A DNA stretch of 64,000 nucleotides from Alicyclobacillus fastidiosus (GTDB lineage Bacteria; Bacillota; Bacilli; Alicyclobacillales; Alicyclobacillaceae). The stretch is from assembly GCF_026651875.1 (NCBI RefSeq), contig NZ_CP104067.1, forward strand, positions 3,596,001 through 3,660,000, written 5' to 3'. The notes under the pieces are model-generated. The model did not search any database and had not been told where the DNA came from. It saw only the letters and a program-made list of their open reading frames with translations. Position numbers and translations under genes: made by a program. Positions 1-64,000 of this stretch are shown here, in pieces (position 1 is the stretch's first letter; every line of letters starts with the position of its first letter).

Positions 1-346
1 ACCCATCCATAGGCTGACCGAGTCCATCGACAATGCGCCCGAGCAGCCCTGTACCGCAGTTGACCGTCAACCGCGTGTGCAGCGCGAGCACGTCCGCACC
101 AGGACCGATGTCGCCCAGTTCACCCAGTGGCACGAGAATGAGATTCCCCTCGCGAAAGCCGATGACCTCTGCTCTGCACTGCGATCGATGGCCGTGAATG
201 AGGCAGATGTCGCCGAGGCTCGCCAAAGGACCGCTCGATTCGACCGTCATGCCGATGACTTTCGTGACCCTGCCGTAGACCTTGACGAGTGTGGCAGTCG
301 GCAACTGTGCGACGAACGCTCTAAGTGTCTGTTCCACCGACGGCAT
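1..346 (-). CDS. fliI: FliI, flagellar export ATPase (N-terminal part, cut by window edge)
   Basis: The ATPase of the flagellar type III export apparatus powers secretion of axial proteins at the cytoplasmic face of the basal body, held in check by FliH. Only about 115 N-terminal residues are present, running off the window at position 1. They show the small N-terminal beta-barrel typical of F1-like ATPases (GRVTKVIGMTVESSGP, then GDICLIHG) and LLGRIVDGLGQPMDG, which leads into the nucleotide-binding domain. The ATG at 346 overlaps the end of fliH by 26 bases, so the two are translationally linked. Assignment rests on this N-terminal signature plus the fliG-fliH-fliI order; the Walker motifs lie outside the window. 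Confidence 0.88.
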   Translation of the reverse strand, partial: MPSVEQTLRAFVAQLPTATLVKVYGRVTKVIGMTVESSGPLASLGDICLIHGHRSQCRAEVIGFREGNLILVPLGELGDIGPGADVLALHTRLTVNCGTGLLGRIVDGLGQPMDG

Positions 347-1106
347 CCCCCTGCTGTAACGTCAACTGGTGTAGGGTGTGTCGCAACTCATCCAGTCTCG
401 TGCGGACCGTCGCGTCCACGCGCCCACCGGTTCCGCGAATATCGCAGTCTCCGGGCGACAACGCGGGATCAGGGACGACCGTGATCTCCCACTCCCCGTA
501 ATTCAACATCTTCCACTTCGGGTGGGCTTGACGAGCCGCGGTATAGTCGTCCGGATGAACCCGCACCTGGACCGAGGTACTATGGATGACGTAGTGGAGC
601 AACTCTTCGACCATGGAACCGATGTCCGCAGGCTCGGTCGCCAATTCGCGATAGAGCAACTTCTGCACTGCGGCCATCGCCACTTCCTCGACGACAGGCT
701 GCAGTGCCGCGATACTCTGTGCGCGTTGCTCGTCGATGCCTTGCGCTATGGCTGTCAGGGCCGCTTGCTCCTGCGCCTTCCACTCGCCAAACGCCACGTT
801 CGCTTCCTCTCTTCCGCGGCGAAGGCCCTCTTCGAAGCCAGCGTGTTCTGCCGCCAGACGGACGCTTTCCGCCTCCGCGCGCGCGCGCTCCACCAGGTCT
901 CGGGCCTGTGCCGTCGCATTCGCGAGCATCTGTTCACACGCAGCTTCCGCCTCGGCTAGGATGGCCGCCGAATCGACCACAAGCTCCGCTTCGACATCCA
1001 ATGGGTCCAGGCCGACCGCAACCTCCGCCTCGGTCGTCGCTATCGGGATAGGTTGCATTCCGTCTGGCAACCACGTCGAGGTCAGGTGCTTCAGCACGTT
1101 AGACAA
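321..1106 (-). CDS. fliH: FliH, flagellar export ATPase regulator
   Basis: Cytoplasmic stator-like protein that binds FliI and docks it to the export gate. It has the FliH layout: an acidic N-terminal part, a long alanine- and glutamate-rich helical region (EAEAACEQMLANATAQARDL) and a C-terminal FliH/V-ATPase E-like domain with VQVRVHPDDY. The frame is open up to 1172, but the only good ribosome site, GGAGGT, sits 10 bases before a TTG at 1106, giving 261 residues; an in-frame GTG at 1118 lies inside that site and is less likely. The start overlaps the end of fliG. FliH sequences are poorly conserved, so context between fliG and fliI carries weight. Confidence 0.85.
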   Translation of the reverse strand: MSNVLKHLTSTWLPDGMQPIPIATTEAEVAVGLDPLDVEAELVVDSAAILAEAEAACEQMLANATAQARDLVERARAEAESVRLAAEHAGFEEGLRRGREEANVAFGEWKAQEQAALTAIAQGIDEQRAQSIAALQPVVEEVAMAAVQKLLYRELATEPADIGSMVEELLHYVIHSTSVQVRVHPDDYTAARQAHPKWKMLNYGEWEITVVPDPALSPGDCDIRGTGGRVDATVRTRLDELRHTLHQLTLQQGDAVGGTDT

Positions 1107-2112
1107 TGATGTCGTCACCTCCGCCGTGCGATACCACAATCTCTCCGAGATCTTCAAGATGCCTGATGACACCTACTATGCGCTGCTGTGCATCCTCGAC
1201 GTCGCGCAGGCGGACGGGGCCCATGTACTCCATGTCCTCCTGAAACGTCTCGGCCATCCGCTTGGACATGTTGTTGAACAAAACTTCCTTGACATCGTCT
1301 CGAGATACCTTGAGAGCCAGTTGGAGGTCCCGCGCGTCCACCTCGCGGATGACGCGCTGAATCGCCTTGCCGTCGAGGAAGATGATGTCCTCGAAAACGA
1401 ACATCCGCTTCTTGATCTCGTCCACGAGATCCGGGTCCTTCGTCGACAGCTTTTCAAGAATCCCTTTCTCCGTGCTGCGATCTACGCCGTTTAAGATCTT
1501 CACGATGGCTTCGATACCACCGGCCTGCGCACTGTCCACCGTCGTCATCGTCGACAACTTCGACTCGAGGATATCCTCGACTTCGGCGATGACATCCGGT
1601 GAAGTCCCTTTCATCGTAGCGATCCTCCGCGCGACGTCCGCTTGCAAATCGGCCGGTAACGCGGAGATGATCATGGCCGCCTGATCCGCATCCAGGTACG
1701 ACAGCACGAGCGCCACCGTCTGCGGGTGCTCATCCTGGATGAAGCCAAGGACCTGGTTTGGATCCGCCTTGCGCGCGAAGTGAAACGGCCGAACTTGCAG
1801 GGCGGAGGTCAACCGATTGAGGATGTCCTCCGCCTCTTTTCCGCCGAGCGCCTTTTCGAGTACGTCGCGCGCGTACTGAATGCCGCCCGTCTGGATGTAT
1901 TCCCGGGCCATGGCGAGATCGCGAAATTCCTCGAGAATGTGCTCCCGCTGTTCAAAATTCACCTTGCTGACGTTCGCTATCTCGAAAGTAAGCTGTTCGA
2001 CTTCTTCGTGCGACAGCCGCTTAAATACGCTTGCCGCTACATCCTGGCCAAGCGCGATGAGAAGGACGGCAGCCTTCTGACGACCTGAGAGTGTCTGTTG
2101 GCGTTGCACCAC
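1099..2112 (-). CDS. fliG: FliG, flagellar motor switch protein
   Basis: FliG forms the C-ring torque surface that contacts the stator and couples MotA to rotor rotation. About 337 residues, matching the usual length. All three domains are visible: the N-terminal FliF-binding part (LSGRQKAAVLLIALG), the middle FliM-binding domain with EHPQTVALVLSYL, and the C-terminal domain with charged motor residues (DARDLQLALKVSRDDVKE). The open frame runs to 2139, but GGAGG precedes a GTG at 2112, which gives the normal N-terminus. It starts just downstream of fliF and overlaps fliH, as in a flagellar operon. Confidence 0.95.
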   Translation of the reverse strand: MVQRQQTLSGRQKAAVLLIALGQDVAASVFKRLSHEEVEQLTFEIANVSKVNFEQREHILEEFRDLAMAREYIQTGGIQYARDVLEKALGGKEAEDILNRLTSALQVRPFHFARKADPNQVLGFIQDEHPQTVALVLSYLDADQAAMIISALPADLQADVARRIATMKGTSPDVIAEVEDILESKLSTMTTVDSAQAGGIEAIVKILNGVDRSTEKGILEKLSTKDPDLVDEIKKRMFVFEDIIFLDGKAIQRVIREVDARDLQLALKVSRDDVKEVLFNNMSKRMAETFQEDMEYMGPVRLRDVEDAQQRIVGVIRHLEDLGEIVVSHGGGDDIIV

Positions 2113-2145
2113 TCGTCGCCTCCGATGCTCAAAATGCAAAAATGT

Positions 2146-3675
2146 TTACTCAGACAACCAAGTGCGCAGAAGGCTTGCAAAGTCGTCCGGGCGCTGACGC
2201 GCCATCCCCATCAACTGATTCATCAACAACTCGTCTTCTGTCGGCGGCAATTCCTCGAGTTCGGTGTCGTAGGCGTCCTGGACGCGTGCGGGGATATCTG
2301 TAAGCTGAGCCGATTGTTTACGCCTGCGCCACAGGAAGAAGCCGACGCAAAGAAGCGCCGCGACGAGTGCGAGAACTCCATAGAGCGTCAGGTTCGAGGA
2401 CGTGGAGCCAAGACTCGTGTTCTGCGTCGGCGTAAACGGCACACTCGAGACAGACACGGTATTCGCCCCCTGCGTCGTCGGGCTCTGACCTACTAAATTC
2501 GTGACAAAGGACTTGATCTGTTTGACCTCAGCCGGCGTGATGGACTTGTCGTTACTATTCAGGAGGACGCCGACACTATAGCCCTGAATCTGCATTGGGT
2601 CGTCGGTCGTCGTCGAGTTTTGGTAGCTGTAATCGTAGTTCGTCGTCGTGTTCGTCTGTGACGAGCTGGAGTTTCCAGTCGAACTCGACGCGCTATACGA
2701 ACTGGTGCTGTTCGGGTTGCTCCCGGCCTGACCCGCGGGTCCACCCACCTGACCATTCCCATTCGTCGACTGCGACCTGTTAACTTGCTGACTGGTCACA
2801 AAACCGGTCGTTGAATTCGGGGCATTTTGAAGGACATGGGTCTGACTCTGCGTCTGGTTGAACGTCACATTGGCGTGTACAACCACGACGGCGTTATCCG
2901 GGCCGACAATTTGCTGCAGGCCACTAGTCAGCTTTTGCGTCATATCGTTCTCGACGCTCTGGCGCATCGCGAGCTCGCTGGACGCCCCTCCCACAGCCGT
3001 GTTCGCCGTACTGGAGACGCTCGAGAGCGTATTCCCGTATTGATCTACGACCGAGACGTTGTCCACCGATAAACCGGTGACGGAGTGCGCCACGAGCTGC
3101 TGAATTCCAGCGACTTGGGCCGCGGACAATTGTACTCCGTTGCCGAGCGTCACAAACACCGAGGCTTTCGCGTCCGTTGTGGGTTGACTGACGAACAATT
3201 GCTGCTGAGGCATGACGATATGTACCTGTGCCGACTCGACTCCATTAATACTCGAAATCGTTTCGTTCAGGCTCTGTTGCAGCGCGTCCAACACCTGGAT
3301 ATTAAATTCATCCTGCGTCATACCGAGGGAATTGCTCACACTCGAATATCCGATGTACCCCGATTGCGGAAGTCCCGCCTCCGCCAGTTGGACGCGCGCT
3401 TCGTTTGCATCCTTCGACGGAACCAGGACGGAAGTCCCTTGGATTTCATTCGGGATTTTGAGCGTCTGCAATTGGGTCTGGACTTGCCCTAAAGATTTAT
3501 CGTCTAAACCGCTCATCACCATCACGTAATGCGGACGCGACACGACCCAGAGCATGGCCGAGAGCGCCGCGACCACGGCCACCGCAATCACAATTACATT
3601 CCGACGCATGTTGGGTGAGAAAGACGTCCAGCGGTCGACGACCCGCGTCCACATCCCACGCAGGGTTTCGTTCAA
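2146..3675 (-). CDS. fliF: FliF, flagellar MS-ring protein
   Basis: Forms the membrane MS ring on which the rotor and export gate assemble. The 509-residue length is normal. An N-terminal transmembrane segment (residues about 25-45, VIVIAVAVVAALSAMLWVV), the YscJ/FliF ring-building domains (VLDALQQSLNETISSINGVE, VHIVMPQQQLF), a Ser/Thr/Asn-rich periplasmic loop (about 290-350), a second transmembrane segment near 430-447 and a cytoplasmic FliG-binding tail ending in FASLLRTWLSE are all visible. The likely start is TTG at 3675 behind AGAGGGTG. The long low-complexity NSTSSYSASSSTG loop is typical of the variable part of the family. Confidence 0.95.
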   Translation of the reverse strand: MNETLRGMWTRVVDRWTSFSPNMRRNVIVIAVAVVAALSAMLWVVSRPHYVMVMSGLDDKSLGQVQTQLQTLKIPNEIQGTSVLVPSKDANEARVQLAEAGLPQSGYIGYSSVSNSLGMTQDEFNIQVLDALQQSLNETISSINGVESAQVHIVMPQQQLFVSQPTTDAKASVFVTLGNGVQLSAAQVAGIQQLVAHSVTGLSVDNVSVVDQYGNTLSSVSSTANTAVGGASSELAMRQSVENDMTQKLTSGLQQIVGPDNAVVVVHANVTFNQTQSQTHVLQNAPNSTTGFVTSQQVNRSQSTNGNGQVGGPAGQAGSNPNSTSSYSASSSTGNSSSSQTNTTTNYDYSYQNSTTTDDPMQIQGYSVGVLLNSNDKSITPAEVKQIKSFVTNLVGQSPTTQGANTVSVSSVPFTPTQNTSLGSTSSNLTLYGVLALVAALLCVGFFLWRRRKQSAQLTDIPARVQDAYDTELEELPPTEDELLMNQLMGMARQRPDDFASLLRTWLSE

Positions 3676-3701
3676 GTTGGTTCACCCTCTATCTATAGCT
3701 G

Positions 3702-4001
3702 TCAAACCTGCATGTTCATCATTGTCTGATAGGCGCTCGTCACTCGACTGGCCACCTGGGTGACCATATCGACAGCGAGCGACGCCTGCTGTTCCGCTAT
3801 CATCAATTGACTCGCAGTCACGGAGCCACCCGTGGCATAGGACTGAGCCAGCTGATCGGCCGTATCGCTCATCTGGTTCACCTTGTCTAGCTCCTGCGAC
3901 AAGAAGTCGGAAAAGCTAGTCTGTCCCGCAGCGGGAGACTGGGTCGAAGTCATCTGTCCGAACGTTCCGGACAAAGCGGACTGTACGCCTTGAATCGCCA
4001 T
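3702..4001 (-). CDS. fliE: FliE, hook-basal body adaptor
   Basis: Small protein joining the MS ring to the proximal rod and needed for rod export. 99 residues, the usual size. The C-terminal part carries the FliE signature: ASQLMIAEQQASLAVDMVTQ followed by VTSAYQTMMNMQV at the very end. The ATG has GAGGTGG upstream. It sits between flgC and fliF, the standard position. Confidence 0.93.
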   Translation of the reverse strand: MAIQGVQSALSGTFGQMTSTQSPAAGQTSFSDFLSQELDKVNQMSDTADQLAQSYATGGSVTASQLMIAEQQASLAVDMVTQVASRVTSAYQTMMNMQV

Positions 4002-4018
4002 TCTTCTACATCCACCTC

Positions 4019-4462
4019 TTATTTGCCGATGCTCAGCGCATCGAGATCCATCTCTTTGGCTGCGTCGAACGCGGTCGCATTGGCCTGATAGGCGCGTGAC
4101 GCCGTGACCATGTCGACCATTTCGGTCGCGATATCGACGTTAGGCATTTGCACGTATCCGTTGACCGCATCAGGACTGCTCGGATCATATACCGATTTCA
4201 ACGGACTGGTATCCTGGGTTATCGAGGTCACTTGTACGCCCCCGTCACCGGTTCCCATCGTAGCGCCCAACACGTTCTGGAATGACGCGTTCTGGGAAGC
4301 TGGCGCAAAGTTTACGATCTCGCGTCGATAAGGGCCACCTTGAGGTGTCCGCGTCGTATTCGCATTCGCGATGTTATTCGCAATGACGTTCAACCACAAC
4401 TGATTCGCCGTCAGTCCACTCGCGGCGATGTTCATACTGGACGTATCAAGCACGCGCATCAA
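4019..4462 (-). CDS. flgC: FlgC, proximal rod protein
   Basis: Component of the flagellar rod secreted by the flagellar export system. 147 residues. The rod/hook N-terminal motif (SMNIAASGLTANQLWLNVIA, then NNIANANTT) and the C-terminal motif (YVQMPNVDIATEMVDMVTAS, then RAYQANATAFDAAKEM) are both intact; these form the paired helices of axial proteins. The ATG at 4462 overlaps the flgB stop by four bases, so the pair is coupled. Confidence 0.96.
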   Translation of the reverse strand: MMRVLDTSSMNIAASGLTANQLWLNVIANNIANANTTRTPQGGPYRREIVNFAPASQNASFQNVLGATMGTGDGGVQVTSITQDTSPLKSVYDPSSPDAVNGYVQMPNVDIATEMVDMVTASRAYQANATAFDAAKEMDLDALSIGK

Positions 4463-4857
4463 CCTCCCTGAATCGCGGTGGTCAAACGCTGAAGTCGCGT
4501 GGACACATCCTGTGCAAGCACTTCGTATTTGACCTGATTTTCTGCAATGTCGACCATTTCCGAACTAAGGTCGACGTTGTTCCCGTCGTTATCAACAGTC
4601 GAACTCGTATCCGTGTACACAGTCGGTTGTACATCTGGGAGATTGTTCAAAGCGCTCCCCGACGTCGAGAGCGGGATATGGGTCTCGCCCATCTGCGCCT
4701 GTGGAGCGGAGTTCAATGCCTGTTGAAAGTACGTCTCAAACGCCACGTCCTGGCGTTTGTAACCGGGCGTTTCTGCGTTCGCAATGTTATTCGCGTAGAC
4801 TTGTTGACGCAGTGTTGCCGCATCGAGCGACATTTGCAGTAACTGCATCGTATTCAC
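4459..4857 (-). CDS. flgB: FlgB, proximal rod protein
   Basis: First gene of the fla/che-type operon in this window. 132 residues with the N-terminal rod motif (YANNIANAETPGYKRQDVAF) and C-terminal NNVDLSSEMVDIAENQVKYE. The 200-base gap to hslU contains the hslU terminator and presumably the flagellar operon promoter; I could not assign a convincing sigma-A or sigma-D promoter there. In Bacillus, codY lies between clpY and flgB; no codY is present here. Confidence 0.95.
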   Translation of the reverse strand: MNTMQLLQMSLDAATLRQQVYANNIANAETPGYKRQDVAFETYFQQALNSAPQAQMGETHIPLSTSGSALNNLPDVQPTVYTDTSSTVDNDGNNVDLSSEMVDIAENQVKYEVLAQDVSTRLQRLTTAIQGG

Positions 4858-4990
4858 TGTTCACTCTTCCCCATCCGCACATTTTGCTATTTTTCGACGA
4901 CAGTGTAATGATTCGTCGAATCTTGTCATATTCCTGCACATTCGAGATCATGCATTTGCCGAATTTCCAAGGAGGTTCATGGACTGATCA

Positions 4991-5028
4991 CAAAAAAAAC
5001 AACCAGGACGCAAAAGACATCCTGGTTG
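4991..5028 (-). terminator. Rho-independent terminator after hslU
   Basis: Minus strand: CAACCAGGA, an 11-base loop, TCCTGGTTG, then eight T. The nine-base-pair stem is perfect and sits 31 bases past the hslU stop. It separates the topA-to-hslU transcription unit from the flagellar operon. Confidence 0.93.
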
Positions 5029-5058
5029 CCCGTTTTCCTTTTTGTGGATATTGCTGGT

Positions 5059-6453
5059 TTACAGGATAAACTGACTGACGTCGCGATTCTTCACAATCGA
5101 CTGCAGTTTCTCGTCGACGTAAGCCGCTGTGATGGAGATGGCTTCGAGGTTGACGTCAGGCGCCTCAAACGACAAATCCTCCAACACCTTCTCGACAAGT
5201 GTGTGCAGTCGTCTTGCGCCGATGTTTTCGGTATCCTGATTCACCTGTTGAGCCATCTCTGCAATCCGCGTGATGGCGTCGTCGCTGAATGTCACCGCGA
5301 TGCCCTCGGTTTCGAGCAGAGCCGCATACTGTTTGAGCAACGAGTGCTCCGGTTCGCGCAAAATTCGCTCGAAATCGCCCGCCGTCAAAGGTTCCAGCTC
5401 GACGCGAATGGGGAATCGCCCCTGCAGTTCTGGGATGAGGTCCGACGGCTTCGCCACGTGAAACGCCCCCGCTCCGATGAAGAGCATGTAGTCCGTCTTT
5501 ACGGCGCCGTACTTGGTCGTGACAGTCGATCCCTCGACGATAGGAAGGATATCCCGCTGAACGCCTTCCCGCGAGACATCTGCCCCGCGCTGTTCCTTGC
5601 CAGCTATTTTATCCATCTCGTCAATGAAGATAATGCCCTGATTTTCAGCCCGATAAATGGCTTCCGCATTGACTGCGTCCGAATCGATCAAGCGGCCTGC
5701 CTCTTCCTGCGTGAGAACTTTGCGCGCCTCGCGCACGGTCATCTTGCGCTTACGCGTCTGTTTCGGCAACAGGTTTCCGAGCGCCTCTTGGATGTTGCCA
5801 AGGCTCTCAGGCCCCATGCCAGGCATGAAACCGAGCGACATCCCGCTCGACTGTTCCTCTACATCGATTTCCACATAATGGTCTTCCAGTTCACCCAGGT
5901 CCAGCTTGTGCCGGGTGCGCCGCCGTTCTTCTCGTACCGAATCGGAACTGGCCTCATGCGAAGGCCGCTCCTGCTGCCCACCGCCAAACAGCATCTCGAA
6001 CGGATTTCCCATCTTTCGCCGCGCGTTCGGATCTGGCACGAGCGCGTCGACGATTCGGTCGTTCGCGCGTTCCTCGGCCTCCTTTTGCACCTTCTGTGCG
6101 TGTTCCGCCTTCACCATCCGAACGGCCGTCTCCACCAGGTCTCGCACCATTGCCTCGACGTCGCGCCCCACGTAGCCAACCTCTGTAAACTTCGTGGCTT
6201 CCACCTTAATGAACGGCGCGCCGACCAGTTTTGCCAGGCGGCGCGCGATTTCTGTCTTACCGACGCCGGTGGGTCCGATCATCAAAATATTTTTCGGCGT
6301 GACTTCCGCCTGCAGCTCCGACGAAAGTTGCGCGCGGCGTGCACGGTTTCGAAGCGCAACGGCCACAGCGCGCTTCGCACCGCGCTGCCCGACAATATAC
6401 TTATCTAAATGCTCTACAATTTGCCGCGGCGTCAATTCATGTTCCATCGACAC
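5059..6453 (-). CDS. hslU: HslU (ClpY), ATPase subunit of HslUV protease
   Basis: AAA+ unfoldase that feeds substrates to HslV in the cytosol. 464 residues. Walker A is [15 protein letters not shown] (about 55-69), Walker B is IIFIDEMDK, and [11 protein letters not shown] marks the second region of homology. The I domain with a charged insert lies at about 110-240, and the C-terminus ends in QFIL, matching the HslU tail that docks into HslV. The start is GTG at 6453 with GGAGGG six bases upstream. It follows hslV by 59 bases. Confidence 0.97.
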
Positions 6454-6512
6454 GTGATTCCCTCCCTTAAATAAGAGGCCCGACGACTTTGAGGCGAGCC
6501 TCCTGCCACCTC

Positions 6513-7055
6513 TCAGCCGACCGTCTCGACGATGATATGATCATTCGTAAAGACGCAGATTTCGGACGCGATGTGCAACGCCTTCTGCGCGATCTCGGCG
6601 GCCGGCAATTCCGTGTTGCGGGCGAGTGCACGCCCGGCGGAGAGCGCAAACGCGCCACCAGAGCCAATCGCACAAATTCCGTCGTCCGGCTGAATCACTT
6701 CGCCGCCGCCCGAGACGATGAACAAGTCTTCCTCATTCATCACGATGAGCATCGCTTCTAACTTGTGTAACACCTTATCGGAGCGCCATTCTTTCGCCAA
6801 TTCCACAGCGGCCCGCTGAAGATTTCCCTGGTACTCCTCCAGCCGCTTTTCGAACATCTCAAACAGCGTGAACGCGTCTGCGACAGAACCGGCGAAACCA
6901 GCGACAACTTTGCCGTGGTAGAGCCGACGAACTTTACGCGCCCCCTGTTTCATAATCATGCTGTTCCCCAGCGTGACCTGGCCGTCGCCAGCCATTGCAC
7001 CCTTGCCTTCCTTTAATACAGCAAAAATCGTGGTGGCATGCATGGATTGGTCCAC
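6513..7055 (-). CDS. hslV: HslV (ClpQ), proteasome-like peptidase
   Basis: Catalytic subunit of the bacterial proteasome-like HslUV complex. HATTIFAV near the N-terminus aligns with the TTI of the family, whose first Thr is the nucleophile in E. coli; [22 protein letters not shown] and [13 protein letters not shown] are family blocks. The frame is open to a GTG at 7064, but that start is only two bases from AAGGGA; the GTG at 7055 has ten-base spacing and gives a short leader, DQSMHA, before the Thr pair. With either start the candidate nucleophile is not residue 2, so a leader would have to be removed. The gene directly follows xerC. Confidence 0.95.
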
Positions 7056-7060
7056 GCGCG

Positions 7061-7963
7061 TCACTTCCCTTCTGTTTCGCGTGGTCTCTCAGATCTTGGA
7101 TGACTATCTTGGTAAACGCGCGTCAAACGCTCGCGCGAGGTGTGTGTGTAAATCTGCGTACTCGACAAACTGGCGTGGCCGAGTAACTCTTGCACACTGC
7201 GCAAGTCTGCCCCGCCGTCGAGCAGGTGCGTCGCAAAAGTATGGCGCAAGCCGTGCGGGCTTAACTGACGGAGCCCCGGCACTTGCGCAATGCGCTGGTC
7301 GAGAATTCTTCGCACACTCCTATCGGTCAGTCGCCCGCCGCGCTGGTTGACGAACAGCGCTTCGCCCTTGGCCACCCTCTGGCGCTGCTCGAAGTAGCGG
7401 GCGAGCGCCACCTGTGCCTTCGAGCCCAAAATCACATAACGCTCCTTTGCTCCCTTACCAAAGACCAGGGCCAATTGTTCTTGAACCATGACGTTGTCGA
7501 CATCGAGCGCGACGCACTCGCTGACCCGAACACCGGTTCCGTAAATAAACTCGAGCAAGGCCCGGTCTCGCACATCCGCGAACGAGTGGCCGTCGATGTG
7601 ATCTAAGAGGTTCTCCACCTCTTCTTGGTAAAAGTACTGCGGCATCGTTTTGTCCTTTTTCGGCAAGGACAGAGACCGTGCGACGTTTGCAGCGACGAGC
7701 TCTTGCTGCTCGAGAAAATCGAAAAAGGACCTGTAGCACGACAGCCTTCTAGCGACAGAGGACTTGCTCACACCACGCATCATCTCGCCCGCGAGGAAGC
7801 CGCGCAGGCTGCGCACTCGAATGTCACTCGGATGGACAATCCCCTCTGCTTTCAGGTAGTTCATCAGCAACGTCAAATCCTTGTCGTATGCGGTCAGCGT
7901 CTGCTCGCTCCACTTCTGACGCCGCGCCAGCAGGAACGCAGACTTGCACTCGTCCAGTAGCAT
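7061..7963 (-). CDS. xerC: XerC/CodV, tyrosine recombinase
   Basis: Site-specific recombinase for chromosome dimer resolution at dif. About 300 residues with an N-terminal SAM-like core-binding domain ([18 protein letters not shown]) and a C-terminal catalytic domain with all key residues: Arg in [13 protein letters not shown], Lys in GKGAKER, His-x-x-Arg in [15 protein letters not shown], His in [15 protein letters not shown] and the Tyr in the same block. The ATG at 7963 has AAGGTG five bases upstream; a GTG two codons earlier overlaps the trmFO stop. It occupies the codV position of the Bacillus codVWXY operon. Confidence 0.95.
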
Positions 7964-7965
7964 TG

Positions 7966-9282
7966 TCACACCTTCAGGGATTCAATCTCTCGCGCGAGGG
8001 CGGCAAGCGCCCTGTCCGCATGCGCCTGATTGCGCTCGCGCTTATCCTTTATTCTTTCGTCCAGCGGCGGGAATAGTCCAAACGTCGCGTTCATCGGCTG
8101 AAAGTTCTCCGCAGAAGTATGAGTGATGTAGTGTGCCAAACTGCCAATTGCAGTGACGTCCGGCATGATAACCGGCGCCTTCGACGCCGCTACGCGCGCG
8201 GCGTTGATGCCAGCGATAAGACCAGCCGCCGCAGACTCCACATATCCTTCCACCCCAGTAATTTGACCGGCGAAAAACAGATTTTCTCTGGCCTTCGTCT
8301 GATAGGTAGGGTGAAGAATTTGTGGGCTGTTAATATAAGTATTCCGATGCATCACGCCGTAACGCACGATTTCTGCATTTTCTAGCCCCGGAATCAGACT
8401 GAAGACCCGTTTCTGCTCTCCCCACTTGAGGTGCGTTTGGAATCCGACCAAATTGAACAACGTGGCGGCGCCATTGTCCTGTCGAAGTTGCACAACCGCA
8501 TACGGCCGCTTTCCAGTTCTCGGATCACGAAGGCCGACTGGTTTCATCGGACCAAACAACATCGTCTGCTTTCCGCGCTCAGCCATCACTTCGATCGGCA
8601 TACATCCCTCGAAGTAGCGTTCCTCTTCAAAATCCTTCAGCGATGCGCGTTCGGCGTGAATCAACGCGTCGTAGAACGTTTCAAACTGCTCCTCGTCCAT
8701 CGGACAGTTCAAGTAGGCAGCTTCGCCTTTGTCATAACGCGATTGCAGAAACACCTTGTCCATGTCGACCGATTCCTTCGTGACAATGGGTGCAGCCGCA
8801 TCGAAGAAGTACAGGTAATCTTGTCCGATAAACTGCTTGATATCCTCCGACAAAGCGGCGGAAGTGAGCGGACCAGTCGCCACGATAGTGATGCCCTCGG
8901 TCGGGATCTTCGTCACTTCCTCGCGCCGCACCTCGACGTTTGGATGGCCACTGACGAGCTCCGTCACCCGTGCGGAAAACCGCTCTCGGTCTACCGCCAG
9001 CGCGCCGCCGGCGGGTACACTGTGCTCGTCAGCCGCCTGGATGATGACGGAGTTCAGGCGGCGCATCTCCTCTTTCAAGAGCCCCACGGCGTTGGTGATT
9101 GCTGCAGCGCGAAGAGAATTGGTACAAACAAGTTCTGCAAACTCCTGCGTGTGGTGCGCAGGCGTCTGTTTGACGGGTCGCATTTCATACAACGTCACAT
9201 CCGCCCCGGCGTGAGCAGCCTGCCAAGCGGCCTCCGAACCTGCCAACCCAGCACCGATGACGGTCACTTTCAAATTTGCCAA
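7966..9282 (-). CDS. trmFO: TrmFO, folate/FAD-dependent tRNA m5U54 methyltransferase
   Basis: Methylates U54 of tRNA using methylene-tetrahydrofolate and FADH2. An N-terminal FAD-binding Rossmann motif ([18 protein letters not shown]) is followed by the family block [20 protein letters not shown] and [21 protein letters not shown] near the C-terminus is the second FAD/GidA-type motif. A TTG at 9282, eight bases after AAGGAG, gives 438 residues, close to the usual length. It lies between topA and xerC as in Bacillus. Confidence 0.96.
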
Positions 9283-9329
9283 GATAGACGCTCCTTCGTT
9301 TATCACTTAACTCGACGGTTCCCCCGCGA

Positions 9330-11435
9330 TTAGGATGATTTGCGCGTTCCCGAATCCTCGAGCGGCGCCGCGTGTGGATGTGCCTTTTCGTTGCTGCACA
9401 ACACGGTCACCTTCCCACGCGATTGTTTCTCGACCATCGGATGCGCACAGATGGGACACAACTGCCCCGTCGGCTTCTGCCACAATACATAGTCGCATTC
9501 TGGATATCCGCTACAGCCGTAAAACACTTTCCTGCGCTTTCCGCGGCGCTCCAACAGCGGTTTGTCACACTTCGGGCAGTTCACGCCCACTTCCTTCGTG
9601 ATAGCCTTGGTGTTACGGCACTCGGGAAACCCGGGACAAGCCAAAAACTTGCCGTAACGGCCATTTTTATAGACCATCATCCGCCCGCATTTTTCACAGG
9701 GGATGTCTGACTCCTCGTCTTTCAGCTCCACGTGTTCAAGTGAAGACTCCGCGTGTTCTAAGTCCTTCTCGAACTGGTGGTAGAAGCCGTCCAACAGCTT
9801 TACCCAGTCGGCTTCCCCGTCCTCGACGGCGTCCAACTCACCTTCCAGATTGGCAGTGAAATCGACGTCAATCAACTGTTCGAAGTTATCGACCAAGAGG
9901 TCGACGACGATTTCTCCAAGCTCCGTCGGCACAAACCGTTTCTGCTCGAGCAGGACGTATCCGCGCTTCAAGATGGTATCAATCGTCGGAGCATACGTAC
10001 TCGGACGACCGATCCCCAGTTCCTCCATCGCCTTGACGAGGCTGGACTCGGAATATCTCGGTGGCGGCTGCGTGAAGTGTTGTTCCGGTGTCACCTTCGA
10101 GGTCTTCAACACCTGACCCTCGGTCACCGGCGGCAACAGGCGACTCTTGTCATCGTCATCTTGGTCGTCGTTGCCTTCGATGTACACGGCCATAAAGCCA
10201 GGAAACTTGATCACGGAACCGCTCGCACGAAACCAGGCCCCATTTACCTCCGAATCGACGGAGGTGGTATCGAGTACCGCAGAGGACATCTGACTTGCGA
10301 CAAAGCGATCCCAGATCAACTTGTAGAGCCGAAATTGATCTTTCGACAAATGGTCTTTGATCTGTTCAGGATGACGAAGCGTAGATGTCGGACGGATGGC
10401 TTCATGCGCGTCCTGCGCGTCGTCTTTCTTACTGTACTTTCGCGGCTCGGCAGGCACATACGGCGCACCAAATTCACGCCGAATATACTCTCGCGCCTCG
10501 TCCTGAGCCGACTGCGCAATCCGCGTGGAGTCCGTACGCATGTATGTGATGAGACCAACCGTTCCTTCACCTGGGATGTCTAGCCCTTCATACAGCTGTT
10601 GCGCGACGGCCATCGTCTTGTACGCGCGGAAACCGAGCTTTCGAGCGGACTCCTGTTGCAAGCTGCTCGTAATAAACGGCGCCGCAGGATTTCTCCTTCG
10701 CTCCGACTTCTTCACCTTGCGGACCGTCAGCGGCTGACCATCGATTCTGTTTAACAGCTCGTTGACCGAATCCTCGTTTGGAAGCGGGGTCTTTTGCTCG
10801 TCATATCCATAGAAACGAGAGGTTAATTTTTTTGCATCCACCTGCGAGGTGACGTCGACGGTCCAGTACTCTTCAGGTTGAAATTTGCGAATCTCGTTTT
10901 CCCGGTCGACAATCAATCGAACAGCGACTGATTGCACACGGCCTGCCGACAACCCTTTCTTCACTTTACGCCACAAAAGCGGGCTTAACCGATACCCTAC
11001 GAGACGATCGAGGATGCGACGCGTCTGCTGCGCGTTGACCACGTCCATGTCGATCTTGCGCGGCGACTTAAATGCGTTCTTGATGGCATCCTGCGTAATT
11101 TCGTGAAACACCACCCGACACGTGTCGTCTGGGTTCAATTCGAGAATGTGCTGCAGGTGCCAGGCGATAGCCTCACCTTCCCGATCAGGGTCGGCCGCGA
11201 GAAAGACTTTCTTCGCCTTCTTGCTCGCGCTCCGAAGCGCCTTGATGACGTCGCCCTTCCCGCGAATAGTGATATATTTTGGTTCAAAGCCGTGCTCGAC
11301 GTCGACGCCGAGTTGGGACTTTGGCAAATCGCGAACGTGGCCCATGGAGGCTTTTACCGCATACCGCTTCCCCAGATATTTCCCAATCGTTTTCGCTTTT
11401 GCGGGCGATTCGACGATGACTAAATAATCGGCCAC
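9330..11435 (-). CDS. topA: TopA, DNA topoisomerase I
   Basis: Type IA topoisomerase relaxing negative supercoils. About 701 residues from a GTG at 11435 with AGGAGGAG upstream. The Toprim domain opens with ADYLVIVESPAKAKTIGKYL and contains the acidic DPDREGEAIAWH; the catalytic Tyr lies in LITYMRTDSTR. Three C-terminal zinc ribbons are visible: CEKCGRMM...CPGFPEC, CPKCDKPL...CSGYPEC and a last, incomplete-looking CPICAHPM...LCSN. First gene of the conserved topA-trmFO-xerC-hslVU block. In Bacillus the gene upstream would be dprA; here that neighbour is 41 kb away. Confidence 0.97.
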   Translation of the reverse strand: MADYLVIVESPAKAKTIGKYLGKRYAVKASMGHVRDLPKSQLGVDVEHGFEPKYITIRGKGDVIKALRSASKKAKKVFLAADPDREGEAIAWHLQHILELNPDDTCRVVFHEITQDAIKNAFKSPRKIDMDVVNAQQTRRILDRLVGYRLSPLLWRKVKKGLSAGRVQSVAVRLIVDRENEIRKFQPEEYWTVDVTSQVDAKKLTSRFYGYDEQKTPLPNEDSVNELLNRIDGQPLTVRKVKKSERRRNPAAPFITSSLQQESARKLGFRAYKTMAVAQQLYEGLDIPGEGTVGLITYMRTDSTRIAQSAQDEAREYIRREFGAPYVPAEPRKYSKKDDAQDAHEAIRPTSTLRHPEQIKDHLSKDQFRLYKLIWDRFVASQMSSAVLDTTSVDSEVNGAWFRASGSVIKFPGFMAVYIEGNDDQDDDDKSRLLPPVTEGQVLKTSKVTPEQHFTQPPPRYSESSLVKAMEELGIGRPSTYAPTIDTILKRGYVLLEQKRFVPTELGEIVVDLLVDNFEQLIDVDFTANLEGELDAVEDGEADWVKLLDGFYHQFEKDLEHAESSLEHVELKDEESDIPCEKCGRMMVYKNGRYGKFLACPGFPECRNTKAITKEVGVNCPKCDKPLLERRGKRRKVFYGCSGYPECDYVLWQKPTGQLCPICAHPMVEKQSRGKVTVLCSNEKAHPHAAPLEDSGTRKSS

Positions 11436-11892
11436 AACTTCTCCTCCTGTTCGTCTCACGCCATGGCGATTCCTGGTGCCTTGGTTCAACCCATCTTATC
11501 ACCCGACTAAAATTCAATGCAAACGCGTTCCAACGCGAGTTTTGTCGATTCCGTCGAAACGTTACTTGTGTGACGGATAAAGTTAGTTTAATGTGATTTC
11601 GTTCACCACCATCTGTGCGGTGTGAAACCGATGTATTCCAAATATGCTCGGTTAGCTCATATCCTTATCCCACTTGCTATTCGTTTGTCAAGTGCTTTCC
11701 GATTGCGCAACCATCCTTGACCATGGTCGAGGCAGCACAAACCGCCCAAATTCAAACATCGCGGATGAACGCGCCTTCGCATGGAATACTGCGAAAATAA
11801 CAGTTCACATGTGGCCGGGCTTGGTGAAGTTCTTTCATTTAATAGCCAACCCGCACCGCGACAACAAAACGTCTTCATAAGGAATGAAACTC

Positions 11893-12765
11893 ATGGTCAT
11901 TGGTACACATCACGGGAAATTTCACGCGGACGAAGTGTTCGCTGTAGCCATTCTCAAGCAATTTTATCCCGACGCGAAGGTCGTCAGGTCGCGCGACGAC
12001 GATATCCTCTCACATTGCGACATCGTCGTCGACGTCGGGCGTGGCAAGTACGACCACCATTCCACCGACAAGGTCTATCGCGACAACGGCATTCCATACG
12101 CGAGCGCGGGCTTGATTTGGCGCGACTTCGGCCACGAGTGCGTCGATCGGCTAGGTACCAGTGCGGATGCAAACCGGGTGGTACAAACCGTCGACGAACG
12201 CCTCATCCAAGCCATCGACGCCATCGACAACGGGGTCGATCTCGACCGCGACCCCCGCATCAAAGGGATCTCCGAGCTCATTGCGGGGTTTAACCCTCCG
12301 TGGAACTCAGACCTGGATGAAAACGACGCGTTCGACCAAGCAGTGCAATTTGCTGCACATATTCTCAACAATACGATGCGGTCGGAACTCGGGCGAATGG
12401 CTGCGATTGAGATTGTGAAGGAAGCGTACGGCAGGCGGGAAAAAAAGGAGATCCTCGAACTCGACACCTTTTGTCCTTGGTCGGAGACGCTGTTCGAGCT
12501 CGACCACGACGCGTCCGTCCTGTATGTCATTTTTCCGGACAGACACGGCCAGTACCGCATCCAAGTCGTCCCCAAGGTACTGGGTTCGTTTGAGGCGCGC
12601 AAACCGCTGCCGCAGGCGTGGGCCGGTCAAGAGGGACAGGAGTTGGGTGAAATCATCGGCGTCGGCGACGCGGTATTTTGCCACCCCGCCCGCTTTATCG
12701 CCGGGGCTCGCTCACGCGAGACCATCATGAAGATGGCAGAGTTGGCACTTCAGAGCGACGTGTGA
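11893..12765 (+). CDS. MYG1 family protein (DHH-like putative 3'-5' exonuclease)
   Basis: UPF0160/MYG1 protein. Eukaryotic MYG1 is reported as a 3'-5' RNA exonuclease; the bacterial role is not established. The metal-site motifs are clear: GTHHGKFHADEVFA near the N-terminus and DIVVDVGRGKYDHHSTDK, containing the DHH triad. About 290 residues from an ATG at 11893 with AAGGA nine bases upstream; an in-frame ATG at 11884 overlaps that site. Transcribed divergently from topA across an intergenic region of about 450 bases in which I see no further gene. It stands alone on its strand. Confidence 0.88.
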   Translation: MVIGTHHGKFHADEVFAVAILKQFYPDAKVVRSRDDDILSHCDIVVDVGRGKYDHHSTDKVYRDNGIPYASAGLIWRDFGHECVDRLGTSADANRVVQTVDERLIQAIDAIDNGVDLDRDPRIKGISELIAGFNPPWNSDLDENDAFDQAVQFAAHILNNTMRSELGRMAAIEIVKEAYGRREKKEILELDTFCPWSETLFELDHDASVLYVIFPDRHGQYRIQVVPKVLGSFEARKPLPQAWAGQEGQELGEIIGVGDAVFCHPARFIAGARSRETIMKMAELALQSDV

Positions 12766-12791
12766 TCGCCACGCAAACCAACTGCCTGACG

Positions 12792-12819
12792 GCGCCCCTG
12801 ATTTTTGAAGCGGGGGCGC
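12792..12819. other. GC-rich inverted repeat downstream of the MYG1 gene
   Basis: GCGCCCC, a 14-base loop and GGGGCGC lie 27 bases after the MYG1 stop. There is no T-run, so it is at best a weak terminator. Confidence 0.4.
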
Positions 12820-12893
12820 GGCGCGCAGTGGACCGATCATTTCTCAAAAAATAATGAAAATCGGCCTAATCCGACATCCGCAGACACACCGAC

Positions 12894-13113
12894 TTACACT
12901 TCACCATCATGGTTGACCATGACTTGAAACGCACAACCCCGATTGCCCACCAAACTGCAGGTCTTGACGAAGCCTAACCGCTCGTACACGCGAATGGACC
13001 GCCCCAATCCAGTAGAACCCAATCAACCTGAGGTCTTCATCGAGCACGCATCGATATGCTCCATTCGTCAGATCAGCGATGGTGTCGGGCGAATCTTGGA
13101 GCCCAATTATACT
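12894..13113 (-). pseudogene. GNAT acetyltransferase remnant
   Basis: Two out-of-frame pieces on the minus strand look like one GNAT protein. The upstream piece reads DSPDTIADLTNGAYRCVLDE then DLRLIGFYWIG, the downstream piece SIRVYERLGFVKTC followed by a stop at 12894. VYERLGF is the classical end of motif A/B in GNAT acetyltransferases. The core acetyl-CoA loop between the pieces is missing, and the two frames meet near 13010. I see no intact start. A dead fragment; confidence rests on motif resemblance. Confidence 0.6.
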
Positions 13114-13265
13114 TGTGAGCGCACTCTAGTTCGACCTCGTCAAGAGAGTCTCAGAGCCGCCACAGCTATCGACTTGTGAGGCGTCCTTGGTAGCAAAGTG
13201 GGTCTATTTTTCTACCGCTAGGGCATATGTATGGAAGTAAACAACTAGGAGAGAGGAGACTTACC

Positions 13266-13391
13266 ATGACCGGGCAAGTGCTAGAGTTGATTTGTGATGG
13301 AGATTACTGTGCAGAGGATGTAGAGTTGCGCCAGCTATACACCATCGCGGACGTCGAAGGCTGCGAACGACGCGGCAATGGCGAGCGATAA
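13266..13391 (+). CDS. Possible 41-residue small protein
   Basis: ATG at 13266 is preceded by GAGGAG with eight-base spacing. The predicted peptide (MTGQVLELICDGDYCAEDVE and on to GNGER) is acidic and has no recognised domain. It lies in an 820-base interval without a recognised gene, overlapping a candidate on the other strand. The ribosome site is the only positive evidence. Confidence 0.25.
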   Translation: MTGQVLELICDGDYCAEDVELRQLYTIADVEGCERRGNGER

Positions 13392-13562
13392 CGCCACAAA
13401 GCTTAGCAAACGAGGTAGCCAAGCGGGATTGAACTCCGGGATAGCAGCTGGCGCCGCTCCTTCCAAAGATACGTCTTTCAACAAAGAGGAAGTCGCCGCC
13501 CCTGAGAATGGCGTGTTCTCGGAGGCGGCGACTTCGTCGCATTGGCTCATCGATGACAGCAT
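13335..13562 (-). CDS. Possible 75-residue tail-anchored membrane protein
   Basis: The predicted protein has a polar N-terminal half and one hydrophobic segment near the C-terminus (LPRLLSFVALSLAIAASFAA). It lies directly upstream of, and co-directional with, the KimA-like gene's strand but beyond its 3' end. A long hairpin lies inside its coding region. No homologue recognised; it may be chance. Confidence 0.25.
   Translation of the reverse strand: MLSSMSQCDEVAASENTPFSGAATSSLLKDVSLEGAAPAAIPEFNPAWLPRLLSFVALSLAIAASFAAFDVRDGV
13489..13534. repeat. Long imperfect hairpin
   Basis: Arms begin AAGTCGCCGCC and end GGCGGCGACTT; the inner part (CCTGAGAA against TTCTCGG) also pairs with two mismatches, giving a stem of about 18 base pairs around a loop of about five bases. 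No T-run follows on either strand, so this is not an obvious terminator. Confidence 0.6.
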
Positions 13563-13588
13563 AGGAAGGCGTGAATGCCGCTAAGCCA

Positions 13589-15469
13589 TCATCGTTCCAG
13601 GTGGTACGGAACGGTCATCACCTTGATGTGCTTGTTGATGACCAGCCAAGCCATCAGGATACTGGCGGTCTTGTTGTGCAGCAGTTTATGCCACCAGCGC
13701 TTCGTAATGAACTGCGGAATGACCACCGTGATGTTCTCAGGAGGATACGTTTGCAACTCGAATTCGATAAATCGCTGCAGCCGTTTCCCAACCGCACGGT
13801 ATTGTGAATGCAAGACAATCAACCGCACGCCGGAGTTGAGTTTCTCCCAATCCCCCTCGATCTTGTCCGTGCGTTGTCGACATTTCTCCTCCGAATCATC
13901 CGCGATGACGGTCACCGCGATGACATTCCGAAAGTTCGCCACTGCGTACTCGAGGGCGTTGACCGACGACTTGTTGACAGACGCGATAGGGACAATCGTG
14001 ATGGACTCCTTGCGCGGTTGCATCGGCCGCGTTAAATCGTACTTTAAGTCCTGGCGAAGTTGCATATAGTGCTTCTGGATTCTGCTGAATACGAGAATCA
14101 TCGCAGGAACGCAAATACACACCAGCCAAGCCCCATCCTGAAAGCGCGTGATGCCAAAGATGAGACACGCGCCCCCAGTCAACACGACACCCGTGGCGCT
14201 ACCGATGGCACTCAACAACCACTTGTTCTTGCGTTCCTTGAGCACGCGCACGACCATGCCAAGTTGCGAGATGGTGAACGTATAGAATACGGACACGCCA
14301 TAGAGCGGCATCAGTCGATCGACCTTCGCGTCAAAACAAATGGTGAGCAGCAGCGAGATAAACGTCAAAAAAACGATGCCGTTACTATAGACTAACCGCG
14401 TACCTTTGTGCAGTACCCACCGCGGCATAAACCCGTCGCGAGCCATCGAGGACCACAGCGCCGGACACCCCGTAAACGCCGTATTCGCCGCGATGGTCAG
14501 GATGCACATGGTCGAAATCGAGATGATCACCGTCACGACATATCCGATACCGTGTGTTCCGAAGATCAGCATCGATTCCTGATTGATGAGCGGAACTTCC
14601 GGATTGTAGCGAAGGCCGTGCACCATCGCCACGCTGGAAACGATAAAGAACAACAAGCTCAGCGTGATGACGAGCGTCAGCAACAGGCGCTGGGCACGTT
14701 TTACGGACGGTTCGCGAAAAACGGGCACCGAATTCGAAACGGCCTCAATCCCAGTCAGCGCACTGCAGCCGTTCGCGAACATCTTGAGGAAGAGAAACAT
14801 CCCCATCCCTTGGACGGCGTGCATTCCCGCATAGGTCGGTAGCTCGATCGCGCTCGGGTGCAGAAGTCCCTTGATGACGGCGGCGACACCAATCAGAATG
14901 ATACAGCCGATGAAGACGTACGTGAACGGTACGAAGACACTGGCAGATTCGCCGGTACCACGTAAATTTACAATCATAATTAATAGCGTCAGGATGATGT
15001 TGAACAATAGTTTGTGGTGTGCGATGAACGGGATCACGGGGGCGATAGCATCCACCCCTGCCGCCACCGACACCGCGACAGTCAACGTATACCCAACGAT
15101 TAGCGTAGAGGCGGCTGACAACCCCCAATACTTGCCGAGATCGTTGATCCCGATGGCATACGCGCCACCCCCGAGCGGATAGCGCCGAATGATGTTGCGA
15201 TACGCCAAAAATAATAGAAAGGCGAGTCCGACGATGATGCTGGTCCCGAGCATTGAGAACCCAAGGACATTCGTGACGTACGCGTGGGTCGACGTCGCGA
15301 CGAGTAAACCAGCGAGGATTCCCTCCATCTGGTCTGTTGCATATGCTACGCTAGACAAGGCATCCGGTGTCATGACCGCCATGCCCTTCAGTACACCAAT
15401 GCGTACTTGAAGGTCTTCTTTGGTCTTCAGTGGTCTCCCCACGATCCATCTTTTAATCGTTCCGACCAT
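13589..15469 (-). CDS. KimA-like APC-family potassium permease
   Basis: 626-residue member of the APC superfamily resembling Bacillus KimA (YdaO), a high-affinity K+ importer at the cell membrane. The first helix region contains the family block GMAVMTPDALSSVAYATDQM; PLGGGAYAIG and NLRGTGESASVF are further APC features. About 12 transmembrane segments occupy residues 30-450, followed by a roughly 150-residue cytosolic domain (ITIVPIASVNKSSVNALEYA onward), which in KimA homologues is the regulatory part. KimA genes in Bacillus sit behind a c-di-AMP riboswitch; I see no ydaO-type element between 15470 and 15700. Substrate specificity is inferred. Confidence 0.75.
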   Translation of the reverse strand: MVGTIKRWIVGRPLKTKEDLQVRIGVLKGMAVMTPDALSSVAYATDQMEGILAGLLVATSTHAYVTNVLGFSMLGTSIIVGLAFLLFLAYRNIIRRYPLGGGAYAIGINDLGKYWGLSAASTLIVGYTLTVAVSVAAGVDAIAPVIPFIAHHKLLFNIILTLLIMIVNLRGTGESASVFVPFTYVFIGCIILIGVAAVIKGLLHPSAIELPTYAGMHAVQGMGMFLFLKMFANGCSALTGIEAVSNSVPVFREPSVKRAQRLLLTLVITLSLLFFIVSSVAMVHGLRYNPEVPLINQESMLIFGTHGIGYVVTVIISISTMCILTIAANTAFTGCPALWSSMARDGFMPRWVLHKGTRLVYSNGIVFLTFISLLLTICFDAKVDRLMPLYGVSVFYTFTISQLGMVVRVLKERKNKWLLSAIGSATGVVLTGGACLIFGITRFQDGAWLVCICVPAMILVFSRIQKHYMQLRQDLKYDLTRPMQPRKESITIVPIASVNKSSVNALEYAVANFRNVIAVTVIADDSEEKCRQRTDKIEGDWEKLNSGVRLIVLHSQYRAVGKRLQRFIEFELQTYPPENITVVIPQFITKRWWHKLLHNKTASILMAWLVINKHIKVMTVPYHLER

Positions 15470-15709
15470 GATGTGTATTCAGGCCCCTAACTCAGCAGTC
15501 TGTGTTTCGACAGAAGCAGTATATAACTTTCCACTCAACTTAAATAGGTGTTTGTCCAAAACCCAGAATTTTTCATGCTTACGTCACAAACTGCCACACC
15601 TTGTGCAGGAACGATAAGGAATTTAACGACTCACTTTTTTAATGTTACTGTGCTACTATTTAGCTGTTCCAACGAACGTCTTTATTTGATAAAACAAGGG
15701 TGTGACACC

Positions 15710-16555
15710 GTGACCACAAGTGCACCATACCAACGGTCTGTGCAGCGCGTACGGACCGTGCATCCACATCAACAAAATCCGAACCATACGGTTGCGATGG
15801 TGATCGAGCCGGGTAACTGGTCGGAACACGACCCATTCTTACTGTTGGCCGAAGACTGGTTTGAGCAGGGTACCTTTGACGTACACCCGCACCGCGGCAT
15901 TGAGACGGTGACCTACGTCATTGAAGGGACGCTAAACCACTTCGACAACCGGCACGGAAAAGGGCAGTTGGAGCCAGGGGATGTCCAGTGGATGACGGCC
16001 GGGCGCGGCGTCATTCACAAAGAAGACCCGACGCCGGACCAGCGCGTACACAGTCTGCAGCTTTGGGTCAACCTAAAAAGCGAGGACAAGATGACGCAAC
16101 CTCGGTACCAGAACCTGCGCGCCGAGGACATGCCCGTTCGCAAAGCTGACGGAGCCACGGTGCGGGTCTTTTCCGGATCATCTGCAGATGCGCGCGCGAC
16201 GACGAAAAACTACGTCCCGGTCACCATGGTCGAACTGACTCTCGACGCGGGTGCCGAGATCACACAGGATCTTCCGGGTGGGTACAACGGATTCATTTAT
16301 ATTCTGGAAGGCAGCGGACGCTTCGGGGCAGGTGCCGAGTACGGAGAACAGCACCAAGTGCTGTGGCTCGACAGGCGCGAGGACGTCGCCGAAAGCGAAG
16401 TCGTGATTCGCGCGGAGCGCGACCTGCGGGCCTTGCTGTACGCGGGCCAACCGGTCGGTGAACCGGTCGTCGCCTATGGCCCGTTCGTGATGAATACGCC
16501 AGCGCAGATCAAGCAGGCTTTTGAAGACTACGCCGCAGGTAAGTTCGAAGCGTGA
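15710..16555 (+). CDS. Pirin family protein
   Basis: Cupin-fold protein of 281 residues; some members have quercetin 2,3-dioxygenase activity, others act as redox or transcription cofactors, so the role here is open. The N-terminal cupin has the metal-binding HPHRGIETVTYVIEG and the pirin signature DVQWMTAGRGVIHKE. The C-terminal domain has PGGYNGFIYILEG and VVAYGPFVMNT. The start is a GTG at 15710 behind AAGGG with nine-base spacing. A terminator follows 24 bases downstream. Monocistronic and divergent from the KimA-like gene. Confidence 0.92.
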   Translation: MTTSAPYQRSVQRVRTVHPHQQNPNHTVAMVIEPGNWSEHDPFLLLAEDWFEQGTFDVHPHRGIETVTYVIEGTLNHFDNRHGKGQLEPGDVQWMTAGRGVIHKEDPTPDQRVHSLQLWVNLKSEDKMTQPRYQNLRAEDMPVRKADGATVRVFSGSSADARATTKNYVPVTMVELTLDAGAEITQDLPGGYNGFIYILEGSGRFGAGAEYGEQHQVLWLDRREDVAESEVVIRAERDLRALLYAGQPVGEPVVAYGPFVMNTPAQIKQAFEDYAAGKFEA

Positions 16556-16578
16556 TTTGAGGTCAATCAGCGGTCCAA

Positions 16579-16615
16579 TTAAGGGAGTCTCCACAAATGT
16601 TGGAGATTCCCTTAA
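16579..16615. terminator. Terminator shared by pirin and glycosyltransferase genes
   Basis: TTAAGGGA-G-TCTCCA, a seven-base loop, TGGAGA-T-TCCCTTAA: a 15-base-pair stem with one internal mismatch between convergent genes. Only a short T-rich tail follows on the plus strand. It overlaps the last codons of the minus-strand gene. Confidence 0.7.
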
Positions 16616-17835
16616 CTTTCGTTCAGACGACTGGACTCACCTCTGTTGCGCAACACCCGCGCGAGCTCGCCCACCACCGACTCCGTCGCGTACGCAGCCG
16701 GCGCAGACACGACTGGTCTCTCGAGAATGAGTTTCTCGACTGCGCTGGCAATCCGCGAAGTCTCGTAAGGACTGACGACGGTATGACCGCACACCCGCAG
16801 GATTTCCGCCGCTGTTCCCAGCGAATCCGTGATCCCCAATATCGGTCTACCCGCCCCCAGGTAGTCCATCAGTTTGGACGCGAGAAACGGGTTGACGCCG
16901 CTTTTCGACGGCGCATCGATCAACACCAGCACGTCGGTCTCGCTCATCTCTATCAGGCTGTCGAAGTAAGAGGCCTTAGATTGGTCGATTCGCACCTCGC
17001 GTCGGTCGACTTCGGCCTGGTATTTTGGAGCTAAGCTTCCGACCAACCGGATGCGAATCCGCCCTGTCCACTCAGGTCTTTTCCTCTGCACCTCGCATAC
17101 CGCATCGATCAACGGTTTTGGCGATCTCGCCCCATAGAAATCGCCAAAGTATCCGAAGGTCACCACGTCCGTGTCCGTTGGCGCCGTTGTCGCGGCGCGA
17201 GGACGGTACAACTCCGGGGTATAGTGATGCGGGATGACAAACGCCTTCTCGGCTACGCACACATGCGGATACGCGTCCACGTACATCGCCAGGATCTCCT
17301 TTGTCGGGAAGACGAGCGAATCCGCGTGTTCAATTACGCGTCGCTCCCAGCGGCGGTCAAACCGCTTGCGAAAATGCGTATGCCCTTCGTGGTACGGGTT
17401 CGCAGACCATGGGTCACTAAACTGGGCGATCCACGGCTTGCCCGTTTGCCGCTTGATGCGATACGCCAGAATATGACTCGCACCGGGATGGGAGCGGCTG
17501 TAAATCACGTCCCCCGAAAGCTTGTCCAAGAACGTCTTCCGCGTTTTCCGAGCGAACAGGAACGCCTCATCGACCGCGAGTCCCATGCCCCGCGAGACCA
17601 CCTTAGCGAGGAACGGATTTCGCAAGTGAAACACATTTCGCCGGATGACCTCCACCTGCGTAGGCAATGCCATGTCGTCATCCAGCCGCCGCGACCCATC
17701 CACAGAACTTGTCAGCAGTTGCACTTGAAAGTCCCGCGAGAGCGCCCGAATGGTTTTCCAGACCAAAATGGACTCCGCGTTGAGGACAGGTGGTGCGTGA
17801 TAGGAGACGACGAGAACCTTCATCCGTTCGGTCAT
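16612..17835 (-). CDS. Glycosyltransferase, GT4-like
   Basis: 407-residue GT-B fold protein. The N-terminal half starts MKVLVVSYHAPPVLNAES and contains DVIYSRSHPGASHILAYRIK, typical of glycosyltransferase family 4-like acceptor domains. The C-terminal half has VTFGYFGDFYGARSPKPLID and the nucleotide-sugar region FLASKLMDYLGAGRPILGI, which carries the family Glu/Gly-type motif in altered form. The substrate cannot be told from sequence; no polysaccharide operon surrounds it. ATG at 17835 has AGGTGG just upstream; an ATG four codons later is an alternative. Confidence 0.78.
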   Translation of the reverse strand: MTERMKVLVVSYHAPPVLNAESILVWKTIRALSRDFQVQLLTSSVDGSRRLDDDMALPTQVEVIRRNVFHLRNPFLAKVVSRGMGLAVDEAFLFARKTRKTFLDKLSGDVIYSRSHPGASHILAYRIKRQTGKPWIAQFSDPWSANPYHEGHTHFRKRFDRRWERRVIEHADSLVFPTKEILAMYVDAYPHVCVAEKAFVIPHHYTPELYRPRAATTAPTDTDVVTFGYFGDFYGARSPKPLIDAVCEVQRKRPEWTGRIRIRLVGSLAPKYQAEVDRREVRIDQSKASYFDSLIEMSETDVLVLIDAPSKSGVNPFLASKLMDYLGAGRPILGITDSLGTAAEILRVCGHTVVSPYETSRIASAVEKLILERPVVSAPAAYATESVVGELARVLRNRGESSRLNES

Positions 17836-17999
17836 TCAACCACCTGCAATCCTGAATTTTTCCCCAATAGTAAACAATTGCATTCTCTTCGTCCAGCTGC
17901 CAAGCCAATGTCTGTATCCCTTTAAAATTGCCCAAATATATCCATCGATCTACCGCGAGATTTACACTATATTGATCACACAATTCATTCCAAAGGGGC

Positions 18000-18392
18000 A
18001 TGTTCGTTGGTCGGCTTCTCATCATCGCGCTTTACGTCGTGAGTGCGTTGGCACACTATCAACTGTGTAAGCGAGCGGGCGTGAAACACCGGTGGATGGT
18101 CTGGGTCCCCATTCTGTACATTTTCCCAATTCTCTGGACGATTCAAAAGTCAGGCTGGAATGTGCTGTTTCTCCTGATTCCGGTCGCCAACATCGTGTTC
18201 GCAATCATCTGGCACGTCAAATACCTTCACGCGTTCGGCAGGTCAGGTCACTGGTTGTGGTTCATTCTGCTGCCCGTTCTCGGCCCAATCATCATGGTTA
18301 TCGTCTTAGCGCAAACTGCATACTCGAGAAAAACGATTTATCACCTGCGCCAACCCGGAGTGACGCCGGACTTCGATTCATTCAAGTGGTAA
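18000..18392 (+). CDS. Small polytopic membrane protein (DUF5684-like)
   Basis: 130 residues with four predicted transmembrane helices: LLIIALYVVSALAHYQLC, WVPILYIFPILWTI, NVLFLLIPVANIVFAIIW and WLWFILLPVLGPIIMVIVLA. The pattern of short helices with YLHAFGRSGHWL between the third and fourth resembles DUF5684 proteins often placed near signal peptidases. Function unknown. AAAGGGGC precedes the ATG. Divergent from the glycosyltransferase gene. Confidence 0.7.
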   Translation: MFVGRLLIIALYVVSALAHYQLCKRAGVKHRWMVWVPILYIFPILWTIQKSGWNVLFLLIPVANIVFAIIWHVKYLHAFGRSGHWLWFILLPVLGPIIMVIVLAQTAYSRKTIYHLRQPGVTPDFDSFKW

Positions 18393-18424
18393 CCTGAAGA
18401 GATATCAGACGAATTAGACGACAA

Positions 18425-18475
18425 AAAAGGGCTGTCCCAAAAAGAGTGGCACTGAAATGGGTCAGTCCCCGCATT
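18425..18475. mobile_element. Possible IS1182-type terminal remnant
   Basis: Minus strand reads CATTTCAGTGCCACTCTTTT followed by TGGGACAGCCC and six T. This resembles IS1182-family ends, and the decayed IS1182 remnant near 40.5 kb has TTTTTCAGTGCCCTCT in the matching place. No transposase lies beside it. Could instead be part of a terminator. Confidence 0.35.
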
Positions 18476-18485
18476 TCAACGAAAC

Positions 18486-18522
18486 AGCCTCCGCCTCCAC
18501 TGTTCAGGTGGAGACGGAGGCT
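18486..18522. terminator. Strong hairpin between convergent genes
   Basis: AGCCTCCG-C-CTCCAC, seven-base loop, GTGGAG-A-CGGAGGCT: a 14-base-pair stem plus one mismatch, followed by TCTATTATA on the plus strand. It lies between the DUF5684-like gene and the ABC operon and probably terminates both. Confidence 0.65.
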
Positions 18523-18579
18523 CTATTATATGTCGGGACACCCCGTTTTAAGTGCGAACATAGGCGCTCGAGCGTATCC

Positions 18580-20445
18580 TTACCCAACGCTGTTCGTCAC
18601 CGCTCCAGCGGCAAATTGACTATTGTACAACTCTGCATAGAAACCGCCTCGCTCGAGCAACGCGCTATGGGTGCCCTGTTCGACGACCGTTCCCCGATCC
18701 ATCACGAGAATTAAGTCAGCGTCGCGAATGGTCGACAACCGATGCGCGATGACGAAACTCGTCCTTCCCTTCATCAGTTCCTTCATAGCGTTCTGAATCA
18801 GAACTTCCGTCCGCGTGTCGACACTGCTCGTGGCTTCGTCGAGAATCAAGATGGCCGGATCTTTCAGAATGGCTCGGGCGATGGTCAAGAGCTGTTTTTG
18901 CCCCTGTGATAGATTTGACGCCTCTTCGTTCAAGATCGTCTGGTAGCCATCTGGCAACGTCCGAATAAAGCGGTCCGCGTGCGCCGATTTCGCCGCTTGC
19001 ACGACGTCCTCCTCGGTCGCATCGGCGCGCCCGTACGCGATATTTTCATAGATGGTCCCGTGAAACAGCCACGTATCCTGTAGAACCATCCCGAAGAGAC
19101 TGCGCAAGTTGTCTCGTTTCAGGTGTGCGATGTCCCGGCCGTCAATCGTGATTTTTCCGCCGTTGACCTCGTAGAACCGCATCAGCAAGTTGACGAGCGT
19201 CGTCTTTCCCGCACCAGTGGGACCGACGATGGCGACCGTTTGACCACTCAACACGTCGATGTTCATATCCTCGATGAGCAACGCGTCCGACCGGTAGCCA
19301 AATTTCACGTCGTGGAATGCGACATCGCCCTTCGGTTGGTCAATCACTTTAGCGTCGAGCGGCTCCTCCACCTCTTCCATCTCGTCTAACAATTCGAAGA
19401 CGCGTTCTGCGGATGCGATGGTAGACTGGATGATGTTCGCAATGCTAGACAGCTGTGTAAGCGGCTGAGAGAATTGTCGGGTGTATTGAATGAACGCTTG
19501 AATATCGCCAATTTGAATCGCTCGCCGCATCACGAGAATCCCACCGATGACACTCACGAACAAGTACCCAAGGTTGCCAATGAAATTCATAAGCGGCATG
19601 ATCAGGCCAGAAACGAATTGCGATCTCCATCCGGATTCGTACAACTGGCGATTGATCTCTTCAAATTTCGCGATGGACCTCTCCTCATGTCCAAACGCCT
19701 TCACAATCTTGTGTCCCGTGTACATTTCCTCGACGTGCGAGTTCAATTGACCTAAGGATTTTTGCTGTGCTTTAAAATTCTTTTGTGAGCGCTTCGCCAC
19801 CATCCGCGTCACCAGCAGGCTAAGAGGGAGTGTAAGGGCCACCACGAGCGTCATCAGGGGACTGATGGTGAGCATCATGACAATCACGCCGACAAACGTG
19901 ATGACAGACCCGATGAGTTGCGTCAAGCTCTGCTGTAATGTGTTGCTGATATTGTCGAAGTCGTTGACGAACCGACTCAGGATTTCACCGTTCGGACGAG
20001 CGTCGAAAAACTTGAGCGGCAACCTCGCAAGCTTTTGGTTCGCTTCGCGCCGCAGCGCGTACACCGTTTTCTGCGCGACACCTGCCATCACGTATTGTTG
20101 AACGTAACTAAACGCCGAACTGAGCACGTACAATACCGCCAGAACGACGAGGATGTGCACGATAGGCGCAAACTTTAAGTCGCGAGCCATCACACCCTTG
20201 AACAGGAGCGTCGTCGCTTTCCCCATCAAATCTGGGCTGACGATGCTAAACACCGTACTCAAGATCGTCGTCAGGACGACGACCATCAGTCGGAAGCGGT
20301 GTGGTCGAAAGTACTTCATGAGTCGGCGCAACGTCCCTTTAAAATCCTTCGCCTTTTGAACCGGCATCCGCCCGTGCCCAAAGTTGCCGCGACCCATCGG
20401 CATCACAGGGCGCAACTGAGGTACTTCTCTGCGTTCGTTACTCAT
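18580..20445 (-). CDS. ABC exporter, fused permease-ATPase, subunit 2
   Basis: 621-residue half-transporter of the multidrug type (TMD-NBD fusion). Six transmembrane helices occupy about residues 50-340; the ATPase domain has Walker A GPTGAGKTTLVNLLMRFYE, signature NLSQGQKQLLTIARAILKD, Walker B ILILDEATSSVD and the H-loop VIAHRLSTI. The signature is LSQGQ rather than LSGGQ, a common sign of the degenerate site in heterodimers. It overlaps the partner gene by four bases. Likely a YfiB/YfiC- or BmrCD-like heterodimeric exporter; substrate unknown. Confidence 0.93.
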   Translation of the reverse strand: MSNERREVPQLRPVMPMGRGNFGHGRMPVQKAKDFKGTLRRLMKYFRPHRFRLMVVVLTTILSTVFSIVSPDLMGKATTLLFKGVMARDLKFAPIVHILVVLAVLYVLSSAFSYVQQYVMAGVAQKTVYALRREANQKLARLPLKFFDARPNGEILSRFVNDFDNISNTLQQSLTQLIGSVITFVGVIVMMLTISPLMTLVVALTLPLSLLVTRMVAKRSQKNFKAQQKSLGQLNSHVEEMYTGHKIVKAFGHEERSIAKFEEINRQLYESGWRSQFVSGLIMPLMNFIGNLGYLFVSVIGGILVMRRAIQIGDIQAFIQYTRQFSQPLTQLSSIANIIQSTIASAERVFELLDEMEEVEEPLDAKVIDQPKGDVAFHDVKFGYRSDALLIEDMNIDVLSGQTVAIVGPTGAGKTTLVNLLMRFYEVNGGKITIDGRDIAHLKRDNLRSLFGMVLQDTWLFHGTIYENIAYGRADATEEDVVQAAKSAHADRFIRTLPDGYQTILNEEASNLSQGQKQLLTIARAILKDPAILILDEATSSVDTRTEVLIQNAMKELMKGRTSFVIAHRLSTIRDADLILVMDRGTVVEQGTHSALLERGGFYAELYNSQFAAGAVTNSVG

Positions 20446-22169
20446 GCGGTTTCCCCCTCTGCCAACTGTGAGGACACGATTTCGCGGTAAACTTGGCAGC
20501 TGTCGAGCAAGGCCGAGTGAGACCCCATGCCGACGACCCGCCCACCGTCCAACACGATAATCTGATCCGCGTCGACCACCGTACTCACGCGTTGTGCGAC
20601 CACCACCACCGTCGCGTCCCCAACCTCGCTCTTGAGCGCCGACTGCAACTGGGCCTCCGTCTTGAAATCGAGCGCCGAAAAGCTGTCGTCAAACACGTAG
20701 ATCTCCGGTTTCCGAACCAGCGACCGAGCGATGGACAAGCGCTGCTTCTGCCCGCCTGAGACGTTCATGCCACCTTGGTCGAGATTCGAGTCAAACCCAT
20801 CCTGCATCTCCAGGACAAACGAAGTGGCCTGCGCGACATCGGCGGCGTGGCGGATCTCTTCCTCAGTGGCATGTTCGTTGCCATAACGGAGGTTTTCCGC
20901 GACTGTGCCGGAGAACAGGACCGCACGCTGTGGCACAAACCCAATTTTCTCGCGCAGGTGTTTCTGAGACATCTCCCGAACGTCGACGCCGTCCACCAGA
21001 ATGCATCCTTCATCGACCTCGTAAAAGCGCGGAATCAGACTGACTAATGTCGACTTGCCAGCTCCCGTCCCGCCGATAATCGCAGTCACCTGACCCGGTC
21101 TCGCCTGAAAGCTCACATCCTCAATCGCGGGATGTTCCGCACCTGGATAGCTGAAGGTAACGTGCCGAAATTCAACCGTGCCCCTGACCTCGTTCGCCTG
21201 CTTCGCGTGCACCGGGTCTTGGATCTCCGGAACCATCTGCAGGACTTGGTTGATTCTCGCCGCCGACGCCGAGGCACGAGGAATGACGAAGAACATCATC
21301 GACACCATCATGATGGCGAACAGAATCTGCGTGACGTATTGAATGAACGCCATGAGGGAGCCAATTTGCATCGCGCCGTGATCGATTCGAATACCACCGA
21401 ACCAAATGATGGCGATGGTCGAGAAATTCAAGACGATCATCATCGCCGGCGTCAAGGACGCCATCGTTTGGTTGACCTTCGTGGCAGTGTTGGTGAGGTC
21501 AAAACTGGCCTTATCAAAACGCGCTTGTTCATAGTCCATCCGGTTGAACGACCGAATGACCCGAATCCCGGTGAGATTCTCTCGCACCACGCGGTTGAGC
21601 GTATCAATTTTCTTCTGCATCGTTCGAAACAAGGCAGTCGCTCGGCTGTACACCAGGTAGATCACCAATCCCAGTACAGGCATCACGACGACGACGACGA
21701 TGGCGAGTTTGGCGTCGGTATAAAACGCCATGATGATGCCCCCGACAGCCGTCAGCGGGGCGCGGATCATCAATCGCAACATCATGTTGACTAACTGCTG
21801 AACCTGCGTAATGTCGTTGGTCGTCCTCGTGATGAGCGACGAGGTGCCAATCTGATCGAACTCGTGGAGTGTGAAGTTTTCTACATGCGTAAACACTTTG
21901 CTGCGCAGCGTCCGGCCGAATCCCGCCGCCACTCGCGAGGATAAGTATCCAGCGATGATGGAACACGCGGCCGCCGCGATGGAAACAAGCAACATCAGTG
22001 CACCCACCCTGAGAATGTAGGGCACGTCGCCACGCACGACTCCGATGTCCACGATATCGGACATCTGCCTGGGCAGATATACGGTTGACAAACTTTGTAG
22101 GAAGATAAGCACGAGGACGCTGGCGACGGAAAGCCAATATGGTTTCAACCCGCGAAGTAGTTCCTTCAT
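20442..22169 (-). CDS. ABC exporter, fused permease-ATPase, subunit 1
   Basis: Partner half-transporter. Six transmembrane helices, the coupling region NTATKVNQTMASLTPAMMIV, then an NBD with Walker A GGTGAGKSTLVSLIPRFYE, signature NVSGGQKQRLSIARSLVRK and a Walker B of IYVFDDSFSALD, where the catalytic Glu after the Asp is replaced by Ser. This is the usual layout of an asymmetric exporter in which one site is inactive. The ATG at 22169 overlaps the stop of the MarR gene by four bases, so regulator and transporter are one operon. Confidence 0.93.
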   Translation of the reverse strand: MKELLRGLKPYWLSVASVLVLIFLQSLSTVYLPRQMSDIVDIGVVRGDVPYILRVGALMLLVSIAAAACSIIAGYLSSRVAAGFGRTLRSKVFTHVENFTLHEFDQIGTSSLITRTTNDITQVQQLVNMMLRLMIRAPLTAVGGIIMAFYTDAKLAIVVVVVMPVLGLVIYLVYSRATALFRTMQKKIDTLNRVVRENLTGIRVIRSFNRMDYEQARFDKASFDLTNTATKVNQTMASLTPAMMIVLNFSTIAIIWFGGIRIDHGAMQIGSLMAFIQYVTQILFAIMMVSMMFFVIPRASASAARINQVLQMVPEIQDPVHAKQANEVRGTVEFRHVTFSYPGAEHPAIEDVSFQARPGQVTAIIGGTGAGKSTLVSLIPRFYEVDEGCILVDGVDVREMSQKHLREKIGFVPQRAVLFSGTVAENLRYGNEHATEEEIRHAADVAQATSFVLEMQDGFDSNLDQGGMNVSGGQKQRLSIARSLVRKPEIYVFDDSFSALDFKTEAQLQSALKSEVGDATVVVVAQRVSTVVDADQIIVLDGGRVVGMGSHSALLDSCQVYREIVSSQLAEGETA

Positions 22170-22645
22170 GCGCGCCACTCCTCTGTCGATACGCACGCTT
22201 GTTGCTCGTCGTAATACTGACAGACCTGAGCGAGCAAAGCGGCCAGTTGCTCACTTCTCTCCTGACCGAGAAAGTCGACCAAGCCATTGAGCGAGTTCAA
22301 CGTTTCTGTCCGCGCTCGCACAATCTCCTCCTGGCCGCGGTCCGTCAACCGAACGCGAATCACGCGTTTGTCCTCGTCGTCCATCCGACGTTCCACAAAC
22401 CCGCTGGCTTCCAATCCCTTAATCAGTTGTGTGACCGTCGGCACCGCCACGTGAAGCAGTTCGCTGATCTCGGAAACCTTGAATCCGTTCACGTGTTGTC
22501 GTTCACCCCTGCGAATGGTGAACAGTACGCGGATATCACTGGGCTTGCGCCCGGTGGATCGCCGACCGATCCAGTTCACTCGTCGAAATCGCATAAACGA
22601 CTGAAATAACTTGGCTGCCGCCGATTGATCAAAGTCATCCATCAT
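22166..22645 (-). CDS. MarR family transcriptional regulator
   Basis: About 159 residues. The winged helix has KVSEISELLHVAVPTVTQLI as recognition region and GFVERRMDDEDKRVIRVRLT as wing, including the conserved D-x-R. The ATG at 22645 has GAGGTG eight bases upstream; ATGs on both sides are possible. First gene of the operon with the two ABC half-transporters, the usual arrangement for substrate-induced efflux. A palindrome placed on its own promoter suggests autorepression. Confidence 0.93.
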   Translation of the reverse strand: MMDDFDQSAAAKLFQSFMRFRRVNWIGRRSTGRKPSDIRVLFTIRRGERQHVNGFKVSEISELLHVAVPTVTQLIKGLEASGFVERRMDDEDKRVIRVRLTDRGQEEIVRARTETLNSLNGLVDFLGQERSEQLAALLAQVCQYYDEQQACVSTEEWRA

Positions 22646-22690
22646 TTGCATTTCACCTCAATTGCACGATCCGAAAACACTTTTATTTTA

Positions 22691-22703
22691 TTAGGCAAAC
22701 TAA
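22691..22703 (-). promoter_or_regulatory. Candidate MarR operator
   Basis: TTAGGCAAACTAA: half-sites TTAG and CTAA separated by five bases, starting right at the downstream edge of the -10 box. Position and symmetry fit an autorepressing MarR site; binding is inferred. Confidence 0.65.
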
Positions 22704-22732
22704 ATAATAGGACGCTGAATCGAACCTGTCAA
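22704..22732 (-). promoter_or_regulatory. Sigma-A promoter of the marR-ABC operon
   Basis: Minus strand TTGACA (22727-22732), a 17-base spacer, TATTAT (22704-22709). The -35 is perfect and the -10 is one base from consensus. About 60 bases upstream of the MarR start. Confidence 0.88.
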
Positions 22733-22809
22733 TTCGGGTAGGGGAAACTGTCTTCGCATGGTATGAATCGTTATCCGAAATGGCAAGGTATGATCGAGGT
22801 GATACTGCC

Positions 22810-22956
22810 GTGATACAACGAGCGCAAGATCCCATCGGGAACCCATTTCTGTGGTCTCTGATCCCCATCGCGATGTACGTGACGTTCTTTGGCATTGTGG
22901 TCGGGGCCCGGGCCGTCGAGCGGGCAAATGAGAAGGAAGCGCATTGCGATTGTTGA
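22810..22956 (+). CDS. 48-residue single-pass membrane protein
   Basis: GTG at 22810 has GAGGTG eight bases upstream. The peptide is a short polar start, one clear transmembrane helix (PFLWSLIPIAMYVTFFGIVV), and a charged cytosol-type tail ending EKEAHCDC. A perfect terminator follows 15 bases after the stop, which supports a real transcription unit. Function unknown; divergent from the MarR operon, so it could share its control. Confidence 0.6.
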   Translation: MIQRAQDPIGNPFLWSLIPIAMYVTFFGIVVGARAVERANEKEAHCDC

Positions 22957-22970
22957 GCAGGCAAATGCCT

Positions 22971-23004
22971 CAAACAGGGCTGACGGTCCCGTCAGCCCTG
23001 TTTG
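22971..23004. terminator. Bidirectional terminator
   Basis: AAACAGGGCTGACGG, two-base centre, CCGTCAGCCCTGTTT: 15 perfect pairs with A-run and T-run built into the ends. It serves the small membrane protein gene (+) and the DUF3892 gene (-), which converge here. Confidence 0.92.
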
Positions 23005-23040
23005 CGCGTCGCGCGAGCGGAAAGCCGCGCCTGTGGCGAT

Positions 23041-23340
23041 TCAAAACTCAGGTAAATGGTCCAAATTGTTCTCGACGATGCCATCCGGTTCGCTGCGCAA
23101 AATGTCCCGGCCGTACTTGTGAAATACGTCCACGTGCGCCAGATGACCCGCTTTTGCTTCCGCAAGCGCTGTGACGTAGTCGAGGTCTCGTCCTTGGTTC
23201 GTACGCACTGCGATAATGTCGCCATCGTCGTTTTTGCGCACGGCGACAATGCCCTCTCTGCCGTCGTTCTCTGCATCGTAGCCTGACGGCCGGTTCTGTG
23301 CCCTGTACCGCTCATAAATTTCCTCAAAGTTGTCCTCCAT
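23041..23340 (-). CDS. DUF3892 domain protein
   Basis: About 99 residues. DUF3892 features fill the protein: GIVAVRKNDDGDIIAVRTNQ, YVTALAEAKAGHLAHVDVF, and a C-terminal LRSEPDGIVENNLDHLP. Function of the domain is unknown. The ATG at 23340 has GGAGGG six bases upstream; an ATG two codons earlier overlaps the stop of the HNH gene. The two genes therefore form a coupled pair. Confidence 0.85.
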   Translation of the reverse strand: MEDNFEEIYERYRAQNRPSGYDAENDGREGIVAVRKNDDGDIIAVRTNQGRDLDYVTALAEAKAGHLAHVDVFHKYGRDILRSEPDGIVENNLDHLPEF

Positions 23341-23342
23341 GG

Positions 23343-23966
23343 TCATCCCTCCCCACCTACATCTTGCGCTGATAAGACGGGGAATACCCGCGGCTCAGAC
23401 CGACTTCGACCTTTGTCACGGGCCGCGAGGAGCGCTCTGCGGCGCTGCACAAAGGCGGTGGCCAAGCGATAGCGCTGCACAACGTAGCCGGCGTACGGCG
23501 ACGGAATTCCTTCTCCTGCGAGCAGTTCGAGAAACGTATAGGCATCTTCATTCTGCCGTTTTTGATTGCAGCTTTCACACGCGCAAAACAAGTTTTCCGG
23601 GTGGTAAGGACCGCCATCGGAGTAGGGCACGACGTGATCGACTGTGTTGGCCTCGTCACCGCACCACAGACAGGTCCCGTGATCCCGCTTGAAGACAATG
23701 CGTCGATACAACGCGTTGTTCTCCGGGGCGTCGTTGAGCCAAAGATTTCCTTGGCGGTCCCAGCGCGCCCGCCCAGCGGCCACCTCCTTGCGCGCCCTGT
23801 CCAGCGTACAAGGCGTCAATACCTTCCCTTTGGCGCTCTTCACCGGAACTACCGAATCTTGTTTTAACTGGTGGCCGCAGCGAGGGCACTGATATTCAGC
23901 TTTCATCAACGCCCGAATCGACCAGGTCGCCTTGCAATTGGGGCACATACCTTCTGTTGCTTCCAT
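23343..23966 (-). CDS. HNH endonuclease family protein with N-terminal zinc ribbon
   Basis: About 207 residues. An N-terminal zinc ribbon (MCPNCKATWSIRAL...YQCPRCGHQL) is followed by the HNH core: CLWCG, TVDHVVPYSDGG, HPENLFCACESCNQKRQNE. The paired cysteines and the first His of the HNH motif are present. A basic, helical C-terminal tail follows. The start chosen is the ATG at 23966 behind AAGGTG; the frame is open to 24038. Such stand-alone HNH proteins are often of unknown role; nothing else here marks a restriction system. Confidence 0.85.
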   Translation of the reverse strand: MEATEGMCPNCKATWSIRALMKAEYQCPRCGHQLKQDSVVPVKSAKGKVLTPCTLDRARKEVAAGRARWDRQGNLWLNDAPENNALYRRIVFKRDHGTCLWCGDEANTVDHVVPYSDGGPYHPENLFCACESCNQKRQNEDAYTFLELLAGEGIPSPYAGYVVQRYRLATAFVQRRRALLAARDKGRSRSEPRVFPVLSAQDVGGEG

Positions 23967-24082
23967 TGATAACACCTTCATCGATCCCGTCCGAAGACGA
24001 AGGGTAACACCCGCAAGTTCCCTCGCTATCCGTAGCATATGATGACCATTTCATTTCTCGTGTATGATGGCAGGAGGAACGC

Positions 24083-24094
24083 GAATCGCGATTC
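24083..24094. promoter_or_regulatory. Palindrome upstream of cbrC-like gene
   Basis: GAATCGCGATTC is a perfect 12-base palindrome 46 bases before the CbrC-like start, in the divergent intergenic region. A regulator site is possible; nothing else supports it. Confidence 0.3.
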
Positions 24095-24140
24095 TTGTAC
24101 AACCTATATTGTAAATCAATCGACCTTGAGGTGATCCCAA

Positions 24141-24704
24141 ATGTCGTCGCGTCGCACATCTTTGCCTACGTTTGTCTACCACCGAGATCCGGTTCAGACC
24201 GGTGCCATTGAACCGCGCCAAATCGTCTGTGCCGCTTGTGGGGAACATAGCCCATACGCATATCTCGGCCCAGTCTTTGCGGACGACGAAATCGAACAGA
24301 TCTGTCCGTGGTGCATTGAAGACGGACAAGCCGCCGCGAAATTTGACGCGGAGTTCGTCGATGCAACCGATTGTGAACCAGTGGCCGACGCGTCTTCTCT
24401 CGATTTATTGGTCACGCGCACGCCAGGTTTCGCCGGTTGGCAGCAGGAGCGGTGGCTCAGTCACTGCGGCGATTTTTGTACCTATATCGCAAACATCCCA
24501 AACACGCATGTAAAGGAGCAGGAAGAACTCATCCAAACGATAGACCGGTCTACTTCACCGTCCGTTGACACGCTGTTAAAGCGACTGTCAGAGTCGCACA
24601 AGGGGCCTTTGGACCGTCTGCTGGATGGCGAAACCCCATACCGCATTCACGTCTTTGAGTGTCGCCACTGCGGGATTCGCCGCGGCTACGTGGACTATGC
24701 CTGA
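24141..24704 (+). CDS. CbrC family (UPF0167) protein
   Basis: 187 residues matching the CbrC/UPF0167 family, named for an E. coli protein affecting colicin E2 tolerance; the biochemical role is unknown. Visible features are an N-terminal LPTFVYHRDPVQTGAI, a zinc-binding pair CAACGEH and ICPWCIEDGQAAAKFDAEF, then PGFAGWQQERWLSHCGDFC and a last metal-type motif FECRHCGIRRGYVD. GAGGTG precedes the ATG. Its end overlaps the convergent MetRS pseudogene by ten bases. Confidence 0.87.
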   Translation: MSSRRTSLPTFVYHRDPVQTGAIEPRQIVCAACGEHSPYAYLGPVFADDEIEQICPWCIEDGQAAAKFDAEFVDATDCEPVADASSLDLLVTRTPGFAGWQQERWLSHCGDFCTYIANIPNTHVKEQEELIQTIDRSTSPSVDTLLKRLSESHKGPLDRLLDGETPYRIHVFECRHCGIRRGYVDYA

Positions 24705-25949
24705 TGCTCGCCGCCAAATCGCCTGCGGTACGCCTCCACGTCCGCGCGCTCCACGCGACGAAATAAGAGCTCTGGAAGTTCGAATAGGTGCCCGTCAAAG
24801 TCTCCATCCAACTCGAGTAATTGTGCCCACGGCGCGCGGGAATCCAGATATCGATTACCGAGCGACCAGAGTTCACGAAGTGCCTTCAACGCCTTGCGAA
24901 ACTCTGTCTGTCGAAGGTGGGTTCGATACTGCGAGACGACCCGCGCACAGTCCGCCTTCAACTGAACCTCCACCTCGGTGAACGGAGCACGACCGCCTGG
25001 TACCTGGCTGCCGAAGTGACGGGAAGTAAGTGTCAGCGTGCGGTTTACGAAATTTCCGAAGTTGCCTACCAAATCCTTGTTGATCACCGTGGCGAACAAC
25101 TCCCAGGTAAAACCCGCGTCATCCGCTTCCGGCGACTGAGCCAACAGGAAGTAGCGCCAGTAATCCGCCGGATAAAGGGCCAGCGCGTCGTCGAGAAAGA
25201 TTCCCCTTTTCAGACTCGTCGAAAATTTCCCCCCGTAGTACGTCAACCAGTGAAAACTTTTGATCCGGTGCGGCAAGTTCCACTGCTCTCTCGTCCCGAG
25301 CAACATCGCCGGGAAGAAGACTGTGTGAAAAGGTACGTTGTCCTTGGCCATGAACTGGGTGTAGACCACATCGGACTGGGTGTCCCACCAAGTTCTCCAA
25401 TCGCGTTTACCAGGGTCCTCGTGGGCCCACTCCTGAGTACCCGCAATATATTCGACTGGTGCATCAAACCAAACGTAAAACACTTTGTTTGCGAACCCGT
25501 CCCGCGGTACGTCCACGCCCCAGGATAGATCTCGCGTGATACCCGCACTTCGGGCACGTGCCCACCACATACCGATCGGGCAGATAGCGCTTGTCTGACA
25601 AAGAGTACATCTGTTGCGTGTCGCGGGCTTCGATGAACCCGTGAGCCTCCAGGCGCTGGTAGATCGCTTGTGTCAGCGCGTGATTGGGTGGCGAACTACT
25701 TCGGCCAAAGTGGTCAAACGACAGGCCGAACCGCGCGTAAATTCCGGCCTGAACCTCGTGCATTCTGCTACAGTACTCGCTCACTGTCATCCCGGCTTCG
25801 CGCGCGGACAGTTCCGCAGGCGTGCCGTGTTCGTCCGTGGCGCAGATGAACAGGACGTCTTCCCCTTCCTGACGCAAGAATCGGGCATACACGTCGGCAG
25901 GCAGCAACGATCCCGCCAAATTCCCCAAGTGCATCAAGCGTATTTTCAT
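24695..25949 (-). pseudogene. Methionyl-tRNA synthetase paralogue, decayed
   Basis: Two frames together resemble an E. coli-type MetRS. The upstream frame (25464-25949) starts abruptly at [20 protein letters not shown], so the residues before the HIGH-type motif (here HLGN) are lost; it continues with [15 protein letters not shown] and [15 protein letters not shown]. The downstream frame carries [33 protein letters not shown], the KMSKS-like KFSTSLKRGIF and the anticodon-binding helices. At the junction near 25530 roughly 100 residues (rest of the zinc knuckle and following core) are missing and the frame changes. Not translatable as one enzyme. No intact metG lies in the window. Confidence 0.88.
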
Positions 25950-26065
25950 GCGCTCATTGGCTCAGTTTTCTATCTTTCAACGCGATTTAGAGAATCGTTC
26001 TGTAACCTACATCAGGGAGGACATTCCCAAACACGAAGAACACTCTTAGCAAGGGAGTCTGGTTT

Positions 26066-26413
26066 ATGGAGCACGTAGCGTACGTTGAACAAACTATGGT
26101 TGCGTATTGCTTGGGCAAACCCGAGGATCTTGCTCTGGGCGTCAATCACTTTAACGAAACGCTCGAGGACATCCGAAGAACGGGTCGCGAGATCTGGAAT
26201 CTGTCCGACGCAGCTGGCATCGTGCAGCGGGATGAGCACTGGTATTTGTGGGTCAAACACAAAATGGACAACGGAACGATGGAAGGTCGCATCTACGAGA
26301 GTGATCAAGTCGAAGACGTTTTGAATACAGTCTGTATCGCCCTACCTTGGCTCAGTGCGTACGACAGAATGCACATCGCACGCCAGGTTCAGCACGAGAA
26401 ACACACCATGTAA
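26066..26413 (+). CDS. Hypothetical protein, 115 residues
   Basis: No family recognised. A soluble, mildly acidic protein with aromatic-rich stretches (GIVQRDEHWYLWVKHKMDNG, CIALPWLSAYDRMHIARQ). AAGGGAG precedes the ATG, and a strong terminator follows the stop by 39 bases, so it appears to be a real single-gene unit. Divergent from the MetRS pseudogene and convergent with the kinase pseudogene. Confidence 0.65.
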   Translation: MEHVAYVEQTMVAYCLGKPEDLALGVNHFNETLEDIRRTGREIWNLSDAAGIVQRDEHWYLWVKHKMDNGTMEGRIYESDQVEDVLNTVCIALPWLSAYDRMHIARQVQHEKHTM

Positions 26414-26452
26414 CCCGAAGGTGACCACATACAGCAAAACGCTCGCTTAGGA

Positions 26453-26485
26453 CTAGCAGGGGCCGCCCCTGCTAGCCCTATGTTT
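26453..26485 (+). terminator. Terminator after the 115-residue protein gene
   Basis: CTAGCAGGGG, three-base loop, CCCCTGCTAG: ten perfect pairs, followed after a few bases by TTTT. Confidence 0.85.
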
Positions 26486-26570
26486 TCGACGTTTCTATCT
26501 CGACGTTTCTATCTATGGAAACGACACCTGTCCCACAGGCATCTACAGGACGTCCACAACAGCGGTGGCA

Positions 26571-27899
26571 CTACCCTCGCGAGATCCAACCGACGAGAAA
26601 CGCTCCGCCATCCGGATGGTTTTCTGCGACGAGATCTCCTCCGTGCGCCTTAAAAATGCGTTTCGCAATGGTCAAGCCAAGTCCCGCACCACCTGTCGTC
26701 CGATTCCTCGACGATTCGCCCCGATACAGAGGTTCAAACACATGGTTCAAATCCCGAGGATCAAATCCCGAACCGGTATCCCGCACCGAGACAAACGTTC
26801 GTTCCGATTCGTTGTACCAACAAACAGATATCAGACCGCCAGGCGGCGTGTGCCGAAGGGCATTGTCCAAGAGATTCATCATCGCCCGCTCCAATAAATG
26901 CAAATCTCCTCTCGCGAAACACGACGTGCAAGAGTTTCCAAGACGATTGAGACGCCCTTGTCCTGAACCTGCCCCCGCAGGTTGTCTACAGACCTCTCCA
27001 CGACCCGAGCCACGTCGACATCGTCGGCCTGCAGTGTCTGTTCCATGTATTCGAGCTTCGTGAACGCAAATAAATCGGCGACCAGTCGGTCAAGTTGGCT
27101 GGCCTTCTCAATACACACCGCCACATACTTCGCCATCTTGTCGGGCGTACGCGCGATCCCTTGTTCTAGGCCGTCCAGATAACCCCGCAGGGCAAATAGC
27201 GGCGTCCGCAAATCATGCGCGACCGCCCCCATAAAAAAGCGACGCTCCTCCGCCAATTCAGCTTGTTTTTGAAACGATTCAGCAAGCCCTGCCACCATCA
27301 CTTTAAACCCCGTCCGAACAAGTTCTATCTCGGTGACGCGAGAGCTCGGCAACTCGATGTCGAGATCCCCTTCAGCAATGAGCCGCGCAGCGCGACTCAT
27401 CGCTTCGAGTGGCCGTACGACATATCGTTGCATTTGGAATCCGACCAAGAAAATGACGCAGAACATCGCGGCGACTGCTGACAGGTCGGCCACAGGGTCG
27501 TTGGGCCCCGACGCATATACCTTAACCGATCCCACCACTTGTCCGTCATCCACGACGGTCGTCTGCGAAACGGACATCCAGTGTCTTGCGTGCCTATAAC
27601 CGGAATCAAAAATCTCGCGACCAGTCGGTGAAAGGATGACGACTTCCGTCCCAGACTGGCCCAATTGTTTCTGAAGATCGCTCTGCCATGTTGGGTTTGT
27701 CCAATTCGCAAAGGTCATCACCACGCGATTCATCGTTTGATTTAAGGCCACTTTTTGTTTTTGCTCCTGTGCTTGGGACCAGGGTTGCAGCGTTCTCGCG
27801 CCGATACAATGGACGACGAGGTACACGAGCATAGGAAGGAATGACGATGATGGAAAGCATGCCGACAACCATAAACTTGCGAACGCGAAGTGTCTTCAT
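26571..27899 (-). pseudogene. Sensor histidine kinase broken by two frameshifts
   Basis: HAMP-type membrane kinase spread over three frames. The start (ATG at 27899, MKTLRVRKFMVVGMLSIIVI) is the first transmembrane helix; the frame shifts near 27845 and continues as LPMLVYLVVHCIGARTLQPW, an extracellular sensor loop, a second helix (VAAMFCVIFLVGFQMQ), HAMP, and the phospho-acceptor block GAVAHDLRTPLFALRGYLDG. A second shift near 26905 moves to the ATPase part: MMNLLDNALRHTPPGG (N box), DTGSGFDPRD (G1) and GGAGLGLTIAKRI (G2). All catalytic motifs survive, so the losses are recent or are sequencing indels. Its ATG overlaps the repaired end of the response regulator gene by four bases. Confidence 0.88.
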
Positions 27900-27924
27900 A
27901 TCGGGCTTCCCTCAAAGCGATACC

Positions 27925-28587
27925 CTACCCCCCCCACACGTTTACGATGTACATTGGGTCGTTCGGGTCTCGCTCAATCTTTTCCCGGATGCGCGCAATG
28001 TGAACGCGGATGGTGTGCTTGTCGCCAACGCCCCCCCAAAAACGCTCGAGTAGCCGTTCATAGGGGAAGACTTGACGTGGATGCTCTGCCAACAAGCGCA
28101 GCAAGTCGTACTCCTTAGGTGTCAACGAGACGTCTTGTCCGTCCACGCGAACCGTTCGCGCCGATATATCTAACTCTAGCCGCCCGTAGTTCAAGACGGT
28201 CTGACGTGGGCTGTGCAGTCCAAAGCGGCGCAACACCGCCTTCACTCGCGCGACCACCTCGGCCGGGGAAGCGGTTTTTACGATATAATCGTCGCCCCCG
28301 AGGCCCAATCCCCGGATCTTATCTACATCGTCATCTCGCGCGCTCAAAAACATGATGGGCACGTCGCTCTTGGTGCGGATTTGACGACACAGCTCAAACC
28401 CATTTTGTCCCGGCATCATCACATCCAGGAGGATGCAGTGCACCTGCTCGTCTCTCAACAGGCGCAACGCTCGTTTTGTGTCGCAGGCAGCGAGCACGCG
28501 AAATCCGTCGTTCTCCAAGTAATCGCGCATTAACCCGACGATGGTTTCATCATCGTCGACGACCAACACCGTTTGTAGCTGGTTCAC
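27925..28587 (-). CDS. OmpR/PhoB-type response regulator, C-terminus frameshifted
   Basis: Receiver domain with acidic pocket VLVVDDDE, phospho-acceptor Asp in CILLDVMMPG and switch Lys in DYIVKTAS, then a winged-helix effector (LTPKEYDLLRLLAEHPRQVF, HTIRVHIARIREKIERD). The start is GTG at 28587 behind GAGGA. The protein stops at ...YIVNVWGG because a run of eight G (27928-27935 region) is one base too long; with seven G it would read VWGVGYRFEGSPI and end at 27896, overlapping the kinase start. The missing piece is the last strand of the wing, which normally contacts DNA. Confidence 0.88.
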   Translation of the reverse strand: MNQLQTVLVVDDDETIVGLMRDYLENDGFRVLAACDTKRALRLLRDEQVHCILLDVMMPGQNGFELCRQIRTKSDVPIMFLSARDDDVDKIRGLGLGGDDYIVKTASPAEVVARVKAVLRRFGLHSPRQTVLNYGRLELDISARTVRVDGQDVSLTPKEYDLLRLLAEHPRQVFPYERLLERFWGGVGDKHTIRVHIARIREKIERDPNDPMYIVNVWGG

Positions 28588-28846
28588 AAATATCCTCCAC
28601 TTTCGCACGACATGTGCGGTCAGACACCACATCGTCCACTGATCTTACGGCCAGTGTACCACGCCGAACATGCGACGATGGCGACGCTTCAGGAGGGTTG
28701 TCGCAAACCGTGACGCATTGTTGATCGTTTCGTGACTTTTTCATCCCACGTTTGAGACATTCAACCGCTATTCTCGTACCGTGCTGCAAATTCGAGCAGC
28801 CTCAATCGCACGAAACCGACCAAATAAGTCGAAGGGGGTCTCACAT

Positions 28847-29068
28847 ATGTGGTGGGGACACGGTCATGGATTTGGATGTTTTGGATTTTTTATCTTCCTA
28901 GCGATAGTAGTCAGTTTTATCGTGATTCGCGTTTGTACGTTGCGCAGGTACGGGGGATGCGGCCGTCGGTGGGCAGACGACGCCGAAGCCATCCTCAGAA
29001 GGCGGCTCGCGAGCGGCGAGATCGACGAGACAGAATACCAAAAGCTAAAGGATGCGCTCAAACGCTGA
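28847..29068 (+). CDS. SHOCT-domain membrane protein
   Basis: 73 residues. A glycine/histidine-rich start (MWWGHGHGFGCFGFF) runs into one transmembrane helix (IFLAIVVSFIVIRVC), and the C-terminus is a SHOCT motif, AILRRRLASGEIDETEYQKL. SHOCT proteins are short oligomerisation modules, often next to two-component systems. GAAGGGGG lies eight bases before the ATG at 28847. Divergent from the response regulator gene. Confidence 0.88.
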   Translation: MWWGHGHGFGCFGFFIFLAIVVSFIVIRVCTLRRYGGCGRRWADDAEAILRRRLASGEIDETEYQKLKDALKR

Positions 29069-29093
29069 CGGCCAAAGGACGATGACCCACAGG

Positions 29094-29122
29094 GTGCCCC
29101 ACTGTGCGGAGCAGAGGGGCAC
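29094..29122 (+). terminator. Possible terminator after SHOCT gene
   Basis: GTGCCCC, 15-base loop, GGGGCAC (extends by one flanking pair); no T-run follows, so it is a weak candidate. Confidence 0.4.
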
Positions 29123-29198
29123 CTGTATGCCAATCGCACAATCTAAGTGCCTGACTCGATTGACATGCTCTCATTCATCGACTCAACGCCGTACCGAA

Positions 29199-29981
29199 TC
29201 AACTGAACACGGCCGTTGGAAAAAAGTGCAATTGTTTGGTGGACAGCACCTTAAACGCTTCGGCGAAACCGACTTGCGTAGGCGCCCCGTCTACTTCGTC
29301 GAGGCTTGCTCGGCTCTGCAACAGCCGATAGTACTCAGAAGCCTGGTATTCAAAATACTGTTGCAACAATGGCCACTGTTCGTTGTCAAACTGACTCCAA
29401 TGCGCCAAAATCGCCGACATCTTCACTTTCCAATAGGGAGTGACGTCCACGAACGTATTTGGATAACTCGACGCGTAAAAAGCAACCTGTGGAATGTGGC
29501 AAGGGGCGCCTGCATGAGGATAGGAAATATTCCCTGCGAAGAGCACCGCAGCGGCTGTGGCACGCCCAACTTTTTGATGATCAGGGTGTGCCTCATATGG
29601 GACCCACGGGTCGACCGTCATCACCATCTCTGGACCAACCCTTCGCAACACGGGTAAAAGCGCCTCCATCACATCGCGCTCTTCGTACTTACCCCCATCT
29701 TCAAAGCCGAGTTCCACCTGTTCTACCACCCCTAAACACTGACCCGCGTGAAGGCGCTCCTGACGACGGATTTCAACCAAAGCACCTGGCGATAGCGATG
29801 GGTCAGAGCTGCCGTAGCGCCCATCGGTCACCGTCACAAACACGATTCGACAGCCTTGGTGTGCCAGCGTCGCAACCAGTCCACCCGCGCCAACCTCGTT
29901 GTCATCCGGATGTGGCTGTACGCAAACCAGCGACTTGACTTGCTGAACATCTTTCATTCGAAGCAATCTCGAAATATCCAC
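29199..29981 (-). CDS. PIG-L family deacetylase
   Basis: 260-residue LmbE/PIG-L zinc hydrolase, the family of BshB and MshB that deacetylates N-acetylglucosaminyl substrates. The metal motif is VQPHPDDNEVGAGG near the N-terminus (the family's usual Glu after DD is Asn here), with the later conserved MTVDPWVPYEAHPDHQKVGR. The start chosen is a GTG at 29981 behind AAGGGGAG with nine-base spacing; the frame is open to 30077. Substrate unknown. A truncated relative lies at 39556-40107. It follows an amidohydrolase remnant on the same strand. Confidence 0.9.
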   Translation of the reverse strand: MDISRLLRMKDVQQVKSLVCVQPHPDDNEVGAGGLVATLAHQGCRIVFVTVTDGRYGSSDPSLSPGALVEIRRQERLHAGQCLGVVEQVELGFEDGGKYEERDVMEALLPVLRRVGPEMVMTVDPWVPYEAHPDHQKVGRATAAAVLFAGNISYPHAGAPCHIPQVAFYASSYPNTFVDVTPYWKVKMSAILAHWSQFDNEQWPLLQQYFEYQASEYYRLLQSRASLDEVDGAPTQVGFAEAFKVLSTKQLHFFPTAVFS

Positions 29982-30122
29982 TCGAGCACTCTCCCCTTTC
30001 ATCTGTACTTTGCGGTGGAAATTCTGACGCAGCAGTCGGATGGATGGAAAGAAGATGTGTGAATAGACAGAAGCCACGGACCCATCATCCGTGGCTTCCC
30101 CACATCAGTACGAAGCTTCATG

Positions 30123-30605
30123 CTATTCAATGCCTAGTAAATCCTGTGCATTCCGAAAACAAATCTTCTCGCGAACCTCATCTTCCATCTCGATGGAGTT
30201 TAGCACTTCGATTGTACTGCGGATGTACCCGGGCCCCTTTTCTGGATCGAAAGGTGAGTGTGAAGCGAAGACCACTTTATCCGCGCCATAAAATTCAAGT
30301 CCACAAACCGTCGCACTGCGTGAGCCAAATACGGCGGTGTCCGCATAAAAGTCCTTAAAGTAGTCCAATGGGCGCCGTTTTAAACGTTTAAGAACCAGTG
30401 TCAAATCCTCATCCGACGTCCGTTTGCCCAGTTGATCCCACCCTGGTCCGACTCGACCTTCAAAGAACGGCACCATCGCACCCATATGATGAGCCAGCAC
30501 TTTGAGGTTGGGCAACCGATCCAGGATACCAGAGAACACCAACCGTGCCATGGCCGCACTCGTCTCATATGGCCATCCAAACGTCCACCGGAACCCCCGG
30601 TCGGA
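30123..30605 (-). pseudogene. Amidohydrolase-2 family protein, C-terminal remnant
   Basis: The reading frame holds only the second half of an ACMSD-like amidohydrolase: TFGWPYETSAAMARLVFSGI, PNLKVLAHHMGAMVPFFEGR (metal-type His), then VVFASHSPFDPEKGPGY and the terminal NAQDLLGIE. An in-frame stop just above 30605 and the loss of the N-terminal HxH metal motif show it is a remnant. Family members decarboxylate or hydrolyse aromatic acids such as resorcylate, so it may be a relic of aromatic metabolism; that link is inference. Confidence 0.82.
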
Positions 30606-30744
30606 TCAGCAAAATCGCGGTATCTGTGGCCGTACTGTACATCGCGACAAAAGCCTAAGTTTCCGCGGAGACACCATCCCTACGCTGATTCGGACAGCCA
30701 TTTTGACCACGGTTTGCCGCCGTCCACCATGCCAAAGGGCACAA

Positions 30745-30773
30745 AAAAAGACGTCACATCGTGACGTCTTTTT
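30745..30773. terminator. Terminator after the ribose operon
   Basis: AAAAAGACGTCAC, three-base loop, GTGACGTCTTTTT: 13 perfect pairs, T-run on the minus strand 16 bases past the rbsB stop. Confidence 0.95.
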
Positions 30774-30788
30774 CTCCAGCGACGTTGA

Positions 30789-31769
30789 TTAAAACCCTTT
30801 GAAGCTCGAACCTTTGTTCACGAGCTGAAGCGGTGAGCTCACCGTGGACGGCACAGTTTGTCCGTTGATCAACTTCAGCGCATTGTCGATACCGAGCATT
30901 CCCTCTTGTGTTGGTTGTTGTGCAATATCGGCATACATGGAACCATTGTTTACATCAGCAATAGCTTCTTGCTCACCGTCGATGCCGACGATGGCGATTC
31001 CTTTTTTGCCCGACTGCTGAATGGCTTTCAGGGCTCCCAGTGCCATTTCGTCATTTTGTGCGAAGACCCCGTTGATGTTTGGATGCGCCTGAAGGATATT
31101 CTGCATGACGTTCATGGCTGTGTTACGGTCAAAATTGGCGGTTTGCTTTGCCACGACTTTGATGCCGGAAGCGGTCGCAATCTCTTGGTCAAAACCTTTT
31201 TCGCGGTCAATTTCCGAAGACGCGCCGATGGTTCCTTGTAATTCGACCACCTGTCCCTTGCCGCCAAGCGCTTTAATCAATTGATCCGCAGCTTCCTTAC
31301 CAGCCTCTACGCTGTCCGAAGCGATAAACGTTGCCACTTTGCCCTCGTTGACACTGCGGTCAAGTGTGATAACTGGAATATTGGCCTGGTTTGCAAGTTT
31401 CACAGCGGAAGACAAGCTGTTGCTGTCGACCGGATTCAACAAGATGACACTGACGTGTTGTTGAATCAAATCCTGTACCTGGTTCAGCTGTGTAGCTGCG
31501 TCGTTGTTGCCGTTCTCGACGGTGACTTTGAGTCCATCCTTTTGCGCTTCGGATTGAACACCGTTTTGCATCGCGACGAAGAACGGGTTGTTCAATGTGG
31601 AAACGGCAAAACCGACCGTCTTTCCGGATGCAGTTGATGTTGTGGTAGCGTTTCCAGCCGAGCTAGTATTCGAACTCGATCCGTTTGTCGACGCTGAATT
31701 TGCCGTTCCACAACCGGTTGCCAGGACTCCCGCTGCCAATGCACTCAACGCTGCGATTTTCCAATTTTT
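30789..31769 (-). CDS. rbsB: RbsB, ribose-binding lipoprotein
   Basis: Substrate-binding protein of the ribose ABC importer, anchored outside the membrane. The lipoprotein signal is MKNWKIAALSALAAGVLATG followed by the lipobox Cys; a Ser/Thr-rich linker leads into the periplasmic-binding fold (GFAVSTLNNPFFVAMQNGV, NPVDSNSLSSAVKLANQANI, VFAQNDEMALGALKAIQQSG). The ATG at 31769 has AGGGGGTC upstream. Last gene of rbsDACB, followed by a terminator. Confidence 0.94.
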   Translation of the reverse strand, partial: KNWKIAALSALAAGVLATGCGTANSASTNGSSSNTSSAGNATTTSTASGKTVGFAVSTLNNPFFVAMQNGVQSEAQKDGLKVTVENGNNDAATQLNQVQDLIQQHVSVILLNPVDSNSLSSAVKLANQANIPVITLDRSVNEGKVATFIASDSVEAGKEAADQLIKALGGKGQVVELQGTIGASSEIDREKGFDQEIATASGIKVVAKQTANFDRNTAMNVMQNILQAHPNINGVFAQNDEMALGALKAIQQSGKKGIAIVGIDGEQEAIADVNNGSMYADIAQQPTQEGMLGIDNALKLINGQTVPSTVSSPLQLVNKGSSFKGF

Positions 31770-31806
31770 CATGTCAAATGACCCCCTAATGTTTTCGTGA
31801 AAAATA

Positions 31807-32727
31807 TCAATTCTTTTTGCGGTCAAGTAAAATTGCCACCAAAATAATCAAACCTTTGACAGCGTCTTGCCAGAATGAGCTTACATTTAAAAGGTTTAAT
31901 CCGTTGTCGATCACCCCCAAAATGAGTGCACCAATTAACGTGCCAATGATGCTGCCTTCGCCACCGACGAGGCTTGTACCGCCAAGAACCACCGCTGTGA
32001 TGGCATCGAGCTCGTAGCCTGTCCCTGCAGTTGGCTCAGCCGTTCCAAGACGAGACGTTAAAATAAGTCCAGCTAGTGCTGCCAGAACACCCGCAACGAC
32101 GTATACCCAAACGAGATATCGGTTGACTTTTACGCCTGCGAGTTGTGCCACCTTTTCATTCCCGCCAAGGGCATACACCTTGCGGCCAACCACCGTCTTT
32201 TTGAGGACAATCCAGCCAGCGATAAAGACGACCGCAGCGATGATGACGGGAATCGGAATTCCGGCGACAAGGCCCGTCCCGAGACCTGAAAAGGAATTTG
32301 GCAAATTAAAAATGGGCATGCCTTGTGTAAACACTTCTGTTAAGCCCCTGAACAACTGTTGGGTACCTAATGTGACGATAAACGGTGCTAGACGGCCGTA
32401 CGATACGAGAAGTCCATTGAGCGCACCACCAACGGCACCAACGATCAATCCAACAATACAAGCGAGAAAGACATTGACGTGCGCCACCATTAATTGAGAT
32501 GAAATGACTGCACTGAGCGCCAATGTCGAACCTACCGACAAATCGATTCCTGAGGTGAGGATGACAAAGGTCATGCCGACGCCCAATAGCGCATTGACGG
32601 TTGTCTGAAGGGCGACGTTTCGTAAATTCGCGAACGTGAGAAACTGATTTGACAGAATCGACATCACGATAAAAATGAGAACGAGCCCGAGCAAGGGTCC
32701 AAGCCGATATTTTTTTATCACATTCAC
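31807..32727 (-). CDS. rbsC: RbsC, ribose ABC importer permease
   Basis: 306-residue BPD_transp_2 permease with about nine to ten transmembrane helices. Family blocks GVGMTFVILTSGIDLSVGST, LIVGAVGGALNGLLVSYGRL, PFIVTLGTQQLFRGL and TAVVLGGTSLVGGEGSIIGT are all present. The start overlaps the end of rbsA by four bases. Confidence 0.95.
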   Translation of the reverse strand: MNVIKKYRLGPLLGLVLIFIVMSILSNQFLTFANLRNVALQTTVNALLGVGMTFVILTSGIDLSVGSTLALSAVISSQLMVAHVNVFLACIVGLIVGAVGGALNGLLVSYGRLAPFIVTLGTQQLFRGLTEVFTQGMPIFNLPNSFSGLGTGLVAGIPIPVIIAAVVFIAGWIVLKKTVVGRKVYALGGNEKVAQLAGVKVNRYLVWVYVVAGVLAALAGLILTSRLGTAEPTAGTGYELDAITAVVLGGTSLVGGEGSIIGTLIGALILGVIDNGLNLLNVSSFWQDAVKGLIILVAILLDRKKN

Positions 32728-34217
32728 GATAGTTTCCTCCCGGTTGCCAACTTCATGAAGTTTTCATTATTCATGTCCTCACCTTTGATTTCACCCATGA
32801 CTTCCCCTTCGTGCATGACGTAAATCCGGTCGCAGATACCCATGAGTTCTGGCAAGTCGGATGAGATCATCAAGATACCTCTTCCTTGTCCTTTAAACGC
32901 ATTCATCAGTTCGTAGATCTCTTGTTTCGCCCCCACGTCGATTCCCCGTGTAGGCTCGTCGAGAATCAACAGAGCTGGGTCTTGTGCCATCCACTTACCG
33001 ATGACGATTTTTTGTTGATTCCCACCACTTAAACTTCCTGCCGGCTGCTCCGTAGAAGCGACCTTGATGCGCAGTTTTTTCACCATCTCCGCGGCGAAGC
33101 TCTTTTCCTTTTTGCTCTGGATAAATCCCAGTTTGTTGCGCAAGTTGAGCGTCGGGAGCGCCATATTGTCGCGAACGCTAAAAGGTAGAATCAGTCCTTG
33201 TGATTTTCTATCCTCCGTGACGAATGCAATGCCGCTATCAATTGCCTGTTTGGGTGATTTGAAGCGGACCCGCTTGCCTTTAAATTCAAATTCACCTTCA
33301 AGAATTTTGTCGACACCGGCAAATGCGCTTACAAGTTCAGTTCTTCCAGCACCCATCAGTCCACCGAGTCCGACAATCTCACCGACTTTCACTTCGATGG
33401 TCGCCCTTTTGACTTTTGGCGTTTTAATATTCAGCGCTCTAAGCAACGTTTCGCCTGGCTTCGACGGCGTTTTCGGGTACCGCTCAGCGACCGTGCGCCC
33501 GACCATCATGGAAACGAGTTCGTTTTCGTCCGCCGTCTTCATATCGCGCGTTGCAATAAATTGCCCATCTCTCAAGACGGAGACTTGATCAGCGATTTTA
33601 TAGAGTTCCTCCATTCGGTGAGAAATGTAGATGATCCCGACACCGTTTTGCTTTAATGACTCAATGATTTGAAACAATCGCTCGGTTTCACTCTCGGTCA
33701 AGGCCGCGGTTGGTTCATCCATCACAAGGTACTTGACGTCTTGGAGTAAGGCCTTCCCAATTTCAACCAGCTGCTGTTCGCCAATGCCTAAATTCTTGAC
33801 TAGTTCACTTGGATCTCGATGAAGGTTCACTTGGTTTAAGATATCGCTTACTTTTTCCTTGAGCTTATGATTGCGAATGAAACCGGTCTTCTTAAACTCC
33901 TCTTCATTTCCAATCAAGAAGTTTTCGGCAATCGATAGATTGGGAAACAGATTGAGCTCCTGGTGTATCATGCCGATTCGGTGCCGTTTCGCGTCATCGA
34001 TGTTTCGAATGGAGACCACCTGGTCATCGATGGAGATTTCCCCCGCATCTGCCTGATATTCTCCGGTTAAGATTTTCATCAGGGTCGATTTCCCGGCGCC
34101 ATTTTCGCCAAGCAACGCGACAACCTTGCCGCCTTCTACAAGTAGTTCGACGTCGTCGAGGACGCGAACACCTGCGAACGATTTGTTGATGCCCTTCATT
34201 CGTAACGTACTCACCAT
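32724..34217 (-). CDS. rbsA: RbsA, ribose ABC importer ATPase
   Basis: 497-residue double ATPase. The first domain has Walker A GENGAGKSTLMKIL, signature LGIGEQQLVEIGKAL and Walker B YLVMDEPTAAL; the second has a degenerate Walker A GLMGAGRTELV, signature SLSGGNQQKIVIGKWM and LILDEPTRGIDVG. This is the standard RbsA/MglA pattern with a degenerate second site. ATG at 34217 behind AAGGGGGTG. Confidence 0.95.
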   Translation of the reverse strand: MVSTLRMKGINKSFAGVRVLDDVELLVEGGKVVALLGENGAGKSTLMKILTGEYQADAGEISIDDQVVSIRNIDDAKRHRIGMIHQELNLFPNLSIAENFLIGNEEEFKKTGFIRNHKLKEKVSDILNQVNLHRDPSELVKNLGIGEQQLVEIGKALLQDVKYLVMDEPTAALTESETERLFQIIESLKQNGVGIIYISHRMEELYKIADQVSVLRDGQFIATRDMKTADENELVSMMVGRTVAERYPKTPSKPGETLLRALNIKTPKVKRATIEVKVGEIVGLGGLMGAGRTELVSAFAGVDKILEGEFEFKGKRVRFKSPKQAIDSGIAFVTEDRKSQGLILPFSVRDNMALPTLNLRNKLGFIQSKKEKSFAAEMVKKLRIKVASTEQPAGSLSGGNQQKIVIGKWMAQDPALLILDEPTRGIDVGAKQEIYELMNAFKGQGRGILMISSDLPELMGICDRIYVMHEGEVMGEIKGEDMNNENFMKLATGRKLS

Positions 34218-34228
34218 GAAACACCCCC

Positions 34229-34621
34229 TTAAAATACTACGCCGGCATATAAAACCACGTTTGCGTAAGGTGTCCATTCACCAGTTCTGACGACAACGCT
34301 TACATTTTCAGTAATTTCTTTGAGCGTATCATGCGGTACCTGCTGAAGTGGCATTTCCACATTGGTTTCAATCGTCGTGTAAAGCGACGGATTGATGTCT
34401 TTTAACTCACTTGCCACCACGGCCTTTTCGACCGTTAGCTCACTCAGGATTGCTGTGAACACGTCCAAAAACGAGGGAACGTTTTCACGAATTGCAAGGT
34501 CTATCAATCGAACCCCTTTTGGAACAGGAAGTCCGTAATCGGCAACCACCAGCGCCTGTCCATGTCCGAGTTCAGCAATGGTTTTTGACAATTCACTATG
34601 CAAGACACCGTTCTTCTTCAT
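34229..34621 (-). CDS. rbsD: RbsD, D-ribose pyranase
   Basis: Interconverts pyranose and furanose forms of ribose before phosphorylation. 130 residues: MKKNGVLHSELSKTIAELGH, VVADYGLPVPKGVRLIDLAI with the catalytic-region His/Asp, and the C-terminal WTPYANVVLYAGVVF typical of the decamer interface. GAGG precedes the ATG at 34621. First gene of the transport operon, directly behind an RbsR-type operator. Confidence 0.95.
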   Translation of the reverse strand: MKKNGVLHSELSKTIAELGHGQALVVADYGLPVPKGVRLIDLAIRENVPSFLDVFTAILSELTVEKAVVASELKDINPSLYTTIETNVEMPLQQVPHDTLKEITENVSVVVRTGEWTPYANVVLYAGVVF

Positions 34622-34653
34622 TCCCTTCACCTCATGACTGTATCATAACTCCT

Positions 34654-34669
34654 GTGGAAACGTTACCAC
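34654..34669. promoter_or_regulatory. RbsR-type operator upstream of rbsD
   Basis: GTGGAAACGTTACCAC, a 16-base LacI-family palindrome centred on AACGTT with one central asymmetric pair on each side. It lies 33 bases before rbsD, between rbsR and rbsDACB. Confidence 0.82.
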
Positions 34670-34696
34670 AATAGTTTTTTTAAAAAAACATCTCTT

Positions 34697-35662
34697 CTAC
34701 TTGGTAGATTTGCGTTCAACCAGCCTTGCATCAAACTCAATTTTCATCTCCGATACGCGATTCTTAAAGAGTGAAAACGCCGCGCGCCCCATTTCATTGG
34801 CAGGTTGACGGATCGTCGTCAAGGCCGGGGACGTACATTTTGCCATGTCGATATCATCGTACCCCACAATTGAGACGTCGTTCGGTATCGAGACGCCGAG
34901 CTCATTTGCTGCTTGGATAATGCCAATGGCCATCATGTCGTTGGCCGCAAATATCCCATCTGGAGGGTTGTCCTTCAGGAAGAGCGCTTTCGCAGCTTCA
35001 TAGCCGCCGGCAAACCGGAAGTTTCCCGGAACTACGCTTGGCTCCATCCCGCTTTGCTTCATCGTCTTCAAATATCCACTCAATCGCGATCGAGCGGATG
35101 TAGACTTTCGTGGTCCAGTGACATGTGCGATATGTTCACAACCGATGGAAAGCAATTTTTCGGTGGCGATGCTCGCCCCTTTTTCGTGATCGATCCAAAT
35201 ATAGCTCTGATCGCTCGATACTTTGCGGTCGACAAACACACATGGCAGCGGCGAAACCGCTCCGATCAAGTCGCGTTCCGCACTGCGGTTGCCGATGACG
35301 ATGACCCCTTCAACCGCCCTTCCTTTGAGGACGTTGAGATACATTCTTTCCCGCTCGAGATCCCAGTTTGAGTTGCAAAGAATGACCGTAAATCCGCTCT
35401 CAATCGCCGCTTCCTCCGTACCGCGAGCCACTTCCGCAAAGAAAGGGTTGGAGACATCAGGAAGAAGCAGGCCAATTGTAGACGTTTTGCCGCTGACAAG
35501 TCCTCGTGCTATGGAACTTGGTTCAAAACTTAACGTATCCATTGCATCGACAATTTTTTTGCGCGTCTTTTCGCCCACGTAGCCACTGTTGTTGATGACT
35601 CGCGACACGGTCGACACGGAAACCCCTGCTAACTTTGCGACTTCTTTGATGGTGTTGGACAT
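34697..35662 (-). CDS. rbsR: RbsR, LacI-family repressor of ribose genes
   Basis: 321 residues with the LacI helix-turn-helix at the N-terminus (TIKEVAKLAGVSVSTVSRVI) and hinge (FEPSSIARGLVSGKT), then the sugar-binding core (IGLLLPDVSNPFFAEVARGT, FAANDMMAIGIIQAANELGV, SIVGYDDIDMAKCTSPALTT). The position between rbsK and rbsD and the two matching palindromes next to it support control of the ribose genes. Confidence 0.93.
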   Translation of the reverse strand: MSNTIKEVAKLAGVSVSTVSRVINNSGYVGEKTRKKIVDAMDTLSFEPSSIARGLVSGKTSTIGLLLPDVSNPFFAEVARGTEEAAIESGFTVILCNSNWDLERERMYLNVLKGRAVEGVIVIGNRSAERDLIGAVSPLPCVFVDRKVSSDQSYIWIDHEKGASIATEKLLSIGCEHIAHVTGPRKSTSARSRLSGYLKTMKQSGMEPSVVPGNFRFAGGYEAAKALFLKDNPPDGIFAANDMMAIGIIQAANELGVSIPNDVSIVGYDDIDMAKCTSPALTTIRQPANEMGRAAFSLFKNRVSEMKIEFDARLVERKSTK

Positions 35663-35686
35663 GACTGGACCCCATTCTTTCTACAT

Positions 35687-35702
35687 GAGGTAACGTTTCC
35701 AC
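35687..35702. promoter_or_regulatory. RbsR-type operator upstream of rbsR
   Basis: GAGGTAACGTTTCCAC matches the operator before rbsD (reverse-complement sense) with one mismatch. It lies 25 bases before the rbsR start, implying autoregulation. Confidence 0.78.
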
Positions 35703-35728
35703 AAATTTTAAAGAGAAATTTTAAAGAG
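35703..35728. repeat. 13-bp perfect tandem repeat at the rbsK stop
   Basis: AAATTTTAAAGAG occurs twice in a row. The rbsK stop codon lies in one copy and an identical TAA lies in the other, so the duplication is of the gene's last bases. Confidence 0.9.
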
Positions 35729-36629
35729 AATGCTTTAGGAACTCCTCAATCTCTTGCCTTGTGGGAATCGATATCTGAGCGCCAGAGCGCGTAACTGTAA
35801 TCGCAGATGCAGCCGAAGCAAATTTCAGCGACTCCATCGCATTTTCCCCAGCGTAGATGCTCGCGAACGCGCCAATAAACGTATCGCCAGCCGCTGTCGT
35901 ATCCACCGCACTCACTTGAAAAGCGGGCACGCGCACGGACTGATTTTCGTTCACAAAAATCGAGCCCTCTGGACCCAGTGTCAAGATGACCGACTTTGCA
36001 CCCAATAATACAAGTTCCTTGGCGGCATCGACATACTCTTTGTGAGTAGTAAACACCTTATTCAAGACGACACTTGCCTCAGTCTCATTTAACACCAAAA
36101 CATCGACCATTTGAAGAATTTCTTTCGAAATCGGGTGCGCAGGCGCCGGATTATAATAAATTCTAGCCGCCTTCCCATAGGCCGATCGAATCGTTTCATA
36201 TGTCGTTTCCAGTGGAATTTCATTTTGAACAAGCACAGCGTCGGCACAGAGCGTATCCGAAATGGATTGAATATCAGCCGTGCTCAAGGCGCCGTTTGCA
36301 CCTTCGGACAAAATGATATTATTTTCGCCTTGGTCGTTGACTGTAATAAATGCTAGTCCCGACGTACCGTCCTTTACAAAGACGTTCGTCGTATCAATAC
36401 CATCACGATTGAGGGATGTGAGCAACTGTTTACCAAAGCCATCTGTACCAACCGCGCCAACCATCCGAACGGATGCGTTCGCCCGGGCCGCAGCAACGGC
36501 TTGATTCGCCCCTTTACCGCCAGGAATGTAATCTGTTCCCTTCCCTTTGATGGTTTCCCCTGGCAGTGGATGCTTTCCGACACGGTTCACAACATCCATG
36601 TTTAGGCTACCAACCACGACGATGTTCAA
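35721..36629 (-). CDS. rbsK: RbsK, ribokinase
   Basis: 302-residue PfkB-family kinase phosphorylating ribose to ribose-5-phosphate. N-terminal signature GSLNMDVVNRVGKHPLPGET and GGKGANQAVAAARA (sugar binding); C-terminal DTTAAGDTFIGAFAS with the catalytic Asp and anion hole. Start is TTG at 36629 behind TTAGGAGTG. It precedes rbsR on the same strand; no RbsR-type palindrome is visible upstream of rbsK itself. Confidence 0.95.
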   Translation of the reverse strand: MNIVVVGSLNMDVVNRVGKHPLPGETIKGKGTDYIPGGKGANQAVAAARANASVRMVGAVGTDGFGKQLLTSLNRDGIDTTNVFVKDGTSGLAFITVNDQGENNIILSEGANGALSTADIQSISDTLCADAVLVQNEIPLETTYETIRSAYGKAARIYYNPAPAHPISKEILQMVDVLVLNETEASVVLNKVFTTHKEYVDAAKELVLLGAKSVILTLGPEGSIFVNENQSVRVPAFQVSAVDTTAAGDTFIGAFASIYAGENAMESLKFASAASAITVTRSGAQISIPTRQEIEEFLKHSL

Positions 36630-36861
36630 TGGATCACTCCTAACGAATATTTATTCTGTATTTAAGCGCCTACATATAAATTTATCACATTGCATTTTAA
36701 AATGTAGACTACCTTTTTTTATTAAATCTTCGGATCCCACCAAACCGAGCCGGCACTGCATGGACATGGCCCGGCCAACGAGAAATACAGCAACCTCAAC
36801 ACGGATCCTGAACTACTACATCGACAATCACCCTGGACAGTAAACTTCCATTCACAGCAAA

Positions 36862-36883
36862 AAACCGCCATCCCTGGCGGTTT
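36862..36883. terminator. Short terminator hairpin
   Basis: AAACCGCCA, four-base loop, TGGCGGTTT, preceded by an A-run. It lies in the 588-base interval between rbsK and the GGDEF/EAL gene, beside an otherwise unassigned stretch (36630-36860). Confidence 0.65.
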
Positions 36884-36930
36884 CAATCGTCTTATATGTA
36901 ACTACAATACAACTCCCCGTTTTGCCGTAA

Positions 36931-36975
36931 GGCCCACAGTTTTAACCTGCCCTAGCAGGTGGGTATCCTCATATT
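36931..36975. ncRNA. Possible structured element, unassigned
   Basis: GGCCCACAGTTTTAACCTGC, then CCTA and GCAGGTGGGTATCCTC. ACCTGC/GCAGGT is a perfect stem with a four-base loop and the flanking CCC/GGG can extend it. It lies in the long gap upstream of rbsK and downstream of the GGDEF/EAL gene. I do not recognise a named riboswitch; it could be an IS remnant. Confidence 0.25.
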
Positions 36976-37216
36976 ATCTTCACAAGTCCGCTCGAAGACG
37001 GCATTTGCTCCAATAATCGCATTTGGATTCCCTTGTGATTTGCATTGGTTAAAAACAAATAACACCTCACCAACATCACAGGAGACGTTGTAGGAGTATC
37101 TTAACACGCACGGTCCACAGAAACAATGCCTTGTTTTTTCCAGAAAAAGAAATACAATGGGCCAGTACTGCGACTTTCAGACGCGTATGACGGATGTGTT
37201 TGCGAAAGTGTCTCGA

Positions 37217-39394
37217 CTATCTGCCGTTGCGAATCAATGTCTCCAACACGTCTGCTGCTACAGCGGGACTAAACAAAAAGCCCTGCATCACATCACACCC
37301 TTGGTCCGTGAGAAACGCTTGTTGGTACTTCGTTTCCACGCCCTCAGCCACAACCTTCATATCCATGCTGTGTGCGAGCGTGATCATGGCGACGATGACG
37401 CTCTCGTATTTTGCGTCCTTTGCCAAAATTCCGGATGTAAAGGCGTGGTCAATTTTGAGCGTGTCGATATCGTACTGAGTCAACACCCCTAATGATGAAT
37501 AACCGGTTCCGAAGTCATCCAACGCGATGGTAATGCCATGGCGTTTAAAATGTTGGATCGCCAATTTAACGATATCGCCATCTTTAATCAAGGTCGTTTC
37601 CGTGATTTCGAACTCGAGCCACGACGGATCTACCTGAGTCTTCTCAATCACATCCATGATGCGCTGAACTGAGTTTGGACGGACCAATTCGACTCCGGAA
37701 ATATTAATGGCTACATTCATCTCCGGCATGCCGGAATCCTGCCAGCGCTTCACAGTCTGACACACGTCTTGTAAGACCCAGAGCCCAATGGAAGAGATTA
37801 GCCCAGTCTCTTCGGCAATCGGAATAAAGCGCCCTGGCAGCAGGACACCTTCCTTCGGATGTCGCCATCGAACCAGCGCCTCTGCGCCGACAATCTTATT
37901 TTTGTGGATGTCGATTTTCGGCTGGTACTCGACAAAAAACTCAGTTCGGTTGAGCGCATCGCGCATACTCGATTCAAGAGTGAGGATCTCGAGATGCTTT
38001 GCGTTCATCTCTGGATGGTAAAACGCGAATCGATCCCGCCCCATTTGTTTGGCCGCATACATCGCCGTATCGACATTTTTCATGATCGTACTGATGTCTT
38101 TGCCATCCCTCGGTGCAAATGCAATTCCCATGCTCGTGGTGATCTGAACTGGATACCCCTCCAGTTCGACCGGCTCGCTCGTTTTCTGGAGGACGCGGGT
38201 CGCAATCTCCATCACCTGCTCTTCGCTCGCGTACCCAGGAAGAAGAATGGTGAATTCGTCGCCGCCCATGCGCGCTAGAACCGCTTCTGGGGGTAAGCAC
38301 GTCCTGATAGATTGCACGGTCCTGCGGAGGATTTCATCGCCGAATTCATGGCCCAGTGTATCGTTAAACAACTTAAAGCGATCAAGGTCTAAGAACATAA
38401 TTCCGACGTCATCATCTTCGCGGAGATGAGTCGAGAGCACGTCATAAAACTTTCTCCGATTGGCGATGCCAGTCAGGGAGTCCGTGAACGCTAGGTGTAA
38501 AATGTCGTCGGTCTGCTGTTCGTTGCGAATCGTGAGCTCAACCAGATTTACAAAAGTATCCAAAACTTTTAATTCGTGTGGTCCCGGCTCCCTCGGCGAT
38601 GGAAAGTACATGGACGCACAGCCGATGACAAGCCCTTTCGAATCGAAAAACGGCTTCGCCCACAATGCCCGAATGCCTGCTGTTCTGGCCATTCCGAGGT
38701 GGTGCCTCCACAGCGGGTCGTTTTCCGTGTCTTTCACAATAACCGCCTCACCGGAATCTATTGCCTTCCCCATTACACCGCCGCGCAGTTCGAGTCTAAA
38801 CTCGTTTTGAATGTAGTGGACGATGTCTTGCGAGATATTTTTCCCACCTGCATGGACCAGTCTGTGCCCCGGTGCATCGAATTTCCAAATGGCCCCGACG
38901 GACTCTTCAGACAACGATTCCATGACTGCCACGATTTCGTCCAACGTGTCACGGACGCCATCCCCGCCGATGATCATCTCGAAAACTGTCCGTTGACCGT
39001 CGACCAGCCGCTGTGCTCGCTTGATCTCGGTGATATCCTTTGCAATCCCATACGTCCCGACGATTTGATCGCCGATTTTTATCGGCATGGTCGTCACCAA
39101 CACCTCTACGAGATGTCCTTGTTTGTGACGAATCGACGTTTCGTATGTCGACGATACTCCAGCGAGGGTGGACTCAAAAATGGCTGCGGTCTGCTGTACT
39201 TGAGCCTCCGCCACGATGTCGTAAAACGACCTGCCCACTAATTCGGATAATTCATACCCAGACAGCCATGTACAGGCGGAGTTGCCCTCGACGAAACGCC
39301 CATGTATGTCAAACGAATAAACGGCATCTGGGTTATTGTAAAACAGCGAGTCGAGCCCAATTAGTCGATTGTCGAGGTTCTGCTGCAAATGCAT
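37217..39394 (-). CDS. PAS-GAF-GGDEF-EAL cyclic-di-GMP protein
   Basis: About 725 residues. Domain order: PAS (YNNPDAVYSFDIHGRFVEGN, with a PAC tail VGTYGIAKDITEIKRAQ), GAF (about 130-280), GGDEF (FTDSLTGIANRRKFYDVL, active site RMGGDEFTILLPG intact) and EAL (VGAEALVRWRHP, EITETTLIKDGD, ALDDFGTGYSSLGV, AEGVETKYQ, QGFLFSPAV). Both catalytic signatures look complete, so it could make and break cyclic-di-GMP. No transmembrane helix. ATG at 39394 has AAGGA eight bases upstream; the frame is open to 39451. It stands alone. Confidence 0.95.
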   Translation of the reverse strand: MHLQQNLDNRLIGLDSLFYNNPDAVYSFDIHGRFVEGNSACTWLSGYELSELVGRSFYDIVAEAQVQQTAAIFESTLAGVSSTYETSIRHKQGHLVEVLVTTMPIKIGDQIVGTYGIAKDITEIKRAQRLVDGQRTVFEMIIGGDGVRDTLDEIVAVMESLSEESVGAIWKFDAPGHRLVHAGGKNISQDIVHYIQNEFRLELRGGVMGKAIDSGEAVIVKDTENDPLWRHHLGMARTAGIRALWAKPFFDSKGLVIGCASMYFPSPREPGPHELKVLDTFVNLVELTIRNEQQTDDILHLAFTDSLTGIANRRKFYDVLSTHLREDDDVGIMFLDLDRFKLFNDTLGHEFGDEILRRTVQSIRTCLPPEAVLARMGGDEFTILLPGYASEEQVMEIATRVLQKTSEPVELEGYPVQITTSMGIAFAPRDGKDISTIMKNVDTAMYAAKQMGRDRFAFYHPEMNAKHLEILTLESSMRDALNRTEFFVEYQPKIDIHKNKIVGAEALVRWRHPKEGVLLPGRFIPIAEETGLISSIGLWVLQDVCQTVKRWQDSGMPEMNVAINISGVELVRPNSVQRIMDVIEKTQVDPSWLEFEITETTLIKDGDIVKLAIQHFKRHGITIALDDFGTGYSSLGVLTQYDIDTLKIDHAFTSGILAKDAKYESVIVAMITLAHSMDMKVVAEGVETKYQQAFLTDQGCDVMQGFLFSPAVAADVLETLIRNGR

Positions 39395-39555
39395 TTGGAT
39401 TGTCCTTCTTCGTGGCGACGTATATATCTCAGTTATACTCTTTTGTAACAAATCTAGGCAACTATAGAATGAAATAGATTACCGCATGACCTTAAAAGCA
39501 CGACGCTAACCCCAGACCACAGCCATCCCTGTGCGTTCAAATCTTCGTCTGCGGA

Positions 39556-40107
39556 GTGTCAAAACAAATCCTCCTCAACTTTCCAGATGCACAAGCTTAC
39601 AGTGAGTATCACATCTTTTTTGAATTGATGAAACACTTCCGACTGGAGAAGCCTGACATTGTCTTCACAGTTGACCCTTGGATGGCGTGCGAAGCTCATC
39701 CAGACCATATAAAGACTGGATATGCTGTGGCCAAAGCTGTTCTGTTTTCGAACAATCCTATGCTAATCCCTGACTTCCCGCCCTACGCTGTGCGCCAAAT
39801 CGGGTTTTATCACACGAATTATCCAAACACATATATGGATATTACGGAGCATTGTGAGCAAAAAATTGCATCCATTTTTGCTCACAAGAGCCAATTTGCC
39901 CACTCCGAAGTGCAGATGATTGAAACCTATTTGCGTCATTTACCCGTTCGGATAATCGCACAGTTCGATAATTGTTACTGCATCGGTCACCGCCGCGACG
40001 AACGCTGGGAGAGTGTCTATGAGTTTGGCCTGAGAGTATCCATCATCTACAACAAGGGAACCAATGCCGCCGTATTGTATATATCCACCACGCAAATCAC
40101 TTCTTGA
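39556..40107 (+). pseudogene. PIG-L deacetylase fragment
   Basis: The middle part matches the intact PIG-L protein at 29199-29981: PDIVFTVDPWMACEAHPDHI, AVAKAVLFSNN, VRQIGFYHTNYPNTYMDIT. The N-terminal AHPDD-type metal motif is missing and the last 50 or so residues do not look like the family. GTG at 39556 is only a formal start. Best seen as a truncated paralogue, not a copy of the other one since identity is modest. Confidence 0.8.
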
Positions 40108-40141
40108 TACAAGCCCGTACATACTACTTTGATGTAGAGAA

Positions 40142-40456
40142 GTGCAAAGATGTCCATTGAAAGAAGACTGCTACACCGAAGGAACAAAAAGCAAAACCTA
40201 CTCGGTGACGATTAAATCAGGCGGACACGCAGAACAGATGGCGTTCCAGGAAAGTGAGTACTCTAACGCAAAAGCGAAAGAACGCTACAAGATTGAAGCG
40301 AAGAACAGCGAACTGAAACACAGACACGGTTATGACGTAGCGTCATCTTCGGGTCTTGTTGGCATGGAGTTGCGGCGCCATGGCAATATTCACCGTCAAT
40401 TTAAAGCAAATATTGAAACTGATCAAGTGAGAAATCATTCTTACCTGGCTACTTAG
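40142..40456 (+). pseudogene. IS1182-family transposase, C-terminal remnant
   Basis: Contains the zinc-type CPLKEDCYTEGTKSKTYSV region and ERYKIEAKNSELKHRHGYDV, the conserved end of IS1182 DDE transposases, followed by GLVGMELRRHGNIHRQFKAN. The N-terminal catalytic part is absent. The 130 bases after it contain TTTTTCAGTGCCCTCT, similar to an IS1182 end. Confidence 0.82.
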
Positions 40457-40587
40457 ATGGCGAAAAGACGACCCGTACTCCAAAACTGGAACGTGGTCAT
40501 CTTTTGTCACGCCTTTTTTAGCTGTTCCGGTGAAACCTCAAGTTTTTCAGTGCCCTCTGTAGCGGCTGGGCGTCTTTCTTTTGTATG

Positions 40588-40809
40588 CTAGTTGTCTTCG
40601 TCTACACTTTCTATATGCTCTCGAACAACATGAGTGTATTCATGTCCATGAGTGCAATGCTCACAATAAATTCTTACGACAAGTTCTCCTTCTGGAATGC
40701 TGACTTTATTTACATTTTCGCACTTAGGGCAGATGGATTCGATCTCCCAATGTCGATTCATCTTAATCTTTCCTCTCTTCACTGCCCGACGCACGGTTGA
40801 AATTGGCAT
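40588..40809 (-). CDS. Small zinc-ribbon protein
   Basis: 73 residues (57 if the ATG at 40761, behind AGAGGA, is used). Two CxxC pairs, CPKC and CEHC, form a zinc ribbon around NVNKVSIPEGELVVRIY. The rest is charged. Function unknown; next to the DHA2 exporter gene on the same strand but with no obvious link. Confidence 0.6.
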   Translation of the reverse strand: MPISTVRRAVKRGKIKMNRHWEIESICPKCENVNKVSIPEGELVVRIYCEHCTHGHEYTHVVREHIESVDEDN

Positions 40810-40885
40810 GGGCTCGGTCCTAATCCCTTAAATTATTATTTAGGTGTGAGAATGGTTACGCATACTCTGCATCACTATGGTGTAG

Positions 40886-42298
40886 TTACCTCCGAGTGAC
40901 CTTAGTCATTGAAAGCGTACAAATGATTCCCACGACTCCAAACAGAGCTCCGACCCACATTACCAATGAAAAGGATTCAAGGAAAGATGACGTAATCCCT
41001 AAGTCTTTGTCCGTAAAGTAACCGAGCAACAAGTCGAATAGTGATCCTCCGATTGTAATCCCTGCCATCATACCGATATATCGGAATGTGGCCAATGTTC
41101 CGGAGGCCACACCCTGTTTAGGGCGTGGAGCCGCCCCCAAAATTGCCGAATTGTTTGGAGCAGCAAATGTTCCTGTTCCGAGTCCTGCTAGAACGAGCCC
41201 AATAACAAGTGCCCAATGTACTCCTGCTTCTGATGAGAACTTGACCATAATCCCGAATAAAACCAGACCTAATGTACTGAAAATCATTCCCGATGTAGTT
41301 AGAAGACGTGGTCCTATACGATCTGATAGCGCACCAGCAATTGGAGCGCAAACCGTCATGATCAATGGTGTGATAGTTAAGTACGCTCCAGTAGCCGACG
41401 CTGAAAGCTCCAGAACGTGATCAAAGTAGAACGGGAGAAGGAACAATGTTAAGAAGAAGCACAAATAGTTCAATGCTGCTCCTAATGCTCCAACCCGAAA
41501 GTTGCGTATGCGAAATAGCCCTAAGTCAATCATTGGTTCTGTCTTCTTGCGCTCAACCTGAATAAACGCCCAGGTTGAGATTGCAAAGCAAATCAGCAAA
41601 AACATGATAATTAATGTTCGGTTTTGCGTGATGGCGTTTGAATTCAAGAGCAAAGTAACTGCCGTCATACCGATGATGAAGAAGAAAAATCCCTTGAGGT
41701 CCAGACGTCCTTGGTGTTCCGGAACAATTCTTGGTATTGCCCAAATCCCGAGAACGAGGCCTATCAAGCTAAACGGGACAGTGATGAAAAATATGATAGG
41801 CCACCCCCATAATTGGGTCAGCCAACCTCCGAGGGCAGGACCGAGTGACAGTCCAATGTAGGTCATAATAGCCTGAATACCAAGAACCCGTCCGCGTTGT
41901 ACTGACGAAAATGTGCTCGTAATTAGTGCAGGACCGACCGACAAAATCATCGATCCAGCCAGGGCGAGTAATGCCCTCCCACATGAAAGATATATATAGT
42001 TCCTTGACAATCCGGACACTACAGCTGCACATGTGAAAAGAGCAAAGCCAAACAAGAAAATGCGTCGATGTCCCCATACATCAGATAACCTTCCCACAGG
42101 GAGCAAAAACAACGTCAAGACAAGGAGATAAATTAGTACGACCCATTCAGATTGACTCAATGTTAGATGTAATGCCTGTTGCATCACAGGTAACACTGTG
42201 TTCGTGATACTGGTATTCAAGGACGACAAAAATGTCCCAATCCCAACAGTCAACAGCACATACCAGCGCCGATCATGAGCATGTATTAATGTTGCCAT
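40886..42298 (-). CDS. MFS transporter, DHA2 (EmrB/QacA) type
   Basis: About 470 residues with 14 predicted transmembrane helices. Motif C-like region and the DHA2 block LSSLNTSITNTVLPVMQQAL, SEWVVLIYLLVLTLFLLPVG (motif A: GRLSDVWGHRRIF) and LGPALGGWLTQLWGWPIIFF are clear. Proton-driven drug export is the usual role. The only in-frame ATG giving a normal start is 42298. Divergent from a LysR gene, suggesting that regulator controls it. Confidence 0.9.
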   Translation of the reverse strand: MATLIHAHDRRWYVLLTVGIGTFLSSLNTSITNTVLPVMQQALHLTLSQSEWVVLIYLLVLTLFLLPVGRLSDVWGHRRIFLFGFALFTCAAVVSGLSRNYIYLSCGRALLALAGSMILSVGPALITSTFSSVQRGRVLGIQAIMTYIGLSLGPALGGWLTQLWGWPIIFFITVPFSLIGLVLGIWAIPRIVPEHQGRLDLKGFFFFIIGMTAVTLLLNSNAITQNRTLIIMFLLICFAISTWAFIQVERKKTEPMIDLGLFRIRNFRVGALGAALNYLCFFLTLFLLPFYFDHVLELSASATGAYLTITPLIMTVCAPIAGALSDRIGPRLLTTSGMIFSTLGLVLFGIMVKFSSEAGVHWALVIGLVLAGLGTGTFAAPNNSAILGAAPRPKQGVASGTLATFRYIGMMAGITIGGSLFDLLLGYFTDKDLGITSSFLESFSLVMWVGALFGVVGIICTLSMTKVTRR

Positions 42299-42319
42299 CC
42301 ATAAAACCCCATTCCAATT

Positions 42320-42352
42320 AGGCACACTTTCATTTTCCGGGGAGTTGTGCCT
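42320..42352. promoter_or_regulatory. Inverted repeat in the DHA2/LysR divergent region
   Basis: AGGCACA, 19 bases, TGTGCCT. It lies within 60 bases of the DHA2 start, where a LysR regulator could act. LysR sites usually have a shorter spacing, so assignment is tentative. Confidence 0.35.
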
Positions 42353-42468
42353 TTATTGTTTTCCCCGACTGATCATACCAATGTGCAATCCATATTTGAA
42401 ATACCTATAATGTTTACATGGCATACTAAATTGATATAGTTTAAATCATAGGGAGGTCATCTTGCTAT

Positions 42469-43368
42469 ATGGATGTGAGACAACTTCGATACTTTTTGGC
42501 CATCGCAGAGGAAGAACAAATCACACGGGCAGCACAGCGTCTACATATGGCCCAACCTCCGCTTAGTCACCAATTAAAGCTATTGGAACAGGAACTGGGT
42601 GTTCAGCTCGTTGAAAGGTTGGGGCGCAAACTAAAACTGACGGAAGCAGGGCGTACGCTGCAACGTCGTGCGGAACAAATTGTAGGTTTGATGGAGGCAA
42701 CAGTTTCTGAAATTGTAGAACATGAGTCGGGAATTCGTGGAACATTATCTATTGGTACAGTAGCAACAACTGGTTCCACACTCTTGCCAGAACGGATCCG
42801 TGCTTTTCATCAGCGCTATCCCATGGTCCACTTTCAGTTGTGGGAAGGTAACACACATCAAATCACGCAACTCTTAGAAAGAAGAACCATTGAAGTAGGG
42901 ATTGTACGATTGCCTATTGACGACACAAAACTATACGACATGATACGCCTACCGACTGAACCTTTAGTGGCTGCTGTCAGCCATAACTGGAACCAGGGAG
43001 AGAGTGACAGTCCCATTCGTCTTTCTGATCTGGCAGATTTGCCACTAATGCTCTTGCGCCGACAACAAGGAACATCCATATATGAACAGACCGTGGAAGC
43101 TTGTCAGTTAGCCGGTTTTGAACCACGTGTGCTCTGCGAGAGCGCCGACATTATGACACTGTTGACTCTAGCGGAGGCTGGCGTTGGGATCACGATTGTA
43201 CCAAAATCAGCGGTCAGTCTTCGTACTAGCACTCGTCTACGATTTCGGGAAATCGTTGAACCGTCATTGGAGTCCACTGCCGCTGTCATATGGTTGCGTT
43301 ATCGAGTCCTCTCAACACCGGCACGCCGGTTTATAGAAACGATATCTCCAACGTCGACGGAACTGTAG
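42469..43368 (+). CDS. LysR family transcriptional regulator
   Basis: 299 residues. Winged helix-turn-helix at the N-terminus: MDVRQLRYFLAIAEEEQITR, AAQRLHMAQPPLSHQLKLLE. The effector domain begins LSIGTVATTGSTLLPERIRA and has the LysR core layout. GGGAGG precedes the ATG. Transcribed away from the DHA2 exporter, which is the likely target. Confidence 0.92.
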   Translation: MDVRQLRYFLAIAEEEQITRAAQRLHMAQPPLSHQLKLLEQELGVQLVERLGRKLKLTEAGRTLQRRAEQIVGLMEATVSEIVEHESGIRGTLSIGTVATTGSTLLPERIRAFHQRYPMVHFQLWEGNTHQITQLLERRTIEVGIVRLPIDDTKLYDMIRLPTEPLVAAVSHNWNQGESDSPIRLSDLADLPLMLLRRQQGTSIYEQTVEACQLAGFEPRVLCESADIMTLLTLAEAGVGITIVPKSAVSLRTSTRLRFREIVEPSLESTAAVIWLRYRVLSTPARRFIETISPTSTEL

Positions 43369-43501
43369 TGCTCTAACGGTCAAGTCGATTGCCGGTGACA
43401 TGCAACACTGAGAACACAGGATTGGCCTTCGATGGTTGGCTAACATTATCGTACGCACGTGACAGACCGCAACAGTGACTACAGGGCTATGTGGATAGTT
43501 C

Positions 43502-43535
43502 GACGTTGATTTAACGCGGTGTCTATGAGGTGACA
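43502..43535. repeat. Related short repeat (third copy, diverged)
   Basis: GATTTAACGCGGTGTCTATG then AGGTGAC resembles the ACGCGGTTT-TATG-GG-CAC part of the repeats at 43767 and 63203, about 285 bases from the former and in the same orientation. Confidence 0.45.
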
Positions 43536-43539
43536 GCAT

Positions 43540-43576
43540 AAAAAAAACTACCCCTTCGACATCAATCGTAGGGGTC
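43540..43576 (-). terminator. Terminator after the 51-residue gene
   Basis: Minus strand ACCCCT, 14-base loop, AGGGGT, a short step and eight T. It overlaps the last codons of the small gene upstream. Confidence 0.75.
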
Positions 43577-43717
43577 AAAGATATACAATAGCGAACGCCA
43601 ATACATCCACCACGGGATGCCATACCCATAGACGCGGTCTGCGGCTTCTCGCATACTCTTTCGAGTGTGACCCGTTGACTCGTCTCTTGAACGGATAATT
43701 GGTTCATAACAGGTCAC
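43562..43717 (-). CDS. Possible 51-residue protein or gene end
   Basis: GTG at 43717 opens a frame that reads SMREAADRVYGYGIPWWMYW then RSLLYIFDPYD and stops at 43562. The tryptophan- and tyrosine-rich C-terminus and the directly following T8 terminator suggest real coding, perhaps the surviving end of a longer gene. No family recognised and no good ribosome site upstream. Confidence 0.4.
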   Translation of the reverse strand: MTCYEPIIRSRDESTGHTRKSMREAADRVYGYGIPWWMYWRSLLYIFDPYD

Positions 43718-43766
43718 GCCATTCGGCTTGTGCTACGAGATTTCGGATTAAATGATCATTAAGCAA

Positions 43767-43815
43767 GTCAGAGTGTTTCGCTTGTCTTGAATAACGCGGT
43801 TTGTATGAGGTTCAC
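43767..43815. repeat. Repeat shared with 63203-63251
   Basis: GTCAGAGTGTTTCGCTTGT is identical at both places (19 bases), followed 5-8 bases later by ACGCGGTTT-TATG-GG-CAC with a few differences. The second copy lies beside the IS110/group II intron complex, so this is probably a remnant end of the same kind of element. The rest of 43369-43967 shows no other recognisable feature. Confidence 0.75.
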
Positions 43816-43967
43816 TTTCGGTCACACTATTGGTTTTTAAGACCCTCAACGCCCCGTCTTCGCGGACGATGATTGCACGGCAATCGTGGCTAACCATACC
43901 AAGATTCGGCTTACATTCGTCGTTTTATAACCATATATTCCGATAACAAAAGAGCCGCTTTGTTACT

Positions 43968-45320
43968 TTACTCTGCGACATGGGATTGCTCACCATAGTA
44001 GGCTCTCGAGTCTATCTGCTTTCGGTTGAGCAGACCAAGGCTAATGGCAGCGATGAGCGCGACGATTGCGCCAACCATAAAGATACTGGACAGGCTCCAT
44101 TTCAGTGATACCAACAAGCCACCAATGAGAGGGCCAACGATCGAGCCAATCCGACCAAAGCCCAATGCCCAGCTCGATCCGGTTGAACGCACACTAGTTG
44201 GATACACAGTCGCGGCGATAGCGTTCATATTAGACTGAACACCGATGATGAAGAAACCAGCAAAGAACATTACCACTATCAATGCCACGACCGTATGCAT
44301 GTAACCAAGTACCACCAGCAGGATGGCAGCCACTATGGAAGAAGTACCCAGAATAACCTTGGGATTTTGTCGATCACTCATGGATCCGAGCACGATGGTA
44401 CCGACAATGCCGCCCCCCTGCAACATAGAGGCCGCAATGAGTGCTTTTGACATTGGGAATCCTACACCCTTTAATAGAGTTGGCATCCAGTTCGTCAAGA
44501 AGTAAATCAGCAGTAGCGTCATGAAGAATACAATCCACACAAGAATTGTGTTGCGCGCGCGTCCTTCCGTGAAGAGGTACTTGACTGGAAATCCTTTCAG
44601 GTTCGGCTCAGGCACATAGAACTCATCCTGAGCAGTTACCGTCCCCGCGCCAGCGATGCGGTTTAACGGTAAAACGATTCTGGCTTTGTTGCGCCCACGA
44701 ACGACAATAAAACGAATCGACTCTGGCAGTCCAAAAATTGCAATCAGGCCCACAACAATGGGGGCGATTCCACCAAGATAGAATACCGACTCCCACCCCA
44801 AATCTGGAATAATTTGCGTGGAAATAATTCCACCCACGGTTGCTCCGACCGGGAACCCAGTCCACATAATGCTGAGCACTGTTTTTCGGATACGCTGCGG
44901 TGCATACTCTGCCATCAATGCAGTGACAGTCCCCATGCACCCACCGAGACCGAACCCGGTCAAGAATCGTAAAATCAGCAATCCAGTCAAATTTGTTGCA
45001 GTGGCGGTCAACAGCGACAAAACGCCAAAAACAAACACCGAAATTAGAACCGTTGACTTTCGCCCAATCCTGTCTGCGACAGGTCCCGAAATCAGGGCTC
45101 CGATCGCCAAACCAACGAGGCTTGATGAGAAAATTGGAGCAAGTGAAGCGGGTGACGTATGCCAAACCTTTTCAATGGCTGGTGCAACGAACGAGATGAT
45201 TTGAGCATCATAGCCGTCTAATGCCAGCAGTAAAAAGCCAACAATAATCGTGACTGTTTGAAATAGCGTGAATGGACTATCGTCGATCAACTTCGACACA
45301 TTTACATTTCCATTCGACAC
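43968..45320 (-). CDS. MFS aromatic acid:H+ symporter (AAHS/PcaK-like)
   Basis: 450 residues, 12 transmembrane helices. The first helix carries the AAHS signature DGYDAQIISFVAPAI, and the loop 2-3 motif is GPVADRIGRKSTVL; GGCMGTVTALMAEYAPQRIR is motif B/C region of the family. Members import protocatechuate, hydroxybenzoate, phthalate or related acids with protons. Last gene of the putative aromatic operon, 55 bases after the decarboxylase-like gene, so an uptake role for the pathway substrate is likely. Confidence 0.9.
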   Translation of the reverse strand: MSNGNVNVSKLIDDSPFTLFQTVTIIVGFLLLALDGYDAQIISFVAPAIEKVWHTSPASLAPIFSSSLVGLAIGALISGPVADRIGRKSTVLISVFVFGVLSLLTATATNLTGLLILRFLTGFGLGGCMGTVTALMAEYAPQRIRKTVLSIMWTGFPVGATVGGIISTQIIPDLGWESVFYLGGIAPIVVGLIAIFGLPESIRFIVVRGRNKARIVLPLNRIAGAGTVTAQDEFYVPEPNLKGFPVKYLFTEGRARNTILVWIVFFMTLLLIYFLTNWMPTLLKGVGFPMSKALIAASMLQGGGIVGTIVLGSMSDRQNPKVILGTSSIVAAILLVVLGYMHTVVALIVVMFFAGFFIIGVQSNMNAIAATVYPTSVRSTGSSWALGFGRIGSIVGPLIGGLLVSLKWSLSSIFMVGAIVALIAAISLGLLNRKQIDSRAYYGEQSHVAE

Positions 45321-45375
45321 GTTTACCCCTCCACCGTCTCGACCCAGAATAGGGACAAGTGAGTCAGTACAATTC

Positions 45376-46311
45376 TCAGCCCAATGTTACAAAACGGTCT
45401 TCCAGGCTGCGTTCACCACTGATGAAGCCCTGATCACATGCTGCGTTGTACAACGTTTCAAGTACATATTCGTTTTTCGACCAACCATAGCTATTCCAAT
45501 CCACATCGAGCAGCTCTTCTGTCGTCTGCATGTGCAAGTCTGCGAACGGTAGATACATACTCACAGAATTACCTACATCTTTCAGCCCAAGGCACCGAGA
45601 TGCCTCAAACAATTTAATGAGAGCGCCCGCGAGGGAAGGGTATGTCTTAAGTAACTCCGCCTTTATGACAAACACGTGTGTAATGGGTATCACTTGGAGG
45701 TCGTGATAGAAGTTCATTGTTTCCGCCATTGGGTCTGGATGTACAGTTCGAATCCCTCGGCTATCATCCAGTTTCCGTGCGTAGATGAAACAGTCCACTT
45801 CCCTGTTGCGCAGGAGCCGAGGCGCGGATTCCCCTACATATCCCCAGTCGATCTGATAACGTTTCGGATAAGGCACACCTTCGATGCGGTCCAGTTGCAA
45901 CGGACACCACGTGATGAGTCCCGCGTCAATTTTGTAGTAATTCTCCAGTAGCCATCGGTGCCATATGCCCGCCGTGATCCAAAACTGCGGAATGGCTACC
46001 TTTTTTCCTGCCAAATCCCCCGGATTTTGAATACTGGAGTCCACGCGACAGAATTGATAGTGATGAAGAAATTTTCTTGAAAATACCGGTAGCGCCTTCA
46101 AGTCCGTTCGGGCTTCTGATATCTTTAGGAACGTCGCCAAAGAACATTCACCGACGTCATACTCGCCTCCCAGCGTCTTCAGTGTGCATTCGTCAATGGA
46201 TTTTGCCCGCTCTGGATGCAAGTCAAACTCATCCAAAGTGAGGGTTCCTAACAACATCGCTTCTGTGTGCAGATACTGCGTGCATCCGATTCGGATCACG
46301 GGATTCCCCAT
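45376..46311 (-). CDS. 4,5-dihydroxyphthalate decarboxylase-like protein
   Basis: 311 residues of the periplasmic-binding-fold family that includes 4,5-dihydroxyphthalate decarboxylase (Pht5). It begins IRIGCTQYLHTEAMLLGTLT and contains GGEYDVGECSLATFLKISEA, ALPVFSRKFLHHYQFCRVDS, DLAGKKVAIPQFWITAGIWH and the family's ESAPRLLRNREVDCFI. There is no signal peptide, which favours an enzyme over an ABC binding protein. ATG at 46311 behind GGAGGTG, five bases after the dioxygenase gene. In the phthalate pathway this step yields protocatechuate. Confidence 0.8.
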   Translation of the reverse strand: MGNPVIRIGCTQYLHTEAMLLGTLTLDEFDLHPERAKSIDECTLKTLGGEYDVGECSLATFLKISEARTDLKALPVFSRKFLHHYQFCRVDSSIQNPGDLAGKKVAIPQFWITAGIWHRWLLENYYKIDAGLITWCPLQLDRIEGVPYPKRYQIDWGYVGESAPRLLRNREVDCFIYARKLDDSRGIRTVHPDPMAETMNFYHDLQVIPITHVFVIKAELLKTYPSLAGALIKLFEASRCLGLKDVGNSVSMYLPFADLHMQTTEELLDVDWNSYGWSKNEYVLETLYNAACDQGFISGERSLEDRFVTLG

Positions 46312-47037
46312 CTTCTTCACCTCCGCTCTATACCGACAGAGTTGGTCTGTCCCCAAACCTCCACGCTTCCAACCTTCCCCATACGGGGATCCCGATGGCT
46401 TCTCCACATGTCACTCGTTTCCGGTGCACCATCGAGCATCCGCGGCGGCCTCGCACCAGTTTCCGGGAACTCCTCCATGCCAAGGGTGTACTCAATCGTT
46501 AGTTCATCCGGATCAAGGAAATAGACAAAGATGCTGCCAGATGCGTAATGGCGACCCGGACCACAAACCACAGGAACCGCTTCACGAAGTAATCGATTGT
46601 ACCCGATGCCAATGTCATTGATATCAGTCACCATGAACGCTAGGTGCTGTAACCGTAATGACTCGCCTGTTGCAAAGCCAAACGAATGGTGATAAGGACT
46701 TGGGAAACAGCGCATCCACGCAAAAGACAGTTCACCCTGTTGGTTGTACCGCTGATCTGAAGCTTTAAAGTTTAGTACGTCAGTATAGAACGAGTAGTGC
46801 TGCTCAAGATTGGGCACATTCAGAATCACGTGCCCTAACCTGCTCACGTTGACAGGATGCTTTTGTTTCCGGAATGGGCGATGCTGCATTCCGCAGTAGA
46901 ACTCAAATACTACGCCGTTCGGGTCCGCAAACCGAAATGCCTTGCCAATTCGTAACTCAGCGCACTCTGGTGCTAGGTTGTAATAGTGGACACAACGAAT
47001 CGGGAATGTAAGAATAAGGCGATTCGAGGTGAGCCAC

Positions 47038-47325
47038 ATGACACAGAAGTACGACAAGGAATTCAAACTTCATGCAGTGCAATTGGCTTTGGAGAGTGGG
47101 AAAACGACGAGCCAAGTAGCTCGGGAGCTAGGCGTATCACAAAAGACGTTGTATGGCTGGATGTCGAAATATAAGGAGGATCCGTCCGCCCCGTTTGTTG
47201 GGAGTGGGAACCTCAGGTCAGAAGCTCAGACAATTCGTGACTTAGAGCGAGAGCTACGCGATCTTCGAGAGGAGAATGCAATCCTAAAAAAAGCTATGTG
47301 CATCTTCACCAACGACCGGAAGTAA
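47038..47325 (+). CDS. IS3-family OrfA
   Basis: About 95 residues. Helix-turn-helix of the HTH_Tnp_1 type (YDKEFKLHAVQLALESGKTT, SQVARELGVSQKTLYGWMSK) followed by a leucine-zipper-like coiled coil (DLERELRDLREENAILKKAM) that mediates OrfA-OrfB assembly. ATG at 47038 behind GAGGTG. A slippery A7-G tract at 47286-47293 near the end lets ribosomes move -1 into orfB to make the OrfAB transposase. Confidence 0.94.
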   Translation: MTQKYDKEFKLHAVQLALESGKTTSQVARELGVSQKTLYGWMSKYKEDPSAPFVGSGNLRSEAQTIRDLERELRDLREENAILKKAMCIFTNDRK

Positions 47326-48203
47326 GGTATAAATTCATCCACAGACACCGCTCCAAATTTTCGGTTGAGAAGATGTGCAAAGTGTTGGGTGTATCTCGGA
47401 GCGGGTATTATGCCTGGCGTGAACGACCTGAGAGTAAGCGAGCCAAACGTCGGAAGCGAATAACGAAGCGGATTCATCAGATATTCGTGAAATCCCGTCG
47501 TCTTTATGGCAGTCCTAAAATCACGCAGATCCTGCGCCAGGAAGGCGAGCGTGTGGCGCAGAAGACCGTGGCCAAAATCATGCGAGAGAATCAACTGAGG
47601 AGCCGTACCGTTCGCAAGTACAAGGCGACCACGTATTCGAACCACGATTATCCGGTACAGGAGAATGTACTGAATCAAACGTTTGTAGCAGAGCGACCCA
47701 ACCAGGTGTACATGGCAGACATCACCTACATCCCAACGGACGAAGGATGGGTCTACCTGGCTAGCCTAATGGACCTTTATAGCCGTAAGATTGTAGGCTG
47801 GCGTGCGGGAGCACGGATGACGAAAGAGCTGTGCATCAGGGCACTGGAGCAGGCATACGAACGCCAAGACCCAACAGAAACCGTGCTGCATCATTCGGAT
47901 CGTGGGAGCCAATATGCCTCTCATGACTATCAGGACAAGCTGCGAGAATACAAGATGGTCGGTAGCATGAGTCGCAAAGGTAACTGTTTTGATAATGCGT
48001 GCATCGAGTCGTTTCACAGCATTATCAAGCGAGAGCTCGTCTATCTGGAAAAGTTCAAAACGAGGGAACAGGCAATCCGGCGGATCTTCGAATACATCGA
48101 GGTCTGGTATAACCGGGAACGAGTTCACTCATCAATCGGTTTTCTAACACCGGTTGAATTCGAAAGAAGATATTTCCACGCTATAAGAGCTGCAGCAAGC
48201 TGA
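47298..48203 (+). CDS. IS3-family OrfB (DDE transposase)
   Basis: About 301 residues in the -1 frame relative to orfA. N-terminal HTH_21-like region (GVSRSGYYAWRERPESKRAK, RRLYGSPKITQILRQEG), then the rve integrase core: first Asp in YMADITYIPTDEGWVYLASL, second Asp in HHSDRGSQYAS, and Glu in NACIESFHSIIKRELVY. The C-terminal YNRERVHSSIGFLTPVEFER is the family end. All three catalytic residues are present, so the element may be active. Confidence 0.95.
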   Translation: MHLHQRPEVRYKFIHRHRSKFSVEKMCKVLGVSRSGYYAWRERPESKRAKRRKRITKRIHQIFVKSRRLYGSPKITQILRQEGERVAQKTVAKIMRENQLRSRTVRKYKATTYSNHDYPVQENVLNQTFVAERPNQVYMADITYIPTDEGWVYLASLMDLYSRKIVGWRAGARMTKELCIRALEQAYERQDPTETVLHHSDRGSQYASHDYQDKLREYKMVGSMSRKGNCFDNACIESFHSIIKRELVYLEKFKTREQAIRRIFEYIEVWYNRERVHSSIGFLTPVEFERRYFHAIRAAAS

Positions 48204-48680
48204 ACGATAACAGGCATCATATCAGAATATTAAAACTTATAATTTCTCTGTTTTGGGGTGTCCATTCTATTGACTTAATACCACTCCTCCTTGCTGACCT
48301 CAACAAGCGAGTAGCCATTTTCGGATAGATGATTCCAGGACACCTCATACTGGACGATGTCTTCCAATTCCATCGCTATCCGCTTAAGGCCGGGCTGATC
48401 CGATGAATAAAGCACAATGCAGTGGTGTTCGTCGCTGCAGGTTAAATATGCACGTTCCGGCGTTGCCTCATCGACCAGCGTGAATCCGACCATGTCCCGA
48501 TAAAAAAATGCAGACCGTTCGACGTCCCGAACATTCAAAGCCACATAACCAAGCTTTTTATAACGAATCATATGGTCCCCTCCACAAATGCTTCCAAGGA
48601 AGCAAAGCGTGATTTGTAATATTGAAATTCCTTCTCTGAGCTCTTCATCATCTTTCGAAAACGTTTTCAATTACACCAGC

Positions 48681-49007
48681 TCATTCGACAGAAGTTGGTA
48701 AAACTGCATCCACCTTGTCTAGGAACGGGATAATGTGTTTCAACCCCAGGCGTTCCAGCAACCCTTCCACGTCCATATAAGGCAAGGCTGGACGTGGTAC
48801 TGGCGGCGTTTTACCTGCACGAAGTGTCGTGAAGATATATTCAGTCCGTTTTATATCTAGTTCGTCAATTAGAAGAACCGTTGCAGCCCCCTCCACCTGG
48901 CACCCAGGTAGTTCAGGATAGGATACAATACGTACCCAGTCTCCCTTACGAATTACGGATTCGGCGGACAGGATAAACGGTATGGAAAGGTATTCCCTTA
49001 GCGTCAT
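48681..49007 (-). CDS. HicB-like small protein in the aromatic operon
   Basis: 108 residues. The N-terminal half resembles the HicB antitoxin-type fold: FILSAESVIRKGDWVRIVSY, PELPGCQVEGAATVLLIDEL, then IKRTEYIFTTLRAG and a proline-rich PPVPRPALP. The C-terminal LLERLGLKHIIPFLDKV is not part of that fold. There is no HicA-like toxin next to it and no DNA-binding domain. Its ATG overlaps the dehydrogenase stop by four bases, so it is co-translated with pathway enzymes. Role unknown. Confidence 0.7.
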   Translation of the reverse strand: MTLREYLSIPFILSAESVIRKGDWVRIVSYPELPGCQVEGAATVLLIDELDIKRTEYIFTTLRAGKTPPVPRPALPYMDVEGLLERLGLKHIIPFLDKVDAVLPTSVE

Positions 49008-50143
49008 GTCCTGACACTTCCTTGTTCCAAATCGGGAAGTGCTAAGTCTGGCAAAATGGTTACATGTACCGCTTGCTCAGGAAACTCACCGGCTGTAAGC
49101 CGGATAGCGTGATCGACCTTCTCAATCGGAAAATGATGTGTCGACATTTTTCCAACTTGGTACTTACGCGACCCGATCAGGTCCAGTGCCAATTCGACTG
49201 CCGCGTAGCTGTGTCCACGCACACCCCGCAGTGTCAGACACCGTTTCGCCAAGAGTGACACCGGAAACTGCGTCAATCCCTCTGGCGCTCCAGTTGGCAG
49301 TATGAGCTGTCCGTGCTTTTTAAGCAGTTTTACGGCCAGTCCAACCGTCTCATCGCTGCCACGAGCAGTGTCCACCACCATGTCTGCCCCTTCACCGCGT
49401 GTCAACTCATAAACCAGTTCAATGAGATCTCTGTCTACTCCGTGAAATACGACATCCGCCCCGAGTTCTTTCGCCACTTCCAAGCGCTTTGCGTCCCGTT
49501 CCAACCCGACGACGATGATGGTTTTCGCACCTGCCAGCCTCGCTGCGAGGACACACCCCAAACCTTGCTGACCAGGACCCAGGATCACGATAGTCTGTCC
49601 CGGTTGCAATTGGCCCTCACGACAAACCCACTCGATTCCGTTTGAAATCGGTAGCGCAAGAACAGCTTCTATCGCAGGTATCCGTTCATCTACATGATGA
49701 AATACAGTCCGGGGATGCAGGTACAAATATTCGGCATACCCGCCCCACAAACCCGGGCCAATTTGAAGAGGGGTCGATCCAAAGCGTATCGCTGTCGGCG
49801 AGAGCAACGAATCAGTTGCCCAGCACGAACGAAAGTTTCCAGTTCTGCATGCATAACAGTGGCCGCAGGGCAAATACTCTTCCAGCAACACGCGGTCGCC
49901 CTCGGAAACGCCCCACCGATCCCTCGCGATTGACCCCAACGCGACTACACGGCCAAGGTTTTCATGTCCCAAAATTCTGGGTTCCGTAATTTGCGCTCGA
50001 TAATGTCTGACGTCACTGCCACAAACCCCTGCGGCCTCTATCTTCAACAAGCCATCTTCCAATCCAATATCCGGAAGATGAAGATGCTGAATTTCCGTCT
50101 CGCCACTCCCGGTCATCACTGCAGCTCGAACTTCTCGTTCCAT
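49004..50143 (-). CDS. Zinc-dependent alcohol dehydrogenase (MDR family)
   Basis: 379 residues. Catalytic zinc ligands in VCGSDVRHY (Cys41) and GHENLGRVVALG (His60, Glu61); structural zinc cysteines in CGHCYACRTGNFRSC (Cys93, 96, 99, 107). The NAD-binding Rossmann part is VILGPGQQGLGCVLAARLAG. Sorbitol/threonine dehydrogenase-like. In the operon it sits 15 bases after the Rieske gene, where a dihydrodiol or alcohol dehydrogenase would be expected; known phthalate dihydrodiol dehydrogenases are of a different family, so the exact substrate is open. Confidence 0.88.
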   Translation of the reverse strand: MEREVRAAVMTGSGETEIQHLHLPDIGLEDGLLKIEAAGVCGSDVRHYRAQITEPRILGHENLGRVVALGSIARDRWGVSEGDRVLLEEYLPCGHCYACRTGNFRSCWATDSLLSPTAIRFGSTPLQIGPGLWGGYAEYLYLHPRTVFHHVDERIPAIEAVLALPISNGIEWVCREGQLQPGQTIVILGPGQQGLGCVLAARLAGAKTIIVVGLERDAKRLEVAKELGADVVFHGVDRDLIELVYELTRGEGADMVVDTARGSDETVGLAVKLLKKHGQLILPTGAPEGLTQFPVSLLAKRCLTLRGVRGHSYAAVELALDLIGSRKYQVGKMSTHHFPIEKVDHAIRLTAGEFPEQAVHVTILPDLALPDLEQGSVRT

Positions 50144-50158
50144 GAAACCCTCTCCCCA

Positions 50159-51514
50159 TCAAATAAAATGAACCTCATCCTGATTGGCCGATGTGACTTG
50201 CGTTGCTTCGCTTGCCCAATCAATACCGTCAGGTAAACGAATCGATGCTGAACGTATGTGATACGACTGCGGCGCGTAAAGTCCCACCGGAACCACTTGG
50301 CGGTCGCGTAAACCTTTTGCGGCTTTCAACCACAACTGACGCATCCGAATGATGGCCATATCGGCGGTTCCAAGATGCTCCTTTCGTCGATCATAGATGG
50401 GACCCATGGATTCCTGTACGGCTTGGTCCTGCATTGAAATCGTTGGGATTCCAGAGAATGCTTTGGTCGCTTGGGCTTCCCAGTCAATCAAGTAGTCATT
50501 TCCCTTATTGAGTTTCGGTTTCCATCTACTTCCAGGATTTGATGTTTCCTGTATATACATATCAAGTGGTAGGTGGCGTCCGTTTCCCTCACTCGTTCCA
50601 ACGCGGTCGGGGGACCAATAGCGCATATCATCCAGTTCTTCCTCTGTTAAGTCGCGTGTCGGGTGCCATGTAATGGTCCACACCATCGTTGTGTGGTCGT
50701 CAATGGGCACCCATGCGTGGCCACTGACCGGACTGTCTGCGCCATAGGATGGGAGAATCGTATAGAATGGCATTAAGCATTGTGTGATGCGCCAGTAATG
50801 GAAGCCAGGCTCAGCACTTCTCCTAGCGCCAACCATCATGCCATATGGGGTTTCTAACGTTTCGTAGTGTGGGAACTTGTCTCCCGCCATATATTTCATA
50901 CCTTGTTCTCTCGGGCTTCCCGTAAAATCTGTGGAATTTAGACGACTGTGCAAGAACGAAACATGGCTCGAATCAATACCACCCTCATACGCTTGCACCC
51001 AATTACATTCCTGATACCGTTTACTGATATAGCAGCGAGACTGGGGAACAAGGTTCCATTCAAGATCCGGCAACGACGGGCGTTGTTCCGCACACTTGCT
51101 TCCTAAATACGCCCAGACCGTACCATTGCGCTCCACACACGGATAAGCGATTGCTTTGAGTCTGTCCTTGAACGTACTCTGCGGAGGCTCATTGGGCATA
51201 TCTGTAATGTTTCCGTTTACATCATACTTCCAACCGTGATAGACACAGCGCAGGCCACATTCCTCGTTCCGTCCAAAGTACAGGGAGGCACCCCTGTGAG
51301 GACAGTGCTCTTCCAGTAACCCGATAGTCCCGTTGCTGTCCCGAAAGGCAACCAGATCTTCCCCCAACACTCTGACCCGTAATGGGCGCCCATCCTTTTC
51401 TTGTAGTTCGCAAGAGAGTAGGATTGGCAACCAGTATTCCCTCATCACGGCCCCCATTGCGGTTCCTGGACCAACTTGAGTAATGAGCGCGTTATCTTCC
51501 TTTGAAAGCACCAA
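50159..51514 (-). CDS. Rieske non-heme iron oxygenase, alpha subunit
   Basis: 451 residues of the phthalate 4,5-dioxygenase/vanillate demethylase type. Rieske cluster ligands Cys71, His73 (CPHRGASL) and Cys90, His93 (CVYHGW). The mononuclear iron site is in EGGIDSSHVSFLHSRL: Asp181 bridge, His184 and His189; the third ligand would be an Asp near DYLIDWEAQ. This class needs a separate reductase, which is not found in the window. It lies 12 bases after the LysR gene and heads the enzyme genes, so it should catalyse ring hydroxylation or O-demethylation of the imported acid. Confidence 0.93.
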   Translation of the reverse strand: MVLSKEDNALITQVGPGTAMGAVMREYWLPILLSCELQEKDGRPLRVRVLGEDLVAFRDSNGTIGLLEEHCPHRGASLYFGRNEECGLRCVYHGWKYDVNGNITDMPNEPPQSTFKDRLKAIAYPCVERNGTVWAYLGSKCAEQRPSLPDLEWNLVPQSRCYISKRYQECNWVQAYEGGIDSSHVSFLHSRLNSTDFTGSPREQGMKYMAGDKFPHYETLETPYGMMVGARRSAEPGFHYWRITQCLMPFYTILPSYGADSPVSGHAWVPIDDHTTMVWTITWHPTRDLTEEELDDMRYWSPDRVGTSEGNGRHLPLDMYIQETSNPGSRWKPKLNKGNDYLIDWEAQATKAFSGIPTISMQDQAVQESMGPIYDRRKEHLGTADMAIIRMRQLWLKAAKGLRDRQVVPVGLYAPQSYHIRSASIRLPDGIDWASEATQVTSANQDEVHFI

Positions 51515-51526
51515 AACCGACCTCCA

Positions 51527-52480
51527 TCATAAGGTTCGTATGCTGTATGGATGCCACTCGTCGAAATATTCAGACACATCTTTGCGCATCACTTCTATCA
51601 ATAAATAAGAAGCCTTAGACTTTAGATAAATGATCGACATAACCGTCTGAATCTCTGACAGTTGCCGAACCCGCACCGCGACCAATGACCCTTCTTTTAA
51701 TTCTCGCTGAACACCTATAAACGGTAGCAGACTGACAAAGGATGACTCGATTACCATCACCTTAGCAGCTTCCAGTTGGTTCAATTCCGCAACCACGTTC
51801 GGAATAGCGTGGTAGCTTGAGAAAATTCGCTGAATTCCTCGCCAGCCGTCTGTTGACTGTTCGTACGTGACCAACGGTTCTCGCAATATTTCTTGTATCT
51901 CAATTTCTTCACACTCGGCCAACCGATGTTGAGGGCTGCAAACCAATACCCAAGGTGTCACGTGGGCACAATCCTGTTGAATCTGTTGGTGTGACACATC
52001 TGATGCAATTAGTCCAACGTCTATTTCATTGCCGAGAACCATATCGCGGATGGCTTTGGTGTTGCCGTGAACGACATGGAACTCCACTTCCGGATTCCCA
52101 CTGCGAACCGTTCCTAAAATCTTTGGGAGTACATTCACAGACCAAGTCGGTGTAGCACCAATCCGGATCTTGCCTTCAGCCTTTTTCTTAATGCTCCGTA
52201 CCTTATTCTCAGCTTCTTGCATCAGTTGTATCATCTGCCTTGCGTAGGGCAGGAACTCCCTCCCTTCCTGTGTCAAGTGAATTCGATGATTTTTGTTTCG
52301 AATAAACAGTGTAACGCCAAGTCGCTCTTCCAACCGCTTAATTCGCGCTGTAACGGACGGTTGCCGCAAGTTCATGGCGTGCGCTGTCTTCACAAAACTG
52401 AGCGTAGAAGCGACCGAGAGAAAGGTTGCGGTGTTCTCCAAATCATCCAAGATTTCACCACATTTCTTATTCGATTTCAT
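51527..52480 (-). CDS. LysR family regulator of the aromatic cluster
   Basis: 317 residues with an N-terminal helix-turn-helix (TATFLSVASTLSFVKTAHAM, NLRQPSVTARIKRLEERLGV) and effector domain (IRIGATPTWSVNVLPKILGT). It is the first gene in line with the oxygenase and downstream genes, not divergent as usual, so it is probably co-transcribed with them and regulates its own operon. The 274-base region upstream has no gene; I see no clear operator there. Confidence 0.9.
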   Translation of the reverse strand: MKSNKKCGEILDDLENTATFLSVASTLSFVKTAHAMNLRQPSVTARIKRLEERLGVTLFIRNKNHRIHLTQEGREFLPYARQMIQLMQEAENKVRSIKKKAEGKIRIGATPTWSVNVLPKILGTVRSGNPEVEFHVVHGNTKAIRDMVLGNEIDVGLIASDVSHQQIQQDCAHVTPWVLVCSPQHRLAECEEIEIQEILREPLVTYEQSTDGWRGIQRIFSSYHAIPNVVAELNQLEAAKVMVIESSFVSLLPFIGVQRELKEGSLVAVRVRQLSEIQTVMSIIYLKSKASYLLIEVMRKDVSEYFDEWHPYSIRTL

Positions 52481-52754
52481 TTTAACGACGTTTCTTCTAT
52501 CCGTAAAATAGACGTTTTTTATTAAAAAAATGGCACGAATAGAATAATCGTATCAAGTTTGTATGGGGCCACAAGTCCCACGTGTACCTCTGGTTGTTTC
52601 TTGATCTTACAGAACGGCAAAACGGTGGGCTGTGTCACCCTACTTGTCTTAATACCACCCTACCTCCTCTACTCCCAAAAATTGCGAAACCTTGAAATCA
52701 TGAAACCATCCTAATTGTGTGTCGTCGTAGAATGAAGAAAGACTACCGTTACAG

Positions 52755-53888
52755 TCAATACTGCATGTGATCCGTCGCAGCGTATTGATATCGCCCGTCC
52801 GGAAGCCGATGGACCAGGCGTTCCAATTCCATTTCTAGTAACTTCGCGTGAATATGACCCGGTGGAGCAGCAATCATTAGCGCAATTTCTCCAGGACGAA
52901 GGGGCCCCTCTTCCACAAGTAAACTTGCGAGGTCAAGCAGGTGGTCTGGAACCTTGCTCATAACAGCAGCGGCATTGCGATGGCTCTGCACAGGTTGCGG
53001 TGGACTGCCGAATTGTTCCGCAAGTACGGCGGGATCGAATAGGGGAGTAGCTCCATCTACAAGAAGTTGATGAGAGCCACGAAATGACTTGGACGTAATT
53101 GGGCCTGGCACGACGTACACATCGCGTCCTATGTCCAAGGCAAATTCCGCAGTGCGCAAAGCGCCTGATTTTTCTCCCGCCTGCACTACGACTGTCGCAC
53201 TAGATAAGGCAGCGATGAGACGGTTACGTTCCGGGAATCGGTGCTTTGCGGCTGGACTTTGCGGGTGGTACTCGCTAAGCACGAGTCCATCTTGTAAGAG
53301 ATGACGGTATAGCGGCTCATTACTAGGCGGATAACAGACTTCAACTCCACACCCCAATATGGCGATACCTGCGCCATGCTCACTCAAGACCGCTTCGTGC
53401 GCACACTGGTCGATACCAAGGGCCATACCAGAGTATACCGGGACGCCCGCTCGTGCAAGACTAGTACATATCCACTTAGTCGCATACAGTCCGTAACTTG
53501 AGGAGCGCCTGGTCCCGACCACGGCAACACCATGGTCAACAGCAAGGTAGTCGGCGTTACCTCGTGCGAACAGGACGATTGGTGGATCAAACAAATCTAA
53601 GAGTCGAGGTGGATACGCGTCATCTCCTTGGACCACACAGATGGTGCCAGCAGATTCCGCGAGCTGCGACTCACAACGGTTCGCGACGCGGTCGGCACGG
53701 CCCCTCCACGCACTCATTCGATGAATTGTTTGCGGACGTATCTTCAATGCCGCTGCCCACGCTTCTTCTGGGGCTTCAGACAGGGCCTGTGCGCTGCCAA
53801 AATAGGCAAATAACTTGCGATAGGTCGAGGGTTCAAGCCCAGGGCATAACGCCCAGTATACCCGAAGAGTCCGTTCGCGTTCGTCCAT
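52755..53888 (-). CDS. dprA: DprA (Smf), DNA processing protein
   Basis: Loads RecA on incoming single-stranded DNA during transformation. 377 residues. Rossmann-type core: AVVGTRRSSSYGLYATKWIC, SGMALGIDQCAHEAVL, GIAILGCGVEVCYPPSN, FPERNRLIAALSSATVVVQA and SGALRTAEFALDIGRDVYVV. The C-terminal winged-helix-like DprA domain follows at about 310-370. In Bacillus dprA is directly followed by topA; here the accessory block intervenes. It is separated from sucD by a terminator. Confidence 0.95.
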   Translation of the reverse strand: MDERERTLRVYWALCPGLEPSTYRKLFAYFGSAQALSEAPEEAWAAALKIRPQTIHRMSAWRGRADRVANRCESQLAESAGTICVVQGDDAYPPRLLDLFDPPIVLFARGNADYLAVDHGVAVVGTRRSSSYGLYATKWICTSLARAGVPVYSGMALGIDQCAHEAVLSEHGAGIAILGCGVEVCYPPSNEPLYRHLLQDGLVLSEYHPQSPAAKHRFPERNRLIAALSSATVVVQAGEKSGALRTAEFALDIGRDVYVVPGPITSKSFRGSHQLLVDGATPLFDPAVLAEQFGSPPQPVQSHRNAAAVMSKVPDHLLDLASLLVEEGPLRPGEIALMIAAPPGHIHAKLLEMELERLVHRLPDGRYQYAATDHMQY

Positions 53889-54028
53889 ATGTTGTCATCC
53901 ACCCGCCTAAGATTGATAAACCCATTGTGCGCGAGCCCAATTCACCAATCGATAGCACACAGGATAAACTCACTCCCATCCATGCTATTCACAGTAATTT
54001 TTCTCAAAGGAGGCGCCGGCCAAGCACG

Positions 54029-54068
54029 AAAAAACACCTCTTTGAATCGCTCCCGATTCAAAGAGGTG
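54029..54068 (-). terminator. Terminator after sucCD
   Basis: Minus strand CACCTCTTTGAATCG, four-base loop, CGATTCAAAGAGGTG, then six T: 15 perfect pairs. Confidence 0.96.
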
Positions 54069-54089
54069 CCTTCCCCTGCTTCCCGAAAC

Positions 54090-55004
54090 TTAGATGGTCG
54101 CTTCGTGCGTCTTGCATTTTTCCAGCAAGCCGCGCTCTTCGATGACAGCGTACAACGTCGATCCCATTTCAGATGGCGTCGGTGCCACTCGAATCCCACA
54201 CTCTTCCATCTTCTTGATCTTCGACTCAGCCGTGCCCGCGCCACCGGAGACGATAGCACCAGCATGTCCCATCCGACGTCCCGGAGGTGCTGTCGCGCCT
54301 GCGATAAAGCCTGCAACCGGCTTCGTCATGTTTGCCTTAACCCACTCAGCCGCTTCTTCTTCAGCCGTGCCGCCAATTTCGCCGATCATGATGACCGCTT
54401 CCGTATCCGGATCTTCGTTAAACATCTTCAGCACTTCGATAAACTCGGTGCCCTTAACAGGGTCGCCACCGATACCAACCGCAGTCGACTGACCGATGCC
54501 GCGCACTGTCAGCTGGTACACCGCTTCGTACGTCAAAGTACCGCTGCGGGAGACGACGCCCACTTTGCCTGGGCGGTGAATATATCCTGGCATGATGCCG
54601 ATTTTGCACTCGCCTGGCGTGATCACACCCGGGCAGTTTGGCCCGATGAGACGGGTGTGACGGCCTTCCATGTAACGCTTTACCTTCACCATGTCGAGGA
54701 CCGGAATGCCTTCGGTGATGCAAATGACGAGATCGAGTTCGGCATCGACTGCTTCCATGATGGAATCTGCAGCGAATGCGGGTGGAACGTAAATCACGGA
54801 TGCGTTTGCGCCCGTAGCAGCCACTGCTTCAGCAACGGTGTTGAACACTGGCAGGCCTTCAACGGTCGTACCGCCTTTACCAGGTGTGACGCCGCCGACC
54901 ATTTGGGTACCATATTCCAAGGCTTGCTTGGTATGGAACAGCCCTGTCGATCCAGTGATGCCCTGTGTAATAACCTTCGTGTCCTTATTCACTAAGATAC
55001 TCAC
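54090..55004 (-). CDS. sucD: SucD, succinyl-CoA ligase alpha subunit
   Basis: TCA-cycle enzyme making ATP or GTP from succinyl-CoA. 304 residues. CoA-binding Rossmann domain ([40 protein letters not shown]), [20 protein letters not shown], and the phosphohistidine loop [14 protein letters not shown] with the active His. Twelve bases after sucC. Confidence 0.97.
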
Positions 55005-55016
55005 GGTATTCCCTCC

Positions 55017-56171
55017 TCACACAAGCCCGACGATCTTTTGCGCTGCGTCAGCCAAGGAGTCTGCAGCGACGATGTTGAGGCCAGACTGATTCAAAATGTC
55101 CTTGCCCTGTTGCACGTTCGTACCTTCAAGACGCACGACGAGCGGCTTCGTCAGGCCCAATTGACGTGCGGCATTGACGACGCCATTTGCGATCACGTCA
55201 CACTTCATGATGCCGCCGAAGATGTTGACGAGAATGCCTTTGACGTTTTCGTCAGACAAGATAATTTTAAATGCGGCCGTCACTTTTTCTTCGTTCGCAC
55301 CGCCGCCGACGTCGAGGAAGTTTGCCGGAGCGCCACCGTAATACTTGATGGTATCCATCGTCGCCATCGCGAGCCCAGCACCGTTCACCATGCAGCCGAT
55401 GTTTCCGTCGAGCGCGATGTAGCTGAGGTCGTACTGCGACGCTTCAATTTCCTTCGGGTCTTCTTCGTCCTTGTCGCGCAGCTCGACGATATCTTTGTGC
55501 CGGAACAGCGCGTTGTCGTCGAAGTTCAACTTCGCATCAAGCGCCAACACGTCGTTGTCAGCCGTCAACACTAGCGGGTTGATTTCCGCAATCGAGCAGT
55601 CTTTCGCGACAAATGCCTCGTAGAGGGCCATCATGAACTTAACCGCCTTGTTGACCGCCTCTTTCGGGAGTTCCAACTTGAAGGCGAGGTTGCGTGCCTG
55701 GAAGGGATTCAAACCTACTGCGGGGTCAACCGTCTCGCGGAAAATCTTTTCGGGATGCGTTGCAGCCACTTCTTCGATCTCGACGCCACCCTCTTGGGAA
55801 GCCATCATCACGATGCGACCTTGCGCACGGTCCAACACAAGACCTATGTAATATTCCTTTTTAATGTCGGTCAATTGCTCAATAAGCAACCGCTTAACAA
55901 CTTTGCCCTCGGGACCTGTTTGGTGTGTCACGAGCGTCTTGCCAAGCAACTCGCTAGCGTGCTGCTCAACCTCTTCTATCGACCTCGCCAACTTCACACC
56001 GCCAGCCTTACCGCGGCCACCTGCATGAATCTGTGCCTTCACGACCGCCTTGCCGCCAAGTTCCTTGCCAGCTGCGACAGCTTCTTCTACGCTGAACGCC
56101 ACTTTGCCTTGCGGAACTTGCACGCCAAACTGGGCCAGGACGGCTTTCGCCTGATACTCATGGATGTTCAC
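55017..56171 (-). CDS. sucC: SucC, succinyl-CoA ligase beta subunit
   Basis: 384 residues from a GTG at 56171 with AGGAGGA eight bases upstream. ATP-grasp N-terminal part ([40 protein letters not shown]), [11 protein letters not shown] metal site, and the C-terminal ligase domain ([40 protein letters not shown]). Operon with sucD. Confidence 0.97.
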
Positions 56172-56209
56172 GTGCCATGTCCTCCTTTGCACCCTCAATT
56201 ACAGCAGAC

Positions 56210-56238
56210 AAAAAAACTGGACGAATCACGAGTCGTCC
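56210..56238 (-). terminator. Terminator upstream of sucC
   Basis: Minus strand GGACGA, eight-base loop, TCGTCC, AG and seven T. It would end transcription of the small membrane protein gene before sucC. Confidence 0.75.
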
Positions 56239-56317
56239 GCTGTATTGTCCCTCATCAGCATAGAACACCTGATGCGTATTTACAACTTTTCTTAAATGGA
56301 TAAAGCAGACAAACACT

Positions 56318-56716
56318 TTAGCTTACAAGCCGAAGCAGCGCACACAGGTACGCGAGCGCGAACGCCGCCGAAAGGAGGCTCAGCAACCGCATCGCCTGCC
56401 GATCTCTCAGGGCATTCAACCACAGGCCGCACCCGAGTCCGACCGTGCCGAGAAACATCGCCCAAATCAACGACTGCGTCCGCCAGGAGGTCAGGATGAG
56501 ACCGAGTAGCGCCAGCACCGCCGTCGCCACCATCATGGCGTAACAAAGCACGCGTATGTACGCATGTCGATTCCACGGTAAAGTCGAACGCTGTTGCCTC
56601 ACTGGAACTGCTTTGCCGCTCCTGCCGCGGCGGTTCCGATAAGCCCTCAGGTCAACGACCTGTCCACGCCGATGCTGCGCGTCATTGCGGTTTGAACGCT
56701 TACGCGGACTCTCCAC
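56318..56716 (-). CDS. Small membrane protein, function unknown
   Basis: 132 residues. A basic N-terminal half (about 50 residues, rich in Arg) precedes three predicted transmembrane helices: LCYAMMVATAVLALLGLIL, SLIWAMFLGTVGLGCGLWL and LLSLLSAAFALAYLCALL. No domain recognised. Divergent from comM and upstream of sucC behind a terminator. Confidence 0.65.
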   Translation of the reverse strand: MESPRKRSNRNDAQHRRGQVVDLRAYRNRRGRSGKAVPVRQQRSTLPWNRHAYIRVLCYAMMVATAVLALLGLILTSWRTQSLIWAMFLGTVGLGCGLWLNALRDRQAMRLLSLLSAAFALAYLCALLRLVS

Positions 56717-56885
56717 AAGACTCCCCTCCCGAGTTCATCCATTTGGTGGTGTTCAAAGAAAGCCCTGTGAACGCTTTCGTACGGTATCTCAATCCACAGG
56801 AGAAGCGTAATTCTTCTCTACATTATGGCCTAGAGCGGTGATTATTGCTATATCTAGCGGTAAACGGTTGAGAGGAGTAACGCCG

Positions 56886-58364
56886 ATGCTCGGTACGTCC
56901 ATAGCCGCCATTCACACAGGTCTTCTCCCTGAAATCGTTCGGGTCGAGGCAGACGTCAACAGCGGGTTCCCGCGCTTCTCCATCGTGGGCCTGCCCGATT
57001 CGGCCGTCACGGAGTCCCGGTTGCGAATCCGCTCCGCCTTTCGAAACAGCGGATTGCCGTTCCCGCAGGGGCGAATCACCGTCAACCTGACGCCGGCCAG
57101 CTTTCGCAAGCGCGGCTCGACGTTAGATCTCGCTATCGCCGTCGCCATCCTTCGCGCTGCGTGCATCCTCCCGGCCGACGACGGGTCACTTGCATTCCTC
57201 GCGGAACTTCGACTGTCCGGTGACCTCGCCCCAGTGGAGAATGCCGTCGGACTCGCACTTCGCCTCGCGGGCGACCACTTGGGGGCGCTGTTCCTCGCGA
57301 AAAGCCAAAAGACGCCACTCGAACTGGCACAGTTTTTACCGACCGTCCACTGCTCGCGACTCAGCGACGTCATTGCTGCGGTGCGAGATGGTCACCACAC
57401 CATCACATGCGCCGCACAGGCCCATGCGACCACCTCCACTTCCCTGGAAGACGACTCGATGCTTGGGGCGTTCGACAGGATAATCGGCAGGGGCGAGGAA
57501 AAGCGCCTGTTATCCATTGCCGCCGCCGGGCGCCATCCGCTGTTGATGATCGGCCCTCCGGGCATTGGCAAGACCATGCTGGCAACGCATCTGGTCCACC
57601 TGCTCCCAGATCTGGACCATCACGCCGCCTTGGCCGCTTACGCTGCAGCCGAGGCGGCCGATGGACCGCCTCTGTTGACGCGCCGTCCCCCACTTCGTGC
57701 CCCCCATCACAGCCTGACAGTCGCCGGTATGATTGGCGGCGGCAATCCACCGCATCCAGGCGAAGTCACCCTCGCCCACGAAGGCGTCCTGTTACTCGAT
57801 GAACTGTTCGAGTTTCAGCGCGCGACGCTGGACGCGCTCCGAGAACCTTTGGTGAACCGCGCCGTCCACCTCTCCCGGGCGGGCCGCACCGCGACCTTGC
57901 CCGCCAATTTCCTGCTGGTGGCCACGGCCAACCCGTGCCCGTGTGTACAGCGCGGATACGGCGATTGCCGATGCTTGGAAAGCGATGTAAGGCGTTACTG
58001 GGCGAGGTGTTCCGGGCCACTGTTGGATCGTATTCCGCTCGTCGCCTATTTAAACCGCGAGGACTACAAAGCCACATCGCAAAGCAGAACTCCGTCTGCC
58101 AAAGAACTGCGCAGGCGCATCGAAACCGCGCGCGGAATTCTCGGGGTGCACACGCAACCTCCCAGCTCGCCTGCGGCATCGTGGTTGGAGGCACCCGCCG
58201 AGGCTCTCATCACGCGACTCAAAGAGCGTCTGCTCCTCTCCGAGCGCGTGAGCCAACAGACGCTTGGCATCGCGCGCACCATCGCGGCGCTCGACGGCCG
58301 GCATACCGCCCGCAAGGCGGATGTGGAAGAAGCCGTTCTCTTGCGCAACCGGGGAAATCCTTAG
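56886..58364 (+). CDS. comM: ComM/YifB-like Mg-chelatase-type ATPase
   Basis: 492 residues. ComM is the branch-migration helicase of natural transformation in Gram-negatives; the Gram-positive homologues are widespread but less studied. N-terminal domain (IVRVEADVNSGFPRFSIVGL, PDSAVTESRLRIRSAFRNSG), Walker A GPPGIGKTMLATHLVHLLP, the Mg-chelatase block RPPLRAPHHSLTVAGMIGGG, Walker B GVLLLDELFEF, and the C-terminal Mg_chelatase_C domain (LLLSERVSQQTLGIARTIAA). ATG at 56886 behind AGAGGAG. In the vicinity of dprA, consistent with DNA processing. Confidence 0.92.
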   Translation: MLGTSIAAIHTGLLPEIVRVEADVNSGFPRFSIVGLPDSAVTESRLRIRSAFRNSGLPFPQGRITVNLTPASFRKRGSTLDLAIAVAILRAACILPADDGSLAFLAELRLSGDLAPVENAVGLALRLAGDHLGALFLAKSQKTPLELAQFLPTVHCSRLSDVIAAVRDGHHTITCAAQAHATTSTSLEDDSMLGAFDRIIGRGEEKRLLSIAAAGRHPLLMIGPPGIGKTMLATHLVHLLPDLDHHAALAAYAAAEAADGPPLLTRRPPLRAPHHSLTVAGMIGGGNPPHPGEVTLAHEGVLLLDELFEFQRATLDALREPLVNRAVHLSRAGRTATLPANFLLVATANPCPCVQRGYGDCRCLESDVRRYWARCSGPLLDRIPLVAYLNREDYKATSQSRTPSAKELRRRIETARGILGVHTQPPSSPAASWLEAPAEALITRLKERLLLSERVSQQTLGIARTIAALDGRHTARKADVEEAVLLRNRGNP

Positions 58365-58692
58365 CTGGTTCGAACGAGGAGAAAATCCGCGCCGGGGCAT
58401 TCGAATCGGTCCCACCTGTGGAGATACTAGACGAAGATATCACTGGCGAATCCCTTTACACTGTGGAGAATGAGACACCTTGGAGGACAGCAAATCAAGT
58501 GTGTTTTGCGGCATGAGTGTTGGCATCAACAAGCCAAAACTCTGTCTCGTAACCGAAGTATCATGGCATGTATAGCCCCGTGCTGTATATCGCCATGATG
58601 CTTGAAGTGGAACACTTCTCCGAGATGTCTCCCCCCACCCCTAACCATGCCTATTGCTCACGGGCCCTTCCTATTGAAGACACATCTGGGGT
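58365..58692. other. Intergenic, no gene found
   Basis: Between comM and the convergent lipoprotein gene. No frame with a ribosome site and no strong hairpin with a T-run. Confidence 0.5.
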
Positions 58693-59442
58693 CTACTTAT
58701 TGTACCAACGCTGTTTTGGTTGCAGATGAACAGTGGGTAAAACTGCATTCGCAATGTTCTGTGGTCCCCAAATCTCCACTGCGACAGTCTGTGGCGTGGG
58801 CTTCATAGCTATGATTGCTTTTCCATAGCCCGTATAATTTGTTGTGTGATCGGTGACTAACGGAATGAAGTTTGTGCTATCTATGAACTGTCCATCTTGC
58901 TTATTCGATGAAACACTGCTCCATGTTATGCCAGATTTCCCCGCTCCAAAAATACCCGTTACGTCCCACTGACCTTTTGAGTTTTTCACTGCGCCCAAGT
59001 TACCGGAGATCATTACGAGAATTTGTTCTTGTGCGTTTTCAGGGTTTGCCCATGCATATCCAGTGGTATCGCCTGCCCCAACTCTACTTTTCGTCCAGTT
59101 TGCTGGAATCTTCATGTTGATAGTTGGCTGAGCTGTTGTTGCAGCCAATGGAATTGATACGGAGGCCAATGCGGGAGACTGAGTATTCGTCGCCTTGGTT
59201 CCGGTTGTGTTGGTTACAGGGGTCGATGCATTCGTTGTAATCATAGCTGTGTTGTTTGTAACCGCTGTATTTGAAGGTGATGCAATTGTATTATTAGCAT
59301 CTGTTGTACTAATTGTATTGGTCGTATTTGTCCCATTCATTCCAAACGATGCTCCATTGTCATTGTTTGTGCCACATCCAGCAAGAACGCCCACCAGAGT
59401 GAATACCATGAATGGCGTTATCCATTTACTGTATGATTTCAC
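58693..59442 (-). CDS. Lipoprotein, function unknown
   Basis: 249 residues. Lipoprotein signal: basic start, hydrophobic FMVFTLVGVLAG and the lipobox Cys in LAGC at about residue 22. Residues 25-95 are a low-complexity Asn/Thr linker (NTTNTISTTDANNTIAS and similar), then a folded domain beginning INMKIPANWTKSRVGAGDTT and ending with VAVEIWGPQNIANAVLP. AGGAGGT lies before the ATG. No family recognised with confidence. Confidence 0.8.
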   Translation of the reverse strand: MKSYSKWITPFMVFTLVGVLAGCGTNNDNGASFGMNGTNTTNTISTTDANNTIASPSNTAVTNNTAMITTNASTPVTNTTGTKATNTQSPALASVSIPLAATTAQPTINMKIPANWTKSRVGAGDTTGYAWANPENAQEQILVMISGNLGAVKNSKGQWDVTGIFGAGKSGITWSSVSSNKQDGQFIDSTNFIPLVTDHTTNYTGYGKAIIAMKPTPQTVAVEIWGPQNIANAVLPTVHLQPKQRWYNK

Positions 59443-59562
59443 ATTGCTGACCTCCTCGTGTTGTTTACAAAAGATAGACGAACTTTTTTAGCGCAAGGAT
59501 TCTAAGATCCACCTGCCCCGACGTTCGACCCGGTAACTGCAAATACCCCTCTTACAACCAAA

Positions 59563-59599
59563 GAGGTCAACTGATCCGACAAGCGAATTGGTTGACCTC
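59563..59599. repeat. Hairpin in the exon flanking the group II intron
   Basis: GAGGTCAAC, 19-base loop, GTTGACCTC, lying 14 bases beyond the predicted intron 3' end on the minus strand. Some group II introns choose sites next to hairpins. Confidence 0.5.
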
Positions 59600-59646
59600 A
59601 TCATACGCAACTGGTCGGGTAGCTCAGGTACCTTGCGGTGCCCTCG

Positions 59647-59688
59647 CCCTCTCAGAACCGTGCGTGACCCTTTCGGGTCACACGGCTC
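59647..59688 (-). ncRNA. Group II intron domain V
   Basis: Minus strand GAGCCGTGTGACC-CGAAAG-GGTCACGCACGGTTCTG: a long hairpin with a GAAA-type terminal loop and the two-base bulge typical of catalytic domain V. It appears intact. Confidence 0.9.
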
Positions 59689-61385
59689 AAGCCATCCTAC
59701 AGTTGTCTGAACGGTAATCATTCGAGGCGCTATGCTTGTCGTAGCACCATCGATGAGTTACAAACACGTTTTCAGCCGTGTCGATTGTTTCTTCGTGCTC
59801 AGGTATAATTTGGTTGAAAGAGATGTTGTTTTCTCCGTTTATACGCCATCGACGGAAGTGTTCTGCGGATATGGCGCATCCGCACAGAATACATTTGCCG
59901 TTGGTCTTTAGTACCACTTTCTTCTGAAAGTCATTCAGCCGTTTGAGAGTGAGTTGCATCCGTCTGGTTTCAAAGTATTCAGCGTCACTCGGGCGATATG
60001 GTGAGCGTTTTCCCTGTATCTTCGTATGCCGGATGATACGTAATTCCGACATCAGGGCGAGAGTTTGCTTGTCGTTTCCGAAGAGCCAGCTTTTGTGACG
60101 TCTGACAAAGTATTTCTGATACCCCCACTGAGATGCCTTCTTCGGATGTCTTCTTTTTGCCCAATGCCAGAGCATTTCACAGATTTTATGATCGCAGTAG
60201 GAGAAGACCTTCTTGCTCACCTGTGTGCTGTAATAGTTGCTCCACCCTTTAATGACTGGGTTGAGTAGCCGGATGATCGTTGAGACAGTGGTCGATTTGT
60301 TAGAGTTGAGGATCTCCTTTACTTTCCGCAGCACTGACAGTTTGCTGTCTTTGGAAGGCTTAATTAAGAGCGTCCCTCTGTATTTACGAACATTAAACCC
60401 CAAAAAGTCGAACCCGTCGTCGATAGGTGTTACGTGCGTCTTTTCGAGACTGAGTTCCACTCCGACGTGTTCAGCGAGCCACTCGGCGATAACCGGAATG
60501 AACTGTTCCGCTTGTTCCTTTGTCTTACACGTGACAATGAAGTCATCCGCATAAGTGATGATGTTAAAGCCGGAGTGTTTTCGGCGAATCCAAACTTCTT
60601 CCGGAACGCTTCCCGCAGCCCTGTTTCTATTCCATGCAGAGCAATATTCGCTAGAAGCGGAGATTAAATACCGCCTTGCGGTGCTCCCTTTGTACTGGGC
60701 GCATATGTCCGTTCTCGGGGTCAATGATGGGAGCCTTTAGGATTCTCCTCACGAACACGCGGTCTTCGGATGCGAGTTTGTTAAGGAGTTTTTCATGGTC
60801 TACGTTATCGAAATATCCCTTGATGTCCCCTTCGATAATCCATTGACTAGAACTAGATTGACATAGCGCCAGAAACACCTGACTAATGGCGTCCCAAGTT
60901 GAACGATTCGGGCGAAACCCGTGCATGTTCGGCTCGAATTGTATGTCCCATTCGGGTTCCATAGCCATTTTGTGAATGGCTTGGCACACCCTGTCGTGAA
61001 TAGAAGGGATACCTAAAGGTCGCATCTTTCCGTTTTTCTTTTGGATGTACACGCGTCGCACCGGAAGCGGTTTTCTTCTGATATTGATTAGCCCGTTTAG
61101 TTCCTGTCTTTGTTTTGCAGTTGTATAGGTTTTTCCGTCAACACCGGCTGTACGTCTTCCACGGTTCTCTTGTGTTAGGTGCCGAATGGCTAGAAGCTTT
61201 GTGTGGTAGCTCGTGCGGATAAGCCACTTCAAGTGGCGAACAACTTTTCGATTCCCATGTTCGACTGCGTTAACCAGTTGTCTCTGTAACCTGAGTACGT
61301 GGCGTTCGATTTCCTGCCAGTTCGTCTGTTCAGACAATGTTTGCTCAGTGGAGTCAGCCTTTTGAGCGTCCATCCATGCACGCAT
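59687..61385 (-). pseudogene. Group II intron reverse transcriptase/maturase (LtrA type), broken
   Basis: Three frames are needed. 60651-61385 holds the N-terminal RT blocks (LLAIRHLTQENRGRRTAGVD, RRVYIQKKNGKMRPLGIPSI, HGFRPNRSTWDAISQVF, EGDIKGYFDNVDHEKLL). A middle frame reads GAPQGGI-stop-SPLLANIALHG, so block 4 has both a shift and a TAA. 59687-60724 continues with the catalytic NIITYADDFIVTC, the maturase (X) domain VIKGWSNYYS, and a C-terminal HNH-like zinc module (CILCGCAI...VTHRWCYDKH). It cannot make a functional maturase; splicing would need a protein from elsewhere. Confidence 0.92.
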
Positions 61386-61439
61386 AACTTTGCCACCTCC
61401 CGGTGGACTTCTTCCCCAGACTGTTTCCCCGACGCCAAT

Positions 61440-61621
61440 CTATGATCTTTGACTCGCAGGCTGTACCCCAGTTGTTCCTCCTTGATGTCAGCAGCTCAAG
61501 GGTGTACCCAGGAGTAACTGGTGAGTTCTAATAAAGCGAGGGTGAGAGATGGGTTCGCGACTCAGGGATACCCCAAGGGCTTAACTCCCCACCCTACCAA
61601 TCAAGGAGGTGAAACCTCATC
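61440..61621 (+). ncRNA. Candidate IS110 left-end non-coding region (bridge-RNA position)
   Basis: The 180 bases before the IS110 transposase carry GGGTG (61540 region) and CCACCC near 61600 that can close a long stem around internal loops, and contain no gene. In IS110-group elements the bridge RNA comes from this position. No target loop was matched to flanks; the assignment rests on position only and part of this stretch may be intron. Confidence 0.3.
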
Positions 61622-62863
61622 ATGAGCATTTGCTTGTATGTCGGTGTTGATCTTGGTCTAAACAATTTCGTCGTCTGTACAGTAAACGATCAGGGAAAGC
61701 AAATCTCTGGATCCTCCAAGTTCAGCAATGACCTTGTTGGGGCTGAGCGCTTCGTGGACAATCTTCTGGACGTCGCTCGGTCCGCAGGTGCCAAGCAACT
61801 GAAAATCGGTATGGAAGCGACCAATCTGTACTGGTGGCATCTACATGAGTACCTGGTACAAAACGATGAATTGCAGTCGTTGGAGATGGAGGTCTACGTG
61901 CTGAATCCGTCCTTGGTCGACGGGTTCAAGAGGGCATACACCAAGCTACCTAAGACGGACGCTGTTGACGCCTGGGTAATTGCTGATCGGCTGCGTTTCG
62001 GTGGGTTGAGACCCACGCCACCACAGGATCCGCGCTATGCTGCTCTGCAACGGCTCACGCGCTTCCGTTATCACTTGGTCCAAGACATCACGCGGGAAAA
62101 GAATCGTGCACTCGGAATCATCTTCATGAAGTTCGCATCGATGGCAGACGGAAAACAAAACCCGTTCAGCGACACATTTGGAAAGGCAGCTACCTCCGTG
62201 CTCTCTGAGCTTGCGCCGGACGAGATTGCTGAACAGCCAATTGAAGATCTCGCCCAGTTTATTGCGGAACGCAGCAATAACCGTTTGCGGAATCCGAATG
62301 AACTTGCTCAGGAGCTCCGAAAGTTGGCCAGGCGCTCATATCGGCTGAATCCGCACATGGAAGATGCCATTGACGTCACCCTGTCCATGATGCTCGGCAA
62401 CATTCAGTTCCTTGAGAAGCAACTTAAGGAACTCGACAAGGTCATTGCTCGTCACCTAGCCGCTATACCACAGACATTGGATACCATACCTGGAATCGGT
62501 CCTGTCATCACGGCTGGCATTGTGGCTGAAATTGGTGACATATCGCGCTTTAACAATCAAGCTGCTCTCGCAAAATTCGCAGGCCTCACCTGGTCTGTGC
62601 ACCAATCTAGCAGTTTTCGGGCCGACGAGACCAAATTGACGAAGGCTGGCAATTATTATTTGCGATATTATCTCATCGAAGCAGCGAACTCGTTGCGGGT
62701 ACACAACAAGGAGTACGCTGAATTTTGCCGTAGGAAGTATCGTGAAGCCACGAAGCACCATCACAAGCGAGGACTTGTGCTCTCAGCCCGTAAATTTGTG
62801 CGTCTGGTCTTTGTACTGCTGAGCAAAGGCCAAATCTATAACGCAAGGAAGGTGGTATCTTAG
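61622..62863 (+). CDS. IS110-family transposase (DEDD)
   Basis: 413 residues. N-terminal RuvC-like DEDD domain: Asp10 (VGVDLGLNNFVV), Glu65 (IGMEATNLYWWHL), Asp113 and Asp116 (LPKTDAVDAWVIADRL). The C-terminal Transposase_20 part has DTIPGIGPVITAGIVAEIGD, FAGLTWSVHQSSSF with the candidate catalytic Ser at 329-331, and TKAGNYYLRYYLIEAA. All catalytic positions are present and the frame is intact. AAGGAGG precedes the ATG. Transcribed against the group II intron, which it adjoins. Confidence 0.95.
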   Translation: MSICLYVGVDLGLNNFVVCTVNDQGKQISGSSKFSNDLVGAERFVDNLLDVARSAGAKQLKIGMEATNLYWWHLHEYLVQNDELQSLEMEVYVLNPSLVDGFKRAYTKLPKTDAVDAWVIADRLRFGGLRPTPPQDPRYAALQRLTRFRYHLVQDITREKNRALGIIFMKFASMADGKQNPFSDTFGKAATSVLSELAPDEIAEQPIEDLAQFIAERSNNRLRNPNELAQELRKLARRSYRLNPHMEDAIDVTLSMMLGNIQFLEKQLKELDKVIARHLAAIPQTLDTIPGIGPVITAGIVAEIGDISRFNNQAALAKFAGLTWSVHQSSSFRADETKLTKAGNYYLRYYLIEAANSLRVHNKEYAEFCRRKYREATKHHHKRGLVLSARKFVRLVFVLLSKGQIYNARKVVS

Positions 62864-63127
62864 TCGGCGTCCGCAAACGCCAAACTTTAACTGATATTCT
62901 ATAATCCAGGTGGTTGAAAATGGAATTCAACCGTCAAGGGATCGTATGCTCTCTTTCAGGAATAAGTTTACATAAATCAATTACTTTCACCCTTGACATT
63001 TCACCGCAGGTCTGGGGAGTTCGGCTTCGCTCACGTTCCGCTTACTGTCAGAGATTTGACAGACCCCGTGGGGCTTACCTTGTTTCTACGGTAACCCTCT
63101 TTTGAAATGTTTAGGTGCCCCGACTCC

Positions 63128-63400
63128 CGCGATAGCCTTTGGAACTGCAAATTAGTGAATCGGGAGCACTAATTCCGGCTATGTGCCTTTTGGCTCAAGC
63201 GTGTCAGAGTGTTTCGCTTGTTTGTCGTGACGCGGTTTATATGGGGGTCACTGGTGTTCACCATGCACTTCTAACCTAGCTCCGGACCGAGTTCACTCTC
63301 TCAGTTCGCGGCTACATTGTCCCGTGAGCTTCACAGAATGGCGTTGCCACCATCCCCTGTCACGGTAGGTTCGCGCTTGCAGTTCTGAGCGGGTGGGTTT
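63128..63400 (-). other. Possible group II intron domain I remnant
   Basis: Minus strand contains TTTGCAGTTCCAAAGGCTAT with GGGAGTCGGGG, similar to a piece of bacterial intron domain I, and further up GAACCTACCGTGACAGGGGA with GTGAAGCTCACGGGACAATG. No protein is encoded. If it is domain I of the intron whose 3' part lies at 59.6-61.5 kb, the IS110 element sits inside the intron. Recognition is from memory of intron sequences and needs a covariance search. Confidence 0.4.
63203..63251. repeat. Repeat shared with 43767-43815
   Basis: GTCAGAGTGTTTCGCTTGT is identical to the copy at 43767; the following ACGCGGTTTATATGGGGGTC matches the other copy with a few changes. Confidence 0.75.
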
Positions 63401-63532
63401 TCACCACATGATTACCGTCTTCTTTCAAGTCACACCCCGTTAACGACACAAGACATCACCAAAAGGTATGCCACGGTGCTGAACTACAAATACTTACAGA
63501 GATTTGGAGTTGGTGAAGCGGAGGTCAAATAA
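63386..63532 (+). pseudogene. C-terminal gene fragment before the 111-residue protein
   Basis: An open stretch ends LTTQDITKRYATVLNYKYLQ then RFGVGEAEVK and stops with TAA at 63530-63532, directly touching the ATG of the next gene. There is no start; it opens just after a stop. The coherent C-terminus and end-to-start spacing suggest the tail of a gene whose front was removed by the mobile elements. Family unknown. Confidence 0.4.
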
Positions 63533-63868
63533 ATGTGGATTGTTCAACGAAGGCACACACGAGATAAAGATGGAAACACCGTCGCGGCTGAATTAAGAGA
63601 TTCGGATGGGTTTATTCGAGCGAATGTTCGTTGGTACGGTGGTATACAAATCTGGATTGATACTGTCACCGAAGAACAAAATGCGATCAATGATACATTC
63701 CGTACATATGATATTCGTGGACTCATCGACAAACTCCAGAATCTTCTCAGTGCTAGTGAAGAACTGTTTGAACACAAGGGTTACTGGTCTAACGACCTCG
63801 ATGCGGAACAGACTCTGGCGTATATTCCTGACCCCACCAGTCGTGGAGGTGCAACTCCCCCTCCTTAA
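63533..63868 (+). CDS. Hypothetical protein, 111 residues
   Basis: GGAGGT lies seven bases before the ATG. The protein is soluble and charged: RRHTRDKDGNTVAAELRDSD, FIRANVRWYGGIQIWIDTVT, then a helical LIDKLQNLLSASEELFEHKG and a proline/glycine-rich tail. No family recognised. Directly downstream of a gene fragment. From 63869 to the edge I see no secure gene; a minus-strand frame (63789-63998, GIEGQTYLRLKEGELHLHDW) looks protein-like but has no supported start. Confidence 0.6.
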   Translation: MWIVQRRHTRDKDGNTVAAELRDSDGFIRANVRWYGGIQIWIDTVTEEQNAINDTFRTYDIRGLIDKLQNLLSASEELFEHKGYWSNDLDAEQTLAYIPDPTSRGGATPPP

Positions 63869-64000
63869 GCCTCAGATATGTCTGCCCTTCAATACCAATA
63901 AAGGAACTAATCCCTTCTGTCGCATAAGCCCCCTTTGATATGAACGACACCGTCAAGCCCCGTGTCGTGATGGGGTTGAAAACCCGGACCGAAGGCAAGG

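Follow-up and report, generated by a model that had tools for sequence, protein, structure and literature searches.

The layout of the classical phthalate 4,5-dioxygenase (pht) pathway comprises a Rieske oxygenase, a dehydrogenase and a protein of the 4,5-dihydroxyphthalate decarboxylase (DHPD) family, while pra is the protocatechuate 2,3-cleavage operon, with the gene order of Paenibacillus JJ-1b. In the isophthalate (iph) pathway of Comamonas, represented by IPDO of C. testosteroni KF1 (PDB 9INA/9IOY), the Rieske oxygenase is of the LigXa type; according to section 6 of PMC12445078, from which the residue roles used here for the IPDO and phthalate dioxygenase (PDO) pockets are taken, R234 and H257 of IPDO bind the isophthalate carboxylates, and S182 and R207 are the phthalate carboxylate residues of PDO. 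The opa pathway of Pseudomonas PTH10, as set out in the pathway description of PMC6362003, starts with o-phthalate 2,3-dioxygenase and proceeds by dihydroxylation, dehydrogenation, type I extradiol cleavage and decarboxylation to hydroxymuconate semialdehyde.

We report on a seven-gene set on the minus strand at positions 43968-52480 of a 64,000-nucleotide stretch of the Alicyclobacillus fastidiosus genome (the window), which probably breaks down an aromatic acid; our literature searches, which covered open-access papers, returned no description of this gene set. With pht it has in common the Rieske oxygenase, the dehydrogenase and a DHPD-family protein, but the pht dehydrogenase belongs to another family (Gfo/Idh/MocA in the cluster L031 of the same genome), the PDO residues are absent here, and the DHPD-like protein is predicted to be of another subfamily. 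With iph it shares a LigXa-type Rieske enzyme having R234, H257 and V178, and a dehydrogenase gene in the cluster. In contrast, where the operon here has a Zn-dependent MDR, the IPDO-like cluster of Comamonas endophytica encodes an SDR; iph has a VanB-type reductase where there is none here, and IclR instead of LysR; the VOC and DHPD-like genes are extra here, I294 of IPDO is replaced by R, and the Rieske proteins fall into separate clades. The actinobacterial plasmid clusters of Rhodococcus rhodochrous BX2, Arthrobacter crystallopoietes pLDW-10 and R. fascians pGS01 encode Rieske and Zn-MDR proteins 49-52% and 30-35% identical to those of the window, respectively, but differ in having a PDR/VanB reductase and a hypothetical protein of approximately 170 aa without detectable similarity to the small HicB-like protein described below, and they have no VOC or DHPD-family match within 9 kb. 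The opa pathway has the same step types as we propose here, yet uses an alpha/beta oxygenase with ferredoxin and reductase, a BenD-like OpaB and a decarboxylase (OpaD) that belongs to the superfamily of metallo-dependent hydrolases (as described in PMC6362003).

Organization of the locus and proposed pathway

All genes named in an earlier reading made from the sequence only (the sequence-only reading) are present, in the order and at the coordinates that it gave, with the correction that the VOC gene is not whole but is interrupted by a 1,314-bp element (Table 1). Glyoxalase/dioxygenase domains were found in both VOC pieces, LysR and MFS domains were matched as well, and the ADH_N and ADH_zinc_N domains agree with the earlier view that the dehydrogenase is a zinc MDR enzyme rather than one of the family known from phthalate pathways. 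The DHPD-like and the small HicB-like proteins had zero Pfam or NCBIfam matches at E≤0.001.

Table 1 Features of the operon and of related remnants in the window
Feature	Position	Strand	Evidence
LysR-type regulator	51527..52480	-	Pfam HTH_1 and LysR_substrate; blastp orthologs
LigXa-type Rieske oxygenase alpha subunit	50159..51514	-	Pfam Rieske and LigXa_C; PDB matches, residue tables, tree
Zn-dependent MDR dehydrogenase, proposed dihydrodiol dehydrogenase	49004..50143	-	Pfam ADH_N and ADH_zinc_N
Small HicB-like protein, 108 aa, proposed Rieske companion	48681..49007	-	Family alignment
VOC extradiol dioxygenase (predicted), 5' part of interrupted gene	48282..48571	-	Pfam Glyoxalase; 82% to intact G007 protein
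Insertion sequence, two ORFs	46968..48281	+	Repeat and empty-site test; HTH_Tnp_1 and rve domains
VOC extradiol dioxygenase (predicted), 3' part of interrupted gene	46317..46967	-	Pfam Glyoxalase; 84% to intact G007 protein
DHPD-like protein, 311 aa, proposed decarboxylase of separate subfamily	45376..46311	-	Match to 9jp7
MFS importer, aromatic acid:H+ symporter kind	43968..45320	-	TIGR00895
Amidohydrolase remnant, G038-locus type	30126..30587	-	tblastn; Pfam Amidohydro_2

The reading that we favour, with a probability of roughly 0.4, is that the operon serves as a modular entry route for an aromatic carboxylate resembling isophthalate and is decaying in the source strain. Gene content, synteny, family matches, conserved pocket residues, shuffling of modules among relatives and the break by an insertion sequence are the observations from which we infer the reactions, the substrate and the order of the steps. 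The importer would take up an aromatic acid, which the Rieske enzyme would cis-dihydroxylate; the Zn-MDR enzyme would oxidise the dihydrodiol, perhaps releasing CO2, to a catechol that carries a carboxylate, and the VOC enzyme would open the ring of this catechol by extradiol cleavage. The DHPD-like protein may take off a carboxylate before or after ring cleavage, and the product, the final semialdehyde, would pass to the separate pra-type lower pathway of the genome, which could supply the later steps, with LysR controlling the whole set. That pra-type protocatechuate operon differs in that its ring-cleaving enzyme is LigB-type, and its last gene encodes an Amidohydro_2 protein.

The importer had been said to fit an aromatic dicarboxylic acid; its best model is TIGR00895 (aromatic acid/H+ symport), but the score of 375.9 bits is below the cut-off of 418.55; it is 72% identical to its G038 ortholog. 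No reductase gene for the Rieske protein is present in the operon, as noted before, and a search of the genome with one VanB-type query returned three matches, all of them partial (best E 1.5e-10).

Relatives of the operon and shuffling of modules

The search for an intact dioxygenase gene in related genomes, suggested earlier, led to A. suci (G007), where the same seven genes, 62-84% identical (blastp), are present in the same order in one same-strand run with the VOC gene whole; the gene set is therefore more than a chance association. Orthologs of the LysR-type regulator are 72% (G007), 65% (G001) and 61% (G038) identical (blastp). The G038 locus keeps Rieske, MDR, small protein and importer genes, lacks close counterparts of the VOC and DHPD-like genes, and includes an amidohydrolase gene, while G001 has VOC and DHPD-like genes without close Rieske and MDR orthologs. 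That the operon halves occur separately in G038 and G001 weakens the claim that the gene order follows a linear pathway step by step, and this four-genome mosaic forms a small natural series for assigning modules to steps. Since the VOC gene is split and the genes are differently combined in related bacteria, the locus looks like a decaying mosaic and not like a finished new pathway. A scan of GTDB contigs based on the DHPD-like alignment, run with two peptide patterns, gave a single locus (A. suci) and is thus not a census; alongside it, an even sample of 398 genomes of the phylum gave one match at E≤1e-40, which was the source genome.

The Rieske oxygenase and its predicted pocket

The strongest PDB matches of the Rieske protein were 7fhr (394 bits), which is named putative phthalate 4,5-dioxygenase, 9ina (IPDO; 358 bits) and 7fjl (241 bits). 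We take 7fjl to be phthalate dioxygenase and its chain to be the PDO of KF1; the PDO residue numbering fits this chain. Pocket residues were read from a 19-sequence alignment, in which G172, V178, R234 and H257 of IPDO are conserved in the source-strain protein, T175 is S, and F333, I246 and F249 are I, L and Y, while PDO S182 and R207 are absent (V and Y). R234 and H257 are not specific to isophthalate enzymes, since both are also present in 7fhr, which also has R at PDO position 207. The pocket-lining residues I294 and F249 of IPDO correspond to R and Y in the window, G007 and G038 proteins, the loop alignment being uncertain: in the source-strain protein a 10-residue insertion precedes position 294, and the R aligned there lies in a loop. 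In the Rieske tree the window clade groups (0.82) with L053/L054, which have the 7fhr pocket, and with the GN group, and lies outside the IPDO-containing clade (0.985). This placement, the occurrence of R234 and H257 in 7fhr, the changes at F333, I246 and F249 and the G038 locus with its missing VOC and DHPD-like genes all count against the reading that we favour.

The IPDO-like pocket residues are also what would be expected if the Rieske and MDR enzymes on their own formed protocatechuate from isophthalate or a near analogue, decarboxylating at dehydrogenation and feeding the pra-type operon, with the VOC and DHPD-like proteins constituting a further module that shares the regulator. This is in our judgement unlikely. 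In its favour, G038 has the Rieske-MDR half of the operon together with a pra-type LigB gene in its genome; L032 in the source genome and the actinobacterial loci L047, L049 and L056 combine Rieske and MDR genes with no DHPD-family match within 9 kb, and the C. endophytica IPDO-like cluster has its SDR in the same slot. Such a division is at odds with the single same-strand run of all seven G007 genes, with the departure from IPDO at position 294 and with the separation of the window clade from IPDO in the tree.

The aligned R294, which is Ile in IPDO and a carboxylate-binding Arg in terephthalate dioxygenase, hints at an extra acidic or polar group on the substrate, e.g. trimellitate. It is quite unlikely, though, that the full mosaic degrades an isophthalate core with a third acidic group such as trimellitate, using the Zn-MDR as dihydrodiol dehydrogenase, a decarboxylase of a new DHPD subfamily and the HicB-like protein, apparently without an adjacent toxin gene, as a companion devoted to a single Rieske lineage, be it as subunit, assembly factor or regulator; our literature search found no description of a trimellitate-type route with those components.

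A second Rieske alignment covered 49 genes, 34 of which fall into four groups; the other 15 belong to none and were left out of the group counts. Same-strand DHPD or DHPD-like genes lie within 9 kb of 0/11 IPDO-like, 2/3 window-type, 5/13 TSRRMH and 0/7 GN-type genes (related loci, some with flanks cut); a DHPD gene on the opposite strand, at a distance of 8.8 kb, occurs in one IPDO-like locus. A tie between Arg at 294 and a DHPD-family gene was considered and dropped, the second alignment placing Gly, not Arg, at this position in TSRRMH.

The small HicB-like protein

The gene for the small protein adjoins the MDR and VOC genes, and all seven strong family matches lie within 1.5 kb of a LigXa-type Rieske oxygenase gene. 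The HicB model did not match the window protein; a relative at L127 matched HicB_lk_antitox with E 1.6e-4 and 22.3 bits, below the cut-off of 27. If the small protein is a companion of the Rieske enzyme, this would be a new use for an antitoxin-like protein. The actinobacterial protein of approximately 170 aa beside the MDR gene was considered as a relative and rejected (no blastp match at E≤10, eight proteins compared). AlphaFold models of the small and the DHPD-like protein had mean pLDDT values of 55 and 40, respectively, and were too poor for use.

The VOC and DHPD-like proteins

The G007 VOC protein has two PF00903 stretches, and H158, H214 and E265, presumably the iron ligands of a 2-His-1-Glu site, are invariant in the aligned proteins of the two intact relatives. 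With two VOC domains and this predicted site, the protein can be classified as a putative type I extradiol dioxygenase, of which the window copy is interrupted.

The DHPD-like protein has a single significant PDB match, the solved 4,5-dihydroxyphthalate decarboxylase 9jp7 (E 1.3e-20 with the single sequence, 3.3e-27 with a three-sequence profile). That it is a transport binding protein was considered and rejected: a taurine-binding protein reached E 0.14 compared with 3.3e-27 for 9jp7, and by eye the N-terminus of the DHPD-like protein has no obvious signal peptide. It is 26% identical to 9jp7, the figure for the other eight DHPD-group sequences being 42-47%, and the DHPD-like trio shares 23-30% identity with the nine DHPD-group sequences. 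Across the trio and these nine, 36 columns are invariant and identical, and 31 are invariant within each group but differ between them, suggesting that the DHPD-like proteins form a separate subfamily.

The sequence-only reading had proposed a linear phthalate-like route: dihydroxylation, dehydrogenation, decarboxylation of 4,5-dihydroxyphthalate to protocatechuate, then VOC cleavage. A probable aromatic-carboxylate operon stands, but a phthalate route ending in protocatechuate we now consider distinctly improbable. Gene order and family calls, the name of 7fhr, the best solved Rieske match, and the 36 common columns speak for it; S182 and R207 of PDO are missing, however, the identity to 9jp7 is low, and 31 columns are fixed differently in the two DHPD groups. 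Moreover, a DHPD relative 43% identical to 9jp7 is encoded elsewhere in the genome near Rieske and Gfo/Idh/MocA dehydrogenase genes (L031), a predicted true DHPD in a classical phthalate-type cluster, and with the LigB-type dioxygenase of the separate pra-type operon already in the genome a protocatechuate-cleaving role of the VOC enzyme would be redundant.

Insertion sequence and apparent decay in the source strain

The element in the VOC gene has ORFs at 47029-47325 and 47298-48203, which we take to be an IS3-like layout, and is flanked by 5-bp direct repeats (46963-46967 and 48282-48286). Nine full-length near-identical copies, this one included, are present in the genome. The amidohydrolase remnant, located 13 kb from the operon, retains the C-terminal 154 of 353 residues and is 86% identical to the amidohydrolase of the G038 locus. 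The locus thus looks to be decaying, with its VOC gene broken, and the nine-copy element and the truncated amidohydrolase would both suit a remnant with no current function; this is decidedly improbable, given that the six remaining genes have open reading frames and are 62-80% identical to those of G007.

Zn-MDR dehydrogenases beside Rieske genes

That the Rieske enzyme instead O-demethylates a methoxylated aromatic acid, with the MDR removing formaldehyde, is highly improbable: LigXa_C is named after an oxygenase that we take to be an O-demethylase, and the MDR scores 116 bits against the mycothiol-dependent formaldehyde dehydrogenase model (cut-off 512.9), but it matches inosose, threonine and polyol dehydrogenases, which act on secondary alcohols, more strongly, and the top three matches of the Rieske protein are, or are named, dioxygenases.

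Less usual, like the HicB-like protein next to such oxygenases, is that Zn-MDR genes adjoin LigXa-type Rieske genes in three phyla. In the four Rieske groups (34 genes), a same-strand MDR gene is located no further than 9 kb from 10/11 IPDO-like, 3/3 window-type, 10/13 TSRRMH and 0/7 GN-type genes, counts that partly reflect shared ancestry and come from a non-random sample of loci. If the MDR is a dihydrodiol dehydrogenase, it would add a further protein family for that step, and unassigned 'alcohol dehydrogenase' genes next to Rieske oxygenases in Bacilli, actinobacteria and proteobacteria could be named. A Mantel test over 12 pairs shows a correlation between the Rieske and the MDR distances (r 0.56, p 0.0008), in part through shared ancestry. 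On plasmids, MDR matches at E≤1e-40 occur in 20 records, at least 14 of which have a Rieske match within 9 kb, taking the best 40 of 608 Rieske records.

Gene set and intact counterpart

The genes named by the sequence-only reading are indeed present in the window, in the transcription order LysR, LigXa-type Rieske oxygenase, zinc dehydrogenase of the MDR family, a small protein (108 residues), two-domain VOC dioxygenase (its gene in two pieces), relative of 4,5-dihydroxyphthalate decarboxylase (DHPD; 311 residues) and MFS importer. The phthalate-like pathway then read from this order was not confirmed and an isophthalate-like substrate fits better. Our tentative reading, with a probability of about 0.43, is that the locus is a modular gateway in decay and that the acid it serves is probably isophthalate-like; this probability was lowered from 0.5 because the phylogenetic tree does not place the Rieske protein beside isophthalate dioxygenase (IPDO).

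The same gene set with a whole VOC gene, and with the order kept, is present in A. suci (G007), where the identities to the window proteins (blastp) are 72% for LysR, 80% for the Rieske protein, 80% for MDR, 62% for the small protein, 82-84% for VOC, 72% for the DHPD-like protein and 74% for the importer. At E ≤1e-40, three of the 59 genomes of the order have a VOC relative, namely A. fastidiosus itself, A. suci and G001, a relative with the VOC and DHPD-like half of the operon. Among 101 relatives only these three have DHPD-like proteins that are ≥61% identical, and 12 further genomes have distant ones only.

Features in the window and at other loci of the A. fastidiosus genome
Feature	Location	Extent or strand	Description or basis
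Putative aromatic-acid operon	window 43968-52480	minus strand	gene calls, domain and structure-sequence matches
Insertion element in VOC gene	window 46968-48281	1,314 bp	HTH_Tnp_1 and rve ORFs; 5-bp flanking repeat CACTC
Amidohydrolase C-terminal remnant	window 30126-30587	last 154 of 353 residues	86% identical to the Amidohydro_2 protein beside the alpha/beta oxygenase in G038
IS110-family transposase gene	window 61622-62863
pra-type protocatechuate 2,3-cleavage operon	L089 5198-14486 (G000:C1 ~2029-2038 kb)		best model matches
Cluster L031	C1 ~5.32-5.34 Mb		Rieske, Gfo/Idh/MocA dehydrogenase, DHPD, class II aldolase, LysR, transporter-like ORF
Dicluster ferredoxin gene	L034 12024-12302		directly after another Rieske-MDR pair

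Rieske oxygenase

The closest solved relatives of the window Rieske protein are 7fhr (394 bits), which carries the name putative phthalate 4,5-dioxygenase, 9ina (358 bits) and 7fjl (241 bits); according to PMC12445078, 9INA is the IPDO of C. testosteroni KF1. In the alignment the IPDO positions G172, V178, R234 and H257 are kept and T175, I246, F249, I294 and F333 are changed to S, L, Y, R and I, respectively, and S182 and R207 of phthalate dioxygenase are V and Y. Position 294 corresponds to R309 of terephthalate dioxygenase (same paper), and a 10-residue insertion directly before it is common to the Rieske proteins of the window, G007 and G038, a member of another genus of the family. Since 7fhr also has R234 and H257, plus R at position 207, these two anchors by themselves do not settle the substrate. 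The window, G007 and G038 proteins form one clade (support 1.0), sister to the clade of GN-type Rieske genes (0.83); both group with loci L053/L054 (0.82), which have the 7fhr pocket, and the window protein lies outside the clade of IPDO and the IPDO-like group (0.985). Judged from the alignment, the pocket looks isophthalate-like in spite of this placement.

MDR dehydrogenase and small protein

A same-strand MDR gene lies within 9 kb of 10 of 11 IPDO-like, three of three window-type, 10 of 13 TSRRMH-type and none of seven GN-type Rieske genes, in a non-random set of loci from Rieske or DHPD searches where 15 of 49 Rieske genes belong to no group. Twenty plasmid records gave MDR matches at E ≤1e-40, and at least 14 of them have a Rieske match within 9 kb, counted over the 40 top-scoring of 608 Rieske records; five of the 14 are Rhodococcus records of equal Rieske score. 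Rieske and MDR distances correlate over 12 pairs (r 0.56, p 0.0008; 0.52 and 0.0009 without G007), which could partly be due to shared ancestry. The top MDR matches, inosose, polyol and threonine dehydrogenases, are consistent with a vicinal diol substrate. The IPDO-like cluster of Comamonas endophytica differs in having an SDR where the window operon has the MDR. On R. fascians pGS01 the Rieske-MDR genes adjoin those for an alpha/beta oxygenase and its accompanying PdxA-type dehydrogenase, a pairing that occurs in terephthalate operons. Loci L036, L038, L133, L040 and L136 of other Bacilli have TSRRMH-type Rieske, MDR and DHPD genes on one strand, a further combination of these three families; at L036, L038 and L133 a cupin protein joins them.

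The small-protein family gave seven hits above 100 bits, in six of 398 genomes of the class (≤12 candidates scored per genome), and 14 others at 21-26 bits. A Rieske gene was found in the 1.5-kb flank of six of the seven strong hits (for the seventh the Rieske start is 1.5 kb away) and of none of the 14 weak ones. All strong hits fall in two sister Rieske clades, so a single inherited association suffices as explanation; that the protein is a Rieske companion is our guess. The HicB_lk_antitox model matches one relative with E 1.6e-4, under the cut-off, and gave no match for the window protein.

DHPD-like protein and predicted aromatic acid pathways elsewhere in the genome

The DHPD-like protein is nearer to DHPD than to transport binding proteins; a place among the latter would have spoken against the sequence-only reading. 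Within the trio formed by the DHPD-like proteins of the window, G007 and G001, identities are 61-72%, and between the trio and nine DHPD-group sequences they are 23-30%. One of the nine is 9jp7, to which the other eight show 42-47% identity. In 36 alignment columns the trio and the group share one invariant residue, and in 31 each has an invariant residue of its own. The DHPD of L031 is 43% identical to 9jp7, and as this cluster has what we take to be the classical phthalate layout, the window operon is probably a pathway other than that one.

The pra-type operon matches 4-hydroxybenzoate 3-monooxygenase, IclR, LigB-type dioxygenase, hydroxymuconic semialdehyde dehydrogenase, hydratase, acetaldehyde dehydrogenase, aldolase, oxalocrotonate decarboxylase, tautomerase and an Amidohydro_2 protein, presumably in the gene order of praABEGFDCH; acetaldehyde dehydrogenase and aldolase are over the curated cut-offs, and semialdehyde dehydrogenase, hydratase and oxalocrotonate decarboxylase under them. 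On these matches, protocatechuate is predicted to be handled by this operon, outside the window. The LigB-type gene is present in 20 of 61 relatives, including 14 of 15 of the genus, and also in G038. Because a LigB cleaver is already in the genome, the VOC-type second ring cleaver of the window points to a catechol other than protocatechuate as its substrate.

Mosaic structure and probable decay

In G001 the order is LysR, VOC, DHPD-like, alpha/beta ring-hydroxylating oxygenase and a protein of the class II aldolase family; close orthologs of the Rieske and MDR genes are lacking there, and the Rieske gene upstream is a distant one (29%). G038 has Rieske (79%), MDR (80%), small protein, importer, LysR, alpha/beta oxygenase (80% identical to its G001 counterpart) and Amidohydro_2; no VOC match at E ≤1e-40 was found in this genome, and its DHPD match, located elsewhere, is at only 27%. 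This shuffling, together with the amidohydrolase fragment in the window, shows that the locus is an assembly of exchangeable modules. PMC6362003 names two enzymes that decarboxylate 3-carboxy-2-hydroxymuconate semialdehyde, one a class II aldolase and the other a metallo-dependent hydrolase. A class II aldolase gene also ends an operon of Arthrobacter Sphe3 that we take to be pht-like (product 30% identical to the G001 protein), so semialdehyde decarboxylation is only a possible role for the G001 aldolase.

In this strain one gene is interrupted and another is present in the window as a fragment, the amidohydrolase remnant, which marks the same mosaic decaying. The inserted element has a two-ORF layout that we assume to be IS3-like. 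Among the repeat pairs tried, CACTC gives the top alignment score to the whole G007 VOC protein (1390, frame 344); TAATA also gives an open frame (1372). The genome holds nine copies, all matching over 1-1314, which supports the element ends, and from their near-identity the VOC interruption looks recent.

Proposed function

We infer that, most likely, the importer would take up an aromatic acid, the Rieske protein would dihydroxylate it and the MDR enzyme would oxidise the product, after which extradiol cleavage and a decarboxylation would lead into the pra-type lower pathway. With its VOC gene broken, this strain should be unable to complete the route unless a substitute enzyme is present. 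The operon lacks a reductase gene for the Rieske protein; a genome search with one VanB-type reductase gave partial matches only, and the dicluster ferredoxin of L034 is a candidate electron donor.
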